DNA of 64,000 bases from Synechococcus sp. HJ21-Hayes (GCF_024345835.1 NZ_JAGQBW010000010.1:1-64000); one strand, 5' to 3'; counted from the stretch's first letter, positions 1 through 64,000 are shown. The notes: generated by a model not told the origin, from the letters alone. Translations and numbers: made by a program.

Positions 1-51
1 GGCGACGATATTTGGGGGGTAGCCCCCTGAGAAAATAGCTCGATGCCAGGT
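1..51 (+). rRNA. rrf: 5S ribosomal RNA, 3' end (partial)
   Basis: The first 51 bases match the 3' half of cyanobacterial 5S rRNA as I know it: a GGCGACGATA start, the GGGGGGTAGCCCCCT helix, then GAAAATAGCTCGATGCCAGG. The 5' part lies outside the window, so the window begins at the tail of an rRNA operon read on the plus strand. A strong terminator follows about 80 bases downstream, as expected for the end of such an operon. The mature 3' end is placed at about base 51 by comparison with the conserved closing stem. Confidence 0.88.
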
Positions 52-128
52 AAAACATTTGCTCCGCTGACCAGTGTGTCAGCCCTTTACCAGTAGTACT
101 GGCTTGAAGCCTGCTGCTGGAGAGATAG

Positions 129-154
129 AAAAGCCACCCCTAGGGGTGGCTTTT
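129..154 (+). terminator. Rho-independent terminator of the rRNA operon
   Basis: A perfect 12-bp inverted repeat, AAAAGCCACCCC then GGGGTGGCTTTT with a two-base loop, runs straight into a T run. It lies downstream of the 5S gene. The minus-strand gene that stops at 187 converges on it, and the A run on the other side would let it also stop that transcript, so it is probably bidirectional. Confidence 0.9.
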
Positions 155-186
155 TTGTTGTCTAGATTTAGTTGAGGCTTGTGAGC

Positions 187-570
187 TCATGCGTTGCCAT
201 AGGACTTTTCTTCCACCAACTCGGAGTTGTGTTGCATGTTGATCTGATACTTGATGGCTGCACGATGGTCATTGAGTTGATAGACGGACCTTGCTAAGGA
301 AACGAACTCGTGGCCAAAATCTTGGCGTTGTTCTTGTTTTCGTAGTGCATCTTCAACCTCCCATAAATCCTGGTTGACCTGCTGAAGCTGCTCCACCAAG
401 TGGGCCTCAATGGCGAGGCCGCTTCTGGTGTAGACGTGCTCCAGGGAGGCAAGCTCACGCTGTACATGGTTGAGCCCTGATCCCTGAATGTGTCTGGTCT
501 TGATGGTCAAGATTGTGATCTTGTCCACCAATTCACCAACGGACACTGGTGCGAAGCACGTCGTTCTCAT
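187..570 (-). CDS. DUF6165 family protein
   Basis: A small soluble protein of about 127 residues. The N-terminal APVSVGELVDKITILTIK, followed by a helical region rich in charged residues, matches what I know of the DUF6165 family. That family is often found next to glycan or capsule genes and has no established function. I chose the ATG at 568-570 because it overlaps the stop of the upstream gene as TGATG, a normal coupling arrangement; an ATG two codons earlier (574-576) is also possible. It is the second gene of a two-gene minus-strand unit that ends at the bidirectional terminator. Confidence 0.7.
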   Translation of the reverse strand: MRTTCFAPVSVGELVDKITILTIKTRHIQGSGLNHVQRELASLEHVYTRSGLAIEAHLVEQLQQVNQDLWEVEDALRKQEQRQDFGHEFVSLARSVYQLNDHRAAIKYQINMQHNSELVEEKSYGNA

Positions 571-965
571 CAGCATCTGTGGGATTTGAAGATCTGTTCT
601 GTGGGGTTGGTTTGGCCTGTGAGGGCATCGTCCAATCCGCCAAGACCTGGCTGAAGATCATCGGGGCCGCTGATGCGTGTTCCTTCGGAATTGACAAGAT
701 CGAAGCGAGCACTTTGGCTATTTCTGGCTCCAAACACAATCGCGTCCTGGCTCAGGCCTGGAATGCCTGTCTCCTGTCCACCATGGGATGCCCATGGAAA
801 ATCTTGATTGAAGCCAACATGCAGGCGATCGAGTTGTGCTTGCACAAAGCTGTTGATCTCGCGTCCAAGTTCGCCACTTTGGATCGCCTCAATCTTTTCG
901 AATGCGTTCTTTCCATCCAGAAAGTCGAATAGACTCTGGCCAATTGGTTGGGTGCATGTCGCCAT
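570..965 (-). CDS. Hypothetical protein coupled to the DUF6165 gene
   Basis: 131 residues, soluble, no recognised domain. Support for it being real: an ATG at 963-965 with AGGA about eight bases upstream, and a stop that overlaps the next start (TGATG), so it reads as the first gene of a pair with the DUF6165 gene. Composition is unremarkable, with an N-terminal segment beginning MATCTQPIGQSLFDFLDG. A plus-strand reading frame of similar length (549-932) covers the same bases, but it has no visible ribosome site or coupling. The C-terminal third looks low in conserved character, so this could be a decayed gene. Confidence 0.4.
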   Translation of the reverse strand: MATCTQPIGQSLFDFLDGKNAFEKIEAIQSGELGREINSFVQAQLDRLHVGFNQDFPWASHGGQETGIPGLSQDAIVFGARNSQSARFDLVNSEGTRISGPDDLQPGLGGLDDALTGQTNPTEQIFKSHRC

Positions 966-1080
966 CGTGTTGTCCTGATCAGTGGGCGGCTCAGGACGGA
1001 GTTGTTCACCGCATCCCTTCGCCTCAACAGCATCTGATCAACCGCATTTCTGCTGCAAGACCTTTGTAACGGCATTTACC

Positions 1081-1100
1081 CGCCAATTTGGAAATTGGCG
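1081..1100. repeat. 20-base hairpin/palindrome upstream of the TPR gene
   Basis: CGCCAATTT-GG-AAATTGGCG: two perfect 9-base arms around a two-base loop, in the gap between a minus-strand gene that starts at 965 and a plus-strand gene that probably starts at 1156. There is no T run on either strand, so it looks more like an operator or an mRNA hairpin than a terminator. Nothing else is visible in the 966-1155 gap. Confidence 0.5.
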
Positions 1101-1155
1101 TCATCGACACCTTGGGGGCGCCCTGTTCCTTTCGGGCCTGTCCCCAGCCTTGCCC

Positions 1156-2460
1156 ATGGTGATTCAACACCTGCTCCGTCAAGCTCGGCAGTACGAGCTT
1201 GACGGTGCCTGGGTGGCCGTTGCAGCCACCTTTGCCGCTCTCGCCTCGGCCCAACCCAGCGATCACCGGTTCCTCGTGAACCAGGCCAACGCCCTCTGGC
1301 TTGCAGACCTGCCCGATGCGGCTCGTGAGTGCTACGCCCGTGCGCTTCGAATCAGCCCGGATTGTCCTGTGAGCAAGAGGGGATTGGCCAGTTGCTTACG
1401 GGATCTGAATCAGTTCGAGGCGGCTGTGGCGCTGCATCAGGAGTTGGAAGCGGTGCTCTTGCCGGGATCGCCCGATCGTTTGGCCAATCTCTGGGCTCAC
1501 AGCCAGGTGCTGGTCGGTTTGCAGCGCTTCGCAGAAGCTTTTGCATGCATGGCTCTCCGGCGGCCCTGGATGGAAGGTGTGCTCCACCCCACCGGCGACC
1601 CCCTTGTTCCGCAGCTCACGTTGGTGAGTGAGCAGGGATTTGGCGACACGCTCCAATTCGTGCGTTTTCTCGAACCGCTGGTTTCCCTGCGCCACGCGGC
1701 AGGGCTGAGTGGAGGCCTCCAGTTGCTGGTGGAGGCCTCCATGGTGGAGCTGTTGCGTGAGGGTCTGGCCTGGTTGCAGGAACCGCCTCAGGTTCGGCCC
1801 AAGCCGCAGCAGCTCCCGGCGGATTCCCTGTCGTTGCTCGATCTTCCCCATGCCCTGGGGCAGCAGGATGTGGCGCCCAACGGTCCGCATGGGGGCTATC
1901 TGGTCTCGCCGTTGTGGACTAGCGAGGGGCCTGGCCTCCATCCTGAGGTGACAGCGTCAGGTGCTTGGCTTGTAGGGCTGGTCACAGCAGCCGGGCGGCC
2001 GCTAGTCGATCCCTTCTGCCTGCGGGAATACCAGAAACGCACCCTGCCGGAGCTGATCATCTGGAGGCTGGTGAGGGAGCTGCAGCGCCACGAAAGCGTG
2101 GTCGTCGACCTGCAGTTCGGCGACGAGGCCACGCGCCATCACGGGCTGGGGCTCAACCTGCAGGATCCCGGGGTATCGCTCGAGGGGTTTGCCGCTACGG
2201 CGCGGGTGGTGGCCCAGTTGGATCTGGTCATCACGGTGGACACCGCCATGGCCCATCTGGTGGGGGCCATGGGGCGCCCCTGTTGGGTGTTGCTGCCTTG
2301 GAGTGCTGATCCCCGCTGGCTTCGCGAGGGGAGCCTCTGTCCCTGGTATCCCAACAGCCGCCTCTTTCGTCAGCCCCGCACGGGCGATTGGCATGGTGCC
2401 GTGGATCAGCTGTTGGAGTGCTTCAGCTCCACCTGCGTTGTTGCCGCCAAGGCTCCTTAG
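1156..2460 (+). CDS. TPR protein with glycosyltransferase-9-like C-terminus
   Basis: About 434 residues from the ATG at 1156. Residues about 5-130 form tetratricopeptide-like helices (LVNQANALWLADLPDAAREC). The C-terminal third has the sequence type seen in TPR proteins whose tail resembles family 9 (heptosyltransferase-like) glycosyltransferases: LDLVITVDTAMAHLVGAMG, then a PWSADPRWLREG stretch and PWYPNSRLF. In that family the TVDTAMAHLVGA segment lies in the nucleotide-sugar domain. The frame stays open upstream to 982, but those 58 residues are of non-protein character, so I prefer 1156. The protein probably acts in cell-surface glycan assembly, in keeping with its neighbours; the substrate is unknown. 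Confidence 0.75.
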   Translation: MVIQHLLRQARQYELDGAWVAVAATFAALASAQPSDHRFLVNQANALWLADLPDAARECYARALRISPDCPVSKRGLASCLRDLNQFEAAVALHQELEAVLLPGSPDRLANLWAHSQVLVGLQRFAEAFACMALRRPWMEGVLHPTGDPLVPQLTLVSEQGFGDTLQFVRFLEPLVSLRHAAGLSGGLQLLVEASMVELLREGLAWLQEPPQVRPKPQQLPADSLSLLDLPHALGQQDVAPNGPHGGYLVSPLWTSEGPGLHPEVTASGAWLVGLVTAAGRPLVDPFCLREYQKRTLPELIIWRLVRELQRHESVVVDLQFGDEATRHHGLGLNLQDPGVSLEGFAATARVVAQLDLVITVDTAMAHLVGAMGRPCWVLLPWSADPRWLREGSLCPWYPNSRLFRQPRTGDWHGAVDQLLECFSSTCVVAAKAP

Positions 2461-2493
2461 GGTCGCGATAAGCCGTGCGGTTGGCGCGTTGTG

Positions 2494-3585
2494 ATGGGGA
2501 GCCTGCTCCACTGGTTGGGCTGGGGTCGGCAAGAGCCCGGGGCGGGAGCCCTGGCTCTGCGCTTGGTGGAGCCGCAGCAGCCCCAGGAATGCTTGCCGGA
2601 GGGGACGCCTGCTGTGGTGCTGGAGCTCACCCCCTGGTCGATCGCTCGCCTCAAGGTGATCGCTGCAGACGTGATCGATCGCCCCTGCCAGGCTGCTCTC
2701 CAGGCGGCACGTTCGGCTCGGGGCTGCTTATCAAGATTCTGGCTGGCTGCGCCGGTGGATGCTCTGGAAACCCTGTTTACAGGTCCTGTTGGCGAGGTGT
2801 ACCGCCAGCTATTGGCGGGCGTCTTGCCAGCGTTGCCGCTGGATGCGGCTGAATCGGCCTGGAAACACCAGCTCACCGACTACTTGCAGGCTGGTTTTGA
2901 GCAGCCAGGCAGTGTGAATGCACTGTTGGCTCTGCTGCCCTATCTGGACCGCGAGGCCATGCAGGTGAACAATCCCCTGCAGCACTTGCCCACTTGGTTG
3001 GTACCCCTCTATGCGGAACGCTGCGATCCTGGTCTCAGTGCTCAGCCCAATGGTGCCAAGGGGCTCCCGCAATTGCCGCCGGTGCCAGCCCTTCTGCCAT
3101 CCCTGCCCGAGCTGGCGCCGATCACTGGTGCTGCGGCCATGGCGCTGATCGGTGATGCCAGTTTTCTTGGCCGCGTGAGTGGGCTGATCAATCTCTATGG
3201 GCTCGAGCCCAGCGATCCGGAGATCTGTCGCGACTTGGGCCTAGGGCGCCGTCAGGTGGCGCAGGTGTGGCTGGATGTGGAGAGTGACCAGTTGGAAAGC
3301 CTCTATCGCACCCCCTTTGGACAGCTCACCGACAACCTGATCGCCTCCCCCTTTGCCCGGGAGCCCCTCAATCAGGACGAGCGGGCCCTGCGTCAGCAGT
3401 TGGCCGAGGTGGCTGCCGATCTGCACCATCCTCGGGCCCTGAATGCCCTGATTGCAGCCCTCCTCTACTACCCGATTGAGCAGGTCACGTTGCCATCGGA
3501 TCAGGCCCTGTTGCCCCCTTGGTTGGCCCAGAGTTTGGCCCGACTGGGGGCACGGGCTTCCGCCCAGGGCGTGCGTTCAGCCTGA
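2494..3585 (+). CDS. Conserved-looking hypothetical protein
   Basis: 363 residues, soluble, leucine- and proline-rich, no domain I recognise. It starts 33 bases after the TPR/GT9-like gene on the same strand, so the two are probably co-transcribed. A GTG just before the ATG (2491) is an alternative start. Towards the C-terminus there is a helical block (FLGRVSGLINLYGLEPSD, then ICRDLGLGRRQVAQVWLDV) that looks structured and may be a divergent TPR-like or helical repeat segment. It converges on the secretion operon. No function is proposed. Confidence 0.6.
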   Translation: MGSLLHWLGWGRQEPGAGALALRLVEPQQPQECLPEGTPAVVLELTPWSIARLKVIAADVIDRPCQAALQAARSARGCLSRFWLAAPVDALETLFTGPVGEVYRQLLAGVLPALPLDAAESAWKHQLTDYLQAGFEQPGSVNALLALLPYLDREAMQVNNPLQHLPTWLVPLYAERCDPGLSAQPNGAKGLPQLPPVPALLPSLPELAPITGAAAMALIGDASFLGRVSGLINLYGLEPSDPEICRDLGLGRRQVAQVWLDVESDQLESLYRTPFGQLTDNLIASPFAREPLNQDERALRQQLAEVAADLHHPRALNALIAALLYYPIEQVTLPSDQALLPPWLAQSLARLGARASAQGVRSA

Positions 3586-3592
3586 CGCCTCG

Positions 3593-3859
3593 CTAACGGT
3601 GGAACTCGCACCAGAGCAGCCAGTAGATCAAGGCGCTCAACAGGGGCGCCAGCAACAGTGGCATCGCCGCCAACAGCGCTAGCACGGCACCAGCTTTCTG
3701 TGCGAGCACCAACACCAGGCTCAGATAGAGCAGCAGCAGCAGGGTGATGGCCGTCCGCGGCCGCCGCAGTTGGCCGCAGATCCTCTGGATGAGGCGGTGT
3801 TGCCTTCGGCGGGGTTGCTCATGGGCAGGCAGTAGCGAGATCCAATCCCAGGGCGCCAT
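3593..3859 (-). CDS. Small membrane protein, last gene of the secretion operon
   Basis: 88 residues. A basic N-terminal half (HEQPRRRQHRLIQRICGQLR) is followed by two hydrophobic stretches, about residues 37-54 and 57-80, consistent with a two-helix inner-membrane hairpin. It starts 5 bases after the HlyD stop, so it belongs to the same minus-strand transcript. No family is recognised. The position suggests an accessory subunit of the exporter, but that is inference. Confidence 0.55.
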   Translation of the reverse strand: MAPWDWISLLPAHEQPRRRQHRLIQRICGQLRRPRTAITLLLLLYLSLVLVLAQKAGAVLALLAAMPLLLAPLLSALIYWLLWCEFHR

Positions 3860-3864
3860 GGTGG

Positions 3865-5298
3865 TCAGCGCAGCCGCTCGAGGCTGCGCAGCTTGTCTTC
3901 AAAGAATGAGGTGAGGACACTGATGAAGGGCCGTTGACGCAGCTGGATGTCGGCCGTGAGAGTCATGCCAGCTTTCAGGGCCACTTGGCGTTGCCCGGCC
4001 TGGAGGGACTGGCGCTGGAGTTGCAGAACCACTGGGTAGAACAAGCCGGTGGCTTCGGCGCCAAGGGTGCTGCGCATCTCCTCGGGTGTCAGGGCATCGG
4101 AGCCGATGCCGCCCACCAGCGCTGGCAGGCGGCCGTAGTCGTTGGAGGGGAAGGTGTCGAGGGAGATGTTGGCCTTCATGCCCGGGCGAATGAAGCCAAT
4201 CACATTGCTGGGCACCAGCACCCTCGCCTCTAAGGTGCCCCCCGGCACAATTGCGAGCACGGGGGCGGCCGCGGCAACAACGCTGCGCGGGCTGATCCGC
4301 AGGTCGAACACAGTCCCTGCCAAGGGCGTGTGCAGTTGGCCGTACTGAAGTTGCAGGCGTGCTTCCTGAATCTGGCCATCGAGATCGCTGATCTGCCGCA
4401 GATTGGCCTCAACCCGTCCGCGCAGATCCGCCCCCGGGGTGGACTCCACCTCCTGCAGATTGGCCTGGAGTCGGGCGATACTCCGCTGTTCCTCGAGCAC
4501 CTGAGAGCGCAGTTGGTTAGCCGTGTTGCGGGTCTGCAATTCCTGTACGCCGCTCACGGCACCTGCTCGGGCAAGGTAGCTGTAGCGGTTGGCAATGTCG
4601 TTGGCAGTGTTCCAAGACTGACTCAACCCGGCCAGGCGTTGTTGGCTTTGGCGTAACTCCTGGATGGCCGCCTGCTGCCGGCTGCGCAACTGCTCCGTCT
4701 GGTTATTGCGTTGCAGCCGCTGATTGGCTGTGAGGCCATCGGCGCGGCGGTCGCCCAAGGCATCGGCGTAAATGCGGTTTTCGCTCAGCAAGCGGGAGCG
4801 CACCGCCTGGGCCGTGGCGAGCTGGTTGCGGGCCTGATCCAGCTCGAAGCGCACGAGGAGCTGGCCGGCCTTCACCGGCTGGCCCTCCTTCACGAGCACC
4901 TCCGCCACCACCCCGGCCACGGGCGCCTCCACCTGTTTCACACGGCGCCCAGGCTGGAGTTTCCCTTGGACTGCCACCGATTCACCCAGGGGAGCCAACA
5001 GGCTCCACAGCAACAACAGCCCCGTGCCACCCACGAGGGTCCACACGATCACAGTGGTGGGTCGCGCGCTTGGGTTGAGCAGCACGGGTTGCTTGAAGCT
5101 CCAGGCTTGCGCTGTCTCCCCTGCAAGGGCGTCTTGGGGCGCTGAAGGCCCGCCAAAGGGGTGGCTGGCCGCCGGTGTCGGAGAGCTCGCGCCCACGAGG
5201 TCCACCCCTGGGCCTGGCGTTGGCGGCGGAGGCGTGCCCCTGCTCCGGGGCCAGAGGCGCTGTCGCCAGGACGGCTCATGGCGGGGATCTGGAGTCAT
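3865..5298 (-). CDS. HlyD-family membrane fusion protein of a type I secretion system
   Basis: 477 residues. A proline-rich cytoplasmic N-terminus is followed by one transmembrane helix (about 84-106, VIVWTLVGGTGLLLLWSLLA). Next comes a biotinyl-lipoyl-like hairpin (VEAPVAGVVAEVLVKEGQPV), a long coiled coil (about 150-310, many Gln/Arg/Leu), the second half of the lipoyl domain and a beta-barrel region (VLVPSNVIGFIRPGMKANI). This is the standard layout of periplasmic adaptors that join an inner-membrane ABC exporter to an outer-membrane channel. The start codon lies one base after the ABC transporter stop. No TolC gene is adjacent; the one at 48.8 kb could serve, but that is a guess. Confidence 0.9.
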   Translation of the reverse strand: MTPDPRHEPSWRQRLWPRSRGTPPPPTPGPGVDLVGASSPTPAASHPFGGPSAPQDALAGETAQAWSFKQPVLLNPSARPTTVIVWTLVGGTGLLLLWSLLAPLGESVAVQGKLQPGRRVKQVEAPVAGVVAEVLVKEGQPVKAGQLLVRFELDQARNQLATAQAVRSRLLSENRIYADALGDRRADGLTANQRLQRNNQTEQLRSRQQAAIQELRQSQQRLAGLSQSWNTANDIANRYSYLARAGAVSGVQELQTRNTANQLRSQVLEEQRSIARLQANLQEVESTPGADLRGRVEANLRQISDLDGQIQEARLQLQYGQLHTPLAGTVFDLRISPRSVVAAAAPVLAIVPGGTLEARVLVPSNVIGFIRPGMKANISLDTFPSNDYGRLPALVGGIGSDALTPEEMRSTLGAEATGLFYPVVLQLQRQSLQAGQRQVALKAGMTLTADIQLRQRPFISVLTSFFEDKLRSLERLR

Positions 5299-5299
5299 G

Positions 5300-8278
5300 T
5301 CAAGCCACCTGTTCCTGCTGCTGGCTCTGGAACAGGGCGAAATACCACCCCTGCTGTGCCATCAGCTCCGCATGGGTACCGGACTCCATCACCGCCCCCC
5401 GATCCATCAGCACAATCAGATCCGCCGGCTGCACCGTTGTGAGCCGGTGGGTGATAAAGAACACCGTGCGCCCGCGGAAGGCCTCCAGCAGGTTCAGGCA
5501 CACCTGGCGCTCCGTGCGGGCATCCAGGGCGCTGGTGGCCTCATCGAGGATCAGCAGCCGAGGGTTCTGCAGGACAGCCCTGGCCAGGGCCAGGCGCTGG
5601 CGTTGGCCGCCCGATAGGCCAGCTCCCCGCTCGCCCACATCGGAGTTGTAGCCCTTGGGCAGATTCATGATGAACTCGTGGGCGCAGGCAATCCGCGTGG
5701 CCGCCATGAGCTCGGTGGCGCTGGCATCAGGCTTCACCAGCAGCAGGTTGTCGCGGATGGTGCCGTCAAACAGCACGGTGTCCTGGGGTACCACGCCGAT
5801 CTGGCGTCGTAGGGAATAGAGCTCCACTTTGTTGATATCCAACCCATCCACGAGCACCCGTCCGGAACTGGGTCTGTAGAAGCGCGGGAGTAATTTGAGT
5901 AGGGTGCTTTTGCCGCTCCCCGATCCCCCCACAAGCCCCACAAAGGAGCCGGTTGGCACCTCCAGATTCACGCCGTTGAGTACGGGATCCTGGTCTTCGC
6001 TGTAGCGGAACACCACGTCGACAACGTGAACCCGTCCAATCAGGGGCGGCATCGGAATGTTGAGCGACTCCGCCTGGCTTTGTTCTGTGGGGCGATCCAC
6101 GACATCCGCCACCATGCGTAAGGAGGCGCTCGATTGTTCGAACTGCTGCCAGGTCTGCACCATTTTCACCAGGGGGCCTGTGATATACCCGCTGAGGATG
6201 CGAAAGGCGATAAAGCCTCCAAGGCTGAGCTGATTGCGCATCACCAGGAAGATGCCCACCCCCACCACCACTAGGCTGTTGAGGTCGTGGATGAAGCCGG
6301 CCACGTTGGCCAGGGATTCACGGGTGACCTTGAGTTTGAAGTCTTCACCGATGAAGCGAGAGTAGCGGTTCTGGAACTCCCAGCGTGTTTTTAGCTCGGC
6401 ATTCTGCGATTTAATGGTTTGAATCCCAGTGATGGATTCGTTCAGATAGGCATAAGTTTTCACTGCCTCGCCCATGCTCTTGTTGATCTGGGAGCGCATG
6501 ATGGGGTTGCTCACAATCGCCAGCACCAGCATGAGTGGGAGTGTGGCCAGGGAGGCCAGGGTGAGTGGAATGCTGAGGGTGAGCAGAATGGCGAGATAGA
6601 GGAAGCTGAACAGGAAATCAACCGCGGTGGTGATGCTTTCACCCACCAGAAATTCCCGCAGTCGGTCCAATTGATGGAAGTAGTGGATCACCTGTCCGAC
6701 AGGGCGACTGTCAAAGAACATCTGGGGCAGTCGCACCAGGTGATCCAGGATTGTGGATTTCGTGGCCTGGTCAATGCGGTTGGCGGTGTCGGTGAAGATG
6801 TAGCTGCGTAGTGTTTTCAATACCCCTCGCAACACCGCCGCCAGCAGCAGCACTAGGGAGATGCTGATCAGGGCGTTGAGGTTGTCCTGATGCACCACCT
6901 GGTCGATCAGCTGTTGCAGGCCCAGGGGTGTCACCAGGGTCAGCAGGTTGATCACAACGGAGAGGGCCAGCACCTCCACCAGGGCGCGGCGGTGTTCCTG
7001 AAGGAATGGGGCGTACCAGCCCCAGCTGAAGCGCTGCTCCTTGGCGTCCTGTTTGCGCTGCAGCAACAGCAGGGGCACCAGGCCCGTTTTGCTATCCCCC
7101 AGTTGGGCGGGTGCCACCCGCAGGGGCCCCAGTTCCGGCTCCAGCAGCCGCAGGCGGCCATCGGGGTCCACCCCCTCCAGCAGAGCAAACTGGCCCTCCT
7201 GCTCCAGCAAAACCGGTAAGGGCACCCGGTTGAGGCGATCCCGGGGGAGTTCCGAGAGCACCACTTGCAGCCCCATGGCATCCAGTAGCTGGCCCAGATT
7301 CACCAGGGTCAGCCGCGGTTGGCGTTGCAGCAGGGCCGCCACCCGATCACCGAGGGCATCGCGGTTGATCGGCACATCGAAGTAGTTGGCCAAGGCGATG
7401 CAGAGGGCGATCGGGATCGCACGGGGTCCGCTGGCGGAGCTCAGCACCAGGCCGCCTTGCCGGGCCAAGGCCGGCGGCGGCGGCTCGGGGGAGCGCGCAT
7501 AGATGCGGGCGGCGGAGGGCTCCAGGTCGTGCGGCACCACCGTTTGCGGCGGCCGGTGACCGATGCGCAATTGGTCGTTCCCATGAGCTGCGGCAGGGGT
7601 GAGGTTGCCGCTGGCCTCGAGGGGGAGGCCCAGCAGCCTGAGCCATGGGGCACCGGCCGGGGGCGGCTGGCTCGAGGTCGCGAGGGGCCAGGGCTGGCCC
7701 AGGGGGCCGCCACTGCTTACGTACCAGCGTCGATCGGCCTCCAGGATCAGGCTGCCGGGATGGCCTGCCGCGAGGCTGCGCACCTGCACCTGGCGCCGCA
7801 GGGTCCCCCAGTCCTGCTGGGTCAGCAGGGGGGTAGCGGCTGAGCGCCCCAGGGCCTCCATCACCTGGTGCAGTTCAGCGGCAGAGCCATGGGTGGCGTA
7901 CCACTCCCGCAGCTCGGGCTCAGTGTCGAGCAGGGTCTGGAGGGCTCCGGCGGGCAGCATGAGCACCGTGCTGTCGGCGGCCGCCCTGAGGTGTTCGCAG
8001 GGTGCTTGGCGCAGAAGGCTGCTCCAGCCGGCGCTGTCCCCCTCCCCCAGCAACTCCAGGGTGTGCAGCTCTCCGTCCATGGGGTCGATCGCCAGCGATC
8101 TCAGGGTTCCTCTCAGCACGAGCACCACCCCATCCGGCAGCAGATCGGCTCGCAGCAATGTTTGGCCGAGTTGGTAGTGGCGGAGCACGAGCTCCGCCTC
8201 AAGGGCGTCAGCCCGCTCCGGGCTGAGCCGATCGAATGGCCGGTAACGCCGCAGGGACTGGAGGGGCGCAGCTGTCAT
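5300..8278 (-). CDS. Peptidase-domain-type ABC exporter with cNMP-binding N-terminus
   Basis: About 992 residues from the ATG at 8278, which overlaps the upstream stop as ATGA. Order of parts: a cyclic-nucleotide-binding-like beta barrel (about 1-130); a linker; a C39-peptidase-like domain (about 290-410) in which the usual catalytic Cys and His are not visible (SSASGPRAIPIAL, GQFALLEGV); the transmembrane domain; and the nucleotide-binding domain with Walker A GGSGSGKST, signature LSGGQRQRL and Walker B LLILDEATSAL. A C39-like domain without catalysis, as in HlyB, points to export of substrates with C-terminal signals rather than cleaved leader peptides. The frame is open upstream to 8446, but only as a shadow of the neighbouring gene. 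No RTX-type substrate is visible nearby. Confidence 0.9.
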   Translation of the reverse strand: MTAAPLQSLRRYRPFDRLSPERADALEAELVLRHYQLGQTLLRADLLPDGVVLVLRGTLRSLAIDPMDGELHTLELLGEGDSAGWSSLLRQAPCEHLRAAADSTVLMLPAGALQTLLDTEPELREWYATHGSAAELHQVMEALGRSAATPLLTQQDWGTLRRQVQVRSLAAGHPGSLILEADRRWYVSSGGPLGQPWPLATSSQPPPAGAPWLRLLGLPLEASGNLTPAAAHGNDQLRIGHRPPQTVVPHDLEPSAARIYARSPEPPPPALARQGGLVLSSASGPRAIPIALCIALANYFDVPINRDALGDRVAALLQRQPRLTLVNLGQLLDAMGLQVVLSELPRDRLNRVPLPVLLEQEGQFALLEGVDPDGRLRLLEPELGPLRVAPAQLGDSKTGLVPLLLLQRKQDAKEQRFSWGWYAPFLQEHRRALVEVLALSVVINLLTLVTPLGLQQLIDQVVHQDNLNALISISLVLLLAAVLRGVLKTLRSYIFTDTANRIDQATKSTILDHLVRLPQMFFDSRPVGQVIHYFHQLDRLREFLVGESITTAVDFLFSFLYLAILLTLSIPLTLASLATLPLMLVLAIVSNPIMRSQINKSMGEAVKTYAYLNESITGIQTIKSQNAELKTRWEFQNRYSRFIGEDFKLKVTRESLANVAGFIHDLNSLVVVGVGIFLVMRNQLSLGGFIAFRILSGYITGPLVKMVQTWQQFEQSSASLRMVADVVDRPTEQSQAESLNIPMPPLIGRVHVVDVVFRYSEDQDPVLNGVNLEVPTGSFVGLVGGSGSGKSTLLKLLPRFYRPSSGRVLVDGLDINKVELYSLRRQIGVVPQDTVLFDGTIRDNLLLVKPDASATELMAATRIACAHEFIMNLPKGYNSDVGERGAGLSGGQRQRLALARAVLQNPRLLILDEATSALDARTERQVCLNLLEAFRGRTVFFITHRLTTVQPADLIVLMDRGAVMESGTHAELMAQQGWYFALFQSQQQEQVA

Positions 8279-9075
8279 GGGGTGGGGGCTCCATCGGGCC
8301 GGGGCACCGCCGCGAGCGGGGCGCCCTGCAGCAGCGCCTCCACCTGGGCGTCCACCCAGCTGGTCAACAGGTCGTGCAGCAGCCGGGTGCGGGTGGCCGC
8401 GTCGAGCTGAGCCGGCCGTTGCCGTTCCAGGCGCAGCACCAACCACAGCTCGCCGATGGCGAACGGCGGCCAGAGCTGCCCCGCGCGACCCACTCGCAGC
8501 CTGGAGCTCAGTTCGGGATGGGCGGCCGAGAGGGCGATGGGCCCGATCAGTCCCTGGGTGTCCCGTTCCGGTCCGGTGCTGAACTGCTCCACGGCTTCGG
8601 CAAAGGTCATCTCCCCGCCGCGCAGCCGTTGGTGGAGTTCTTCCGCCAGCTCCTGGCTCTCTACCCGCAGCAGGGAATACACCACCCGATCGAGATCGAG
8701 CTTGCGGTCGAGGAAGCTGATTTCCACCTCATCCTCAAATCGCCACTGGCTCCACCGCTGCAACCGCTCGGCCTGGGTGGCGATGGCCTGCAGGTCGTCG
8801 TGGCTCCAGTGCCTTGCGGCGAGCCATTGCTCCAGGGCGGCCTGGCTGGCCACACCGTCCGCCTGGACGCGGCTGGCAGTCAGGGCCAGCTCCTCTTCCG
8901 GGGTGAGCTGGATGGTGGTCGCCACCGCGTCCTCCACCACGGCCCGGGCCAGGTCGCGGCTGAGCCCATGGCGGAGGATCAGCCGATTGGCTTCCTCTGC
9001 CGATAGCAGCGGGTGGCCGGGGCTCAGGGCGATCACTGCCGTTGCCGTCACGCCGGAGAGGGTGGGGATCGTCAT
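8275..9075 (-). CDS. Parvulin-type peptidyl-prolyl isomerase-like protein
   Basis: 266 residues. The N-terminal half is helical and SurA/PrsA-like (SAEEANRLILRHGLSRDLAR). Residues about 135-230 match a PpiC rotamase fold: MTFAEAVEQFSTGPERDTQG, then VGRAGQLWPPFAIGELWLVLRLE. No signal peptide is evident, so it may act in the cytoplasm on the export substrate. Parvulin-like proteins are, in my recollection, commonly encoded beside cyanobacterial peptidase-type ABC exporters. It overlaps the glycosyltransferase upstream and the ABC gene downstream by four bases each, so the three are translationally coupled. Confidence 0.8.
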   Translation of the reverse strand: MTIPTLSGVTATAVIALSPGHPLLSAEEANRLILRHGLSRDLARAVVEDAVATTIQLTPEEELALTASRVQADGVASQAALEQWLAARHWSHDDLQAIATQAERLQRWSQWRFEDEVEISFLDRKLDLDRVVYSLLRVESQELAEELHQRLRGGEMTFAEAVEQFSTGPERDTQGLIGPIALSAAHPELSSRLRVGRAGQLWPPFAIGELWLVLRLERQRPAQLDAATRTRLLHDLLTSWVDAQVEALLQGAPLAAVPRPDGAPTP

Positions 9076-11924
9076 GGGGTGATCTCCTGTACCGGCAGCC
9101 CCAGCCGCTGCAGGGCCTGGCCCATCAGCTCCAAACCGCGGTGGCGGGAGTAGTGCTGCCGCGCATGGGCTAGCGCCGTTGCGCTGACGTGCCGCCAGAG
9201 CTTGTCGTCGACCAGGAGCCGCTCGATCTGCTCCACCCAGTCGTCGAGTCCCTCGGCAATCAGCACCTCCTCGCCGTGGCGCAGTTCGGTGCCCTCAGCG
9301 GCGATCGGGCTCAGCACCTGGGGGGTGCCCCGGGCCAGAGCTCCCACCACCTTGCCCTTGAGGCCTGCCCCTGCCCTTAGGGGCACCACCAACATCCGAT
9401 GACTGTCGTAGACGCTGGCGGTATCCGCCACCCAGCCCCGCACCCGGACCCCTGGCTGCTGACCCCAGGCCTGGGCCAGCTCTGGATCCAGGCCGCTGCC
9501 ATAGAGGTGCAGCTCCAGCTGGGGGTGGCGTTGCCGTAGACGCGGCCACAGCTCCGCCAGGAAAAAGGCCACGGCATCGCCGTTGGGGGGATGGGTGTAA
9601 CTGCCCAGAAAGGCCAGGCCTTCGCGCCCCTCCGGCGAGGGGGGCTGCGCCACGCAGTCCACCACCCAGGGGCAGGCTGCCGTGGGGGCGCGGCCCAGGG
9701 TTTCCGCCTCGATCAGCCGGCGCTCCACGGCGCTGTAGCTGAGGGTGAGATCCACCATCCCGATCGCTTGCAGTTCTTCGCGGCGGGTGCTGGCCACGCT
9801 GGCTCTGGCCTGCTCGTGGGCCTCGCCGGCCAGGCCCGCGGTCCGCAGCTGGCGCAGTTCGCGCAAGTAGTGAAGATCGGCTGTGCAGAACAGCAGCCGT
9901 GCTCGCGGCGCATGCTCTCGGATGGCGGCCATGTGGTCGCGCACCGTGGTGTAGCGCACGAGGTAGAGCAGCTGGAATTCATGGCCCCGCTGGCGCAGGA
10001 ACTGCTCCAGGGAGAGCACAAACGGGGCATGGACGCTCTCAATGCCCTGGCGCTGCAAGGCCTCGCTGTAGTTCCCCAGCCAGGCCAGGTTCGCCGGCAG
10101 GAAGGTCACCTTCCATCCCAGCTCCTGCAGCAGACCCATCTCGGTGATGGCGGCCTGGCTGCCGGCATCCCGATCGGGCCGCGGCGGGGCATGGTCGAGC
10201 ACCAGCACCCGCCCCACGATCCCCCGGTCTTTGCTGGATTCGGCTGCCGCCTTGGATGGCGGGCCCGATGGTTGGAAGGCGTGCTGCCACTTGCGCTGAA
10301 ACAGCGGCGCATGTTCCAGCTGCAGGCGCTTGCTGCCCTCCGGGTTACCCGTGTCGATGCCGCAGGTTGTGCCCTCGTGGTGGATCACCCGGGCGAGGGG
10401 GGCACAGCGAACGCGCAGCTGCTGGGCTCGTACCTGGAAGGCCAGGTCGGTGTCCTCGAAGTAGGCCGGGGCAAAGTCGGCGCTGAACCCCCCCAGCTGC
10501 TGCCACACCGCCAGCCGGATGGCCAGGCAGGCGGCGCTCACGTAATCCACCTGGCGGGTGTAGCTGACCCTGGGGTCGTAGGGATTGCCACCGCGCCCGT
10601 AATTCCAGGGCTGGCCATCGCCCCACACAATCCCTCCCGACTCCTGCAGTCGGCCGTTGGGAAAGATCAGCTGGGCGCCGGTGATCCCCGTATCCGGCCA
10701 CAGCGCAAAGGGCGCCAGGAGTTCCTCCAGCCACCTGGCACAGGGCTCGGTGTCGTTGTTGAGCAGCACCACAAACGAGCCCCGGGCCAGGGCCACGCCG
10801 CTCTGGCAGGCCTGGTTGAAACCCTGGGCCTGGTCATGGCGCACCAGGCGAACACCCTGCAGATCCCGGTTGAGGGCCTCGCTGGTGCCGTCGGAGCTGC
10901 CGTCGTCCACCAGGATCAGCTCCATCGCGACCCGGGTAGGGGCGTAGGCGATCGCCAGCAGGCAGCGGCGGGTGACGCCGTAGTGGTTATGGGCCGGGAT
11001 TACCACCGACACCAAGGGAGCGTCGCTGCAGGGCAACTGCACCGGACGCTCCAGCGGCACCACCGGGCTGGCTGGGGTGTAGCCCTCGACGACCAGCCGA
11101 TGCAGGCGGGGTAGGTCTGGCGGTAGCGGCACTTCACCCGCCTCCGCCCACTGCAGCCAGGTGCTGAGGCTGCGGTGCTGCTCCAGAACCAGGGGGTGGA
11201 GATGGTCGGGGAAGGGCGGCCGGCCGTGCTCCAGCAGGGCTGGCCAGGGGGTGAGCTGAAAGGGCGTGAGGGTGATGCGCTCATCCAAGCTGCGCCCCGC
11301 CTCATCCCGCAGTTCCAGGTGATGGGGACGGCCATCACAGGCCTCAGGGGGGATCACGCCACGCACATGGCCGTGGCCGTCGCTGCGCAGCTGCACAGAG
11401 ACACGGCCGTCCACCAGCAGCTCCAGGCGGGCATGGGGATCCCCCCAGCCGTAGATCACCGGGCCTTCGAGGCCATGCAGTCCGCCCCTGCCAAAGCCCT
11501 GCCCTCGGCGGTGCAATTGCTCCAGGCGGCGATAGCGCTCAGGGTTGAGCCGCTGGGGACTGCCACTGAGCTCCACCGGGCCGTCGGGAGTGTCGAGGAA
11601 GGCCCGCAGCACGCTGCCGGTGCCCCGGGGCGGCAACTCCCGCTCCAGGGGACCCTGCAGCACGAAGCCGCAGGGCAGCGTGAGCCCTTCCCGCTCCAGG
11701 TCGTCGCGGTGGATGTGGGCCGTTACCACCGCCAGGGGCCAGGCGCGGCCGGGTTGGAGCAGATCCTCGAGCACCAGGCGCACCAGCAGGGGGGCGGGGG
11801 CTGCTGTGGGCGGCACTGGGCAAGCCCAGCCACTGAGGGCGCCAGAGGTGCCCAGATCGTCGAGCTGCCCCGCCCAGGAACCCCGCTGGTGGGGGGCAAT
11901 GGCAGCCGGCAGGCTCGACGGCAC
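9072..11924 (-). CDS. Two-domain glycosyltransferase (GT2 plus GT4-like)
   Basis: About 950 residues. The first 300 residues hold what look like two beta-sandwich modules (GWACPVP...CGFVLQGPL, then VIYGWGDPHARLELLVDG). Residues about 305-560 are a GT-A family 2 domain: VSVVIPAHNHYGVTRRCL, LILVDDGSSDGTSEAL, a NNDTEP metal-binding site and a YFEDTDLAFQVR segment. Residues about 575-945 are a GT-B family 4-like domain: RVLVLDHAPPRPDRDAGS, AFLGSYTHPPN, GSGLDPELAQAWG, and RAGAGLKGKVVGALARGTP. The start is a GTG at 11922-11924 with GAAGGG upstream. First gene of the secretion operon, so it may build or attach glycan on the exported product. It sits beside an inverted duplication shared with the divergent gene. 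Confidence 0.85.
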   Translation of the reverse strand: MPSSLPAAIAPHQRGSWAGQLDDLGTSGALSGWACPVPPTAAPAPLLVRLVLEDLLQPGRAWPLAVVTAHIHRDDLEREGLTLPCGFVLQGPLERELPPRGTGSVLRAFLDTPDGPVELSGSPQRLNPERYRRLEQLHRRGQGFGRGGLHGLEGPVIYGWGDPHARLELLVDGRVSVQLRSDGHGHVRGVIPPEACDGRPHHLELRDEAGRSLDERITLTPFQLTPWPALLEHGRPPFPDHLHPLVLEQHRSLSTWLQWAEAGEVPLPPDLPRLHRLVVEGYTPASPVVPLERPVQLPCSDAPLVSVVIPAHNHYGVTRRCLLAIAYAPTRVAMELILVDDGSSDGTSEALNRDLQGVRLVRHDQAQGFNQACQSGVALARGSFVVLLNNDTEPCARWLEELLAPFALWPDTGITGAQLIFPNGRLQESGGIVWGDGQPWNYGRGGNPYDPRVSYTRQVDYVSAACLAIRLAVWQQLGGFSADFAPAYFEDTDLAFQVRAQQLRVRCAPLARVIHHEGTTCGIDTGNPEGSKRLQLEHAPLFQRKWQHAFQPSGPPSKAAAESSKDRGIVGRVLVLDHAPPRPDRDAGSQAAITEMGLLQELGWKVTFLPANLAWLGNYSEALQRQGIESVHAPFVLSLEQFLRQRGHEFQLLYLVRYTTVRDHMAAIREHAPRARLLFCTADLHYLRELRQLRTAGLAGEAHEQARASVASTRREELQAIGMVDLTLSYSAVERRLIEAETLGRAPTAACPWVVDCVAQPPSPEGREGLAFLGSYTHPPNGDAVAFFLAELWPRLRQRHPQLELHLYGSGLDPELAQAWGQQPGVRVRGWVADTASVYDSHRMLVVPLRAGAGLKGKVVGALARGTPQVLSPIAAEGTELRHGEEVLIAEGLDDWVEQIERLLVDDKLWRHVSATALAHARQHYSRHRGLELMGQALQRLGLPVQEITP

Positions 11925-11928
11925 GGGG

Positions 11929-12019
11929 TACGCCCTTCATTGCATCAACACATCCACAAACTGATGAAGGGCCTCGGCGTTGGGCCCTCCTGATGCAGGT
12001 GCGCGCAATGAAGGGCGTA
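11929..12019. repeat. Inverted duplication between divergent glycan operons
   Basis: The 15-base sequence TACGCCCTTCATTGC at 11929-11943 recurs exactly inverted at 12005-12019 (GCAATGAAGGGCGTA), with 61 bases between. The match extends to 19 bases if 10 extra bases in the right arm are skipped (TGATGCA at 11991-11997). The right arm contains the probable ATG of the plus-strand gene. The left arm contains an ATG in a frame that is not used by the glycosyltransferase. A partial third copy (GATGAAGGGC) lies at about 11962. Confidence 0.7.
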
Positions 12020-14155
12020 GAAGCGGTGCGACATCGACCCCTCGGAGGCGAGCCCGAGCTTGGGATCTGGGTGTCGCTGGACACCCTGCTGGAGCTGGCC
12101 TTGCCGGCTCAGGCCCAGTTGGAGCTGTGGCGCCGTTTGCTGGCGGACCTCGGCCCCAGCGACAGCAGTGCCCAGGACGCATGCCGCGTGGCCTTGCTGG
12201 CGGCCCTGTGTGAACAGGAACCCCTGCAGGGGTGCCACAGCCTGGAACGCGGCTCCTGGCAGGAGGGCCGCGGGGCATGGCAGGCGGCGCTGGAGCACCA
12301 CGGCCAGCTGTTGGCGCTACGGCCCGCGGCCGCCCCGGCGGCGATGGTGCGGCTCATGGAGGGCCTGATCCAGATGCTGGCCCGCCTGGATCAGGCCCTC
12401 ACCCATCGCCAATGGCGGCCGCCGGCCTCACCGCGGGAGAACGCCGAGGTCCATGGCCTCGCCGCGGAACTGCTGCTGGCGATCCGTGGCCTTGGCGGGC
12501 CGCTGCCGGCTTGGTTCGCTGTGGTGGAGGAAGGGCTGCTGCGGCGTGGAGCCCTGGCCCTGTTGCAACAGGCCGATGGGGAATGCCGCCGCCAGGGCCT
12601 CGCCCTGCTGTTGCGGCTGGCGCAGTTCCAGCCTGTGCCGGAGGGGCTCCAGGCACGCTTGGAGCTGGCGGTTCTGAGCCTGCTGGCAGACCTGGACCAG
12701 AGCAGCCATCCCGCCGCCGATCTCCAGGCCCTGGTGGTTGTTCTGGCCCCCTTGGGGAGCCTTGTGGACAACCCTCAGACCCGCCTGCAGGTGCAGGACG
12801 CCCTGGCCTTGGCGGAGGGTTGCTTGGCTCTGAATGCCGAGGCCATCGACCCCTGGGACGTGGCCTCCCTGCAGGAGCAGCCGCGTGGCGTTGCGGTGGA
12901 ACCCGACCAGATCAGGGCCCTCGTGCGCGATTGGCTGGACGATCACCCCGCCTCGGAACCGGCCGTGGAGCTGGACCTGGTGTGGATCCCCGGGGCACGG
13001 CCCCTGCCCCACAGCCCGGGCCAGCTGGCCCTCAACCTGGCCGCGGTGGTGCCGGACTGTGGCAGCGATCTCCCGCAGTTAGAGCCGGTGCTGGCGGCTT
13101 TTTTTGAGCCCCTGGCAGCGGCTGGCCGCGGCCACGGCTGGCGTCTGCGGCAGCCTGCTGCCAGCTTGCTCAGCTCACTTCGCCAGCTCTGGAGCGCCGG
13201 TGGTTCCCTCACCGGGCTGGACTGCCGGGTGCTGGCCGCGGCCCAGGGCCTGTGGCAGCGCTGGGGTGGCCCGGGAGTGCTCGGTGCCCTCCAGATTCCG
13301 CCTGGCTGGCCGCCGGCCCGGCTGGAGCCGGGGTGTTGTCTCGTGCAGCCCTCCCCTGTGCAGCTGGCTGGCTTGCGCTCTTGGTTGCTGGACCGCGAGC
13401 GCTTAGAGCAGGCCCTGGCCTTGATCCGCCGTCATCACCACGATCCCGCCTTTATGGCGCAGGCCGCCGCCAGCCGCGATCCCGATGGCTGGGCGGCGGT
13501 GCAGGCGCTGTGTGCCTTGCACGTGGAGGAGGGCTTCTATGCCGCCACGTCGGATCCCCTGGCCAGCCTGCGCGCCTGGGCTGATTCGTGCCTGGCCCTG
13601 TTGGCCCAATCCCAGTGGCTGTTGGATCTGCACCAGCCCATGGGCTCCTGGTGGGCGGTGCTACAGGGGCTTGTGCGGGAGCACAGCCGCCTGCCGGACC
13701 TGGTGGTGGGACCTGAGGACGAGGGGTTCTATCAACTGCTCGCTGGTCAGGAGGTGGTGGTGGTCAGCCCCTTGGCGGCCCTGGTGGAGGAGCAGCACCG
13801 CAGTGGGAATGCCTTCGCCTTGTTTGTGGATTTGGCGATTGCCCCTTACGGGCTGCGCTGTGTGGCGGCTCCAGCCTCCTTCTATCCCGAACGGCCCCAC
13901 CGGGGGTTTGAGGCGAGCTTGGCCGCTTGCTTGGAGGCGATCGAGGTGGTGGCCCGGCAGCGCCCTTTCAGCGTGTTTCTTTGCTCAGCCGGCGCTTACG
14001 ACCTACCGCTCTGCCAAGCCGTGCGGGATCGCTACGGGGCCAGTTGTGTGGCCATCGGCGCGAGCCTCCACGCCCGCTTTGGCATCGAGCAGCCGGTCAG
14101 CCAGCACTGGCGTTGCGGGCAACGCCGCAGCGACCGCTGGCGGCGCATCAGCTGA
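12008..14155 (+). CDS. Large protein of unknown function, possible GT-D-like C-terminus
   Basis: About 715 residues from the ATG at 12008 (MKGVEAVRHR); an in-frame ATG at 11993 is an alternative. Most of the protein is helical and leucine/alanine/glutamine-rich (residues about 20-290), like a repeat or solenoid array. The last 150 residues differ: VVVVSPLAALVEEQHRSG, then FSVFLCSAGAYDLPLCQAVR and GASCVAIGASLHARFGI. That pattern (a strand ending in SAG-Y-LPL and a second ending in IGxxLxxxFGI) recalls GT-D-fold or capsule-biosynthesis proteins known to me. I cannot assign a family with confidence. First gene of the plus-strand operon opposite the secretion operon. Confidence 0.65.
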   Translation: MKGVEAVRHRPLGGEPELGIWVSLDTLLELALPAQAQLELWRRLLADLGPSDSSAQDACRVALLAALCEQEPLQGCHSLERGSWQEGRGAWQAALEHHGQLLALRPAAAPAAMVRLMEGLIQMLARLDQALTHRQWRPPASPRENAEVHGLAAELLLAIRGLGGPLPAWFAVVEEGLLRRGALALLQQADGECRRQGLALLLRLAQFQPVPEGLQARLELAVLSLLADLDQSSHPAADLQALVVVLAPLGSLVDNPQTRLQVQDALALAEGCLALNAEAIDPWDVASLQEQPRGVAVEPDQIRALVRDWLDDHPASEPAVELDLVWIPGARPLPHSPGQLALNLAAVVPDCGSDLPQLEPVLAAFFEPLAAAGRGHGWRLRQPAASLLSSLRQLWSAGGSLTGLDCRVLAAAQGLWQRWGGPGVLGALQIPPGWPPARLEPGCCLVQPSPVQLAGLRSWLLDRERLEQALALIRRHHHDPAFMAQAAASRDPDGWAAVQALCALHVEEGFYAATSDPLASLRAWADSCLALLAQSQWLLDLHQPMGSWWAVLQGLVREHSRLPDLVVGPEDEGFYQLLAGQEVVVVSPLAALVEEQHRSGNAFALFVDLAIAPYGLRCVAAPASFYPERPHRGFEASLAACLEAIEVVARQRPFSVFLCSAGAYDLPLCQAVRDRYGASCVAIGASLHARFGIEQPVSQHWRCGQRRSDRWRRIS

Positions 14156-14207
14156 AGGGCTGCTGCAGGGGGATGTCAAGGCTGGGTAAGCGACTCAGCC
14201 TGAAGCC

Positions 14208-15101
14208 ATGGCTGCGCCGTCGTCCCCGCAACGCGAAAGGCCCGCACCAGTGCTGCGGAAAGAGCTGCTGCAGCTGCATGACGACCACCGCCAGTTCAGC
14301 AGTTTTGAAGCGTTTGCGGTGGCCTTGCCGGGGCTGATGCAGCTGGGGCGCCATCGGGATGCCGCTGCCACCTGTGTGGCCCTGCTGGGGTTGATCGAAC
14401 CGCTGAGTGGCCGGCAGATCGAACCCCGCTGGATTCAGATCGGTCGTACCAATCTGCGGGAGTCAATTGTGGCGGCGGAGTGCCTATCCCGCCATCGCGC
14501 CATCACCCGCGTACTGGAGTATCTCGGGGAGAGCCAGATCAGCCTGCGGCAAAAACGGGTCTATCTGCCGGAAACCTCCACGGGATTTGTGCGCTGGCTG
14601 GGCCACTACTTGCCCCACAGCCTGGAGCTCAGCGACTTTCTTCAGGATGCAGAAATTGTGCCCTCAGACCAGGCTCTGCATCAGAATCTCTGTGCACTCA
14701 CCTATGGCCCAGATAGCTTTGATCTGGTGATCTGCAACGACGTCTTTGAGCATGTCTATGACCTCCCTAAGGCCATTGAAGAAGTGCACCGGGTTTTGAA
14801 GCCTGGCGGGCGATTGTTGTCTACGTTTCCGATGGCTTTTGGTCAGCAGGAAAGTATGATCAAGGCGGAATACAAGGGGCAACACCAAGCCGCATTGTTC
14901 CGAGGAGAGCCGGAATATCACGGTGACCCCATTCGGCCGACCCGTGGGTCTCTGGTGTATCAGATCCCTGGCTGGGAGATTCTCGATTTGGCTTCCACGA
15001 TTGGTTTCTCGGCCGTGGTGATCCACTTGATCAGCAGCTGGAAGCATGGCGTGCTCGGAGCTGATCTGCCGGGGGTTTTGGTGGCCGATTTTCTGCGCTA
15101 G
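14208..15101 (+). CDS. SAM-dependent class I methyltransferase
   Basis: 297 residues. The core contains FDLVICNDVFEHVYDLPKA followed by HRVLKPGGRLLSTFPMAFG, the strand 4-strand 5 region of Methyltransf_11-type enzymes. The N-terminal 100 residues are helical and carry no obvious glycine-rich motif I, so SAM binding may be atypical. A typical role in this setting is methylation of a sugar or lipid-linked glycan. It lies 52 bases after the preceding gene and 2 bases before the next, on the same strand, so it is within an operon. Confidence 0.8.
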   Translation: MAAPSSPQRERPAPVLRKELLQLHDDHRQFSSFEAFAVALPGLMQLGRHRDAAATCVALLGLIEPLSGRQIEPRWIQIGRTNLRESIVAAECLSRHRAITRVLEYLGESQISLRQKRVYLPETSTGFVRWLGHYLPHSLELSDFLQDAEIVPSDQALHQNLCALTYGPDSFDLVICNDVFEHVYDLPKAIEEVHRVLKPGGRLLSTFPMAFGQQESMIKAEYKGQHQAALFRGEPEYHGDPIRPTRGSLVYQIPGWEILDLASTIGFSAVVIHLISSWKHGVLGADLPGVLVADFLR

Positions 15102-15103
15102 TC

Positions 15104-16069
15104 ATGGATATCTCTCCCGGTCTTGCCCGCTTAAGGCGCGCCCTGCTGCTGCACCCCGCGGATGCCCAGAGCTGGCAAGCATTGATTGACTTCATCCAAT
15201 CCACGGGCGGAGGCTGGCTGCTCTCGGATCTGGATGGGTTATTCGACGATCCCATCGCCGCCCCGCAAGCTGTTCCACGCGATCACCAGGCCGAGGTGCT
15301 GGAGCAGGGACTGGAGGCCCACCGTGCCGGTGATGTCGAGGGGCTGGCCAAGGCCCTGGGCCGCCTGCAGGGTCTGGATGCCGATGGAGCCTGGGCCCAT
15401 GGCCTTTCGGGCTTGCTGGCGGAGATGGGTGGGGCCAGTGGCTATGCCGCCTTCGCCCGAGCTCTGGAGCGGGATCCAGCCAACGCCTGGTTTCGCTACT
15501 GGACCAGCGTGGCCGCCCTGCGCCGCCGCGACTGGATCGACTTCGCCTATCAGGCCCTACCGCTGGCCGGCTCGGACACCCTGGAGCACCAAGTGGTGGT
15601 GCTGGCTGCCGTGTATCACCTGATTGCCATCGCCTTGGTGCAACTGGTTCCAGATCTTTGTCGTAGCAACGACCTGCGTGTGTTCGATTTGGTGCATCCG
15701 GACACGATCGCCCACAACCGCAATGATCTCACCGCTGCTGTGCTGCGGTTTCTGAATAAAGAACGGCGCAAGATGGTTCGGATCCTGATGGCCTATCTCC
15801 ATCATTCCTACCCGAAGTCCAGCGTCCATTGGGGCCAGGTGCATCAGCTGCAGGAACTGCTGCGCTGGCGCATTCCCTGGCTAGTGGAACCCCAGCTGAG
15901 CGCCAACCTCTATGCGGCACTTCAGCAGCAGCTGGAGGCCCTGCCGAATCGGAGCCCGCAGCATGGGGATCTGCACGACCTCTTGCCTCAGCGGCCGGGT
16001 GTGGTGTTCGGTGACGAGCACATCACGGTCTGGCGGGATTTCAGATTTCACCTGGTGCCATCGCTGTGA
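15104..16069 (+). CDS. Unknown protein with TPR-like middle segment
   Basis: 321 residues, soluble. Repeated helical units such as RLRRALLLHPADAQSWQALI and FARALERDPANAWFRYWTS carry the small-large spacing of tetratricopeptide motifs. The C-terminal 120 residues (KSSVHWGQVHQLQELLRWR, then PGVVFGDEHITVWRDFRF) match nothing I know. The stop overlaps the next start as GTGA (16066-16069), so the two proteins are made together and may interact. Confidence 0.6.
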   Translation: MDISPGLARLRRALLLHPADAQSWQALIDFIQSTGGGWLLSDLDGLFDDPIAAPQAVPRDHQAEVLEQGLEAHRAGDVEGLAKALGRLQGLDADGAWAHGLSGLLAEMGGASGYAAFARALERDPANAWFRYWTSVAALRRRDWIDFAYQALPLAGSDTLEHQVVVLAAVYHLIAIALVQLVPDLCRSNDLRVFDLVHPDTIAHNRNDLTAAVLRFLNKERRKMVRILMAYLHHSYPKSSVHWGQVHQLQELLRWRIPWLVEPQLSANLYAALQQQLEALPNRSPQHGDLHDLLPQRPGVVFGDEHITVWRDFRFHLVPSL

Positions 16070-18219
16070 TTCTTCGTCCCGGGGAGCCGTTGGCTCCCCT
16101 TGGCTCCGATCTGGTGGAGCTCATTGGCCGCTCGGATCGTTTCACCGCCCTGGCGGCCCAGCTCCTCGATGACGGCTTGCAAACCATCGGCCGCACTGCC
16201 CTGGAGCAGGAGGTGGCGGCTGGGCTGGGGGATCAGCTGGCCACTGCGTTCTACAAGGCCCTGGTGCTGTTGCCTGATCGCCCCATCCTGATGACGGCGG
16301 TGACCGATCTACAGCTGCGCTATCGCTTTCTCTGTGCCCTGGAGGCCATCTACGACCACCGCAGCCAGGCCTTCTGGTTGCGCCATGGCCTCGATCGGGA
16401 GATCCAGGAATCCGAGGCACTCCATGCCACGGCTCGCTTGATGGCCTCCGGCGAGGTGGAGCTGGCCTGTTTTGGCCATCAGTTAGCCGACTACTTCGGT
16501 GTTGCCGTGGAGAGCTCGACTGAACCGGAACGGTCTCCGGCCGCCTTCCTTGGGTTGGAGTCTGTGGTTGGGGATCTCTGGCACCTGCGCCCCGATCCCC
16601 AGCAGCACCTCCAAGGCCGACATGTGTACGTGCTCGTGCCCCACCCTCACATCACCATCGCCAGCGCCAGTTGCCTCTGCAGCCTGGTGGCCCGGGTGCT
16701 GCCGCTGCTGGCACGGCTGCATCCGGATCCCCAGGCCGTGATCTGTGCCCCGCTCGGCACCCGCAAGGTGTCCCTGTCCAAGCAGGGGCACCACAGCTGT
16801 TCCACCTACTTCGATGGGGGGAAGCCAGTGCCGTTCTCGCTCAACCGCGGACTGGAGCCCTATCTGTTGCTGAGCCCGGAGCCCCTGGTTTCAATGTCTG
16901 AGCTGCGCTCGCGCCGCCTCTGCTTTGCGCCACTGGTGGACAGCCTCTCCTCTCTGCTGTTCCGTGATCCAGCCGATTACCGTCTCGGCGATGGGGCCTT
17001 CCAGCACCGGCCCCTCACCTCACCGTTGCAGGTGTCGTTACAGGGGGCTGAGCGGGCATCGGGTTTGCTCACCTCCACCTCATGGCGGCATTGCCTGGTG
17101 GAGGGTCTGCTAGTGCGGAGCCAGCTGGCGGCCTTTTCGCTCACCCCCTGTCACCACCTCGCTGATCGCTATGCCCGCGTCCATGGCTTCTCAGGCCATG
17201 GCCCCTCGGGGGTCATGAATCAGTCGGTCCTGGCCACCTCCCGGGGGTTGCTATCCACATGGCGCTATGAGCGCAACTTCGATAGCTGGTCGGGCCGCAG
17301 TGCGGATGTGGCCCGCCACCCATCCCTCAACTTTCTGGCCTGGGAGCGTGGGGATCCCAGCCGATCTGCAGCCTCAGAGGCGTTACAGATCGCTCCTCTG
17401 CGCTACAGCGGCTATCCCAGTGAGTGCAAGATCGAAGACCTGCGCCTGTTCGCCATTGGGGAGGCCATCTATGCGATTGGTGCCCTGATTCTGTCGCGCT
17501 CTCGCTATCGGGCGTGGCTGCCGGAGATCTCGGCTGAGGCTGCTGCCAACAACACCATCGACGACATGTTGGTGGTTCAGGCCCTAGGACGGCTGGATCT
17601 AGAGTGGGGAGTTCTGGTGTTTGAGCGTTTACCCTTGCTGGAGGTCCCCGCTGAGCCGGAATCCGCTGCCACTCTGCTACCCAGCGGTTTTGAGAAGAAC
17701 TGGCTGATCCACCGGCGCGATCAACAGTTGTTTCTATTCTATTCGGTGCAACCCTGGCGGGTGTTTCAGGCTGATGGCATTCAGCGGCATTGGCAGCTGA
17801 TGCATCATCAGCCGCTCGCCCTGCCAGAGGGGCTTCAGGGGCCGCTGCGCAACAGTGCACACCCCTTTGCGCTTCACGATCGGAATGGCGATCGCGGGCT
17901 TGGGCTTGTGGTGCATCGCCGCCGTAAGCACTCCTACATCTACGATCAATATCTGATTCTGCTTTCGACCGATACCCTGGAGCCTCAGCAGATCAGCCGT
18001 GAGCCGATTCTCTCGGTGAATACCCAGGCCATGGCCCATGATCCCGGCTTCCGTAAAAATCCAGGAGTTTGCTATGTGAGTAGTGTATTGGTGCAGGGTG
18101 ATGAGGTGAGGCTGTTCTTCAATCTGTTTGATTGCCGTACCTGTGTGCTTGCCCTAGCCATGGCCGACCTGATGGCCTTGATCGATGATGGCCTGAGCTT
18201 TGTTCCCCTAGTCCCATAG
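16066..18219 (+). CDS. Unknown large protein, GH130-like beta-propeller C-terminus
   Basis: 717 residues, GTG start coupled to the upstream gene. The N-terminal part (1-400) is unrecognised. From about residue 400 the sequence has strand-rich character. A segment near 545 (GFEKNWLIHRRDQQLFLFYS) resembles the EKNW-pF-x-dG-L-lvYS blade found in five-bladed propeller proteins of the GH130/GH43 type. Later blades read ALHDRNGDRGLGLVVHRRRK and KNPGVCYVSSVLVQGDEVRL. If right, it would bind or cleave a glycan, but catalytic residues cannot be named. The last gene of the plus-strand operon, it overlaps the convergent pyruvyl transferase by 12 bases. Confidence 0.6.
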   Translation: MILRPGEPLAPLGSDLVELIGRSDRFTALAAQLLDDGLQTIGRTALEQEVAAGLGDQLATAFYKALVLLPDRPILMTAVTDLQLRYRFLCALEAIYDHRSQAFWLRHGLDREIQESEALHATARLMASGEVELACFGHQLADYFGVAVESSTEPERSPAAFLGLESVVGDLWHLRPDPQQHLQGRHVYVLVPHPHITIASASCLCSLVARVLPLLARLHPDPQAVICAPLGTRKVSLSKQGHHSCSTYFDGGKPVPFSLNRGLEPYLLLSPEPLVSMSELRSRRLCFAPLVDSLSSLLFRDPADYRLGDGAFQHRPLTSPLQVSLQGAERASGLLTSTSWRHCLVEGLLVRSQLAAFSLTPCHHLADRYARVHGFSGHGPSGVMNQSVLATSRGLLSTWRYERNFDSWSGRSADVARHPSLNFLAWERGDPSRSAASEALQIAPLRYSGYPSECKIEDLRLFAIGEAIYAIGALILSRSRYRAWLPEISAEAAANNTIDDMLVVQALGRLDLEWGVLVFERLPLLEVPAEPESAATLLPSGFEKNWLIHRRDQQLFLFYSVQPWRVFQADGIQRHWQLMHHQPLALPEGLQGPLRNSAHPFALHDRNGDRGLGLVVHRRRKHSYIYDQYLILLSTDTLEPQQISREPILSVNTQAMAHDPGFRKNPGVCYVSSVLVQGDEVRLFFNLFDCRTCVLALAMADLMALIDDGLSFVPLVP

Positions 18220-19344
18220 ATTTGGAGCGCTGAATGCGGTATGAATCGCTTCCTTGGCCAGCCGTTGTGTTTCGGCCAACGAGGTGGAATATTCCACGGA
18301 TTCCACCTGTTTGAGTGCTGCCAGGAAGGTCTCGGTGGTGAGCTCCTCCGGGTTTACGGAAATCAGCCCCATCTGCTGGGCAAGGTCGCGGTTCTTCTTG
18401 GAGCTGCCCAGATTCATGACTGGTACATGGGCCGTCATCGGGAAAATTAGGCCGTGGAATTTCATTGAGATGGCGGTGTCAAAGTAGGGCATCAGCGCCA
18501 TGATGATATCCGGTTCCATGTAGTGAGATACGATGTTGTAGAGAGGGGCCTGGTTGGATGCTTTGGCCAGCCTGTATCCCACATAAGCGTCAATAGAATT
18601 GTACCAGTAGCTCAAGCTGAAGAAGTAGAGGTTGTAGTAGGGCGTGATCTCGTCGAGGGCGAGTCTTAAGTTGCGTAGGTAGAGCTTGTCGGCGGCTTCG
18701 CGTTCAATGCCTTCGAGAACGCATGAGCTGCGGATTGTTTTGTAATCGTAGTAGTGATCGGACAGAAAGATGGCCATGTTTTTGTTGCGCAGCTGGCCCG
18801 CTGGCATGGTGTTCTCGCAGTGCCCTCCCATCCGCTCGTGCAGTTGTTTATTGCGGATATTTGGATCCAGTTCGCTGATGGCTTGCCGCTCTGCTGGAGT
18901 GGCGCCTAGGGCGTGAACGATGTCCGGCAGGTAGTGGATGTTTCGATCTGATGGCGTGAGCCGGCGTAGTTGCACGGCGTCAGATTCGCTGCGAATCCAG
19001 GATTGGCGCATCTGCGCAAGGGTGGGGGTGTAGCTGCTCAGGAGATGCTCTTGGGAGCCAATGTCGGCGCTGATGATATGGAAAGGCGTCCGGGCTGGGA
19101 TGTGGGCCCAGAAGTAGGGTTCGCCGATGATGGCGCCGCCGCCCACGATCAAGCGGGCCCGCCCGCCGGCCACGTCCTGTTCAATCTCACTGGCTAGGGA
19201 TCGATTCTCGGCGAGCTGTGATGGCCGGATGAAGCGCAATTCCGCGCTGGCGGGCAGCAACTGCTGAAAGGCAAGGCGAAAGGCCTCATCGCCGGCATTT
19301 TTTGATCCGTAGTAGCCAAAGATATAAAACCATTGCGGTGCCAT
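18208..19344 (-). CDS. Polysaccharide pyruvyl transferase family protein
   Basis: 378 residues. The opening FYIFGYYGSKNAGDEAFRL and the RARLIVGGGAIIGEPYFW loop are the hallmarks of the PS_pyruv_trans family, whose members add ketal-linked pyruvate to sugars of exported polysaccharides. Later, DIIMALMPYFDTAISMKFHG and GLIFPMTAHVPVMNLG match the conserved C-terminal half with its surface histidine. No signal peptide or membrane helix, as expected for a cytoplasmic enzyme. Pyruvylated glycans can serve as anchors for surface-layer proteins, so this fits the secretion setting. The acceptor is not inferable. Confidence 0.85.
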   Translation of the reverse strand: MAPQWFYIFGYYGSKNAGDEAFRLAFQQLLPASAELRFIRPSQLAENRSLASEIEQDVAGGRARLIVGGGAIIGEPYFWAHIPARTPFHIISADIGSQEHLLSSYTPTLAQMRQSWIRSESDAVQLRRLTPSDRNIHYLPDIVHALGATPAERQAISELDPNIRNKQLHERMGGHCENTMPAGQLRNKNMAIFLSDHYYDYKTIRSSCVLEGIEREAADKLYLRNLRLALDEITPYYNLYFFSLSYWYNSIDAYVGYRLAKASNQAPLYNIVSHYMEPDIIMALMPYFDTAISMKFHGLIFPMTAHVPVMNLGSSKKNRDLAQQMGLISVNPEELTTETFLAALKQVESVEYSTSLAETQRLAKEAIHTAFSAPNLWD

Positions 19345-19447
19345 CAGCCTGAGCTCCTGTTGCTTTCCCCCGGCATCTCAGTCTGGAAAGATGCTGGAAG
19401 TGAATCACTTTCTGCGGCAGTGCTGCCCCAGGCTTGCGTTGGAATCG

Positions 19448-20920
19448 CTACGGGTCTGTGGGGCCTCCCGTTGGTATCTCCAGTTGGGATCTGATCAGGG
19501 CCATGGTGAGGGTGATGGCCCGTTCGATATTCACAATCTCAAATGGGAGATTGTGCTGTTCCCCCTTGGGCAGGGATGCTGCTGCCGCGTCCTGTGCATA
19601 GAGATCCGTGGGCAGGGTGGCGAGCAGTCCTGCGCCTTCGCATTGTTGGCGATGCCAGCGGGCGATGGCTTCCGCATGGGGGGATCCCACCAGGCACAGT
19701 CCTGGAATCTGCGGTTGCAGCCAACCCAGCTTGTGCTGCATCGTGCCTTCATGGGTCACATAAAAGCGCAACCCTTCCGTGCGCTGCAGCCAGGCGGCAA
19801 ACTCCAGCCCGGAGAGCATCTCCAGTTGCGCCTGGGGGCAGGATTCCATGATTTCTAGCACTCGGGTGGTGCAGGCCTGCTCCCGCAGTTGTGCTTGCGG
19901 CTGATCACGATTGTTGTGTTGATAGGTGAATCCGTCCAGCAGGATCAACGGCCGCTGAAAATGGTGCATCAGCGCTGTAATTAAGCCTCGGAAATAGGCC
20001 ACTTCATTGCGCAGCTCCCGCCGTCCTGGTCCGCGGATGCCCAGCAGGATCAAGGGTCGGGGCCGATCAGGCGGCAGGGCTGGCGGCGCTTCCCTGGCGA
20101 GGGCCTCGATCACGGTGGCGCGGGCCTGTGACGTCACCAGCGTGCCGCCCAAGCGCACGCTGGGACGCTGGCCAATCCGATCGGGCTCTACCAGGCTCAC
20201 CCCCTCCAACTGGGCCAGGTTCAGCACGGTGTCGTTGTCCTGCAGCAGCTCCAGGCCGGTGCCCGCTTGCAGCAGCCGCAGCAGTGGATCCAGCTCGTTC
20301 CAGAGGAAATGGGCAACGTTGCTATCACCGGCCCGCACCACTGCCCGTTCGCCAGAGCGCGGCTGGGCTTCAGCCGGTGGCGCGGGCTTGAGCGGTTGCG
20401 CTGACAGCCGGTAGCCATCGCCGCATTCCCCGGATGACCACCACCACAGGCTCTGGTCGTTGCGGCGTTGCAGCAGCAGGTGGTTGCGATCGGCATCCGC
20501 CTGGCAGTGCTGCAGTTGATAGGTGTTCCCATCCAGCTGCAGCTCCAGGGGCCGCCCCTCAAGAATGTCGAGTTGGTAGCGACGCACGGACCGGGGGTAG
20601 ACCCAGCGATTCAGGGCGTCCAGGCCCGTTGTCGGGAGCGAGGTCATGGCCTGGCTTGCGGTGACCCGCTCACGGCAGTGTTGGGCTGCGCGGTTCAGGC
20701 CTGTGGCCTCCAGGGCCCGGCCCAGGGCCAGCAGGCCACTCTCCAGGCCCAGCTGCTCGATGGCCGCAGAGGAGAGGCCCAGGTTATGGGCCTGGCCCAG
20801 GGTTTGGCGGGCCCGGCGCAGGCGGCTGGCGGCGCCCCCTTGCTCAGCCTGCTGCAGCAGGGCCTGGGCCTGGATCAGCCAGGACTGCGATTGCTGGGGA
20901 TCTGGCTGTCCCTCCGCCAT
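19448..20920 (-). CDS. Probable glycosyltransferase, GT61/DUF563-like
   Basis: 490 residues from the ATG at 20920; the open frame extends upstream but only as a shadow of the next gene. N-terminal 100 residues are helical. The centre (AVVRAGDSNVAHFLWNELDP) resembles the GT61 (DUF563) entry region in which a WHN/HF-like motif precedes an acceptor loop. The C-terminal RFYVTHEGTMQHKLGWLQP and PGLCLVGSPH sit where GT61 proteins have the GAGLAN-type signature. Similarity is loose, so the family call is tentative. It lies 73 bases after the GT2 gene on the same strand. Confidence 0.55.
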   Translation of the reverse strand: MAEGQPDPQQSQSWLIQAQALLQQAEQGGAASRLRRARQTLGQAHNLGLSSAAIEQLGLESGLLALGRALEATGLNRAAQHCRERVTASQAMTSLPTTGLDALNRWVYPRSVRRYQLDILEGRPLELQLDGNTYQLQHCQADADRNHLLLQRRNDQSLWWWSSGECGDGYRLSAQPLKPAPPAEAQPRSGERAVVRAGDSNVAHFLWNELDPLLRLLQAGTGLELLQDNDTVLNLAQLEGVSLVEPDRIGQRPSVRLGGTLVTSQARATVIEALAREAPPALPPDRPRPLILLGIRGPGRRELRNEVAYFRGLITALMHHFQRPLILLDGFTYQHNNRDQPQAQLREQACTTRVLEIMESCPQAQLEMLSGLEFAAWLQRTEGLRFYVTHEGTMQHKLGWLQPQIPGLCLVGSPHAEAIARWHRQQCEGAGLLATLPTDLYAQDAAAASLPKGEQHNLPFEIVNIERAITLTMALIRSQLEIPTGGPTDP

Positions 20921-20993
20921 GGCCCTTGGTCCAGGCTGCCGATGGCCGGAGCCTATGCATGGCGCTCGGCCGTGGCGGCTGCTGCCCCCCTCC

Positions 20994-22091
20994 TCATTCC
21001 CACTCGCCGAGCCAGCGCTGCCGCCAGAGGCCCGAGGCCAGCCAGGCACTTCCCGGTCCGCGGCGCCGGAAGAAATACCAGAGGCGGTTGAGCTGAAAGC
21101 TGCGCTTGTTCTGTTGCGCCAGGCCAGGGTCGGCGGCCAGGGTGCGGCTCTGCAGGGGGTTTTGGGCCAGCATCCGCCCATGGGCAAAGCTGCCGTTGAG
21201 GCGTTGCACGCTGGGGGTCGCCAGCAGGCGGTCGCGGTAGTCGAGGTCTTCGCAGTAGGCGGGGTAGTAGCGCTCATCGAAGCGACCCACGGCATCCCAG
21301 GCCAGGGCGGTGAGCACAAACGCGGAGAAGGCGCGATCTCCCGGGAACAGGGCCAGGTATTGCGGTTGATCGGGATTCAGCTGCGCCACAACCTCCGCCA
21401 GCAGTCCCGGGGGAAACACCACATCGTGGTTCACGATCAGGGCCATGGCGGCCTGGGGAAAGCTGAGCAGGATCTGATTCCAGGCTGCTGCCACCCCAGC
21501 ATTGGCAAAGGGCCTGGCCACGCGGATCTGGCCGATCCCTGGCATGCCCTCCCGTTCCATCTTCCGCAGCGTGTGGCGCAGCTGCAGGGCCTGCGGGTCG
21601 TTGCGGCCCCCGCTCTGATCCACGATCGCCAGCACGTCAATTGGCACGTCCAGGCTGGCCAGCAGGTTGTGCAGATGCTCCTCTCCATTGAGGATTGGCA
21701 CCCCCACCAGGGGCAGCACCCCCGCTGGGGCCGCTTGCGGTCGCAACTGCTCTAGGCCCTGCCAGAACAACTCCAGCAGCTGGCCGTCTTGGCTGCGCTC
21801 GCACACGTCGGCCAGGCAGCGCCACAACGCCTCACTCGGCTGTGGGTCGGGTTTACCCCGTTCAGGCAGGTTGGCCAACCATTCCAGCAGCCAGGAGAGC
21901 ACCAGGGCTCGGGCCTGCGGCCAGGCGCCCAGGTTCAGCAGGAGCTCCACGGCCCGTGAGCGGGCCTCCGGGTCCGTGGGGATGGGCTGATGCAGGAGCC
22001 CATGGGCGTAGTGATCGCCCGCCTGGCGCCAGCGGGCCACCAGGTGCTCGAGGGCGTTCGGGTCCGTGTGGCGCCGAGGTGGATGGCTCAC
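20994..22091 (-). CDS. Family 2-like glycosyltransferase with helical N-terminus
   Basis: 365 residues. About 125 residues of helical, TPR-like sequence precede a GT-A core: PLVGVPILNGEEHLHNLLAS, VLAIVDQSGG, a PFANAGVAAAWNQIL nucleotide-sugar loop, ALIVNHDVVFPPG in the place of the DxD motif, and FDERYYPAYCEDLDYRDRL as the acceptor/catalytic loop. NHD instead of DxD is a notable deviation. The start overlaps the stop of the histidine kinase gene by four bases (ATGA), so its synthesis is tied to the two-component system. Confidence 0.8.
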   Translation of the reverse strand: MSHPPRRHTDPNALEHLVARWRQAGDHYAHGLLHQPIPTDPEARSRAVELLLNLGAWPQARALVLSWLLEWLANLPERGKPDPQPSEALWRCLADVCERSQDGQLLELFWQGLEQLRPQAAPAGVLPLVGVPILNGEEHLHNLLASLDVPIDVLAIVDQSGGRNDPQALQLRHTLRKMEREGMPGIGQIRVARPFANAGVAAAWNQILLSFPQAAMALIVNHDVVFPPGLLAEVVAQLNPDQPQYLALFPGDRAFSAFVLTALAWDAVGRFDERYYPAYCEDLDYRDRLLATPSVQRLNGSFAHGRMLAQNPLQSRTLAADPGLAQQNKRSFQLNRLWYFFRRRGPGSAWLASGLWRQRWLGEWE

Positions 22092-23074
22092 TGGCCGGGC
22101 TCCTGAGGAGAAGCAGGCCCCAGCCTGAGCTGTACCTGCCAGCCACCCTGGGGGGAGGTCCCCACCTGGAGCTCACCCCCATGGCTGCGGCAGAAACTGC
22201 GGGCGATGGCCAATCCCAATCCATGGTGCGGTGGTGGCAGCAGGGGAACGCTTAGGGGTGAGGCCAGCCCCGCCTTACCCGTGTCATCCAGCTGGATCAC
22301 CGTGCCAGGGCCGCTGGGACGCGCCGTGATCCGCACCGGTGCGCCTCCATGCTCCAGGGCGTTCTCGATCAGGTTGTGGAGGGTGCGCTGCAGGAGCCGA
22401 CGATCCACCCAGCCGCTGAGGGTTGCCGGGATCTCCACCACCACCAGCCGCGGCCCGTAACTTCTGGCGATTTCCCGGCAGAACCGCTCCAGGGGCAGCC
22501 GTTCGCGCGGAGGGGGGCTGATCCCCTGTTCGCCGATTTCCCCCAGCTCCTGATCCAGGGCCACCAGGGCCTCGAGATCGGCTTCCAGGCCGGCTACGAG
22601 TTCGGGATCATGGGTGTCCTGGTCCCGCAGGGTCTCCACCCGCAGCAACAGCCGGGTCAGGGGTCCCCGGATGTCGTGGGCCAGATCATCGAATTGGCGC
22701 TGCCGGTTGGCTGCGGCGCATTGCATCTGATGCAGCAGGCCGTTGATGCGGTGGGAGAGCAGCTGGAGCGGAGCGATGCCGCCGTCGAGCACCAGGCTGA
22801 CCTCCTGGCTAGGCCGCCGGGGCAGGGCTTTGAGCAGTTGGTTGAGCGGTTGCCACAGCTCCCGCTGCAGGAAGGTCACAACCCCCATAAGCCCGCCGAG
22901 CACGATGGCAAGTACCACCAGCAGTGCCCCGCTGGTGGCCACCAGGCTCAGGCCACTGCGTTGCAGGAGCAGCAGCGCCAGGAGCAGCAGCAGTAAGGCA
23001 AAGGTCATGCCGAGCGCGCAGGCGATCAGCAGTTCGCGGCGATCGCGGCTACTGAATAGAACGGCCCGTTTCAT
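22088..23074 (-). CDS. Sensor histidine kinase, intramembrane-sensing type
   Basis: 328 residues. Two hydrophobic helices at about 15-36 and 42-66 are separated by only a few residues, so there is almost no extracytoplasmic sensor; such kinases usually sense at the membrane or through a partner. A HAMP-like linker (70-125) leads to the H box DDLAHDIRGPLTRLL with His133. The N box is NLIENALEHGG and the G box HGLGLAIARSFCRSHGGEL. It overlaps the response regulator upstream and a glycosyltransferase downstream by four bases each. Probable target: envelope or glycan genes. Confidence 0.9.
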   Translation of the reverse strand: MKRAVLFSSRDRRELLIACALGMTFALLLLLLALLLLQRSGLSLVATSGALLVVLAIVLGGLMGVVTFLQRELWQPLNQLLKALPRRPSQEVSLVLDGGIAPLQLLSHRINGLLHQMQCAAANRQRQFDDLAHDIRGPLTRLLLRVETLRDQDTHDPELVAGLEADLEALVALDQELGEIGEQGISPPPRERLPLERFCREIARSYGPRLVVVEIPATLSGWVDRRLLQRTLHNLIENALEHGGAPVRITARPSGPGTVIQLDDTGKAGLASPLSVPLLPPPHHGLGLAIARSFCRSHGGELQVGTSPQGGWQVQLRLGPASPQEPGQ

Positions 23075-23802
23075 CGGGGCGCCCCCTCGCTGGGCTGCCC
23101 ATCGCTGCCGGCTTCGATGCGGAGCGCATAGCCATGGGCCCGCACCGTTTCGATCTGCAGGGACCCGCCGGAGGCCTGCTCCAGCAGGCGCCGCAGCCTG
23201 GAGAGCCGCATGTCGATGCTGCGGCTGCTGCTCACCGGGGTGAGGCTGCCACTGGCCAGGGCCAGTTGCTCGCGGGTCAACACGCGGCCAGGGGCCCGGC
23301 AGAGGGCCAGCAGCAGGATCCGCTCCCCCCGGCTCAGCGTCACGCTGGGGGCGCCGGCTTTGCGCAGGGAACCCTCGTGGGGGTGAAACGCTACGTCCCC
23401 GAGCACGATCTGCTGTTCCTGCTGCGAGGGGGACACGGCCAGGCGTTGGCTGATCCGCAACAGCTGTTCGCAGCGCAGCAACATTTCGCGGGCATGGAAG
23501 GGTTTCACCAGGTAGTCCTGGGCGCCTTGTTCCAGGCCATGGATGCGATCAGCGGCGGCCCCCATGGCGGAGAGCATCAGCACGGGAAAGCTCTGGCCTG
23601 CCCGACGCAGATCGTGGAGCAGATCAGTGCCGAGGTGGTCGGGCAGCCGTTGATCGAGCACCAGCAGATCGGGTCGGCCGTCCTGCAGTGCGGCCAGCAT
23701 CTGTTCGGGGCGATGGAACGTCCGCACCTGCCAACCGCTGCTGCGCAAGCGGGACACCATCTGCCGGCAGAGGTCGATGTCGTCGTCCAGCCACCACAGC
23801 AT
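23071..23802 (-). CDS. OmpR/PhoB-family response regulator
   Basis: 243 residues from the ATG at 23802; an upstream GTG at 23871 is possible but would add a tail not typical of the family. Receiver domain: acidic pair WLDDDIDLC, phospho-acceptor Asp50 in LLVLDQRLPDH, signalling residue in LMLSAMGA, and Lys in YLVKPF. The C-terminal winged helix contains LSRGERILLLALCRAPGR, REQLALASGSL, SSRSIDMRLSRLRRLLE and IETVRAHGYALRI. Partner of the kinase it overlaps. The upstream gap carries two palindromes that are candidate operators. Confidence 0.92.
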   Translation of the reverse strand: MLWWLDDDIDLCRQMVSRLRSSGWQVRTFHRPEQMLAALQDGRPDLLVLDQRLPDHLGTDLLHDLRRAGQSFPVLMLSAMGAAADRIHGLEQGAQDYLVKPFHAREMLLRCEQLLRISQRLAVSPSQQEQQIVLGDVAFHPHEGSLRKAGAPSVTLSRGERILLLALCRAPGRVLTREQLALASGSLTPVSSSRSIDMRLSRLRRLLEQASGGSLQIETVRAHGYALRIEAGSDGQPSEGAPR

Positions 23803-23888
23803 GGAGCCGGGATAGGCGGAGTTGAAGGTCTTCTCCTGCTCTGCCACCACAAGCCACTGGGAGTGCTCCACCGCCAGTGTGATCAGAA

Positions 23889-23952
23889 GTGATGGCCATC
23901 ACGTGCCCTCTGCTGCTGTTGCGGCTGCCAGTGGATTGGGTGACGTCGTCAC
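23889..23952. promoter_or_regulatory. Two GTGA..TCAC palindromes upstream of the response regulator
   Basis: GTGATGGCCATCAC (23889-23902) is a perfect 14-base palindrome. GTGACG-T-CGTCAC (23940-23952) is a 13-base palindrome with an odd centre. They lie 38 bases apart start-to-start (51 bases) in the 378-base gap before the response regulator gene, and both begin GTGA and end TCAC. That arrangement suits binding by a dimeric regulator. Which regulator, and whether they act at all, is inference. Confidence 0.4.
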
Positions 23953-24042
23953 TCATGCCAGCGTTTCCTCGCTTGCTGAGAACGCTTGTGAATCCTCTCT
24001 CCAGTGGTGGCTGCACCACTGTTGATCTTGGCCAGAGTTAGT

Positions 24043-24066
24043 CCATTGGCTGGTACCGGCCAATGG
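24043..24066. repeat. 24-base near-perfect palindrome
   Basis: Arms CCATTGGC and GCCAATGG enclose TGGTACCG, itself built around GGTACC; only one pair across the whole 24 bases fails to match. It lies between the stop of the last exported-protein gene (24181) and the two-component genes. No T run follows on either strand, so it may be an operator or a weak terminator. Confidence 0.55.
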
Positions 24067-24180
24067 AGCACAATCGGTGAGATTGGAACGCTGTTATTGG
24101 GCAATAGTTCTGGGTTGCCTGGTTTGTTTAGACGTCCAATCAGGCGGCATTCCGAGTTACCTTCCTGGTATTAGCAATGC

Positions 24181-24741
24181 TTAGAATGCACTCGGAAGTT
24201 CAATGATATCAGGGAAAGACGGGATCACGTTTTGGTTTGGATTGGTCTGGGGTAAATTAAACAGGCTTGGATCTGTGATCACTTCACCAGGCCTGCCCTT
24301 GTCATTGCCTGTCCGGCAAGCGTTTTCCCCGAACCCAAGTCCAACGCATTCGAGCTTTTCATTGGTGTCTGCATCCCGGCAGCTGACGGTGCTATCGCTG
24401 CTGACGATGCAATTGAGCCGTTGATTGGAATACTTGTCGATGCAGGTGCGAACCCCGCCGCCAGATATGGTGCAGTTCAGCTCCTGGCTCGAGTTATTGC
24501 TTACGCAAGTGGATGTGCCATCAGAATTGTTGATACAGGTATAGGTTGTTTCGCTACTATTGGCGGGAGCTTCGCCAAGAACAAGAAATATTCCGATGGC
24601 AGCCAACCCAGTTATCAGGCTTCTATTTGTGCTTTGGACATCACCAAAGAAGCTGGCAATGGGCTTGCGCAGTTCGTCTCGGTGGTTGCGGCGCCTGTAA
24701 TGTCCGGGCATGACAGTGTTTGAAAGGCTAAAAAGCTCCAT
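24181..24741 (-). CDS. Exported protein with regular cysteine ladder
   Basis: 186 residues. A basic N-terminus is followed by a hydrophobic segment (about 40-57) and a probable cleavage near ANS-SETTY; a later ATG at 24711 would give a more normal leader. Cysteines fall at 69, 79, 90, 100, 111, 121, 132 and 142, i.e. strict alternation of C-x9-C and C-x10-C. Each 21-residue unit has the form C-x3-S-x5-C-x-D/N-x4-N-x-x-L-x-C. Such spacing suggests a small beta-solenoid with stacked cysteines or disulfides. The tail (GEVITDPSLFNLPQTNPN) is proline- and asparagine-rich. No known family recognised. Last gene of the exported-protein run. Confidence 0.65.
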   Translation of the reverse strand: MELFSLSNTVMPGHYRRRNHRDELRKPIASFFGDVQSTNRSLITGLAAIGIFLVLGEAPANSSETTYTCINNSDGTSTCVSNNSSQELNCTISGGGVRTCIDKYSNQRLNCIVSSDSTVSCRDADTNEKLECVGLGFGENACRTGNDKGRPGEVITDPSLFNLPQTNPNQNVIPSFPDIIELPSAF

Positions 24742-24803
24742 TGAAACTAGTCTGTGTCCTGGATCGTTGCATGGTGGCTGTACTTGATGGGCAAATGCGC
24801 TGC

Positions 24804-26144
24804 TTATCTGCGCATGATGATTGTATTGGTGGTTTCCAGGCGCGTGGTTGTTCCTGTGCCCACGTTATTCATGCTGTTGCCACTGCCATCTGCAGATCGC
24901 ATCACTGCACCAAGGCCATCGGATGCCACACCGCCAGCACTGAAGACTTGAGTGGAATAGGATGGAAGCAGAATGGTTGTGAGAGTGGAGTTGGCTAACG
25001 GTAACTCGTTGATTGGAATAATGGCTTGATGGCGAAGGCCGTTACTGGCTTCATTCTCTTCCGTAAGATACCTGCATTGTAGGTTGTTTGCATCGCATAT
25101 GGTGGCGAAACGCTGGTTTGTGTCTGCCTGTAGGGCTGTAAGATTGGCGGTTGAATGCAGCAGTTTTGGGTTTGCCTTAACATAGTCTGCATCGATGAGT
25201 CTTGGTCGGGTCAATTGCACGGGTTGACGTTGGACGGGATCCCAGACCTGAAACCGCTCCGTTGTGGCGATAACCCCCACAGTGCATGTAGATCCTGATG
25301 GGCTGCCTTGGCTATCAATAGTGCAGCCGCGCCCAATTGCATTGACATTGGCACCAGCGGCGTTCACCATATTGACACGATTGGCTTCTACCCTCGCTGT
25401 TGGTGGATCAAGACTCACCTCTGCGGTGCTCTGGGTGATCGCTGTCTGATCGGCGGCGGCGGTGACACTCACCATGGATACAGAGCCTTTAGCTCCGGCT
25501 GTGGCTTTAGATGCATCCAGGAAAATCCCACCTTGCTCGTCGGTGCTGATCACCATGCCGGTACCTCCTGGGACGGTGATCTCATAGCGGCTTGCCCCAG
25601 CTTGCGTGTTGGGTATCAAGACCCCACCCCGTGAAGGGCGAATCACATTGAGGCTACTGGGCTGATCTGGATTAATGGTGCTGATGTTGATGTTAAATGA
25701 TGTATTGGGATCCGTGATTGCGTAGTAATCGGCAAGTGTGGCCTTGCCCGCTTCATAACGCAAGGTTGGCATTGTTTCGGCACATGCTGCTGAAAACACC
25801 GCAGCGTTCAGGCAAGGACCGTTGGCGGTTGTGAGGTTGGACTGAATTGCTCCGGAAGGATCGTAGAAATTGGGACTAGGCCCACCCTGGCGGCTGAAAT
25901 CCACTGGAATGCCAGACCAAGGGCTCTTGAGCCCCACAACACCACTGCTGGTGATTGAGATCTTGCTGATATTGTCAAAAGTAGCTTGCACCTGGAGCGG
26001 TGCATTTTCGAGACGCGTTTCCGATGTGGAGTAGCTGCTGAGTTGGCTATAAGCAGGCTGGCCTAGATCAACGACAACGACAGCGAGCACTAGCAACGAT
26101 GCCAATGCAGGAGGGGTTCGATAGTGGGCAGGCTGTCGAGCCAT
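24804..26144 (-). CDS. Exported protein, paralogue of the 28186-29532 product
   Basis: 446 residues. The leader LASLLVLAVVVVDLGQPAYS-Q fits a Sec signal peptide. The mature part is rich in Ser, Thr, Asn, Ala and strands. Its middle reads LADYYAITDPNTSFNINIST and GASRYEITVPGGTGM, which lines up with LADVYAVTDTTGTFSLDISS and GASSYQVTQQGVAGI in the gene at 28186-29532. Near the C-terminus, TTILLPSYSTQVFSAGG matches a motif shared by three proteins of this cluster. Six cysteines, some in a CTIDSQGSPSGSTC pair. Probably a periplasmic or surface protein; function unknown. Confidence 0.7.
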   Translation of the reverse strand: MARQPAHYRTPPALASLLVLAVVVVDLGQPAYSQLSSYSTSETRLENAPLQVQATFDNISKISITSSGVVGLKSPWSGIPVDFSRQGGPSPNFYDPSGAIQSNLTTANGPCLNAAVFSAACAETMPTLRYEAGKATLADYYAITDPNTSFNINISTINPDQPSSLNVIRPSRGGVLIPNTQAGASRYEITVPGGTGMVISTDEQGGIFLDASKATAGAKGSVSMVSVTAAADQTAITQSTAEVSLDPPTARVEANRVNMVNAAGANVNAIGRGCTIDSQGSPSGSTCTVGVIATTERFQVWDPVQRQPVQLTRPRLIDADYVKANPKLLHSTANLTALQADTNQRFATICDANNLQCRYLTEENEASNGLRHQAIIPINELPLANSTLTTILLPSYSTQVFSAGGVASDGLGAVMRSADGSGNSMNNVGTGTTTRLETTNTIIMRR

Positions 26145-26206
26145 TGATGTAGTAACTCAGTTTATAGCACTAGGATGTGTGAGGATGTTGTCATCTTCCA
26201 CTTTGT

Positions 26207-26614
26207 TTAATTCGGGGGCTGAAGCTGATTGTTGCGAAATACGCTAAACGAAAAGTTGTCGTTGAGGATGAGGGCTTGGTTGCGGCTCTCTGCACGTTGA
26301 TTGGTGATTGTTTGCTGCTGAAGAAAGTCAATATCTGGATTGCTCGGGTCGATGCGTGTGTATTGGCTTGGATTGCTCATATTGAGATTGCTGCGTGTAG
26401 TTTGCATGTCTGTGATATTGGCAGCATTGTTTCTGATGCGCTGCTGATGGCTGAATCCTGTTGAGGTGATGCCGTATGTAAAGCCAGTCTGATGCAATTG
26501 GGCGCGGACGGAAAGGGGTGCGAAAAGAGTGAGTGCGCCTAGAGCTGCTATAACCCAAGCCTGAAACTCTCTGGCCCTGATTGGCATTTGATCGTAGATA
26601 GCAGTTCTTCGCAT
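26207..26614 (-). CDS. Small exported protein, Asn/Gln/Ser-rich
   Basis: 135 residues. The leader ends FAPLSVRA-QLHQ, a good Sec cleavage site after a hydrophobic stretch (about 19-34). The mature 97 residues are polar and rich in Asn, Gln, Ser and Thr (RIRNNAANITDMQTTRSN), and lack cysteine. Such composition is seen in secreted structural or amyloid-like proteins, but no repeat register is clear. It starts 9 bases after the preceding gene's stop and shares its transcript. Confidence 0.6.
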   Translation of the reverse strand: MRRTAIYDQMPIRAREFQAWVIAALGALTLFAPLSVRAQLHQTGFTYGITSTGFSHQQRIRNNAANITDMQTTRSNLNMSNPSQYTRIDPSNPDIDFLQQQTITNQRAESRNQALILNDNFSFSVFRNNQLQPPN

Positions 26615-26623
26615 GACCAGATC

Positions 26624-27013
26624 TCAGCGGAGTTGGATTGTAGTTGGCGAACTGGTGATAGTGATGGAAGCATTGCTGCTTTTTAAAATCTTTTGAGTAT
26701 TCTCTATTTGATCTGTGTTCGTGATGCTCAGGCGAAAGTCGCTCGGTATGTCGGCCTGGATGATCGGTAGCGGGGTTTCAGCGATGCTGCTTGGCAGGGG
26801 TATTGCTGGTGCTGGGACGGTGAGAATGGTGTCGAGATTCGTGGCTCCGATACCGCGCTGTCGGGTGTAGATCTGACTGTTTTGGAGAACCCTGCCCGTG
26901 TCAAGCAGAACTTGGACGCCAAAAGACGCGCCAAGCGTTTGAGCATGGCTGATTAGGGGGGAGCAGCTGACCAGGCCAGTAGCCACAACGGCTTTTGCTA
27001 GGAAGGCCTTCAT
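26624..27013 (-). CDS. Small exported protein
   Basis: 129 residues. Signal peptide MKAFLAKAVVATGLVSCSPL with cleavage near SHA-QT. The mature part has short strands and ends with FRLSITNTDQIENTQKILKS and ASITITSSPTTIQLR. The DxxLSITN segment also occurs near the C-terminus of the upstream gene's product (ADLQLSITNELPGIK), so the two may be distant relatives. The start overlaps the upstream stop by four bases (27010-27013). No family recognised. Confidence 0.6.
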   Translation of the reverse strand: MKAFLAKAVVATGLVSCSPLISHAQTLGASFGVQVLLDTGRVLQNSQIYTRQRGIGATNLDTILTVPAPAIPLPSSIAETPLPIIQADIPSDFRLSITNTDQIENTQKILKSSNASITITSSPTTIQLR

Positions 27014-27534
27014 TGGCTCAGAGGAGCTGTGTATACGGAGAATGTATTGGTTGTGCTTTGTACATCACTTTTAGAGCCTGTTACTGTTACAGATTTAATG
27101 CCGGGCAGCTCATTGGTAATCGAGAGCTGAAGGTCCGCCCCGGTACTTGCAGGAGCAAATGTTACCAATGGGTTGATCTCCGTTGTACGCAGAAGGGTGG
27201 GGACAGAACCGTTGGGCGTGAACAGTGTGTAGTTCTGCAGACTGGATTGGATGAGGTTGCCTCCACCGCCAGACATGCTGACACCACTGGCAGTCATGAT
27301 CAAGGATTGGCTGAGGTTATTGATGGTGGTCGTGCTTTCGGTCGTCATCAGCTGGCGACTGACAGTGGTGGAGGTGCTGCTGCCGATGGTTCCTGCCTGT
27401 TGCGCTAACACAGGCAACCCTTGGTTCGTAAGCAACAGGATCAAGGGAAGCCGCAGTATTCTCGCTAGGCTGAAGGCCGTGAACAGGGCTGAAGAGGAGA
27501 GCCGCAGAGTTCTATCGGGCTGACAGCAGGCCAT
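27010..27534 (-). CDS. Exported protein of unknown function
   Basis: About 174 residues from the ATG at 27534; a TTG at 27567 would add 11 residues. A long hydrophobic leader (about 18-40) ends LPVLA-QQAG. The mature part is Ser/Thr/Gly-rich (TIGSSTSTTVSRQLMTTEST) with a short glycine run (MSGGGGNLIQ) and a C-terminal strand region (ADLQLSITNELPG). Translationally coupled to the next gene by an ATGA overlap. No start is preceded by a clear ribosome site. Confidence 0.6.
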   Translation of the reverse strand: MACCQPDRTLRLSSSALFTAFSLARILRLPLILLLTNQGLPVLAQQAGTIGSSTSTTVSRQLMTTESTTTINNLSQSLIMTASGVSMSGGGGNLIQSSLQNYTLFTPNGSVPTLLRTTEINPLVTFAPASTGADLQLSITNELPGIKSVTVTGSKSDVQSTTNTFSVYTAPLSQ

Positions 27535-27570
27535 CGGGATAGGGGGAGGTTGAGTCTTCGGTTTCAAGCG

Positions 27571-28068
27571 TCAGAACACTGAGAGGGTGGAGCCTCGACG
27601 TGTGGTGAAGCTGGTACCAGCGTTGATACGGTCTGGGGGTTGAATCACACCGGCGGGGCTGATGTTGAATTGCATGCCTGTTCCATCACCACCAGCGGTG
27701 TAAGTTTGGTTGGAAAAACCTGGCAACACAATGTTGTTCAAGCCTGCGGAACCGGTCGCTGGTGTGAGATCTGGGGTGCTCACCGACAGCGACATTTTTG
27801 ATTCTGTACCAACCACTGTACTGGCGGTGGCATTAAACGCGTTTACGGTGCTGCCTGTAGAAATAGGCCCAGAAAACGACATATTTGTGGCTGAAAACAC
27901 AAAGCCTTGGGCCGTGTTTGCCGTGGCATTGCCGCTGGGTGCATTCACCGTCAGTGTGCCCTGCACTTCTTTCGTAACGGTATAACCCGCATGAGCGGGC
28001 CCTATTGCCAAACTAGCAAGCCATAGCGTGACAGTCAAGGGCCGAACAATTCGATGAAGAACAGCCAT
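27571..28068 (-). CDS. Exported protein carrying the LPxFSxQ motif
   Basis: 165 residues from the ATG at 28068; the frame is open to a TTG at 28134, but the signal peptide MAVLHRIVRPLTVTLWLASL with cleavage at GPAHA-GY fits the later start. The mature chain is strand-rich (VQGTLTVNAPSGNATAN, FVFSATNMSFSGP). It ends with LNNIVLPGFSNQTYTAGGDG, matching the C-terminal motif of its two larger neighbours. It looks like a short member of the same group. Cysteine-free after the leader. Confidence 0.65.
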   Translation of the reverse strand: MAVLHRIVRPLTVTLWLASLAIGPAHAGYTVTKEVQGTLTVNAPSGNATANTAQGFVFSATNMSFSGPISTGSTVNAFNATASTVVGTESKMSLSVSTPDLTPATGSAGLNNIVLPGFSNQTYTAGGDGTGMQFNISPAGVIQPPDRINAGTSFTTRRGSTLSVF

Positions 28069-28185
28069 GGTGGCTAGGGAGTGGGCTTGGGAGGTATGGA
28101 AAACCGGGGCGGCCGAGATGGCTACCCCAGTCAAGTCAGCGACGAAATGTCAACTAAAGGTTGTCGGCACCTGATTCAGTGAGAA

Positions 28186-29532
28186 TCAGCGACCGAAGAC
28201 GGTCATGTCGAAGGTGGTCGTCAGGTTGACAGTGTTACCGAAACCACCGGAGGTGATGGTGTTCACACCGCCACCGCCAGCGGCGCTGTTGATGGAGACG
28301 TTGGAAACAGCATTGTCGCCACGATTGCCTGCAGCAATGGCCTTGCCGGCAGTAAGAGCAGAACTCGTTCTGATCTGGCTGGCGCTGCTTCCGCCCGAAC
28401 CCACCCAGGCGACGCCACTGGCGGTGAGCGTCTGGGTGGAGAAGTCGGGCAGGGTGATGGTGCCAGTTTTCGGATCGACACCAGGTGCCGCTTCCTTGGT
28501 CACAGAGTTACCAAGGAGTTTGTCTCTTGTAACGCCCGAGGGGTCGATAGTCCGCAGCTGGTCGGCCGGATCTGCGGTGATTTTTAGTGAGGTGGAACCC
28601 TTGTCCTTGTCCTTGGCAATGTAGTTGCCAGAGGACAGCACAGCCGCTTGATCGGTCACTAGCTCACCCTCAGCATTCTTGTAGTCCCTTCTGAAGGTTG
28701 TGGCGACGATATCCGTGTTGGTGAATGTTGCGCCGCCGATGGTCTGCCTGCCGTCAATGGTTGCGTTGACCGCATTCAGGGCGATATGGTTGGTGGTGTT
28801 GGCCTTCACGTAGGCCGATGCCCCATCTACACTGACGGAACCGCTGGTGGAGTAGGTCTCCTGCACGCCATTGGACAGGCTCTTCGCGGTCAGGGAGATC
28901 TGACCGGTGCTGCCACCCCCGGCGGCATCGGTGTTCATTTCCACCTTGGTCGGGCTAAGTACAGTGGCTGTAATGCCGGCCACGCCCTGCTGGGTCACCT
29001 GATAGGACGAAGCACCGGAGGTTTTGACGCCGATGTCCGAACCCGATGGGCTGGTGATGGTGTTCCGGCTAGTGAAACGGTCAGCATTCTTGCTGGAAAT
29101 GTCCAGGCTGAAGGTGCCAGTCGTGTCGGTGACCGCATAGACGTCGGCCAGAACCGGGTTGGCATTGGCAACAGACAGCAGGGAAGAAGCGGTGTTGCTG
29201 CAAATCGTGGTAACACAGCTGTTGGCGCCCTGGTTAAACATTGATTTTGTTGCTGGAGTGAATCCAGCCGTAACTCCAATAGCGGAGATACCGTCCAACG
29301 GATTGACGTAATTTCCGGCGGCCGCATTATTCAGGTTGAAACCACCAACGCCGTTCGCCTGCACTGCTGCCGACGAGGACTTGTCGTAGGTGGCGGTGAC
29401 GGAGTAGGGATTGACGCGGATGGTGGCAGAGGCCGTGTTGGTCACGGACGTTTGTGCCCAGGCGCTGCCAGTGCCAGCGACGAGGCCGGCTGCTGCCAGC
29501 GTCCGTGCGAGCTTCAAGAAATTGGAAGCCAT
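28186..29532 (-). CDS. Exported Ser/Thr/Gly-rich protein, LPxFSxQ group
   Basis: 448 residues. Signal peptide cleaved at GSAWA-QTSV. The mature protein is Thr/Ser/Ala/Gly/Asn-rich with many predicted strands and one cysteine pair (SCVTTIC, about 105-112). Middle section LADVYAVTDTTGTFSLDISS aligns with the paralogue at 24804-26144. The motif TITLPDFSTQTLTASGV (about 359) begins a C-terminal domain of about 88 residues ending in TTTFDMTVFGR. Its codon use looks closer to the host's than that of its neighbours. It has a 125-base gap before it, so it may carry its own promoter and be the most expressed member. Confidence 0.75.
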   Translation of the reverse strand: MASNFLKLARTLAAAGLVAGTGSAWAQTSVTNTASATIRVNPYSVTATYDKSSSAAVQANGVGGFNLNNAAAGNYVNPLDGISAIGVTAGFTPATKSMFNQGANSCVTTICSNTASSLLSVANANPVLADVYAVTDTTGTFSLDISSKNADRFTSRNTITSPSGSDIGVKTSGASSYQVTQQGVAGITATVLSPTKVEMNTDAAGGGSTGQISLTAKSLSNGVQETYSTSGSVSVDGASAYVKANTTNHIALNAVNATIDGRQTIGGATFTNTDIVATTFRRDYKNAEGELVTDQAAVLSSGNYIAKDKDKGSTSLKITADPADQLRTIDPSGVTRDKLLGNSVTKEAAPGVDPKTGTITLPDFSTQTLTASGVAWVGSGGSSASQIRTSSALTAGKAIAAGNRGDNAVSNVSINSAAGGGGVNTITSGGFGNTVNLTTTFDMTVFGR

Positions 29533-29657
29533 GTTGGTGAGCGAAGTGATTAGTGACGCTCATCTGCATCATGGATGCAGGGAGCTGCAGCTCTATGATC
29601 TTGTATTGCTCACTGGGCTGCCCACCCCCCTTGGGGGTGATTCACGGGATCTCCGGA

Positions 29658-30428
29658 TTATTTTTTTCCGGGTGACTCTCCGGGTTGCGTGTGCACTGAA
29701 CCCTGGGCAGGTATGGCAATTCCACCGTTGCCAGCATTGTCGGTTTTGGCTGGCAGGGGCTGGCTTGTGGGCCCCTTGACACCAGCAACTGGCGGTGGTG
29801 GTTTCAACAGGGGGACCAATAGGGGTTGGGTGACATCAGCGGGGGAGGCCGGCGATGTTGACCGTTCTGCTCGTGTTGGAGGCGTAACGTAATTGCGAAC
29901 ACCAATCACATTGACCCCTCGACAGAGCTCGGCAAACTGATCTGTTAATACGGCCAAGCGGGATACTTCTACGCATTTCAGCGCTGTTACCAGCATCACA
30001 TCAGCCAAGGTCTTGCGGGATTCGGCTGCTGCCCTCGCGATCTGAACATCGTAGAGAGCTAACTGCCGTTCGCCGATCTGTCGGCAGACATCCCCATAGT
30101 TTGGTCCGATGGGTACGGTAAGAGTAATCATCCCGCCAAGATTTCTGTTGGCAACGTTCGTGTTGAGTTCTGAATTTGTTAGGCCGTTGGAGTTTCCTTG
30201 GAAGCCAGAGATGCTTAGAGTGGGTGTGGGGCAGTTGATGCCGGGTCCAAACCCATAGAAGGCGCTGGTGTTAACTTGTGTATTGTTCTGGTTGTTAATG
30301 CTGGTTCCGGTTGTGTTTGATGCGGCGCTCGAATTGGCCGAATTCTGTTGAGCTAATGTGGGAATTGATGCGATACCAAGTTTTATCGCAATAGCCAGGA
30401 AAACTACTCTCGCTATTGGTCTCTTCAT
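29658..30428 (-). CDS. Exported protein coupled to the LuxR regulator
   Basis: 256 residues. Signal peptide with cleavage near PTLAQ-QN, then an Asn/Ser/Thr-rich stretch. The centre (YGDVCRQIGERQLALYDVQI, RKTLADVMLVTALKCVEVSR) is helical and holds three cysteines. The C-terminal 70 residues are Pro-rich (LVPLLKPPPPVAGVKG), suggesting an extended spacer that crosses peptidoglycan or the surface. It overlaps the regulator's stop by four bases (ATGA), so regulator and exported protein are made from one message. No family recognised. Confidence 0.65.
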   Translation of the reverse strand: MKRPIARVVFLAIAIKLGIASIPTLAQQNSANSSAASNTTGTSINNQNNTQVNTSAFYGFGPGINCPTPTLSISGFQGNSNGLTNSELNTNVANRNLGGMITLTVPIGPNYGDVCRQIGERQLALYDVQIARAAAESRKTLADVMLVTALKCVEVSRLAVLTDQFAELCRGVNVIGVRNYVTPPTRAERSTSPASPADVTQPLLVPLLKPPPPVAGVKGPTSQPLPAKTDNAGNGGIAIPAQGSVHTQPGESPGKK

Positions 30429-31048
30429 GGCTGCTGCTCTAGTAGCCCAAGCTCGATGGCGCGCAGGATGGCCTGTTGGCGGTTCTTCACGCCAAGTTTT
30501 CGTATCACATCACGGCTGTAGCTCTTGACTGTTGAGGGGCTCAAGAAAAGTTGGTCCGCGATTTCTTTGTTGCTCATCCCAGTGAGGATCAAGTCTAGAA
30601 CTGTCTTTTCTCGTGGCGTGAGATTTTCGGCGGCGTGCCTTTGCGATTCTTGGATGTAAGCTCGAATCGAGGTGCTACGGTAGGTAGTGATGGTTTCTGC
30701 TATTGTCAGAAATGCGGATGCTAGTGGTTCCTCTGGATGGCCTAAGTCCCATTCGGCAATGATGGCGTTGCAAAAAGGATCGATCTGCCTTGTTATTTTA
30801 AGCTCTGATTTTTTGTTGATAAGGAAAAGAATGGCTAGATCTGTTTGGATCGATCTAGCTTGCTTAACTAGACTAGCTCCGCTCCCGAGGCTCAGGCCTT
30901 GTGTGCAGATGAGAAGTCCGTGGGGTCTGGATTGGAGATTGACTATGGCGTCGCTTTCTGAGTCTGTGAGTTGGTGGTCTAATGCTTGCTCTAGGCTGAG
31001 TATGGCTTGAATAGCTGACAGGAGGATCCGATGTTCGCTTGCAATCAG
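30425..31048 (-). CDS. LuxR-type regulator with degenerate receiver domain, non-canonical start
   Basis: About 207 residues if translation begins at the CTG at 31046-31048. The C-terminal 65 residues are a LuxR/GerE HTH: AAENLTPREKTVLDLILTGM, NKEIADQLFLSPSTVKSYSR, IRKLGVKNRQQAILRAIELG. The N-terminal part starts like a receiver (ILIASEHRILL) but lacks the phospho-acceptor Asp (HGLLICTQGLSLGSG). No ATG, GTG or TTG is in frame between the upstream TAA (31133-31135) and the HTH. A strong AGGAGGG (31055-31061) lies just before ATA (31049-31051), CTG (31046-31048) and ATT (31043-31045); CTG has the best spacing. Alternatives are a sequencing error or a frameshifted gene. The stop overlaps the first exported-protein gene. 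Confidence 0.75.
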   Translation of the reverse strand: MIASEHRILLSAIQAILSLEQALDHQLTDSESDAIVNLQSRPHGLLICTQGLSLGSGASLVKQARSIQTDLAILFLINKKSELKITRQIDPFCNAIIAEWDLGHPEEPLASAFLTIAETITTYRSTSIRAYIQESQRHAAENLTPREKTVLDLILTGMSNKEIADQLFLSPSTVKSYSRDVIRKLGVKNRQQAILRAIELGLLEQQP

Positions 31049-31131
31049 TATGCGCCCTCCTAGGTTCCCTAGGAAGTCCCTGGATCCGGTGTTCGTAAGT
31101 TGGTGAGCCAGGCATGCCTCACTTTTGTTGA

Positions 31132-31137
31132 ATTATA
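31132..31137 (-). promoter_or_regulatory. Candidate -10 box (TATAAT) of the LuxR-exported protein operon
   Basis: Read on the minus strand these bases are a perfect TATAAT. No good TTGACA is found 16-18 bases upstream. A start of transcription near 31125 would leave about 75 bases of leader before the AGGAGGG ribosome site and the presumed CTG start. Confidence 0.45.
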
Positions 31138-31637
31138 GGGCACCTTACTGCTTCCCCCGTATATCTGATATTCGAAATGTTCTATCCTTTTCTTGCATAT
31201 GCTCTCGGGCTTCTGTGTCTATGGCTACAGAATGGCGTAGCGTTGGTTGTTGCTCGTGTTGCCGTAATCGTTTGCGTGTCTTGCTGGTGGCATGATTCGC
31301 ATGCTGTCTCGCTGAAATCCTGTGCTTGTTCCGTTCAGCCTTGAAGGATTCTGGTTCACACGTGTATGAATACGTGTGTGGCTATGCACAAGGCATTATT
31401 CCCATCGGACCTTGGCTAGGTTCCCTCCCTACAAGGGTTGCCAAGGGAGCAGTGGCTTGAGAGCCAATGGGTTGTTTCTTGTTGGATCTCGAGTTGATCT
31501 AGGCTGCCAGTCATCAGTGCCTGGAGGCGAGATGTCGACGAGCTTGGCTGAGTCCTGCTAGGAGTTGGCGCCCTGAAGATGGCTAGCCGGTGGACAACTA
31601 TTGGTGAAGCCAGCCTTCGGCTGTAGTGAACATGCTG
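31138..31637. other. Intergenic region without a gene
   Basis: About 500 bases between the LuxR operon promoter and the clpC terminator, with no convincing coding frame. It contains CACACGTG (31357-31364) overlapping two direct copies of ACGTGT 12 bases apart (31360, 31372), and a possible stem CCTTGGC/GCCAAGG (31410-31416 with 31440-31446). No tRNA cloverleaf is seen. It could hold an untranslated RNA, but nothing decides this. Confidence 0.4.
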
Positions 31638-31674
31638 CAAAAAAAGCGGAGCCATTGTGAATGGTCTCCGCTTT
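31638..31674 (-). terminator. Rho-independent terminator of clpC
   Basis: Read on the minus strand, AAAGCGGAG and CTCCGCTTT arms, with an inner CCATT/AATGG pair and a short loop, are followed by a run of seven Ts. It lies 56 bases beyond the clpC stop. Confidence 0.88.
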
Positions 31675-31729
31675 GGGTTTGCAGTGGTCTTGATTGGATG
31701 GTGCTGGTTGAACTGATCTTTGGCCTTGA

Positions 31730-34279
<2,550 letters not shown>

Positions 34280-34473
34280 GGGGCGGGGCCTTTTGCGGGT
34301 GTCACCAACCTATCAGGGTTGGAGGGGGTTGTGTGGTGTGCCGTTTGACACCCTCAAACCCTTTGCAGCAGCTGAAGATTGCCAGCCTGATTTGCACAAC
34401 TGAAGCCCGAAAAGTTTTCGGTTCTACGCATCAGGCATGGACGGCAATCCGTACTGCCTGGGCATGCGGTAAA

Positions 34474-34953
34474 TCAGCTGCGGTCTTTTGTCTGGTCAAG
34501 CTTGAGCCATTGGATCAGAGCATCCTGGCCATTGCGGTAGTAGGCGCGACGGATCCCGGCGGTCTTAAACCCGGCCGCGGCGTAGAGGGCCTGCGCGGCG
34601 CCGTTGTCGACGGCCACCTCCAGGGTGGCGTGGGCGGCCCCCTGGGCCGTGCCCTCCAGGAGCAGGGCCGCCAGCACCCGGCCGCCGAGGCCGCGGCGCC
34701 GCTGCTGGGGATGCACCGCCACGGCCGTGATGTGGAGCTCGTCCACCACCAGCCAGCCGCAGGCCAGGGCCTGCAGGTGCGCTCCGAGCCAGAGCCCCAG
34801 GCAGGGGCGCTTGGCCTCCGCCAGTTCTGTTTGCCATTGCTGGCGATTCCAGAAGCCGCCCAGGGCTGCCCCATCCAGCTCCAGGCACGCCTCCAGGGCC
34901 TCGGGGCCCAGGGGCCTGATGGCTTCAGCCGGACGGTTTGGTTCGCTCGACAC
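34474..34953 (-). CDS. rimI: Ribosomal protein alanine N-acetyltransferase-like GNAT
   Basis: 159 residues. The GNAT core shows LHITAVAVHPQQRRRGLGGR, the acetyl-CoA loop, followed by ATLEVAVDNGAAQALYAAAG and FKTAGIRRAYYRNGQDALIQ, the C-terminal motif of RimI (YY, then D-A). RimI acetylates the N-terminal alanine of ribosomal protein S18. It is divergent from lysA, a position I recall as conserved in picocyanobacteria. The 34280-34473 gap to clpC shows no gene. Confidence 0.9.
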   Translation of the reverse strand: MSSEPNRPAEAIRPLGPEALEACLELDGAALGGFWNRQQWQTELAEAKRPCLGLWLGAHLQALACGWLVVDELHITAVAVHPQQRRRGLGGRVLAALLLEGTAQGAAHATLEVAVDNGAAQALYAAAGFKTAGIRRAYYRNGQDALIQWLKLDQTKDRS

Positions 34954-35012
34954 GGTGACTGCGCGGGGCGCTGCCTACGATTCTGAGCTGTTCACTGCTT
35001 CTGGTTCGCGCG

Positions 35013-36398
35013 ATGACCAGCACGTCCGCACCGGCCATCGCCTGCGAGAGCCCGTTTGAGCGGGATCGGGATACGGCCAGTCCCAATCGCAATCTGGCCC
35101 CGGTCAGTACGGCCCTGGATGCCGAGGGGCGCTTGCAGGTTGGGGGCTGCAATCTCGGGGAGCTGGCCCGCCGTTACGGCACTCCCTTGTATGTGCTGGA
35201 TGAGGCCACCCTGCGGGGCAATGCCCAGGCCTACCGCGAGGCCCTTAGGCGGTTTTACCCGGGCCAGTCCCTGGCTCTCTATGCCTCTAAGGCCAACAGC
35301 AGCCTGGCGATCACAGCCCTGGTGGCGGCTGAGGGGCTGGGGCTGGATGCCGTGTCCGCCGGGGAGCTGCTCACGGCCATCCGCGGGGGGATGCCCCCGG
35401 AGCGGATCGTGTTTCACGGCAATAACAAGAGTGTCGAGGAGCTGAAACTGGCGGTGGAGTTGGGCGTCACCGTGGTGGCGGACAACTGGCTCGATCTGGA
35501 ACAACTGGCGGCCCTGGTTCCCGTTCAGCCCGTGTCCCTGATGTTGCGCTTCACGCCCGGCATCGAGTGCCACACCCACGAGTACATCCGCACCGGCCAC
35601 CTCGACAGCAAGTTCGGCTTCGACCCCGACCAATTGGAGGCTGTGTTGCAACACCTGCAGGGCTGCCCATGGGCGCGGCTCACTGGCTTGCATGCCCACA
35701 TCGGATCCCAGATCTTCGAGCTGCAGCCCCACCGCGATCTGGCCGGCGTCATGGCGGATGCCCTCCAGCGGGCGCGCGCCCTGGGCCACCCCGTGACCGA
35801 CCTCAACGTGGGCGGTGGTCTGGGCATTCGCTACGTGGCGAGCGACGATCCGCCGAGTATTCAGGAGTGGGTTCGGACCGTGGCCCAGGCCGTGGCCGGT
35901 GCCTGTGAGGAGCGCGGCCTGGCACTGCCCCGTCTGCTCTGTGAGCCGGGCCGCTCGCTGGTGGCCACGGCAGGCCTCACCCTCTACACCGTGGGCAGCC
36001 GCAAGGAGATCCCTGGCCTACGCACCTATCTGTCTGTGGATGGCGGCATGAGCGATAACCCCCGCCCCATCACGTATCAGTCGCAGTACACCGCCCTGCT
36101 GGCCGATCGCCCCGAGGCAGAGGCCACGGACACCGTGACCCTGGCGGGCAAGCACTGTGAATCCGGCGATGTGTTGCTGAAGGACCTGGCTCTTCCCCCT
36201 GCCACCACTGGGGATGTGCTCGCAGTGTTGGCCACCGGTGCTTACAACGCCTCGATGGCCTCGAACTACAACCGCATCCCCAAGCCCGCAGCGGTGTTGG
36301 TGCACGACGGCCAGGCGGAACTGGTGCAGCGCCGGGAGCAGCCGGAGGAACTGCTGCGCTACGACGTTTTGCCAGAGCGTTTACGGCCGGTAACCTGA
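35013..36398 (+). CDS. lysA: Diaminopimelate decarboxylase
   Basis: 461 residues. PLP-binding lysine Lys93 in SLALYASKANSSLAITALVA, the GLGLDAVSAGEL segment after it, the HIGSQI helix, the NVGGGLGI loop and the catalytic CESGDVLLKD motif. It decarboxylates meso-diaminopimelate to L-lysine, the last step of the pathway. Head of a plus-strand gene set (lysA, cdaA, uppS, bioB) that links cell-wall precursors, lipid carrier and cofactor synthesis. Confidence 0.97.
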   Translation: MTSTSAPAIACESPFERDRDTASPNRNLAPVSTALDAEGRLQVGGCNLGELARRYGTPLYVLDEATLRGNAQAYREALRRFYPGQSLALYASKANSSLAITALVAAEGLGLDAVSAGELLTAIRGGMPPERIVFHGNNKSVEELKLAVELGVTVVADNWLDLEQLAALVPVQPVSLMLRFTPGIECHTHEYIRTGHLDSKFGFDPDQLEAVLQHLQGCPWARLTGLHAHIGSQIFELQPHRDLAGVMADALQRARALGHPVTDLNVGGGLGIRYVASDDPPSIQEWVRTVAQAVAGACEERGLALPRLLCEPGRSLVATAGLTLYTVGSRKEIPGLRTYLSVDGGMSDNPRPITYQSQYTALLADRPEAEATDTVTLAGKHCESGDVLLKDLALPPATTGDVLAVLATGAYNASMASNYNRIPKPAAVLVHDGQAELVQRREQPEELLRYDVLPERLRPVT

Positions 36399-36419
36399 AC
36401 TGCAGCGTTTTGATCTGGG

Positions 36420-37238
36420 TTGTTTGATCTGCGGCTATTGCTGGACCTGCTCTTCGCCACGGCGTTGGGCGTGGTGCTGCTGGCCCGGGTCACCGAACCT
36501 CGAACCCTCTGGCTGCTGAGGGGCTATCTCACCCTGGTGGCCCTCGCCTGGGTGGTTCAGCGTTACGCCAACCTGCCTCTCACCAGCAAACTGGTGGATG
36601 CTCTGGTGCTGGCCTGCAGCCTGGCCCTGGCGATCCTCTGGCAGGGCGAGTTGCGACGGCTGATGGAGCTGTTGGGAACTGGACGCCTTGATGTGCTGTT
36701 CGGCAGTCAGCGGGGTGACAAGCAGGCGTCAGGGTCCGTTGCGGTCCTGAGTGAGGCGGCGGGTCGCCTGTCCCAGTTGCGCCGCGGTGGCTTGATCGTG
36801 CTGGATCTGGGCAGCGATCTGCGCCCCGAGGACTTTCTCAACCCCGGTATCGCCCTCGATGCGCAGCTGTCGGTGGATCTGCTGCTCAACCTCTTTGCCG
36901 TGGACACCCCCCTGCACGATGGGGCCGTGCTGGTGAAGGACAACCGGATCCTCTCGGCGGGGGTGATCCTGCCCCTCTCCCGCCAGGGCCTCAATCGCTT
37001 CGGCACCCGTCACCTGGCGGCCCTGGGCATCACCGAGCGCTTTGATCGCTGCCTGTGCATCGTGGTCTCCGAGGAGACCGGCACCCTCTCCATGGCCCGT
37101 CAGGGACGGCTGGAGCGCCCCATCACCAGCCGCCGCCTGCACGAACTCCTCAGTGAGGCCATGGCCCAGACCCCCAAGGGAGCCGCTAAGCAGGCAGGGC
37201 GTAGCGTGGCGCTGGATCCGTCCGATTCATCTCCATGA
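36420..37238 (+). CDS. cdaA: Diadenylate cyclase (CdaA-type, DisA N-domain)
   Basis: 272 residues, start codon TTG at 36420. Three hydrophobic helices in the first 75 residues anchor it to the membrane. The DAC domain carries the [13 protein letters not shown] motif (DGA at 167-169) and [13 protein letters not shown] (GTRH at 195-198), which bind two ATP and make c-di-AMP. It overlaps uppS by four bases. c-di-AMP generally controls potassium uptake and osmotic balance; proximity to cell-wall genes is seen in other bacteria too. Confidence 0.93.
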
Positions 37239-38029
37239 GTCGCTCCCTGGCGACCACCACACCTGTCCAGGGGAATCGACCCTCGCTCCAGGATCTCCCG
37301 GCAGGATTGGATCCGGCGCGACTGCCTGGCCACGTGGCAGTGATCATGGATGGCAATGGCCGCTGGGCGCAGCGCCGCAATTTGCCCCGCGTGATGGGCC
37401 ATCGCGAGGGGGTGGAAGCCCTCAAGCGCACCCTGCGGCTTTGCAGCGATTGGGGGATCGGCGCCCTTACGGCCTATGCCTTCTCCACGGAGAACTGGAG
37501 TCGTCCCGGGGAGGAGGTGAGTTTCCTGATGACCCTGTTCGAACGGGTGCTGGCTCGCGAACTGGGGGCGCTGGAGCGTGAGCAGGTGCGGATTCGCTTC
37601 CTCGGCGACCTCGATCAGCTGCCCCAGGGATTGCAGGAGTTGATTGCCAATGCCGAGGCTCGCACGGCTGCCAACCGCGGCATCCACTTCAATGTGTGCA
37701 CTAATTACGGCGGTCGCCGCGAACTGGTGCGGGCCGCCCGTGCCCTGGCCCAGAAAGCCTTGCTTGGGGAGCTCGACCCTCAGCAGATTGATGAACAGGC
37801 CTTCGCCGCCGAGCTCCACACTGCCGGGGAGCTCGATCCCGATCTGCTGATCCGTACCAGTGGTGAGCAGCGCATCAGCAACTTCCTGCTCTGGCAGCTC
37901 GCCTACGCCGAACTGCATATCACCGATGTGCTTTGGCCCGATTTCAACGAGCAGGCCCTAGTGCAGGCCCTGCTCGACTACCAGAGCCGCCAGCGCCGCT
38001 TCGGTGGCGTGGAACCCGTTTCGCCCTGA
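37235..38029 (+). CDS. uppS: Isoprenyl transferase (undecaprenyl-diphosphate synthase type)
   Basis: 264 residues. Catalytic Asp39 lies in the P-loop [13 protein letters not shown], followed by [24 protein letters not shown] and the C-terminal [20 protein letters not shown] and DVLWPDF motifs. It elongates farnesyl diphosphate with cis-isoprene units to make the lipid carrier for peptidoglycan and surface glycans. ATGA overlap with cdaA. An extra N-terminal 30 residues precede the core, common in cyanobacterial forms. Confidence 0.96.
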
Positions 38030-38043
38030 CTTTTCCTCCGCTC

Positions 38044-39030
38044 TTGACCGCCACCCTCGACCAGCCGGCCTTCACCCTCCGCCACGACTGGACCACTGCT
38101 GAGATTCAGGCGTTGTTGGAACTGCCGTTGATGGAGCTGCTCTGGCAGGCCCAGGCGGTGCATCGCGCGGCCAACCCCGGCTACCGGGTGCAGTTGGCCT
38201 CACTGCTGAGCGTCAAAACCGGCGGGTGTGAGGAGGACTGTGCCTATTGCCCCCAGTCCATGCACAACAGCAGCGATGTGACAGGCCGGCCGGAGCTGGA
38301 GGTGGAACCGGTGCTGGCCCGTGCCCAGGCGGCCAAGCAGGCTGGTGCCCATCGCTTCTGCATGGGTTGGGCCTGGCGCGATATCCGCGACGGGGCTCCC
38401 TTCGAGGCGATGTTGCAGATGGTGCGCGGTGTGCGCGAGTTGGGCCTGGAGGCCTGCGTGACCGCCGGCATGCTCACCGATAGCCAGGCGGCTCGCCTGG
38501 CCGAGGCGGGCCTCACCTCTTACAACCACAACCTGGACACCAGTCCGGAGCACTACGACCAGATCATCACCACCCGCACCTACCAGGAGCGGCTGGAAAC
38601 CCTGGCGCGGGTGCGGCAGGCGGGCATCTCCATGTGCTGTGGCGGCATCATCGGCATGGGCGAGAGCACCACGGATCGGGCTTCCTTGCTGCAGGTGCTG
38701 GCGTCCATGGAGCCCCACCCCGAGAGCGTGCCGATCAATGCCCTGGTGGCCGTGGAGGGTACGCCGCTGGAGGAGCTGCCGCCGGTGGATCCCCTGGAGC
38801 TGGTGCGCATGGTGGCGGTGGCCCGCATCCTCATGCCCCGCAGCCGGGTGCGCCTCAGCGCCGGACGGGAAGCCATGAGCCGCGAGGGCCAGGTGCTCTG
38901 CCTGCTGGCCGGGGCCGATTCGATCTTTTACGGCGACACCCTGCTCACCACCGGCAACCCCGATGTGGCGGCCGATCGGGAGCTGCTGGCTGCGGCGGGC
39001 GTAAGCGCCTGGGAGGAGCCGCTCTCCTGA
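38044..39030 (+). CDS. bioB: Biotin synthase
   Basis: About 328 residues from the TTG at 38044. The frame is open upstream to 37933, but only as an overlap of uppS. The radical-SAM cluster is CEEDCAYC (Cys62, Cys66, Cys69). The second cluster region is present, with [23 protein letters not shown] and RVRLSAGRE. The enzyme inserts sulfur into dethiobiotin to make biotin. It lies 14 bases after uppS. Confidence 0.96.
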
Positions 39031-39038
39031 GCGATGCC

Positions 39039-39956
39039 ATGGGGGTGCAGGTGGCTGCCTTCTATTGCTTTGCCGCGATGGCGGAGCTGCCGCCGCTGCG
39101 CGTTGCGCTGCAGGAGCTGGCCGCTGCGGGCCAGGTGCGGGGCACCATCCTGCTGGCGGAGGAGGGGGTGAACGGCACCATCAGTGGCCCAGAAGCTGGG
39201 GTTCAGGCGGTGCTCGCCCGGTTGCGGGTGGTTCCTGGGCTGCAGGGGCTGGAGGCCAAATTGAGCTGGGCGGACCAGCAGGCCTTTCACCGGCTGAAGG
39301 TGCGGTTGAAACGCGAGATCGTCACGATGGGGTGCCCCACGGTGAAGCCGGCGGATGCGGTGGGCTCCTATGTGCCGCCGCAGCAATGGGATGCCCTGAT
39401 CCGGGATCCAGGCACCCTGGTGATTGATACCCGGAATGCCTACGAGGTGGCCGTGGGTAGCTTCGAGGGGGCGATCGATCCGGGCACGGCCAGTTTCCGG
39501 GAGTTCCCGGAGTGGGTGGAGCGGGAGCTGCGCCCCCTAGTGGCCGAGCGACAACCCAAGGCGATTGCCATGTTCTGCACCGGAGGCATTCGCTGCGAGA
39601 AGTCCACCGCCTACCTCCTGCAACAGGGGTTTGAAGGGGTCCATCACCTTCAGGGGGGCATCCTCAAGTACCTCGAGGAGATGCCCGAGCAGGGCAGCAG
39701 CTGGCAGGGCGAATGTTTCGTGTTTGACCAGCGGGTGAGCCTGAACCACCGCCTGGAGCCCGGCTCCTATGCCCTCTGCCATGCCTGCGGCCTGCCGGTC
39801 TCCCCTGACGATCAGGCCTTGCCCAGCTATGTGCGGGGTGTGAGCTGCTGCCATTGCCTGGAGCGCTTCAGCGATGCTGATCGGGAACGGTTCGCCGAGC
39901 GTCAGCGGCAAATGGAGTGGGCCCGCCGCCGTGGTGAGCAGCACATTGGTGGCTGA
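39039..39956 (+). CDS. trhO: tRNA uridine(34) hydroxylase TrhO (rhodanese-domain)
   Basis: 305 residues from the ATG at 39039. N-terminal ferredoxin-like part (ILLAEEGVNGTISGPE), then a rhodanese domain with the active loop AMFCTGGIRCEKST (Cys180), and a C-terminal zinc-type segment with ALCHACGLPVS and CCHCLERF. This is the TrhO/YceA layout; the family makes 5-hydroxyuridine at the wobble position of tRNA. It starts 8 bases after bioB. Confidence 0.93.
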   Translation: MGVQVAAFYCFAAMAELPPLRVALQELAAAGQVRGTILLAEEGVNGTISGPEAGVQAVLARLRVVPGLQGLEAKLSWADQQAFHRLKVRLKREIVTMGCPTVKPADAVGSYVPPQQWDALIRDPGTLVIDTRNAYEVAVGSFEGAIDPGTASFREFPEWVERELRPLVAERQPKAIAMFCTGGIRCEKSTAYLLQQGFEGVHHLQGGILKYLEEMPEQGSSWQGECFVFDQRVSLNHRLEPGSYALCHACGLPVSPDDQALPSYVRGVSCCHCLERFSDADRERFAERQRQMEWARRRGEQHIGG

Positions 39957-40944
39957 GGCTCTGCCGGTTCTCTACAGCTTCCGCCGGTGCCCTTACGCCA
40001 TGCGGGCGCGGCTGGCTCTGGCGTCAGTCGGCCTCCAGCCCGGCTGCGATCTGGAGCTGCGGGAGGTGGCCCTGAAGGCGAAGCCGCCGGAGCTGCTGGA
40101 GGCCTCCGACAAGGGCACGGTGCCGGTGCTGGTGTTGCCAGATGGCGGGGTGCTAGTGGAGAGCCTGGCGATCATGGGCTGGGCCCTGGAGCAGGCGGAT
40201 CCCCAGGGCTGGTTGGCGGGGTGGTCTGCCCCCGAAGTCGCCTTGATCACGGAGCTGATCGCTGAGAACGACGGCCCCTTCAAGCACCATCTCGATTGCT
40301 TCAAATATCCCGACCGCTTTGGCAACGCAGGCCTGGCCGAGCGCCCCGCGCACCGGGCGGCGGCCTTGGCGATCCTGCGCGCCTGGAGTGAGAGGCTGCA
40401 GCGGGGCGGCTGGCTGTTGGGTGATCGCCCCTGCCTAGCCGACTGGGCCCTGCTGCCGTTCGTGCGCCAGTTCCGCTTGGCTGATCCCGAGGGCTTTGAT
40501 GCGGCGGCGGACCTGGGCTCCCTGCAGGCCTGGCTGGCGCGGTTCCTGGCATCGCCGGAGCTGGCTGCCGTGATGGCGGACCCCTGGACGGATCGCTCCC
40601 CCTGGCGCTCCCCTGGCTGGATGTATCACCTGGCGCTGCGGCCAGAGTGGGCCAGCGCGCGCCGCGACGGCGTGTATGCCCGCTCTACCCGCGGCCGCTC
40701 CCTGGAGGAGGTGGGCTTCATCCACCTCAGTGCCGCCCATCAGCTGGCGGCCACGGCCGCACGCTTCTATGGCGATGTGCCCGCTGGCGAACTGCTCCTG
40801 CTCACGATCGATCCCCAGGGACTGGCCGCCGCCGGCCGGCCCGTGCGCCAGGAGCCGGCGCCCGGCAGCGGCGAGCTGTTTCCGCACTTGTATGGATCGC
40901 TGCCCCTGCAGGCAGTCCTGCTGGCCCAGCCGTTTTCGCCATGA
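39949..40944 (+). CDS. Glutathione S-transferase fused to a DUF952 domain
   Basis: About 331 residues from the GTG at 39949, which overlaps the trhO stop by 8 bases. N-terminal GST thioredoxin-like fold (YSFRRCPYAMRARLALAS, GTVPVLVLPDGGVLVESLAI) and helical C-half (GGWLLGDRPCLADWALLPF). Residues about 225-330 form a DUF952 domain: DGVYARSTRGRSLEEVGFIH, FYGDVPAGELLLLTID, GSGELFPHLYGSLPL. The CPYAMRAR motif is the one in GSTs that act as glutaredoxin-like or dehydroascorbate-type enzymes. DUF952 is usually a small stand-alone protein, so the fusion is unusual. Function of the pair is unknown. Confidence 0.85.
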   Translation: MAEALPVLYSFRRCPYAMRARLALASVGLQPGCDLELREVALKAKPPELLEASDKGTVPVLVLPDGGVLVESLAIMGWALEQADPQGWLAGWSAPEVALITELIAENDGPFKHHLDCFKYPDRFGNAGLAERPAHRAAALAILRAWSERLQRGGWLLGDRPCLADWALLPFVRQFRLADPEGFDAAADLGSLQAWLARFLASPELAAVMADPWTDRSPWRSPGWMYHLALRPEWASARRDGVYARSTRGRSLEEVGFIHLSAAHQLAATAARFYGDVPAGELLLLTIDPQGLAAAGRPVRQEPAPGSGELFPHLYGSLPLQAVLLAQPFSP

Positions 40945-41456
40945 CCCTGCCCAACCTGGCTGAGATCGAACAGCGGGCCGCGGCGCAAGGGTTGTTGCTG
41001 CGCCTGCAGGTGAGGCAGCCGCTGGGGCTGCGGACGCTGCGGGTGGTGGTGGCGCGGCCGCGGCAGGGGCAGCATGCTCTGCTGCTGGGGGAGCTGAAGG
41101 GCTGGGCCCTGCCCTTGGCCGATGGCCTGCAGCTCGACACGATGCGGGTGCAGGGGGAGGGCACCCAGGGGGTGGGAGCGCTGATCTGGGCAGCCACCTT
41201 CGCCTGGGCCCTAGAGGCCACCCCCTGCCGCTCGGCACGCCTGCTGGCGATCCGCGACCACGAGCAGCAGCACCGCCATCTGGTGCGCTATTTCCAGCGG
41301 TTGGGGTTCACTCCCGTGCGTGATGTGGGAGCCGCGGCCGCTGATCTCCCCTTGCGGTTGGTTTGGGGTGGAGCCGGGTTGCTGATGCGCGGCGCTTGCA
41401 CCGAGGGGTTGACGCGGGCCTGGCGGCAGCTGGAGCGGCATCAGTCGCCGGCGTGA
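40941..41456 (+). CDS. GNAT-like small protein of unknown role
   Basis: 171 residues, ATG at 40941 overlapping the preceding stop (ATGA). The C-terminal half ([20 protein letters not shown], then [13 protein letters not shown]) has the look of the last two strands and helix of a GNAT acetyltransferase, but the acetyl-CoA loop (Q/RxxGxG/A) is not clear. No signal peptide. Convergent with lipA, overlapping it by 16 bases. Assignment is weak. Confidence 0.55.
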
Positions 41457-42352
41457 TAGCTGCTGCGCACCAGCGGGCCGCTGCGCACCTGGGCGAAGCC
41501 CAGCTCACGGGCGATGGCGCCGAGCTCCTCAAACTCCTCGGGTGTCCAGTAGCGATCCACGGGGATATGGGCCAGGGAGGGCCGCAGGTATTGGCCCAGG
41601 GTGAGGCGCTGGCAATCCACGGCCCGCAGATCTCCCATGGCCTGCACCACCTCCTCAAAGCGCTCCCCCAGGCCCAGCATCAGGCCTGATTTGGTGGGGA
41701 TCTGCGGGGCCAGTTCGCGGGCGGCTGCCAGCAGCCCCAAGGAGCGGCGGTAGGTGGCGCCGCGCCGCACCTCCCCCTGCAGCCGCTCCACGGTTTCCAG
41801 GTTGTGGTTGAAGCACACCGGCTCCGCCGCCAGCACGGCTTCCAGCCGTTGGCGTTGGGCGGCGATGGCCTCCTGCTCATCGTGATGGCCGCCCCAGAAG
41901 TCGGGCGTGAGCACTTCGATGGCCACCAGGGGGTTGCGCTGGCGGATGGCGGCCATGGTTCCGGTGAACAGGCCGGCGCCGTGGTCGGCCAGGTCATCGC
42001 GGGCAACGGCGGTGAGCACCACGTAGCGCAGGCCGAGACTGAGCACGGCTTCGGCCACCCGCTCGGCTTCGGCGGCATCAAACGGGGCCGGGGCTTCGCC
42101 CTTGTCCACCTGGCAGAAGGCGCAGCTGCGGGTGCAGATGGGCCCCCCCAGCAGGAAGGTGGCCGTGCCGGCGGCGTAGCACTCGCCGCGGTTGGGGCAG
42201 CGGCCCTCCTCGCAGATGGTGTGCAGCCGCTGCTGTTTCACCACCCCCTGCACGGCTTCCAGGGCACTGGCGTTGCCGATGGGCGAGCGCAGCCAATCCG
42301 GCAGCCGCTCGGTGGGCGCGATGGTGCTGTAGCGGCTCTGGCGCGGTTTCAC
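41441..42352 (-). CDS. lipA: Lipoyl synthase
   Basis: 303 residues, GTG start at 42352. Auxiliary cluster [12 protein letters not shown] (Cys47, 52, 58) and radical-SAM cluster CTRSCAFC (Cys73, 77, 80). Further motifs: [27 protein letters not shown] and [17 protein letters not shown]-terminal RSSY ending ([11 protein letters not shown]) completes the family signature. It inserts two sulfurs into octanoylated proteins. It lies 4 bases after recR and is probably co-transcribed with it. Confidence 0.95.
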
Positions 42353-42356
42353 GCGT

Positions 42357-42956
42357 TCATTCCATCCGCCGGCGCCCCTCCAGGGCCCGCGCCAGGGTCA
42401 CCTCGTCGGCGTATTCCAGTTCGCTGCCCACCGGCAGCCCATAGGCAATGCGGCTCACCAGGGTGAAGGGTTTGAGCAGCCGGGCCAGGTAGAGGCTGGT
42501 GGTATCACCCTCCACGCTGGGCGTGAGGGCCAGGATCACCTCCTCAATGCCATCGCGATCCACCCGCTCCACCAGGGGCTGGATCTGCAGCAGCTCAGGG
42601 CCCACCCCATCCATCGGCGAGATCAGCCCGCAGAGCACGTGGTAGCTGCCCTTGAACTCTCGGGTGCGCTCCAGTGCCAGCAGGTCGCGGGAGTCGGCCA
42701 CCACGCAGAGCACGCCGGTTTGGCGCGATTCATTGCGGCAGATCTCGCAGAGCGGATCGGCGGAGAGATGGAAGCAGCGGGTGCACTGGCCCACCTGGCT
42801 GCGGGCCGCCAGCAGGGCATCGGCGAAGGCCTGGATCTGCTCGGTGGGCTGGCGCAGCACGTGAAGAGCCAGCCGCTGGGCGGTGCGCGGGCCAATGCCT
42901 GGCAGGCGCTCGAACTGATCGATCAGTCGGGCCAGGGGGCGGGTGAAGCCGCTCAG
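42357..42956 (-). CDS. recR: Recombination protein RecR, probable CTG start
   Basis: 199 residues if begun at the CTG at 42954-42956. N-terminal helix-hairpin-helix ([18 protein letters not shown]), Cys4 zinc finger (Cys58, 61, 70, 73), Toprim domain ([50 protein letters not shown]) and the Walker-like tail. RecR works with RecF/RecO to load RecA. There is no ATG, GTG or TTG in frame upstream of a GTG at 42858-42860, which would delete the essential HhH. Relatives I recall start at the same place as this CTG ([12 protein letters not shown]). An ATT at 42978-42980 is a second option. Confidence 0.9.
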
Positions 42957-42980
42957 GGGCCGGGTGCAGGTGGCGGAAAT

Positions 42981-43459
42981 CTAGGCGTCCCGCATGGCTG
43001 TGGAGAGGCTGGTACCGTCCAGGGTCGCCCTCTCCAGTCGGGTGCCGGTGAGTTCTACCCCGTCGGTGATGGCGCCCCGCAGATTGGCGCCGCGCAGGCT
43101 CGTCCGGTGAAGGTTCATCTCTCGCCATTACCCATGGGCGGCATCCAGCTCATCGAGATTGGCCTGGCTTAGGTCGAGGCCGTCGAGCTAGAGCCCTGAG
43201 GTGGTGAGCAGCTCCAGGGCGCTTTGGCGCAGGCCTGCTGACAGGTCAGGATCACCTCAAAGGCCTCGATGTTGTCCCGCTGGCGGCGCTTGCCGGCCTC
43301 CAGCACGAACGCCAACAGCAGCCGGAAGCCGAAGGAGCCCTGGAGCAGCTGATGAAAGCGCACCTGTCGCGGCTCCCGCTCGATCTCAGCCCAGCGCTTC
43401 TGGCGTGGGGGCCTCGATGGGCCCGGCCAGGCTGCCGGGACGGGAGAATGCGCCAACAC
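42981..43459 (-). pseudogene. Decayed pentapeptide-repeat protein gene
   Basis: The 3' part reads NLDELDAA, then MNLHRTSLRGANLRGAITDG and RLERATLDGTSL: tandem A(N/D)LRG-type pentapeptides. Two stops break this frame: TAG at 43188-43190 and TAA at 43128-43130. The 5' part (EIEREPRQVRFHQLLQGSFG, then RDNIEAFEVIL) is in another frame up to about 43250, where DLSAGLRQSALELL continues in the pentapeptide frame, so at least one frameshift is needed. The final stop (TAG 42981-42983) is directly followed, in the same frame, by recR. It is clearly non-functional as one protein. Confidence 0.7.
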
Positions 43460-43476
43460 AGCTGTTCCTGTTCGCC

Positions 43477-44040
43477 ATGGCCTTCCTTCGCGACCGATTG
43501 CCGCGTGGCTGGGGTTCCCTGGTGGCCCTCGCGCTGGCGGTGGTGCTCGCCGGCTGCAGCGCTGCGGCGGCGGGCCTGAATTCCTTCCAGAGCCCCGATG
43601 GCCGTTACGCCTTCCTGTATCCCACAGGCTGGACCCGCGTGCAGGTGAGCGATGGCCCCCAGGTGGTGTTCCACGACCTGATCAACAGCGACGAGACCCT
43701 CAGCCTGGTGATCTCGGATGTGAATGCCACCAACAACCTCGAGGACCTCGGCAGTGCCGTGGCGGTGGGCGAGAAGTTGCGCCGAGTGGTGATTGCCCCC
43801 GAGGGCAGCGGTCGGGAGGCCGAACTCGTGGAGGCTTCGGAGCGTGAAGACGGGGGACGTACCTTCTACGACCTCGAATACACCGTTCATCTCAACGACC
43901 GGGATCGCCATGAACTGGCCACGGTTGTTGTGGATCGCGGGCGGCTTTACACCCTGGCCGCCAGCACCAATGAGGCCCGTTGGCCCAAGGTGAAGCTGCT
44001 GTTCCACCAGGTGATTTCCTCCTTCACCCTGCAGATCTGA
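43477..44040 (+). CDS. psbP: PsbP-family photosystem II lipoprotein (CyanoP-like)
   Basis: 187 residues. Signal peptide with lipobox LAGC (Cys27), so a thylakoid lumenal lipoprotein. The mature domain matches PsbP: FQSPDGRYAFLYPTGWTRVQ, VVFHDLINSDETLSLVISDV, GRTFYDLEYTVHL and a C-terminal VKLLFHQVISSFTLQ. CyanoP is associated with photosystem II assembly. The stop overlaps the next start as TGATG. Marks the source as a photosynthetic cyanobacterium. Confidence 0.92.
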   Translation: MAFLRDRLPRGWGSLVALALAVVLAGCSAAAAGLNSFQSPDGRYAFLYPTGWTRVQVSDGPQVVFHDLINSDETLSLVISDVNATNNLEDLGSAVAVGEKLRRVVIAPEGSGREAELVEASEREDGGRTFYDLEYTVHLNDRDRHELATVVVDRGRLYTLAASTNEARWPKVKLLFHQVISSFTLQI

Positions 44041-45158
44041 TGGCGCCGCCCGCACCGGGCGTGCTGGTGATCGGCGGTGGCCTGGCGGGAGGATTGCTGG
44101 CCCTGGCCCTGCGGGAACAGGGCGTGGCGGTCACGGTGGTGGAGGCTCCGCCGGCCATCTCTGGCTCTGCTGGCGTGCAGTCCGCCACGGCGATCAGCTA
44201 TGGCGCCCTGCCGGGCTGGCCCCTGGCCCCCACCTCCCTAGCCAGGTTGGCGGCGGGAGCATCGCGCCGCTGGCGTCGCCTGCAGCGCCATCATGGTGCG
44301 TTGGGTTGGCGGCCCCGGCGGCTCCGGCTGCACGGTGGTCTTGCGGGCTTGGGGGCGGCCAGTGCCTGGTGGCCCCTCCCCTTCGCCCAGGTGGATTCCT
44401 CTGTGTTGGCTGCCCGGCTGCCCCAGGTGTTGGCGGCGGCAGGCGTGGCCTGTCAGCCCGCATGGGTGGAGCGGCTGGAGAGCCAGCCAGCGGCCGGTTG
44501 GGAGCTGTGGTTGAGCAATGGCACTAGCCTGCAGGCTGCACAGGTGGTGTTGGCGGCGGGCGCCTATTGCCGCCAGCTCTGGCCGGCCCTGCCCCAGGGG
44601 CTGCGCAGCAGTTGGGCGGCGGTACTGGAGCTGGAGGCTTACCCAGCCCTCCTCGCCGGCCCCGCTGCCTGGCTGCCTGCGGCCTTTGATCGGGTGGCCC
44701 TGGAGCGCCGCGCTGCCGGCCTGCAGCGGCCGGAGTGGCTGGTGGATGCCGGCTTGGTGCCCTGGGGGAAGGGGGCCCTGCTGGGCCAGCACACCCTGGT
44801 GCGCCCGGGGCTGGAGCTGGGTACGCCCCCGCCGCCTGGTGAGGTGGAGGAGCAGCTGCGCCAAGGGTTGGCGGCGCAGCCGTGGGGAGTGCCCCTGGCA
44901 CCGCTGCCGGGCCCATTGCGCCAGGCGGCCGTGGCCTTCTGCAGCACGGGGGTGCCCCTGGTGGGTCCGGTGCCGGGATCCCCAGGGTTGTGGGTATTCA
45001 CCGGGTTCAGTGCCGGGTTCAGCCAGGTGCCGGTGTTGGCGCCTCTGCTGGCTCAGTCCCTGGTGTCGGGGAGCCACCTGGCGGCCCTCGCGACGCGGCG
45101 ACTGCGGCAGCTGGGCGTCTGGCTGCCGGATCAGGCGGGGGCTGACAGGTTCAGCTGA
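44040..45158 (+). CDS. FAD-dependent oxidoreductase (DAO family)
   Basis: 372 residues from the ATG at 44040. Dinucleotide-binding motif VLVIGGGLAGGLLALALREQ followed by VTVVEA, the usual N-terminal fold of D-amino-acid/glycine oxidase-like flavoproteins. The C-terminal segment (GLWVFTGFSAGFSQVPVLAP) corresponds to the second FAD contact. The substrate is unknown. It is coupled to psbP by the TGATG overlap. Confidence 0.85.
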   Translation: MAPPAPGVLVIGGGLAGGLLALALREQGVAVTVVEAPPAISGSAGVQSATAISYGALPGWPLAPTSLARLAAGASRRWRRLQRHHGALGWRPRRLRLHGGLAGLGAASAWWPLPFAQVDSSVLAARLPQVLAAAGVACQPAWVERLESQPAAGWELWLSNGTSLQAAQVVLAAGAYCRQLWPALPQGLRSSWAAVLELEAYPALLAGPAAWLPAAFDRVALERRAAGLQRPEWLVDAGLVPWGKGALLGQHTLVRPGLELGTPPPPGEVEEQLRQGLAAQPWGVPLAPLPGPLRQAAVAFCSTGVPLVGPVPGSPGLWVFTGFSAGFSQVPVLAPLLAQSLVSGSHLAALATRRLRQLGVWLPDQAGADRFS

Positions 45159-45169
45159 TTCCTGTAACG

Positions 45170-46519
45170 ATGATGGCCATGACGCAATCCACGCCCGCCC
45201 CACCGGAGCCCGCCCACCGCCAGCCGCTTCGGCGGGCCCAGGCCCGTTGGCAGGGGCTGAGCGATCACAACCAGGTGGGTGTGACCTTGGCCGGCGTTAG
45301 CGGCGTTCTGGTGCTGTGGGCCCTGTTTTGGCCTGTGCCCACCGAAGTGGAAGGCATGGGCGTGATGATTTACCCGAACAACGCCGGCATCCTCAACGCT
45401 CGTGCCGGCGGCCAAGTGCGAGAGGTGTTCGTGAAGGAGGGGCAGCCGGTGGCGCGCGGCCAGGTGCTGATGCAGCTGTATCTGCCCGTTCTGGAGCGTC
45501 AGCTCGACCAGCAGCGGGGCAACCTACGCCAACTGGAGCGGCACAACGCCCGGCTCGATGAGCGCGATGCCTTGCGCCTGCTTACCGAGAAGCGCGCTCT
45601 GGACACATCTTTGGCCAAGTTTGCCGACGATCGCCGTCGCTACGGCGAATTGCAATCGACGTACTCCAGCAAACTTCGCAACCTGGATTGGCTGGCCCAG
45701 CGCGAGGTAGTGGCCCCGCTGTCTTCTGAGGTGGTGTCCGCGGAGCAGGGGTTCACCAGCACCAGCGTGAATCTCGATGACGTGAAAATCAACGAGAGGA
45801 ATGTGGTGACCAACTACCAGCAGGTCAAGCTCACCATCGAAACCCAGGCCTTGCAGCGTCGCTATCAGATCGATGACCTCAAGCGTCAGATCCAGGTGAC
45901 GGAGGCCAAGATCGGTTACGACGGCAAGGTGCATGCCGACCGGGACGGAACGGTGTTGGATCTGCAGGTGATCCCCGGCCAGACCGTGGGCACAGGCCAG
46001 CGGCTGGGCACGATCGGTCGGCCTGAGCAACCCAGCGCCAAGGACCGCCCGCTGCGGGTTGTGTCCTACTTCGCGCCCGCCGATGCCCGCCGTCTGCCGT
46101 TGGGGCTGCCCGTGGAGGTGGTGCCGCAGTGGAACCAGCGCGGCCGCTTTGGCGGCATCGTGGGCAAAGTGACGCAGGTGCTCACCCTGCCCGCCACCGA
46201 AGACGACATCTCCACCACCACCGGTAACGCGCAGTTGGCCCAGGCGCTTACGAAGAACGGGCCGGTGATGCGCAGTGAAATCGAGCTGGAGCGGGATCCC
46301 TCCAGCGTGGATGGCTATCGCTGGACTCTCTCGGGGGGTAGCGGTGTGTTCCCGATCCGCGATGGACTCACGGTGTCCACCCACGCCTACGTCGAGTGGC
46401 GCTCGCCGATCAGCTACGTGATTCCGGGCCTGCGTTCCCTCACCGGTGGCTACCGCACGCCCTGGATTGATCAGCGCTGGAACCTGCCCTTCCTGCGCCA
46501 GCCCAACACCACGCCATGA
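45170..46519 (+). CDS. HlyD-family adaptor of the NHLP bacteriocin type
   Basis: 449 residues. One membrane helix (about 38-58), then VPTEVEGMGVMIYPNNAG and a lipoyl hairpin (AGGQVREVFVKEGQPVARGQ), long coiled coil (110-270), and the barrel (VVSYFAPADARRLPLGLPVE). The VPTEVEGMGVM start of the periplasmic part resembles the NHLP-type bacteriocin secretion HlyD (TIGR03794). In such systems it pairs with two ABC transporters, which are absent here. It ends in a four-base overlap with a small membrane protein, and faces the FUSC operon. Confidence 0.85.
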   Translation: MMAMTQSTPAPPEPAHRQPLRRAQARWQGLSDHNQVGVTLAGVSGVLVLWALFWPVPTEVEGMGVMIYPNNAGILNARAGGQVREVFVKEGQPVARGQVLMQLYLPVLERQLDQQRGNLRQLERHNARLDERDALRLLTEKRALDTSLAKFADDRRRYGELQSTYSSKLRNLDWLAQREVVAPLSSEVVSAEQGFTSTSVNLDDVKINERNVVTNYQQVKLTIETQALQRRYQIDDLKRQIQVTEAKIGYDGKVHADRDGTVLDLQVIPGQTVGTGQRLGTIGRPEQPSAKDRPLRVVSYFAPADARRLPLGLPVEVVPQWNQRGRFGGIVGKVTQVLTLPATEDDISTTTGNAQLAQALTKNGPVMRSEIELERDPSSVDGYRWTLSGGSGVFPIRDGLTVSTHAYVEWRSPISYVIPGLRSLTGGYRTPWIDQRWNLPFLRQPNTTP

Positions 46520-46722
46520 GCCGCCCTGTGAAGTTCTGGTCGCTGTCTCAAATCCGTAACCCCTTGCTGCGCCAGGAGTTCCCCTGGCTCGTGAGCGAGG
46601 TGGTGTTGCTGCTGATTCTGTTCAACGCCAACCCACCTGAACTGTGGTTCTGGCTGGTGGTGCTGGTGGTGGTGCTGCTCTATCGGATCGAGCGCTGGTG
46701 GTCATCACGGCCCAATCCCTGA
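46516..46722 (+). CDS. Small membrane protein coupled to the HlyD gene
   Basis: 68 residues. Two hydrophobic stretches (about 25-37 and 41-56) separated by NANPPEL make a short membrane hairpin; the C-terminus is basic (YRIERWWSSRPNP). It overlaps the HlyD stop by four bases. Size and place recall AaeX/DUF1656 proteins that accompany HlyD-FUSC pumps, but sequence similarity is not clear enough to name it. Confidence 0.6.
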   Translation: MSRPVKFWSLSQIRNPLLRQEFPWLVSEVVLLLILFNANPPELWFWLVVLVVVLLYRIERWWSSRPNP

Positions 46723-46726
46723 AGGC

Positions 46727-47785
46727 TCAGGCCACCAGCTCTCGCCATTGTCGTTCGGTGCTCGCCAGGGTGTGATCGATGCGGTTGAGGACCACCAGGC
46801 TCGAGGCCACCCGTTGCAGCTGGTCGGGGGTGAGCCGTTGGTAGGCCGCCAGCGCGTCCGGGGTCTGCAAGACCTCCAGCGGCAGGGCGGGCCGGGGGGA
46901 GCTCGGCGGTGCCTGCAGTTGGAAGGAACTGCGCAGGTGTTCTTGCCAGAGCAGCAGCCTCTGGGCCACGGCTTCCACAAAATTCGCCCCTGCAACGGCG
47001 TTGTCCTGCAGCCCCCAGGTCTGCCAGTCGGGTGTCTGCAGGCGTCGCAGCTCATCGAGATCGAGGATCAGGGCTTCACAGGCCTGATCGAGTAGGTCCC
47101 ACATCCGGGCCAGAGGATGCTGGGAGGCCAGGCTGCCCAGCTCCAGCAGTGCAGCCTGGCGTTGGTCGCGCAGATTCAGCAGGGTGATACGCAGACGGCG
47201 CAGCTGTTGGGCCAGTTCGCGGCGCCGTTGGGCGTTGGACTGGCTGGCTTCGGGGTGGTGACCGGCCACGCCCTCCAGGGTGTAACCCAGGTCCACCAGC
47301 AGCTGGAGAAGCCCCTCACGCTGCTGGATCCGGGCCCGTGTGGGCCAGAACAGGCGCAGGCTGAGGAGGGCCATCAGGATGCCGAACGCAGTCCAGAGCA
47401 ACCGCAGCGGGATCCAGCTGTCGAGCTGCTGGTCGTGGGTCAGCCAGCCCATCACCACCACGAAGCAGCACACGGTGTAGCCCACCGTGAGCCGCAACGA
47501 GCCGGCGATCAGCCGGGCCAGCAGCAGGGCCAGCGGCAGAGCCACCACCAGGGGCAGATGCCCCCAGGCCCGGTAGCCGAAGAACACCACCACGGCTCCC
47601 ACTGCGGTGCCAACCAGGCGCTGACGGCCGAGTTCGAGGGTGTTGCCGTAGTTGCCCACGGTGACGCTCAGCACCGCCAGGGAGGCGTAGAGCGCAAAGG
47701 GCAGGCCGGTGAGGCTGGCGAAGCCGTTCACCACCGTCACGGTGGCGGCGAGGCGCAGGCCGTCCCGCAGGGCTGGGCTGGTCAT
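46727..47785 (-). CDS. FUSC-family membrane protein (type A half)
   Basis: 352 residues from the ATG at 47785. Six hydrophobic helices in about the first 150 residues (LPFALYASLAVLSVTVGNYG, LGRQRLVGTAVGAVVVFFGY, VGYTVCCFVVVMGWL), then a helical cytoplasmic domain. FUSC/AaeB-type pumps for aromatic acids have this module twice in one chain; here it is one half. It is clearly a paralogue of 51508-52563 (shared LGRQRL-GTA-G and VVMGWL motifs). The ATGA overlap with the partner gene shows they are made as a pair. Confidence 0.85.
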   Translation of the reverse strand: MTSPALRDGLRLAATVTVVNGFASLTGLPFALYASLAVLSVTVGNYGNTLELGRQRLVGTAVGAVVVFFGYRAWGHLPLVVALPLALLLARLIAGSLRLTVGYTVCCFVVVMGWLTHDQQLDSWIPLRLLWTAFGILMALLSLRLFWPTRARIQQREGLLQLLVDLGYTLEGVAGHHPEASQSNAQRRRELAQQLRRLRITLLNLRDQRQAALLELGSLASQHPLARMWDLLDQACEALILDLDELRRLQTPDWQTWGLQDNAVAGANFVEAVAQRLLLWQEHLRSSFQLQAPPSSPRPALPLEVLQTPDALAAYQRLTPDQLQRVASSLVVLNRIDHTLASTERQWRELVA

Positions 47786-48807
47786 TGGCTTGCTTCCAAC
47801 CGCTGCTGCAGCGAGGCCTGCAGCAGGGCTCGGCTGTGGAGCAGCTGTTGCAGGTCCTGGCACTGCTGGCCGATGGCCAGCAGCAGGGGCTGGGGGGCGC
47901 CTAGATGTCCGGCTTCCTCCAGCCAACGCTGCGCCGGGCTCGAAGGGCCCAGCACTGGAGCCGTGGTGGGCTGGGCTTGCAGGCTCCCTACCAGATCGGC
48001 GAGCGAGCTGAGCAGTAGCGGCTGGGGGCTCTCTGTCGGCAGGGGTGTGGCCAGCTGCCGCAGGAGCGGCTCCAGCAGCAGCCACTGGCGCAACACGTGG
48101 CGCCAGAGGCTGCCGGCCTGCGCCCAGCGGGATAGCAAGTGTTTGGTGTGAGCGGGCATGGGAAGCCCCTGGTTGTGGTCGCGCAGCTGTTGCAACAGCT
48201 GAATGCTGGGCAGCAGATCCTGTGAGCGCAGGGCCGCAGGGGGCGACCCGCCTGTGCCTAACCACTGCTGCATCGCGCTGATCTGCTGGCTGAGCTGGCC
48301 GGCGATCCTGGCTTCCAGGGCGGGCAGCTGTTGCAGAGGTCGCCGAGGCCATAGCGCCCAGGTGGCGATCTGCGCCATCAGGATCCCCACCACCACCGCG
48401 AGCGCCATGTTGAAGATGAGCGCCCAGTTGAACTGCTTGCCGTGGTGCATCAGTTCCAGGGCCCAACAGCTCAGGTACCCCGTGCTCAGGCCCTTGAGCA
48501 GCCCCAGGTTGCGCACCAGCACACCGGTGACCAGCAACGCGATGCCCAGCACCACCCAGCTGGTGGAGATCTCATGCAACACCATCGCGGTGAGGATGCC
48601 GATCAAGGCGCCGCCCACCATCTGGCCGATGCTGCGGGCGGGGGTGAGGTCGTTCTCGTTCACGAACAACACCGCCATCACCAGTGCCAGCCCCAGCACC
48701 TGGCTGCGTCCGGCCCAGAGCATGATCCCGATCACCAGGGTGGTAGCTAGCCAGATCCGCAGGCTGTTGCGCCAGAGGGGGCTCAGGGAGGGCAGGGCGA
48801 CAACCAT
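47782..48807 (-). CDS. FUSC-family membrane protein (type B half)
   Basis: 341 residues. N-terminal six-helix segment (LWRNSLRIWLATTLVIGIML, LALVMAVLFVNENDLTPARS, GQMVGGALIGILTAMVLHEI) followed by a glutamine- and leucine-rich cytoplasmic helical domain. Paralogous to 52560-53528 (RNSL start, NEND/DDND loop). It is coupled to the type A half by a four-base overlap, and starts 14 bases after the TolC-like gene. Likely subunit of a drug or metabolite exporter. Confidence 0.85.
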   Translation of the reverse strand: MVVALPSLSPLWRNSLRIWLATTLVIGIMLWAGRSQVLGLALVMAVLFVNENDLTPARSIGQMVGGALIGILTAMVLHEISTSWVVLGIALLVTGVLVRNLGLLKGLSTGYLSCWALELMHHGKQFNWALIFNMALAVVVGILMAQIATWALWPRRPLQQLPALEARIAGQLSQQISAMQQWLGTGGSPPAALRSQDLLPSIQLLQQLRDHNQGLPMPAHTKHLLSRWAQAGSLWRHVLRQWLLLEPLLRQLATPLPTESPQPLLLSSLADLVGSLQAQPTTAPVLGPSSPAQRWLEEAGHLGAPQPLLLAIGQQCQDLQQLLHSRALLQASLQQRLEASQ

Positions 48808-48821
48808 GGGGTTGGACCCGA

Positions 48822-50639
48822 TCAGGGTTGGGCTGTGGCACGGCTGCTCAGCTGCAGCTGTGGCTGGATCGGCAAATTGGGATCACGCGGCATCGGCAGC
48901 AGTTCCTTCAACAGCTTGGCGTAGGTGATGTTCACGCTCACCGTGGCGTTGATCCGCTGCACCAGGGCGTTGATCAGTCGGTCTTGGGTGTTGGAGAGAT
49001 TGAGCTCACTGTCGAGGCCCGTGAGATAACGCAGGCGCACGTCGCGGAAGGCCTCAAGGGCGGCGGCCACCCCGCGGCGGGCGGAGCTGAGCTTGGCGAG
49101 ACTGGCTTCGTGGTTAAAAAAGGCCTGCTCCAACCGCAGGCGGATGTCGTTGCGACTGGCGGCGTACTGCTGCGCTGCGGCCGCCTCCCGCTTGGCCAGG
49201 GCCCGCGCCTGACCTTCCGTGGTGCCGGCATCAAACAGCAGCCAGGTGAGGGTGAGTCCCGCCGACCAGTCCCCACCGCTGGTGCTGGAGAGAGGCAGGG
49301 CGGTGGAGCCGCAGCAGCCCCCTCCAGCGATCGCGAAGTTGCCCACACTCGTTTGGGAGCTGCTGCCACCGGCGCTGGCAAACAGGGAGAGTTTTGGCAG
49401 TAGACCTGCTGCGGTCGCCTGGCTTTGCTGGCTGAGGGCCGTGCGCGTGGCCAGGATCGCCTCCAGTTCGGGATTGCCCCGATAGGCCGCCAGCAGGCTG
49501 GTTTCCAGATCGAGGGGCCAGCGGGGCTGCACCACGATTGGGTCGCTGGGGCTGGGGGTCACGCTGGCGGGCAGGTTGAGCAGCACCGCCAGCTGGCGGC
49601 GTGCCACCGCCCGGTCGGCCAGGGCCTGGATCAGGGTTTCTTCATCCGAAGCCTGGATGGCGCGGCGCCGCAACACATCGAGCCTGGGCACCAGGCCGGC
49701 CTGTTTGAGGTCGAGGCTGTCCCGCAGGAGCACCAGATCGTTGCGCACGTTGGCGTCGTAGACGCGCACCAGCTGCTCGTCCTGCTGGAGCTGGTAGTAG
49801 GCCTCACTCACCTGCAGCTGCAGAGAGCGCAGTTGGTTGGCGTAAGTGTTGCGCTGCTGCTCCAGGGCGGCGCGCGCCGCGCGCACCGTGGGTGTGCGGG
49901 CGAAGTCGAGCAGGGCGTAGTTGAGCTGCAGGCCGCCTTCCAGGCCCCACTCGCCAGAGCTGACCGCCGCGGAACCGCCATTGGGGACGTAAAAAGGCCC
50001 CGCGGTGGGAACGGGTGTGCCGTTTGGCCCGGACGTGAGCAGCCCTTGGGGGGCAAACAGTGGTCCCAACCCCAGGTTGTTGTTGGGTTGTTTCGCGGTA
50101 GTGCTGCTGCGGCTGCCCTCGTAGCCGCCCGTGGCAAAAGCGCTGATGGTGGGCCAGTAGCTGCCCATGGAGGCCTGGAAGCTGGCCAGGGCTGCGGCCA
50201 CTTGCTCGCGCTGGGCCTGCAGGGTGGCGCTGTTGGCAAAAGCGATGGCCAGGGCCTGTTCGAGGCTCAGGCTGGCCACGCTGCCGGCCTGGAGTTGCTG
50301 GGGGGTGGGGAGATCCAGCGGGGGGCTGGCCACCGCATCGGCGGGTTGAATCGGGCCGCTGGCTGGTTGGTTGGCCCGGATCAGATTGGCGGGCAGCTGC
50401 GGCGTGGCGAGCACGTTGCCCACCGGAGGCTCGGGCTCGCTCGGGAGCAGCTGGTCGAGGGCTCGTAATTCCTTGTCCAGGCGCCGCCAGCTGCGCTCCA
50501 ACTGGCCAGTGGTGGTGGTGGTGGGATTGCGCTGGACTGTTGGCGGGAGTGCCGGTGCAGCGGCCAGGGCAGTCTGTGCCAAGTGGGCTGGGCTGATCCC
50601 CAGCCACAACAGAGCAAGGGCACGATTGCGCAGAGCCAC
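48822..50639 (-). CDS. TolC-family outer-membrane efflux protein
   Basis: 605 residues. Signal peptide (LALLWLGISPAHLAQTALAA). The mature part begins with a proline-rich region, then two OEP repeats of the TolC type: AIAFANSATLQAQREQVAAA and ASLSLEQALA in the first, and LEAILATRTALSQQSQATAA with ARALAKREAAAAQQYAASRN in the second. TolC trimers form the outer-membrane exit for type I and tripartite systems. Within the FUSC operon, 14 bases before the type B gene and 11 after the channel-like gene. It could also serve the HlyD adaptors at 3.9 and 45.2 kb. Confidence 0.9.
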   Translation of the reverse strand: MALRNRALALLWLGISPAHLAQTALAAAPALPPTVQRNPTTTTTGQLERSWRRLDKELRALDQLLPSEPEPPVGNVLATPQLPANLIRANQPASGPIQPADAVASPPLDLPTPQQLQAGSVASLSLEQALAIAFANSATLQAQREQVAAALASFQASMGSYWPTISAFATGGYEGSRSSTTAKQPNNNLGLGPLFAPQGLLTSGPNGTPVPTAGPFYVPNGGSAAVSSGEWGLEGGLQLNYALLDFARTPTVRAARAALEQQRNTYANQLRSLQLQVSEAYYQLQQDEQLVRVYDANVRNDLVLLRDSLDLKQAGLVPRLDVLRRRAIQASDEETLIQALADRAVARRQLAVLLNLPASVTPSPSDPIVVQPRWPLDLETSLLAAYRGNPELEAILATRTALSQQSQATAAGLLPKLSLFASAGGSSSQTSVGNFAIAGGGCCGSTALPLSSTSGGDWSAGLTLTWLLFDAGTTEGQARALAKREAAAAQQYAASRNDIRLRLEQAFFNHEASLAKLSSARRGVAAALEAFRDVRLRYLTGLDSELNLSNTQDRLINALVQRINATVSVNITYAKLLKELLPMPRDPNLPIQPQLQLSSRATAQP

Positions 50640-50650
50640 GGTGATGCAGG

Positions 50651-51499
50651 TCAGCGCCTCGGAAGCCTCAATCTGCTGCGTGCAATGGCTCTTCTGGCTT
50701 GGGGGTGTTCAGCTTCAGGGGCGGCAACGGGCTGGTCCGGCTGGCCCAGCGCCCTTGGCTTACCCAGCACCCCGGCGATCAGGATGGCCACATACAGCTG
50801 GCCCACGATTGTGATGCCCACGCTGGCAGTGAGGCTGGTGAGGTTCCCGGCTTTCAGCACCGGGCTGCCCATGGTGGTGAGGCTGGCAAAGGCCGCGCCC
50901 AGCATGGCCGGCGCATGGCCGATGGCATCGGGCAGCGCCTGGCCATGGGCTGCCAGGTTGAAGGCCGCCGGGTCGAGCACCAGCAGGGAATTGAGCACGA
51001 TGCCACCGGTGAATCCCACCAGCAGATAGCCCGCCGCCGCGCCCATGATCAGGTCGCCGTTGAAGAGCGGTTCTTCGGCCAGGGCCGTGATCACCCCCCA
51101 CAGCAGCTGGAGCATCAGCACCAGCCAGATCACCAGATGCGCCACGCTGAGCTGAACGGCCAGCGCCGGGTTGAACACCAGCGCGACCTGCCAGATCACC
51201 TCGATCACCAGCGCCAGCATCCAGGCGATCACCACCACCTTGCGGCGGCGCAAAGCCTTGCGTAGCCGGTTCTCCAGCCGCTGGGGGATTGACTCGTTTT
51301 CTGTTGGTTTGAGCCTGTTTTGCGGCAGCAAAGGTGAATCCAGCAGCACAGCCACGCCGGAGATCACCAGGTACATCACGCTCACCAGCCGTGGCGCGTT
51401 TTCAAGGCCGCGCAGGCTCACCAGGCCGATCACTTCAACCGCGAGCAGGGCGCGGTAGTAGGCGTGACGCTGTTGCAGCAGTTGGCTGAGGAGGGCCAT
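50651..51499 (-). CDS. Channel-like membrane protein with altered pore signature
   Basis: 282 residues with six hydrophobic segments. The C-terminal part resembles two-helix potassium channels: the pore loop would be AAFASLTTMGSPVLKAGN, and the last helix TIVGQLYVAILIAGVLGK matches the typical inner helix (IIGQLYLAVLVARLVG). But the selectivity filter TTVGYGD is replaced by TTMGSPV, so potassium selectivity is unlikely. It is located between the type A FUSC gene (8 bases before) and TolC. It may be a non-selective channel or a structural partner of the exporter. Confidence 0.7.
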   Translation of the reverse strand: MALLSQLLQQRHAYYRALLAVEVIGLVSLRGLENAPRLVSVMYLVISGVAVLLDSPLLPQNRLKPTENESIPQRLENRLRKALRRRKVVVIAWMLALVIEVIWQVALVFNPALAVQLSVAHLVIWLVLMLQLLWGVITALAEEPLFNGDLIMGAAAGYLLVGFTGGIVLNSLLVLDPAAFNLAAHGQALPDAIGHAPAMLGAAFASLTTMGSPVLKAGNLTSLTASVGITIVGQLYVAILIAGVLGKPRALGQPDQPVAAPEAEHPQARRAIARSRLRLPRR

Positions 51500-51507
51500 T
51501 GCTTGGT

Positions 51508-52563
51508 TCAGGCCCTTCGCAGAATTGCCGCCCAGTTTGCTTCGCCATCGCGGATGGCCTGCTCGGCCTGGCGGCAGAGCATCAGCCGGCTGGCGATGCG
51601 CTCCAGTCGCTGCAGGGAGGCCGTGTTGGCGGTGGGATTGCTGAGTTCCTCGCCCAGCTGCTCCCAGCTTTCGGGAAGTTGCAGGCCCGTTGGCGGAGGC
51701 TCAGGCAGGCCCGTGCGAGCCTGGATCTGCTGGCTCCATAGGCCGAGCTGGTTGGCCATGGCCCGCAGCAGCTCCGCTTCGGCCCGGTGCAGCTGCAGCA
51801 CCAGCTGGGGATCCTGGCGGGTGGGCGCCTCCCGCACCATGCCGCCCACCATGGTGATCAAGCGGGAGGCGCTGGTGTCGAAGTTGGCCATCAGCAGGGT
51901 TGCGGGATGGCGCTCCGGCAGCGTGCCCAGTTCCTGCTGGAGCACGGGCCGTTGCTGCCGGATGGCGATGAGTCGGTTGCGCAGGGCCCGGTAGCCGTGG
52001 ATGGTCACCGGTTCGGCCCCCTGGCCTGCCATAGCGGGATCCACCGTGGCGGCCAGGTCGGTGTAGCAGCGTTGTAGTTGGCCGCACAGGTCGGCCACCA
52101 GGGCCAGGCTGATGTCCAACCCACGGGCCGGCCAGAACAGCCGCAGCCCCAGCAGCGTGATCAGCACCCCGAAGGAGGTCCAGAAGAAGCGGATCGGGAT
52201 CCAGGTGGCCAGGCCGCCCTCGTGCACGAGCCAGCCCATCACAATGATCATGCCGCCCACCTTGTAGCCCACCTGCAGCTTCAGTAGCCCGCCCAGCAGG
52301 CGCAGGGCGCCGAGGGTGATGGCGATTGCGAGTGGCATCGGCACACCCCGCAAGCCCTCGTAGCCGATCAGCAAAAGCACCGACCCGAGCGCGGTGCCCA
52401 GCAGGCGCTGGCGCCCGAGGGCCAGGGCTCCTCCGTAGGTGCCGGTGGACACCGCCAGCACCGCCAGGGCCACGTATTGGCTGAACTCAACGCCCGAGAG
52501 GCTCGCGAAGGCGTTGCCGAGCCCTGCGGTGAGGGCCGTGCGCAGGGCATTGCGGTTGATCAC
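51508..52563 (-). CDS. FUSC-family membrane protein (type A half, second copy)
   Basis: 351 residues. Six-helix N-terminus (YVALAVLAVSTGTYGGALAL, LGRQRLLGTALGSVLLLIGY, VGYKVGGMIIVMGWL) and a cytoplasmic helical domain (ADLCGQLQRCYTDLAATVDP). It lines up along its length with 46727-47785. Coupled to the type B gene by a four-base overlap. One half of the second split FUSC pair. Confidence 0.85.
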   Translation of the reverse strand: MINRNALRTALTAGLGNAFASLSGVEFSQYVALAVLAVSTGTYGGALALGRQRLLGTALGSVLLLIGYEGLRGVPMPLAIAITLGALRLLGGLLKLQVGYKVGGMIIVMGWLVHEGGLATWIPIRFFWTSFGVLITLLGLRLFWPARGLDISLALVADLCGQLQRCYTDLAATVDPAMAGQGAEPVTIHGYRALRNRLIAIRQQRPVLQQELGTLPERHPATLLMANFDTSASRLITMVGGMVREAPTRQDPQLVLQLHRAEAELLRAMANQLGLWSQQIQARTGLPEPPPTGLQLPESWEQLGEELSNPTANTASLQRLERIASRLMLCRQAEQAIRDGEANWAAILRRA

Positions 52564-53528
52564 GGCGGTGCCATCCGGTTCAACCCCCCCAGACAGGCAT
52601 GCAGCGGGCGGCCTTCCTCGGCCAGGGCCAGCAGCGGCAGCACCGGCAGTTGTAGTTGTTGGGCTAGCTGTTGCCAGCGCTGCGGCTGGCGCCCTGGGGT
52701 GGGCCTAGGTACTCCGCTCAGCTGCCGTTGCAGGTCCTTCACCATCTGGCGGAGCTGCTCGGCCTGCGGGCTTCGCTGCTCTGGCAGCCCGGCCATCAGG
52801 CGTTCCCAGGCGATCCAGTGAAAGTGGGCGAGCTGCCACAGCCGTAGCCGTCGCTCCCAGCCGCCTTGGTGCAGGGCTTGATGGCGCGGGCCGCTGCGCT
52901 CTCGGGCCACCAGTTGCTCCATGCGCTGGAGGTCGTTGCTGAGCGGCGCTGGATCCAGCGGCTGGGGCCGGGATCCGCGTTGCCCGAGCCAGTCGCCGTA
53001 GGCCTGCAGCTGGGTCTGCAGCAGCGTTCGCAGGCGGCGATCGGCGGCTGTGAGTTCGGTGATGCTGCTACGGGGCCAGAAGAGCAGGCCAACCCCGATG
53101 GCCACCACGCAGCCCACCACAGTGTCGAGGCCGCGGTTGAACACGTAATCCCAGTTCAGGGCCGCATGGCTGGGAAGCATCAGAAACATCACGCTGGTGA
53201 GTCCGGCGGTGCCCAAGGCGCTCTGCCAGCGCAGCCTTTCCAGCACCGGAATCATCAGCAGCAACGACACCAGTACGCCGATCCAGCCGCTCAACATGGT
53301 GTGGACCATGAAGGTGATCAGCCCCCCCATCACGGTGCCAAGGATGCGGCTGGTGGCGGCCTGAAGGGTGTGCTCGTCGTTGTCGTCCACAACGATCACC
53401 ACCGCCATCAGCGGATACCAGAGAAACTGAATGCGCTGGGTCCAGGAGGCGATTGCCGCTGTGATGAACACGGCCACGAACAACTTCAGGCTGTTGCGCA
53501 GCAACAGGTTCTGCACGAGCCGCGGCAA
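52560..53528 (-). CDS. FUSC-family membrane protein (type B half, second copy)
   Basis: 322 residues. Start MPRLVQNLLLRNSLKLFVAV, then LWYPLMAVVIVVDDNDEHTL and LGTVMGGLITFMVHTMLSGW. Arrangement and the acidic DDND loop match the other type B protein (NEND). First gene of the six-gene minus-strand operon. The cytoplasmic domain (about 150-322) is Gln/Arg/Leu-rich. Confidence 0.85.
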   Translation of the reverse strand: MPRLVQNLLLRNSLKLFVAVFITAAIASWTQRIQFLWYPLMAVVIVVDDNDEHTLQAATSRILGTVMGGLITFMVHTMLSGWIGVLVSLLLMIPVLERLRWQSALGTAGLTSVMFLMLPSHAALNWDYVFNRGLDTVVGCVVAIGVGLLFWPRSSITELTAADRRLRTLLQTQLQAYGDWLGQRGSRPQPLDPAPLSNDLQRMEQLVARERSGPRHQALHQGGWERRLRLWQLAHFHWIAWERLMAGLPEQRSPQAEQLRQMVKDLQRQLSGVPRPTPGRQPQRWQQLAQQLQLPVLPLLALAEEGRPLHACLGGLNRMAPP

Positions 53529-53579
53529 CGATCAGCTGTCAGGAGCTTATGGGGGCCAGCCACGCCGCGTCTGTGTGTC

Positions 53580-54044
53580 GTGAGCTGGGTGCCGGCGATC
53601 ACGATTGATCTGGAGGCCCTGCTGCGCATGGGTCTGGCCGTGCTGTGCGGCATGGCGGTGGGCTACAACCGTGCCCAACACTTCAGCGAACCCCAGCCCA
53701 ATCGCGTGCGCGTGCACGTGCTCGTGGGGCTTAGCGCTTGCTTGATGGTGTTGGCGGCCGGCCCTGATCCCGAGGCGCGCAGCCGGGTGATTCAGGGGGT
53801 CGCCACCGGTATCGGTTTCCTTGGGGCTGGCGAAATCCTGGTGGATCGCTCCGGCCGCCGGGGGCACAGCACTCCGCAGGTGCATGGCCTTACCAGTGCT
53901 GCCTCGATCTGGTTCACGGCAGCCTTGGGGGTCACGGTGGCTGCCTCCACGCCGCTGTTGGCTGCCGTGGCGCTGTTGCTGGCTCTGGTGGTGCTATCTC
54001 AGCATGGAAACGGCCATCACAACGGAGGACCGCCCCATGGCTGA
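53580..54044 (+). CDS. MgtC/SapB-family membrane protein
   Basis: About 154 residues from the GTG at 53580; the frame extends upstream but without protein character. Motifs: RMGLAVLCGMAVGYNRAQH (N-terminal helix with the G-x-x-R/N motif), VHVLVGLSACLMVLAA, GVATGIGFLGAGEILVDRSG and GLTSAASIWFTAALGVTVAA. All four are the conserved blocks of the MgtC membrane domain. Role in most bacteria: magnesium or phosphate stress, mechanism unclear. This is a short form without a C-terminal ACT-like domain. Confidence 0.85.
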   Translation: MSWVPAITIDLEALLRMGLAVLCGMAVGYNRAQHFSEPQPNRVRVHVLVGLSACLMVLAAGPDPEARSRVIQGVATGIGFLGAGEILVDRSGRRGHSTPQVHGLTSAASIWFTAALGVTVAASTPLLAAVALLLALVVLSQHGNGHHNGGPPHG

Positions 54045-54267
54045 GCCCGATCCAGCGGCCACGCCGGCGAGCCTGTGGGCCGAGAAACCCTGGTGGTGTC
54101 AGCCCTGGTCGATCCTGCTCACGGGGATTAGCGCCGTGGTTGGCTCCTGGTGGCTGTTGCGGGTGTGGTGGATCACGGCGCCGGTAGCCCTGGGGGTACT
54201 GGTGTGGTGGTGGCTGTTCCTGGTGCTGGTGCCAGGGGCCTATCGGGATCAGAACAGGAACTTGTAG
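54037..54267 (+). CDS. Small membrane protein (DUF6737-like)
   Basis: 76 residues from the ATG at 54037, which has GGAGG upstream; an earlier in-frame ATG at 54004 lies within the MgtC gene. Core KPWWCQPWSILLTGISAVVG, then two membrane helices with WWLFLVLVPGAYRDQ. This matches, from memory, a small cyanobacterial family (DUF6737). Coupled to the MgtC gene by overlap, so possibly co-regulated. The 3' end overlaps the convergent LCP gene by 19 bases. Confidence 0.6.
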   Translation: MAEPDPAATPASLWAEKPWWCQPWSILLTGISAVVGSWWLLRVWWITAPVALGVLVWWWLFLVLVPGAYRDQNRNL

Positions 54268-55169
54268 CGCTCGCCGCCGCCGCTGGCTGCGGCTGCTCCG
54301 GCAGCCACTGGCCACTCCGCCTCCCAGTAGGAGATGCCATCACGCATGAAAGGTCGGCCCCCCAGCCGTTCAGTGTTCAACTGCGTGCCCCCCATGGCGG
54401 TGATCAGACCGCCGATCTCCATCGGCCCCAGGTCGGTCTTGAGGTCCTTGCCTGCAGTGGCCAGCAGGGCCGGCAGGCGCACCAGATTTTCGGGTCGGGT
54501 GATCTGCTCAAACAGGGCTTTGAGCACCAGTTTCTGGCGATCGAGTCGGCCGATGTCGCCCATCTCATCGTGCCGGAAGCGCAGGAAACCCTCCAGCTCG
54601 CGGCCCTGCAGACGTTGCCGACCCGGTTGGAGATCGATGCTGAGCCCCTGACTGTTGTCCACGTAGTACATGGTTTTGGGGACGTCCACCTCTAGGCCTC
54701 CCAGGGCATCACCCAGGCGACGGATCACCGACAGGTTCACCAGGATGTGGTGCTCCACGGGCCGCCCCAGGTGCTTGGAGAGTTCGCTTTTGACGGCCTC
54801 CGGCCCCCCCATCGCATAGAGGGCATTGGCCTTGAGTGGCCCAAAGCTGCTGGAGTCGATGTAGGTGTCCCGGGGCACCTGGGTGAGCTTGCTGACACCG
54901 TCCTTCACCTGCAGGGTGTACATCACATCGGTATTGCCGCCGCCCACGTCGGTGCCGAGGATCACCACTTCCCGGTCCCCCAAACCTGTCCAGCTGCTGA
55001 AGGGGTTCGCCATCTGCCGGGTTTGACCCAGGAGATCGCCCTTGAGCAGCTCAGTCAGCGGTGCCGCCAGGAGCAGCCCGCCCCCAAGCCCCACGGCAAT
55101 GGCCAGCAGCACAGGCCCTCGCTCGTCGGGGCGATGCCTCCCGGGGGGCTTCAGGGCGGGACTCTTCAT
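54249..55169 (-). CDS. LytR-CpsA-Psr (LCP) family protein
   Basis: 306 residues from the ATG at 55169. One N-terminal membrane helix (about 18-40), then the LCP core: VVILGTDVGGGNTDVMYTLQ, LTQVPRDTYID, NALYAMGGPEAVKSELSKHL, LSVIRRLGDALGGLEVDVP, and FLRFRHDEMGDIGRLDRQKL. The Asp and Arg residues of LCP phosphotransferases are present. Such enzymes attach glycopolymers to peptidoglycan or protein, using polyprenyl-linked precursors. That fits the surface-glycan theme of the window. Confidence 0.93.
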   Translation of the reverse strand: MKSPALKPPGRHRPDERGPVLLAIAVGLGGGLLLAAPLTELLKGDLLGQTRQMANPFSSWTGLGDREVVILGTDVGGGNTDVMYTLQVKDGVSKLTQVPRDTYIDSSSFGPLKANALYAMGGPEAVKSELSKHLGRPVEHHILVNLSVIRRLGDALGGLEVDVPKTMYYVDNSQGLSIDLQPGRQRLQGRELEGFLRFRHDEMGDIGRLDRQKLVLKALFEQITRPENLVRLPALLATAGKDLKTDLGPMEIGGLITAMGGTQLNTERLGGRPFMRDGISYWEAEWPVAAGAAAASGGGERYKFLF

Positions 55170-55281
55170 TCTCAAAACTTATTTCATGCCTCTTGACTTG
55201 CTGAACTGCGCGCCCTAGCTGACGGTCAGTTTTTCGGCTGGCCAGACTGACACAGCGAGGCCAAGGGACATCAGAAGGGCC

Positions 55282-55581
55282 CTAGTCCTCACTGGCGGCG
55301 AGGGCCCGTAGGCCCATGTGTAGGTGGGCTTGCAAGGCCCCCAGGGCCATCAGTTGCCTGGCACTGCGCTGCTGTTTGAGGGCTGGCGCTTGCGCGTTCA
55401 GTGCGGCGAGGAGCCGCTGACTGAGCTGGCCATACTGCTCAAGCAGGCCTTGCAGCTCCTGCAGGGCAGGTCCGTTGCGTTGCTCCTGGCGGGCTCCATC
55501 GGCCTCCACCAGGGCGTGCTGGTGGAGAGTGGCCAGGGCGCGAAAGCTGATGGCGTCGGGGCAGGGATTGATCGCATCCAT
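55282..55581 (-). CDS. Hypothetical small helical protein
   Basis: 99 residues, ATG at 55581. All-helical, Gln/Leu/Ala-rich (LQELQGLLEQYGQLSQRLLA), with no signal peptide or cysteine motif beyond an N-terminal one. No family recognised. It lies between the LCP and the ABC transporter genes, on the same strand, 112 bases from the LCP start. Confidence 0.5.
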   Translation of the reverse strand: MDAINPCPDAISFRALATLHQHALVEADGARQEQRNGPALQELQGLLEQYGQLSQRLLAALNAQAPALKQQRSARQLMALGALQAHLHMGLRALAASED

Positions 55582-55700
55582 GGGTGCAATCAGGCGGGGG
55601 AATCAGTCCCTGAACGCTATGGAGCCTGCGTGCCTGCAGCAGGGCGTAACCCGGTAGTGATCTCTCGCCATGGCAGGTCGGTTCTGCTCCCTGGGGGGGC

Positions 55701-57500
55701 TCAGAGGCTGAGGACTTCCCCTTCCCGTAGGCCCGCCTGCACGCGCCAGAGCCGCGCATAGGCCCCCTGGCTGTTGATCAGCTGCTCATGGCGGCCACTC
55801 TCCACGATCCTGCCCCCCTCCATCACCACGATCCGATCGGCATGGCGCACTGTGGAGAGGCGATGGGCGATCACCAGCGTGGTGCGGTCGGCGGTGATCA
55901 GATCCAGGGAACGTTGGATCGCGGCTTCGGTTTCGTTATCCACCGCAGCGGTGGCCTCATCGAGGATGAGCACCGGTGGATTCTTGAGAATGGCTCGGGC
56001 CAGGGCAATGCGCTGGCGCTGACCACCGGACAGGCGCTGGCCTCGCTCTCCCACAACGGTGTCGTACCCCTGGGGCAGTGCCTCGATGAACCGTGCTGCT
56101 TCGGCTTGTTGGGAGGCTTGTTCGATGGCGGCCCGGGAGGCATCAAAGCTTCCGTAGGCGATGTTTTCGGCCACGGTTCCATGGAACAGGAACACCTCCT
56201 GGCTCACCAGGCCGATGGCGCGGCGCAGGTCTGCCAGTTCCAGCTCGCGGATGGGCAGGCCGTCCAGGCAGATCTCACCCTGTTGCACCTCGTAGAGCCG
56301 CAACAGCAGTTTCACGATGGTGCTCTTGCCGGAGCCGGTGGCCCCCACGATGCCGATGGTGCTGCCTGCGGGCACGGTGAGGTTGAAGTCCTTCAGAAGG
56401 GGGGAGCGGCCGGCATAGGCGAACCCCACGCTGCGGAAGTCCAGGGATCCCCGCACGTCGTGTAGGGGCAGGGGCCTGTGGCCTCCGGGGATCGTGATGG
56501 GGGTATCGAGCAGATCCAGCACCCGCTGGGTGGAGGCCATGGCCCGCTGGTAGTCATCCAGGGTGCGCCCCAGGGTGGTGAGGGGCCACAGCAAGCGCTG
56601 GGTGATGAACACCAGGAAGCTGTAGGTGCCTACGGCGATTCCGCCTTGCCAGGCCTGTAGGCCGCCGATCACCAAGATGGCGAGGAAGGCGAACAGGATG
56701 GCGAAACGGATCAATGGGATGAAGGCCGCGGAGAGACGGATGGCTCGCCCGTTGCTGCGCCGATAGGCCTGGCTCTGCTCACAGAGCCGTTCGATTTCCC
56801 ATGTCTCTGCGGCGTAGCTCTTGATCGTGAGCATGCCCCCCAGGTTGTTGGCCAGGCGGCTGGCGAGATCGCCGGCGCGGTCCCGCACGTCGCGGTAGCG
56901 GGGCTGCAGCCGTTGTTGAAAGGTGAGCGATCCCCACAGAATCACCGGGATGGGCAGGAAGGACACCCCCGCCACCAACGGCGAGAGCCAGGCCATGGCT
57001 CCCCCCACCGCCAGCACCGTGGTGATCAGCTGCAGGATCTCGTTGGCCCCGTGGTCGAGGAATCGCTCCAGCTGGTTGATGTCGTCGTTGAGGATCGTGA
57101 GCAGCCGGCCACTGCTGCTGGCTTCAAAGAAGCCCATTTCCAGCTGCTGCAGATGGCTGTAGGCCTCCAAGCGCAACTCGTGCTGGACGGTTTGGGCCAG
57201 GTTGCGCCACAACAGCGCGTAGAGGTATTCGAAAAGAGATTCGGCACTCCAGATCAGGAAGGAGAGCCCAGCCAGCACCCCCAGCTGCAGCGGCACGGTG
57301 GTGAAGCCCAGGGCCGCCAGCCAGGAGGTGTTCTGCTGCACCACCACGTCCACCGCCAGGCCGATCAGCACCGGCGGGGCCAGGTCAAACAGCTTGTTGA
57401 GCACCGAGCAGGCGGTGGCCAGCCACACCAGGCGGCGATGGGGGCGCAGGGTGCGCAGCAGGCGCTGCAGTGCGTCGTTGGGGTTGGAGGTGTCGCTCAT
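55701..57500 (-). CDS. ABC exporter, MsbA/multidrug type, fused membrane and ATP domains
   Basis: 599 residues. Six-helix transmembrane domain (about 20-320) and a nucleotide-binding domain with Walker A GIVGATGSGKSTIVKLLLRL, signature LSGGQRQRIALARAI, Walker B VLILDEATAAVD and H-loop VIAHRLSTV. Half-transporter that works as a homodimer; substrates in this type range from lipids to drugs. An inverted repeat abuts the start, within the leader. Confidence 0.93.
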   Translation of the reverse strand: MSDTSNPNDALQRLLRTLRPHRRLVWLATACSVLNKLFDLAPPVLIGLAVDVVVQQNTSWLAALGFTTVPLQLGVLAGLSFLIWSAESLFEYLYALLWRNLAQTVQHELRLEAYSHLQQLEMGFFEASSSGRLLTILNDDINQLERFLDHGANEILQLITTVLAVGGAMAWLSPLVAGVSFLPIPVILWGSLTFQQRLQPRYRDVRDRAGDLASRLANNLGGMLTIKSYAAETWEIERLCEQSQAYRRSNGRAIRLSAAFIPLIRFAILFAFLAILVIGGLQAWQGGIAVGTYSFLVFITQRLLWPLTTLGRTLDDYQRAMASTQRVLDLLDTPITIPGGHRPLPLHDVRGSLDFRSVGFAYAGRSPLLKDFNLTVPAGSTIGIVGATGSGKSTIVKLLLRLYEVQQGEICLDGLPIRELELADLRRAIGLVSQEVFLFHGTVAENIAYGSFDASRAAIEQASQQAEAARFIEALPQGYDTVVGERGQRLSGGQRQRIALARAILKNPPVLILDEATAAVDNETEAAIQRSLDLITADRTTLVIAHRLSTVRHADRIVVMEGGRIVESGRHEQLINSQGAYARLWRVQAGLREGEVLSL

Positions 57501-57512
57501 GCCGCCATTTAA

Positions 57513-57538
57513 GAAGCCAGCCCCGGGGGGGCTGGCTT
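57513..57538 (-). repeat. GC-rich hairpin in the leader of the ABC exporter gene
   Basis: AAGCCAGCCCC and its complement with a short G-rich loop form a strong stem. Its edge lies 12 bases from the ATG of the ABC exporter. A stem so near the start could hinder ribosome entry or act as an upstream terminator; no T run is seen. Confidence 0.55.
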
Positions 57539-57540
57539 AG

Positions 57541-58096
57541 GGAGTCTTGGATTGTTGAACCGTTGTGGCGCAATGAGTGGATGACGCGACTCAGATGAGC
57601 AGGGTTTGATCCGGGCGTTGATTCCTGATGTAAGCGTGTTGAGGGTTGTTGGGTTTGGAACTTAGACGTGGCCTCTGAATCTGGATTCCCGATTGGGACG
57701 AGGATGGTCGATGGGACTGAATGGGCTTGAGGCCTGGGATGGTTCGACGGCTCGACAGAGCCACGGGAGCGTTCGCAGGTTCTCCGCCAGCTGGATGCTG
57801 ATTGGATGCTGCGCCATAGAGCTCGAACCCTTCGGCCTAGCCGGCTCTGATGCTGGAACGGGATCGCCTGAATCGGATCACTGAACCATGCTCAGCTTCA
57901 GCTGTGCTGCTGGGGTGGAGTGGTGTCCATCTCTGGCTCCTCTCTAGACCTGACACCAGCATCGCCTCGGTCGAGGTCTATCGCCCATAGGTGTAAGTAC
58001 GGGTTTGTTCGGAGAGAATTGTGAAGCTGTTGTTTGTCCTCTGTTGTTAGCTCCTCAGCTGCGGTAGACCGATGGGGTCTCCACAAGGAGCTGTCC
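57541..58096. other. Intergenic region without a gene
   Basis: About 555 bases. Short open frames exist on both strands (57693-57884 plus; 57898-58206 minus) but neither has protein-like composition with a ribosome site. No tRNA fold is apparent. It must carry the promoters of the ABC exporter and the small gene at 58097. Confidence 0.4.
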
Positions 58097-58297
58097 ATGA
58101 CGCGTTCAAGATCGTTCCACCGATTCCATCGCTGGACCGCCAAGTTGCGCCGCCGTTCCCTGCGCAGCGCCTTGCCTGAGCCCCGTGAAGGCGAGCTGCA
58201 GCCCACCCATCCGGTTGCTGAGCTGCGGCGCAGCCTGTGGCAACGCGATCAGCTGCATGATCTGCTGGAGGTGGAGGAGCTCCAGGGTGCTGTTTGA
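58097..58297 (+). CDS. Small basic hypothetical protein
   Basis: 66 residues, ATG at 58097 with AAGGAG seven bases upstream, which decides the start. Strongly basic N-terminus (MTRSRSFHRFHRWTAKLRRR) and acidic C-terminus. A rho-independent-like hairpin follows at 58331. The good ribosome site and terminator support a real gene. No family known to me. Confidence 0.6.
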   Translation: MTRSRSFHRFHRWTAKLRRRSLRSALPEPREGELQPTHPVAELRRSLWQRDQLHDLLEVEELQGAV

Positions 58298-58330
58298 GCC
58301 CGGCGGCCCATCAACACGTTGAGCTACTGG

Positions 58331-58357
58331 AAAGCCCCGGACTGACCAACGTCATCC
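58331..58357 (+). terminator. Probable terminator after the small basic gene
   Basis: AAAGCCCCGG pairs with CCGGGGCTTT across a loop of about 16 bases, followed by TTTTGG. Stem positions 58331-58340 and the matching right arm up to about 58367. It serves the plus-strand gene that stops at 58297. Confidence 0.6.
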
Positions 58358-58427
58358 CGGGGCTTTTGGTTTGGAGGATTGCTGCACGGACCTGGGCGCT
58401 GGTGGTGCGCTTCAGGTCCGCCGGAGA

Positions 58428-58847
58428 TCACCAGCGATTGCCGCCGCCACCGTAACCGCCATCTCCACCACCGCCGTAACCGCCGCCGCCGCCGTAACCA
58501 CCACGGCCGCCACCGCCACCGCCGTAACCACCGCCGCCGCCACCGCCACGGTTGCCGCCGCCGCCGCCGTAGCCGCCGCGACCACCGCCGCCGCCGCCGC
58601 CGCCTTCACGGGGGGTGGCCTTGTTAACGCGGATCATCCGACCCATCCATTCGACGTTCTGAAGGTCGTCGATGGCCTTTTGCTCATCAGCATCGTTCGC
58701 CATCTCCACGAAGGCAAAACCGCGCTTACGACCGGTCTCGCGGTCGAGGGGCAGGCTGCACTTGGAGACTTCGCCGTACTGGCTGAATAGATCAAGCAGA
58801 TCCTCCTGTTCGGCTTGGAACGAGAGGTTGCCTACGTAAATGGTCAT
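58428..58847 (-). CDS. rbp: RNA-binding protein with RRM and glycine-rich tail (Rbp)
   Basis: 139 residues. One RRM: RNP2 IYVGNL (3-8) and RNP1 KRGFAFVE (41-48), with a conserved LFSQYGEVSKCSLPLDRETG between. Residues about 83-139 are nearly all Gly, Tyr, Arg and Asn in units of RGGYGGGGG type. This is the cyanobacterial Rbp type, which binds RNA and is linked to cold response and mRNA localisation in species studied. It starts from its own promoter and is followed by no close minus-strand gene. Confidence 0.95.
   Translation of the reverse strand: MTIYVGNLSFQAEQEDLLDLFSQYGEVSKCSLPLDRETGRKRGFAFVEMANDADEQKAIDDLQNVEWMGRMIRVNKATPREGGGGGGGGRGGYGGGGGNRGGGGGGGYGGGGGGRGGYGGGGGYGGGGDGGYGGGGNRW
58440..58612. 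repeat. GCC/ACC-rich imperfect tandem repeat encoding the Rbp glycine tail
   Basis: The + strand shows repeating GCCGCCACCG-like units (GCCGCC, GTAACC, ACCGCC). They code for glycine-rich blocks of Rbp. Repeat copy number is likely to vary between strains by slippage, since units are short and nearly identical. Confidence 0.7.
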
Positions 58848-59089
58848 TCCTTCAACGGAACCTGGACACTGATTCGTGGATGCTGCGGTTCCGAGTGGAG
58901 CCTGTGAGCCTTGGAATCACGCCACACCTTACAGCCCTGCGGATGACAGGTCCCTGTCGTCGCTGGCTGCTCTGGGGGCCGTCCCGTAACAAGGCTTGAA
59001 GCAACAGCGAAAGGAAGCGGAAGAAACCCCCGCCGGCCCACCTATTGTCCCATTGTCAGCAAATCCTCACCCGTTGCCGAGCTCTCCCG

Positions 59090-59290
59090 ATGACGGCACC
59101 TGTTCCCTGGAGTCTGGCCTGGCGCGACGATGGCGAGCTGGCTCCCCAGGATCACTTCGATCTGCTGCAGAGCCTGGTGGCTGCTGAAACCGAATCTGTC
59201 CAGCCGGGGCTGGTGGTGGCCATGGAGCGACTCTCCCTGGAGCAGCTGAGCCTGGTGTCCACCGGTGATGTGACCCGGCTCTGTGCCTGA
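59090..59290 (+). CDS. Small hypothetical protein
   Basis: 66 residues from the ATG at 59090. Reads MTAPVPWSLAWRDDGELAPQ, DHFDLLQSLVAAETESVQPG; acidic and soluble, possibly cyanobacterium-specific. No ribosome site is strong. A hairpin at 59335 follows and may terminate both it and the convergent helicase. Confidence 0.5.
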   Translation: MTAPVPWSLAWRDDGELAPQDHFDLLQSLVAAETESVQPGLVVAMERLSLEQLSLVSTGDVTRLCA

Positions 59291-59334
59291 GGGCGATGAG
59301 TCAGCGCTCCCCATCGGTGTGGATCTGCTGATCA

Positions 59335-59359
59335 TCCGGGCCTGGTTTGCAGGCCCGGA
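59335..59359. terminator. Hairpin between convergent genes (probable terminator)
   Basis: TCCGGGCCTG and CAGGCCCGGA form a perfect 10-bp stem with a five-base loop GTTTG. It lies 45 bases after a plus-strand stop and 10 bases beyond the helicase stop. It lacks a T run, so it may be only partly effective as an intrinsic terminator. Confidence 0.5.
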
Positions 59360-59368
59360 CCGGGATAC

Positions 59369-61243
<1,875 letters not shown>

Positions 61244-61336
61244 TGTTTAGGTCTGGGCCTGGGAATTCCTTCGTCAACAGGCCGGCAGACACCCGTGAAT
61301 AACTGCCTTGCCCTTCACAAAGGGTGAGAAGAAACA

Positions 61337-61714
61337 TTACCACTGCGCGGGGACGCGGTTGTAGTCGTCCTGCAGCCGTTCGATGTCGTCTTCGCGCAGT
61401 TGGCTGCCGCGCTGCACCTCCACGATCACCAGGTCCTCGTCGCTGGCACTGGCCCGGTGCACCGTCCCGCAGGGCACGGCCAGGACGCAGCCGGGCGCCG
61501 CGCTGACCCGCCGGCCGTCGCACTCCAGCTGGCCCCGGCCGGCCACTACCACCCAGTGTTCGCTGCGGTGATGGTGGCGCTGCAAGCTGATGCGCTGGCC
61601 GGCCCTGATACAGAGGCGTTTCACCAGATAGCCATCACCGCTGCCGAGGCATTCGAACCATCCCCACGGGCGTTGCACGCGGCCATCGGCTGGGGTGGGC
61701 TGGCGGTCCGTCAC
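61337..61714 (-). CDS. Cupin protein, mannose-6-phosphate isomerase type II-like
   Basis: 125 residues. Contains RPWGWFECLGSGDGYLVKRL, RISLQRHHHRSEHWVVVAGR, the metal-binding cupin motif (HHH-x-x-SEHW), and PCGTVHRASA. This is the cupin domain of GDP-mannose pyrophosphorylase/phosphomannose isomerase enzymes in isolation. It probably supplies mannose-phosphate for glycans, though small stand-alone forms are not well studied. It lies downstream of recD on the same strand. Confidence 0.88.
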   Translation of the reverse strand: MTDRQPTPADGRVQRPWGWFECLGSGDGYLVKRLCIRAGQRISLQRHHHRSEHWVVVAGRGQLECDGRRVSAAPGCVLAVPCGTVHRASASDEDLVIVEVQRGSQLREDDIERLQDDYNRVPAQW

Positions 61715-61739
61715 GCTGGCAGCCAGGTGTCCACCAAGC

Positions 61740-63401
61740 CTAGGCAGCGGAAACGCCAGCCTTGTCCGGCGTGACGAGTAGTGCCTGCGAACGGGCCCGG
61801 GTGAGGCCCGTGTAGAGCAGGCGCGGATCCCAGTGGCGCGTGGGAGGCATCAACAGCAGCACCTCCGCGTATTGGCTCCCCTGGGATTTGTGGATCGTGA
61901 GGGCCAGTGCTGGTGTGGCCTGGCTGAGACGGGCGGGGTGCAGCAGCCGTCCGCTGGGGAACAACACCAGCCGTTCGCCGTTTCGATCCACCAGTACGCC
62001 GATGTCGCCATTGGCCAGGCCCTGCTCCGGCAGGTTGCGCTGGTTCAGCACCGGCGTCCCCAGGGGCCAGGCCTGGATGGGTTGTCCGTAGCGCTCAGCC
62101 AGCAGCTGGCGGTGCACGCTGTCCACCCCCCAGGGGCCTTGGCGCATGGGTGTGAGCAGGATGCACTGCTCCAGTTCCGCCAGCAGGGGCTCGCTGTTCT
62201 GGGGCAGGCTGTCCGCTTCGGGCCATTGGAGCTCCCTGGCCAGGCCAGCGAGCGTCTGCTGGTGCTCGCGCAGGCGAGCAAGCACGCTCTGGGGTAAGCG
62301 GTTGGTGCTGTGGGTGTGCCAGCGCAGGTTCTCGTTGGGGCCGAGGGCCTGGAGCTGGGTGATGAGGGAGGCACTGTCGAGCTGCAGCCGCTCCTGGGTT
62401 GGGCTGGGCCGCAGGGCCTGGGCCACGGCGGCGATGGCGCCGTTGTTGCGATAGGTGGTGGTGAGCTCCACGGCGGCTTCCCCCAGGGCCTGCAAGGGCT
62501 GGGGTTTGCACAGCTCCAGCAGCACAGCTCCAGGGCCCACCGGTGGCAATTGGGCGGGGTCGCCCACCAGTAGCAGGCGGCCATGGGGCGGCAGGGCGTG
62601 GAGCAGGGCCTGCATTAGGGGGAGATCCACCATCGACACCTCGTCCACCACCAGCAGATCCAGGGCGAGGGGATGGCGTTGGTGACGCCCGAAGCGCTCG
62701 CCACTGCTCTCCAGCAGGCGGTGCAACGTGCTGCAGGGGGCCTGCTGCAGGCGCTCGGCGATGGCGGCGTCGGCATCCAGGTGGCTGGCCCCTGCTACCA
62801 CCGCCTGGCCCAGTCGGGTGGCCGCTTTGCCGGTGGGGGCGGCTAGGTGCAGGCGCAGCTGCGGCTGGAGCCGGAGTGCCGCCGCGAGCATCTGGACCAC
62901 CGTACTGGTCTTGCCGGTGCCGGGGCCCCCTCCCAGCAGTACCAGGCTGTGGCAGAGCACGGCCTGCACCGCCTGCTGTTGGCGTCTATCGAGGCCCTGG
63001 CTGGCGGCGTGGGCCAGGGCCTGTTGTAGCTGGTCGTCGGTGGCTGCCGCCGTGAGGGGTTGCTGGGCCCGTGCCTGCAGGTTCTCCAGGACGGTTTGCA
63101 ACTGAACGTGCCAACGCCGCCAACGCAGCTGCAGGCCATCGAGCACCAGCGGGGCCTCGGGGTTGCACTCGCTGGCCTCGGCCAGAGCCACGAGGGGAGA
63201 GGCGGCCAGGGCCTGGCGATGGCGGCTCGGCCAGCCCTCCGGCGAGATCTCCTCAGGGGGCGCACCCGCGAGGTTGAGCTCCAGCTCCCCCCGTTCCAGG
63301 CCGCTGGCCAGGGCCGCGATCAGCTCCAGCACGGCTGGCTCCGCGGCGCACTGTCCGAGCCGGGGCAGGGTCTCCTGTAGGGCAACGGCCAGGCTGGTCA
63401 T
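61740..63401 (-). CDS. recD: Exodeoxyribonuclease V alpha subunit (RecD)
   Basis: 553 residues from the ATG at 63401; the longer upstream frame overlaps recB. Walker A LGGGPGTGKTS (about 157-167), motif II LDLLVVDEVSMVDLPLMQAL, LLVGDPAQLPPVG, and the C-terminal ALTIHKSQGSQYAEVLLLMP and LYTGLTRARSQ of 1B helicases. RecD is the fast 5'-3' motor of RecBCD, which processes double-strand ends. It overlaps recB by four bases. Confidence 0.93.
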   Translation of the reverse strand: MTSLAVALQETLPRLGQCAAEPAVLELIAALASGLERGELELNLAGAPPEEISPEGWPSRHRQALAASPLVALAEASECNPEAPLVLDGLQLRWRRWHVQLQTVLENLQARAQQPLTAAATDDQLQQALAHAASQGLDRRQQQAVQAVLCHSLVLLGGGPGTGKTSTVVQMLAAALRLQPQLRLHLAAPTGKAATRLGQAVVAGASHLDADAAIAERLQQAPCSTLHRLLESSGERFGRHQRHPLALDLLVVDEVSMVDLPLMQALLHALPPHGRLLLVGDPAQLPPVGPGAVLLELCKPQPLQALGEAAVELTTTYRNNGAIAAVAQALRPSPTQERLQLDSASLITQLQALGPNENLRWHTHSTNRLPQSVLARLREHQQTLAGLARELQWPEADSLPQNSEPLLAELEQCILLTPMRQGPWGVDSVHRQLLAERYGQPIQAWPLGTPVLNQRNLPEQGLANGDIGVLVDRNGERLVLFPSGRLLHPARLSQATPALALTIHKSQGSQYAEVLLLMPPTRHWDPRLLYTGLTRARSQALLVTPDKAGVSAA

Positions 63402-64000
63402 GGCTGGCCCTCCCGCAGCAGGGTGTCGAGGGCCAGAACCCGCTGCAGGGGCGGCTGTTCCACCAGCATGCCCGGCACGGCCGCTTCCTCGCTGCAGGGA
63501 TGGTCGAGTGGGCCGGGCACCCCCCGCGGAAACACGTAGGCATAGCCGCCCAGATGACGAGCGGCGTCGTACTCGGGCAGGCGCCAGCGCAGATAGCGGT
63601 GCAGGGCCACCAGATAAAGGTGCGCCTGCAGGGGGTAGTGGTTCTGTTCCATCAGCTGGGCCATGGCGTCCTGGCTGTAGTGGAGCGGTCCGCAGGCCAG
63701 GGGTTGTCCGCCGGCATCGCGCACCCCCAGCCAGTTGCTTTTCCAGTCCGCCACCCACCAGCGCTCGCCCCAGCGGAAGACCAGATCGATGGAGCCGGTG
63801 AGGAATCCACGGCTGGCCACCTCCAGTTGGGCCAGCGTCCCGGCGTAGCGCGCGCCAAATAGGCCCCCGGGGTGTTGGGCAAAGGCTCGGGCCAACCCGG
63901 AGGCGCGGACCAGGGCTGGGCGTGGGCCTGGTGTCTGCGGCACGGCCAGGGGTAGATCGAAGTTCATCTCGTTCAACCGTTGCTGCCGCGGCAGATCTGC
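63398..64000 (-). CDS. recB: Exodeoxyribonuclease V beta subunit (RecB), 3' part
   Basis: The last 200 or so codons are present; the frame runs off the window edge without a start. The nuclease domain shows GFLTGSIDLVFRWGERWWVA and DWKSNWLG, the Asp-Lys motif of PD-(D/E)XK nucleases, followed by YPLQAHLYLVALHRYLRWRL and GGYAYVFPRGV. The tail ends in EQPPLQRVLALDTLLREGQP. Coupled to recD by an ATGA overlap. Confidence 0.92.
   Translation of the reverse strand, partial: ADLPRQQRLNEMNFDLPLAVPQTPGPRPALVRASGLARAFAQHPGGLFGARYAGTLAQLEVASRGFLTGSIDLVFRWGERWWVADWKSNWLGVRDAGGQPLACGPLHYSQDAMAQLMEQNHYPLQAHLYLVALHRYLRWRLPEYDAARHLGGYAYVFPRGVPGPLDHPCSEEAAVPGMLVEQPPLQRVLALDTLLREGQP

Follow-up and report, generated by a model that had tools for sequence, protein, structure and literature searches.

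We report that a block of nine minus-strand genes in the window (the whole 64,000-nt stretch of Synechococcus DNA analyzed here) is an inserted island, and that protein A, one of its eight exported products, is homologous to gp165 of cyanophages. A second product, D, is probably homologous to phrog_650, the neighbor of gp165 in phage genomes, and it is probable that an undescribed device acting on the cell envelope or surface is common to host and virus. Our preferred reading, which we hold tentatively and at slightly under an even chance, is that the island encodes a structure of the envelope or surface that is exported and probably assembles itself, in which A would be the assembly or secretion factor and the other exported proteins would be subunits. 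Both the insertion and the phage relationship of A and D had escaped an earlier sequence-only reading of this DNA.

Genes for gp165 and phrog_650 occur in more than 400 cyanophage records, and we found no known role for them. Here a chromosomal relative is present with a regulator and away from infection, making function approachable by ordinary gene removal. The question bears on how spanin-less cyanophages get past the outer membrane, and on which proteins form the picocyanobacterial surface.

An inserted island of nine genes

The island (23913..31720; 7.8 kb, 53% GC, no strand assigned) lies between clpC and a response-regulator gene. Comparison of loci by blastn revealed that four relatives (G024, G020, G022 and G017) lack the block at this site and have clpC and the response-regulator gene adjacent. 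In G024, similarity stops at window position 31721 and restarts at 23912, with 77 bp between and flank identities of 98% (clpC) and 91% (kinase); the flanking clpC and histidine kinase have relatives within the same genus. The lower GC content suspected earlier was borne out: the block, at 0.532 against 0.635 and 0.665 in its flanks, is the lowest-GC 7.8-kb stretch of the whole window. We saw neither an integrase or transposase nor terminal repeats inside the island, and its ends share no 8-mer, so that no target-site duplication was found.

All nine reading frames of the sequence-only reading were confirmed at 24181-31051, as was the ATGA overlap by which luxR (30425..31051), encoding a LuxR/NarL-type regulator, is coupled to the gene for A (256 residues; 29658..30428). 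There follow, on the same strand, genes for B (448 residues; 28186..29532), C (165 residues; 27571..28068), D (174 residues; 27010..27534), E (129 residues; 26624..27013), F (135 residues; 26207..26614), G (446 residues; 24804..26144) and H (186 residues; 24181..24741, start uncertain). D and E likewise overlap by ATGA, and the remaining intergenic gaps measure 9-125 nt. Promoter and terminator matches occurred at chance level only, and Rfam gave zero matches.

Exported proteins of the island

Judged by eye, each of A-H carries a basic n-region, a hydrophobic stretch and an AxA-like site, in agreement with the signal peptides proposed earlier, and we assigned Sec-type leaders on this basis. 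The LuxR helix-turn-helix is the sole named domain of the set; Pfam and NCBIfam name none in the eight exported products, as had been anticipated. Two further sequence-only observations also held, namely that B and G are paralogues (24% identity, E 9e-17 by blastp) and that B, C and G share a motif, LP-x-[FY]-S-x-Q-x3-[AS]-G, which is C-terminal (LPxFSxQ in short form).

Outside this genome, sequence comparison detected no relatives of B, C, E, F or G at a confident level, and within the family sample B and G had no true match in any of the 399 other genomes. Hits to the 448-residue B at two loci (L004 and L005) were rejected as spurious, being low-scoring, interrupted by stops and laid over unrelated genes. 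The small exported proteins are rich in Ser, Thr, Asn, Gly and Gln and poor in charge, and they tend toward a Phe-containing C-terminal segment: C ends in STLSVF, F carries FSFSVF close to its C-terminus, and E and G lack the motif. When loci were grouped by type, 17 of the 24 proteins from types I and III had the C-terminal motif, compared with a shuffle mean of 0.35 and with 1 of 127 internal segments, and a related FxxxF segment occurred in 30 of 39 type II proteins against 1.4; both patterns were set post hoc from the sequences, so that these counts describe rather than test. In H, eight cysteines at residues 69, 79, 90, 100, 111, 121, 132 and 142 alternate in spacing between 10 and 11, giving four 21-residue repeats of a C-x9-C-x10 unit (residues 69-142; 24316..24537, minus strand).

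PDB sequence searches with profiles of P1 (a type II protein), H and B/G/C returned no convincing match. Iterated jackhmmer searches among the cluster proteins were set aside because they drifted via low-complexity stretches.

Relationship to a cyanophage gene cassette

Protein A matches phrog_1755 (4.2e-9), which together with phrog_848 constitutes the gp165 family. A profile built from phage sequences only scored window A at 23.3 bits, the highest-scoring of 2340 shuffles reaching 7.2, and the four cysteines of A are invariant in the family alignment. For D, the phrog_650 match is modest (7.5e-5) and is the only one in this genome. The phage-only profile gave window D 18.6 bits and an intermediate relative from Cyanobium FGCU6 (G253) 29.1 bits, against 12.2 for the best shuffle; tblastn of D against phages yielded zero matches. 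The two genes are close together in the island, D lying three genes downstream of A rather than adjacent to it.

Relatives of the gp165 of phage NATL1A-7 occur in 455 phage records, nearly all of them cyanophages, and phrog_650 proteins in 444 (33 + 411). Cyanomyoviruses have the order phrog_564 - phrog_650 - gp165, which we equate with T4-GC 237-236-235 (phrog_564, phrog_650 and phrog_848/1755), and podoviruses have phrog_650 - gp165. T4-GC 218, 219, 234, 235 and 237 were described as clustered, unexplained hypotheticals in all the cyanomyoviruses of one study except S-PM2 (Sullivan et al. 2010, PMC3037559). Related pairs, in which A is accompanied by a small exported protein, are also found in S-CAM7 and in Vibrio phages. 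Scans of viral contigs with the cyanophage gp165 alignment recovered 80 loci, and those with A2, L038, S-CAM7 and Vibrio-phage versions of A gave no matches.

The island resembles the phage cassette in that A, like gp165, is exported with four cysteines, and in that D probably corresponds to phrog_650, down to an SLSVF-like segment at the C-terminus. It differs in having no phrog_564, which is absent from this genome, and in adding H, B, C, E, F, G and luxR. Window A also stands apart from phage gp165, in a separate type I clade (support 100/99) whose relation to the phages is weakly resolved. Some picocyanobacterial genomes, among them G284 and G347 (loci L040 and L079), carry a chromosomal copy of the full 564-650-gp165 cassette, that of G284 near ndh genes on a 120-kb contig; the two gp165 proteins of this kind placed in the tree group with cyanomyoviruses (98/98).

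Recurrence of the A-H core in cyanobacteria

Including this genome, 21 of the 400 genomes of the family sample contain A, among them Cyanobium usitatum, a Synechococcus lacustris MAG, Cyanobium sp. FGCU6 and Prochlorococcus AG-412-J13. We grouped the neighborhoods of A into types, the labels being our own. Type I loci (the window and L029-L033) combine A, H and small exported proteins, L031 excepted; type II loci (L034-L039 and L068-L071) combine A', mostly H', and a large Ser/Ala/Gly-rich exported protein with smaller paralogues, and their proteins P1-P3 form a single paralogous family. Of the 16 picocyanobacterial loci of types I and II that were read, 12 encode an H homologue no more than ~3 kb from A, and homologues of H adjoin A in relatives. 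Exported S/T/N-rich proteins accompany A in nearly all 16, L031 again being the exception. The window, L029 and L032 all contain a pair of small exported genes coupled by a 4-nt ATGA overlap. What recurs as a core across Synechococcus, Cyanobium and Prochlorococcus genomes is A, the Cys-repeat protein H and a set of fast-diverging small exported proteins. Pairs of A and a small exported protein occur as well in three genomes from other cyanobacterial families.

Of the gene neighborhood proposed from sequence alone, the linkage of A, H and small exported proteins therefore recurs, and the full nine-gene order is seen in this genome alone. Our literature search, which most subscription journals lay outside, found no reports on the bacterial clusters.

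Several features of the type II loci are recorded here. The genome that contains the window carries a second cluster on a different contig (L039, G000:C16:3000-18000), with A', H' and exported proteins. In L068 the large exported protein is present in tandem near-identical copies (9866-11044 and 11241-12419). Small exported proteins of CYPNDPxGENPGNLC type recur in L036-L038, L068, L069 and L071, and TPR proteins recur in some of these clusters.

Structure predictions of protein A

AlphaFold modeled window A at pLDDT 46, and this model was not used for any claim about fold. The model of a phage relative shows short strands that give way to a long helix at residues 92-126 (pLDDT 68.6 overall, ~90 in the helix), and fold searches with it against the PDB found no credible solved counterpart. 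Against a viral structure library, matches at E<=0.001 were to named gp165 proteins and otherwise to unnamed or uncharacterized phage proteins. We discarded a match of the A profile to the CFA/I fimbrial protein CfaB (8e-7), which summed three weak copies with E ~2-6 each. No outer-membrane channel was recognizable in A; because the window model is poor and the phage relative has no solved counterpart, a channel role for A can only be inferred.

Proposed model and alternative explanations

In the model that we favor, A-H would exit the cytoplasm via Sec, and A, working at the outer membrane or in the periplasm, would be dedicated to assembly or secretion. Its subunits would be B-G, which are rich in Ser, Thr, Asn and Gly, and the C-terminal [ST]-x-[ST]-[VI]-F-type segment present on most of them may serve for recognition by A or for mutual docking. 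The Cys-ladder protein H could cap or anchor the product, and the LuxR protein, which has no usual phosphorylation site, may turn the set on. Phages expressing the same kind of pair would change the envelope of the cell they infect. In weighing this surface-structure model, we counted in its favor the empty site, the A-H linkage, the P1-P3 paralogy, the phage-only profile scores, the phage cassette order, the exported pairs elsewhere, the C-terminal motif counts and the strands-then-helix model. Against it we counted that A has no recognizable channel, poor or moderate models and no solved counterpart, that the regulator is not conserved with the set, that the motif is post hoc and missing from E and G, that B, C, E, F and G lack confident relatives beyond this genome, and that the score of D is modest.

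The suggestion of a secreted matrix or surface structure made from the sequence gains from the similar sets around A and H elsewhere and from the S/T/N/G/Q-rich composition; the parallel with curli that accompanied it does not hold. The island does resemble the csgD-csgEFG arrangement in placing a LuxR regulator without a phospho-acceptor beside exported proteins, and its gene set is also phage-borne, as are the curli genes carried by pelagiphages (PMC9599517). However, CsgG (PF03783) had 0 matches in this genome while control genomes were positive, no curlin repeat was matched by Pfam at E up to 1 in the nine proteins (the absence of that repeat had been noted at the outset), and none of the nine matches CsgE or CsgF. 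A is also unrelated in sequence to curli proteins, and the 21-residue Cys repeat of H is of another kind. Since the genome is without CsgG, the structure could work in a curli-like manner but would not be curli. For chaperone-usher pili, Pfam gave no usher or chaperone match within the nine proteins. EbfG proteins of Synechococcus elongatus are secreted biofilm matrix proteins, some amyloid-forming, with double-glycine leaders (PMC9981879); they resemble the island products as cyanobacterial secreted matrix proteins but differ in gene set and leader type, the island proteins having by-eye Sec-type leaders and no double-glycine.

An unlikely alternative is that gp165 and phrog_650 form a lysis or envelope-disruption module supplying a missing outer-membrane step, the host copies having been domesticated for regulated opening or release. 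A survey found many cyanophages to be spanin-less, including P-SSP7, P-SSM2 and Syn19 (PMC6139136), all three of which have the cassette or parts of it; a gene for a small DUF6450 protein with hydrophobic stretches lies just before the cassette in the podoviruses NATL1A-7 and P-SCSP1l; and in two Vibrio jumbo phages a relative of A is encoded ~3-4 kb from a cell-wall hydrolase. Yet the cyanomyovirus cassette stands apart, adjoining hsp20, S-PM2 lacks the gene cluster although it too is spanin-less, and the exported proteins of the hosts look too many and too diverse for a lysis cassette. Were this account right, the proteins would resemble spanins in that they are phage proteins that are exported and act at the outer membrane, but neither a lipoprotein nor an inner-membrane partner is seen, host relatives exist, the phage phrog_650 and gp165 proteins read contain no lipobox, and the i-spanin/o-spanin layout is absent.

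The patchy, island-borne and fast-evolving distribution in hosts, the sharing of the family with phages and the complete phage cassettes in host chromosomes would also fit proteins that mask or alter receptors, serving superinfection exclusion in phages and resistance islands in hosts. Any variable surface structure would be equally patchy, and we regard surface exclusion or phage resistance as improbable. That the island holds a loose set of secreted matrix or adhesion proteins with no common machine, A being just another secreted protein, would agree with the lineage-specific B, C, E, F and G, with gaps of up to 125 nt and with promoter and terminator matches at chance; the conservation of A, and its retention beside exported partners in hosts, Vibrio phages and cyanophages, make such a loose assemblage doubtful.

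Returning to the surface-structure model, a broader version of it, in our judgment unlikely, is that the A family and its small exported partners form one hitherto undescribed envelope machine of picocyanobacteria, other cyanobacteria, cyanophages and Vibrio phages, with A providing outer-membrane passage and the partners as substrates. If so, phages would open or coat the infected cell with it in place of spanins or curli, and hosts would use it as an island-borne, regulated surface secretion system.

The LuxR-type regulator

The luxR frame lacks a start at ATG, GTG or TTG; ATA, CTG or ATT come after an AGGAGG (window 31045-31060), and with these as the sole candidates the start is uncertain, reflecting either an assembly error or the use of a rare start codon. 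In Pfam the protein matches GerE (6.5e-22), and Response_reg falls under the cut-off (6.6e-4). The CsgD profile scores 1.2e-14, far under its own cut-off, and is outscored by other LuxR profiles. By inspection, Thr occupies the position of the phospho-acceptor Asp, as in local relatives.

The proposal that the structure has its own regulator fared unevenly: the linked, surface-like set stands, and the regulatory part is weaker, luxR lying near A in 2 of the 6 A loci nearest this one. These are the window and the disrupted L033, which places the regulator outside the conserved core. L033 (G123:C1:1911000-1929000) is a decaying type I cluster, with one transposase within luxR and another splitting A. 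The nearest luxR relative elsewhere has only 35% identity and belongs to a common local family; loci L181-L199 represent this common picocyanobacterial LuxR family, with Thr at the phospho-acceptor position within LLICT[DQ].
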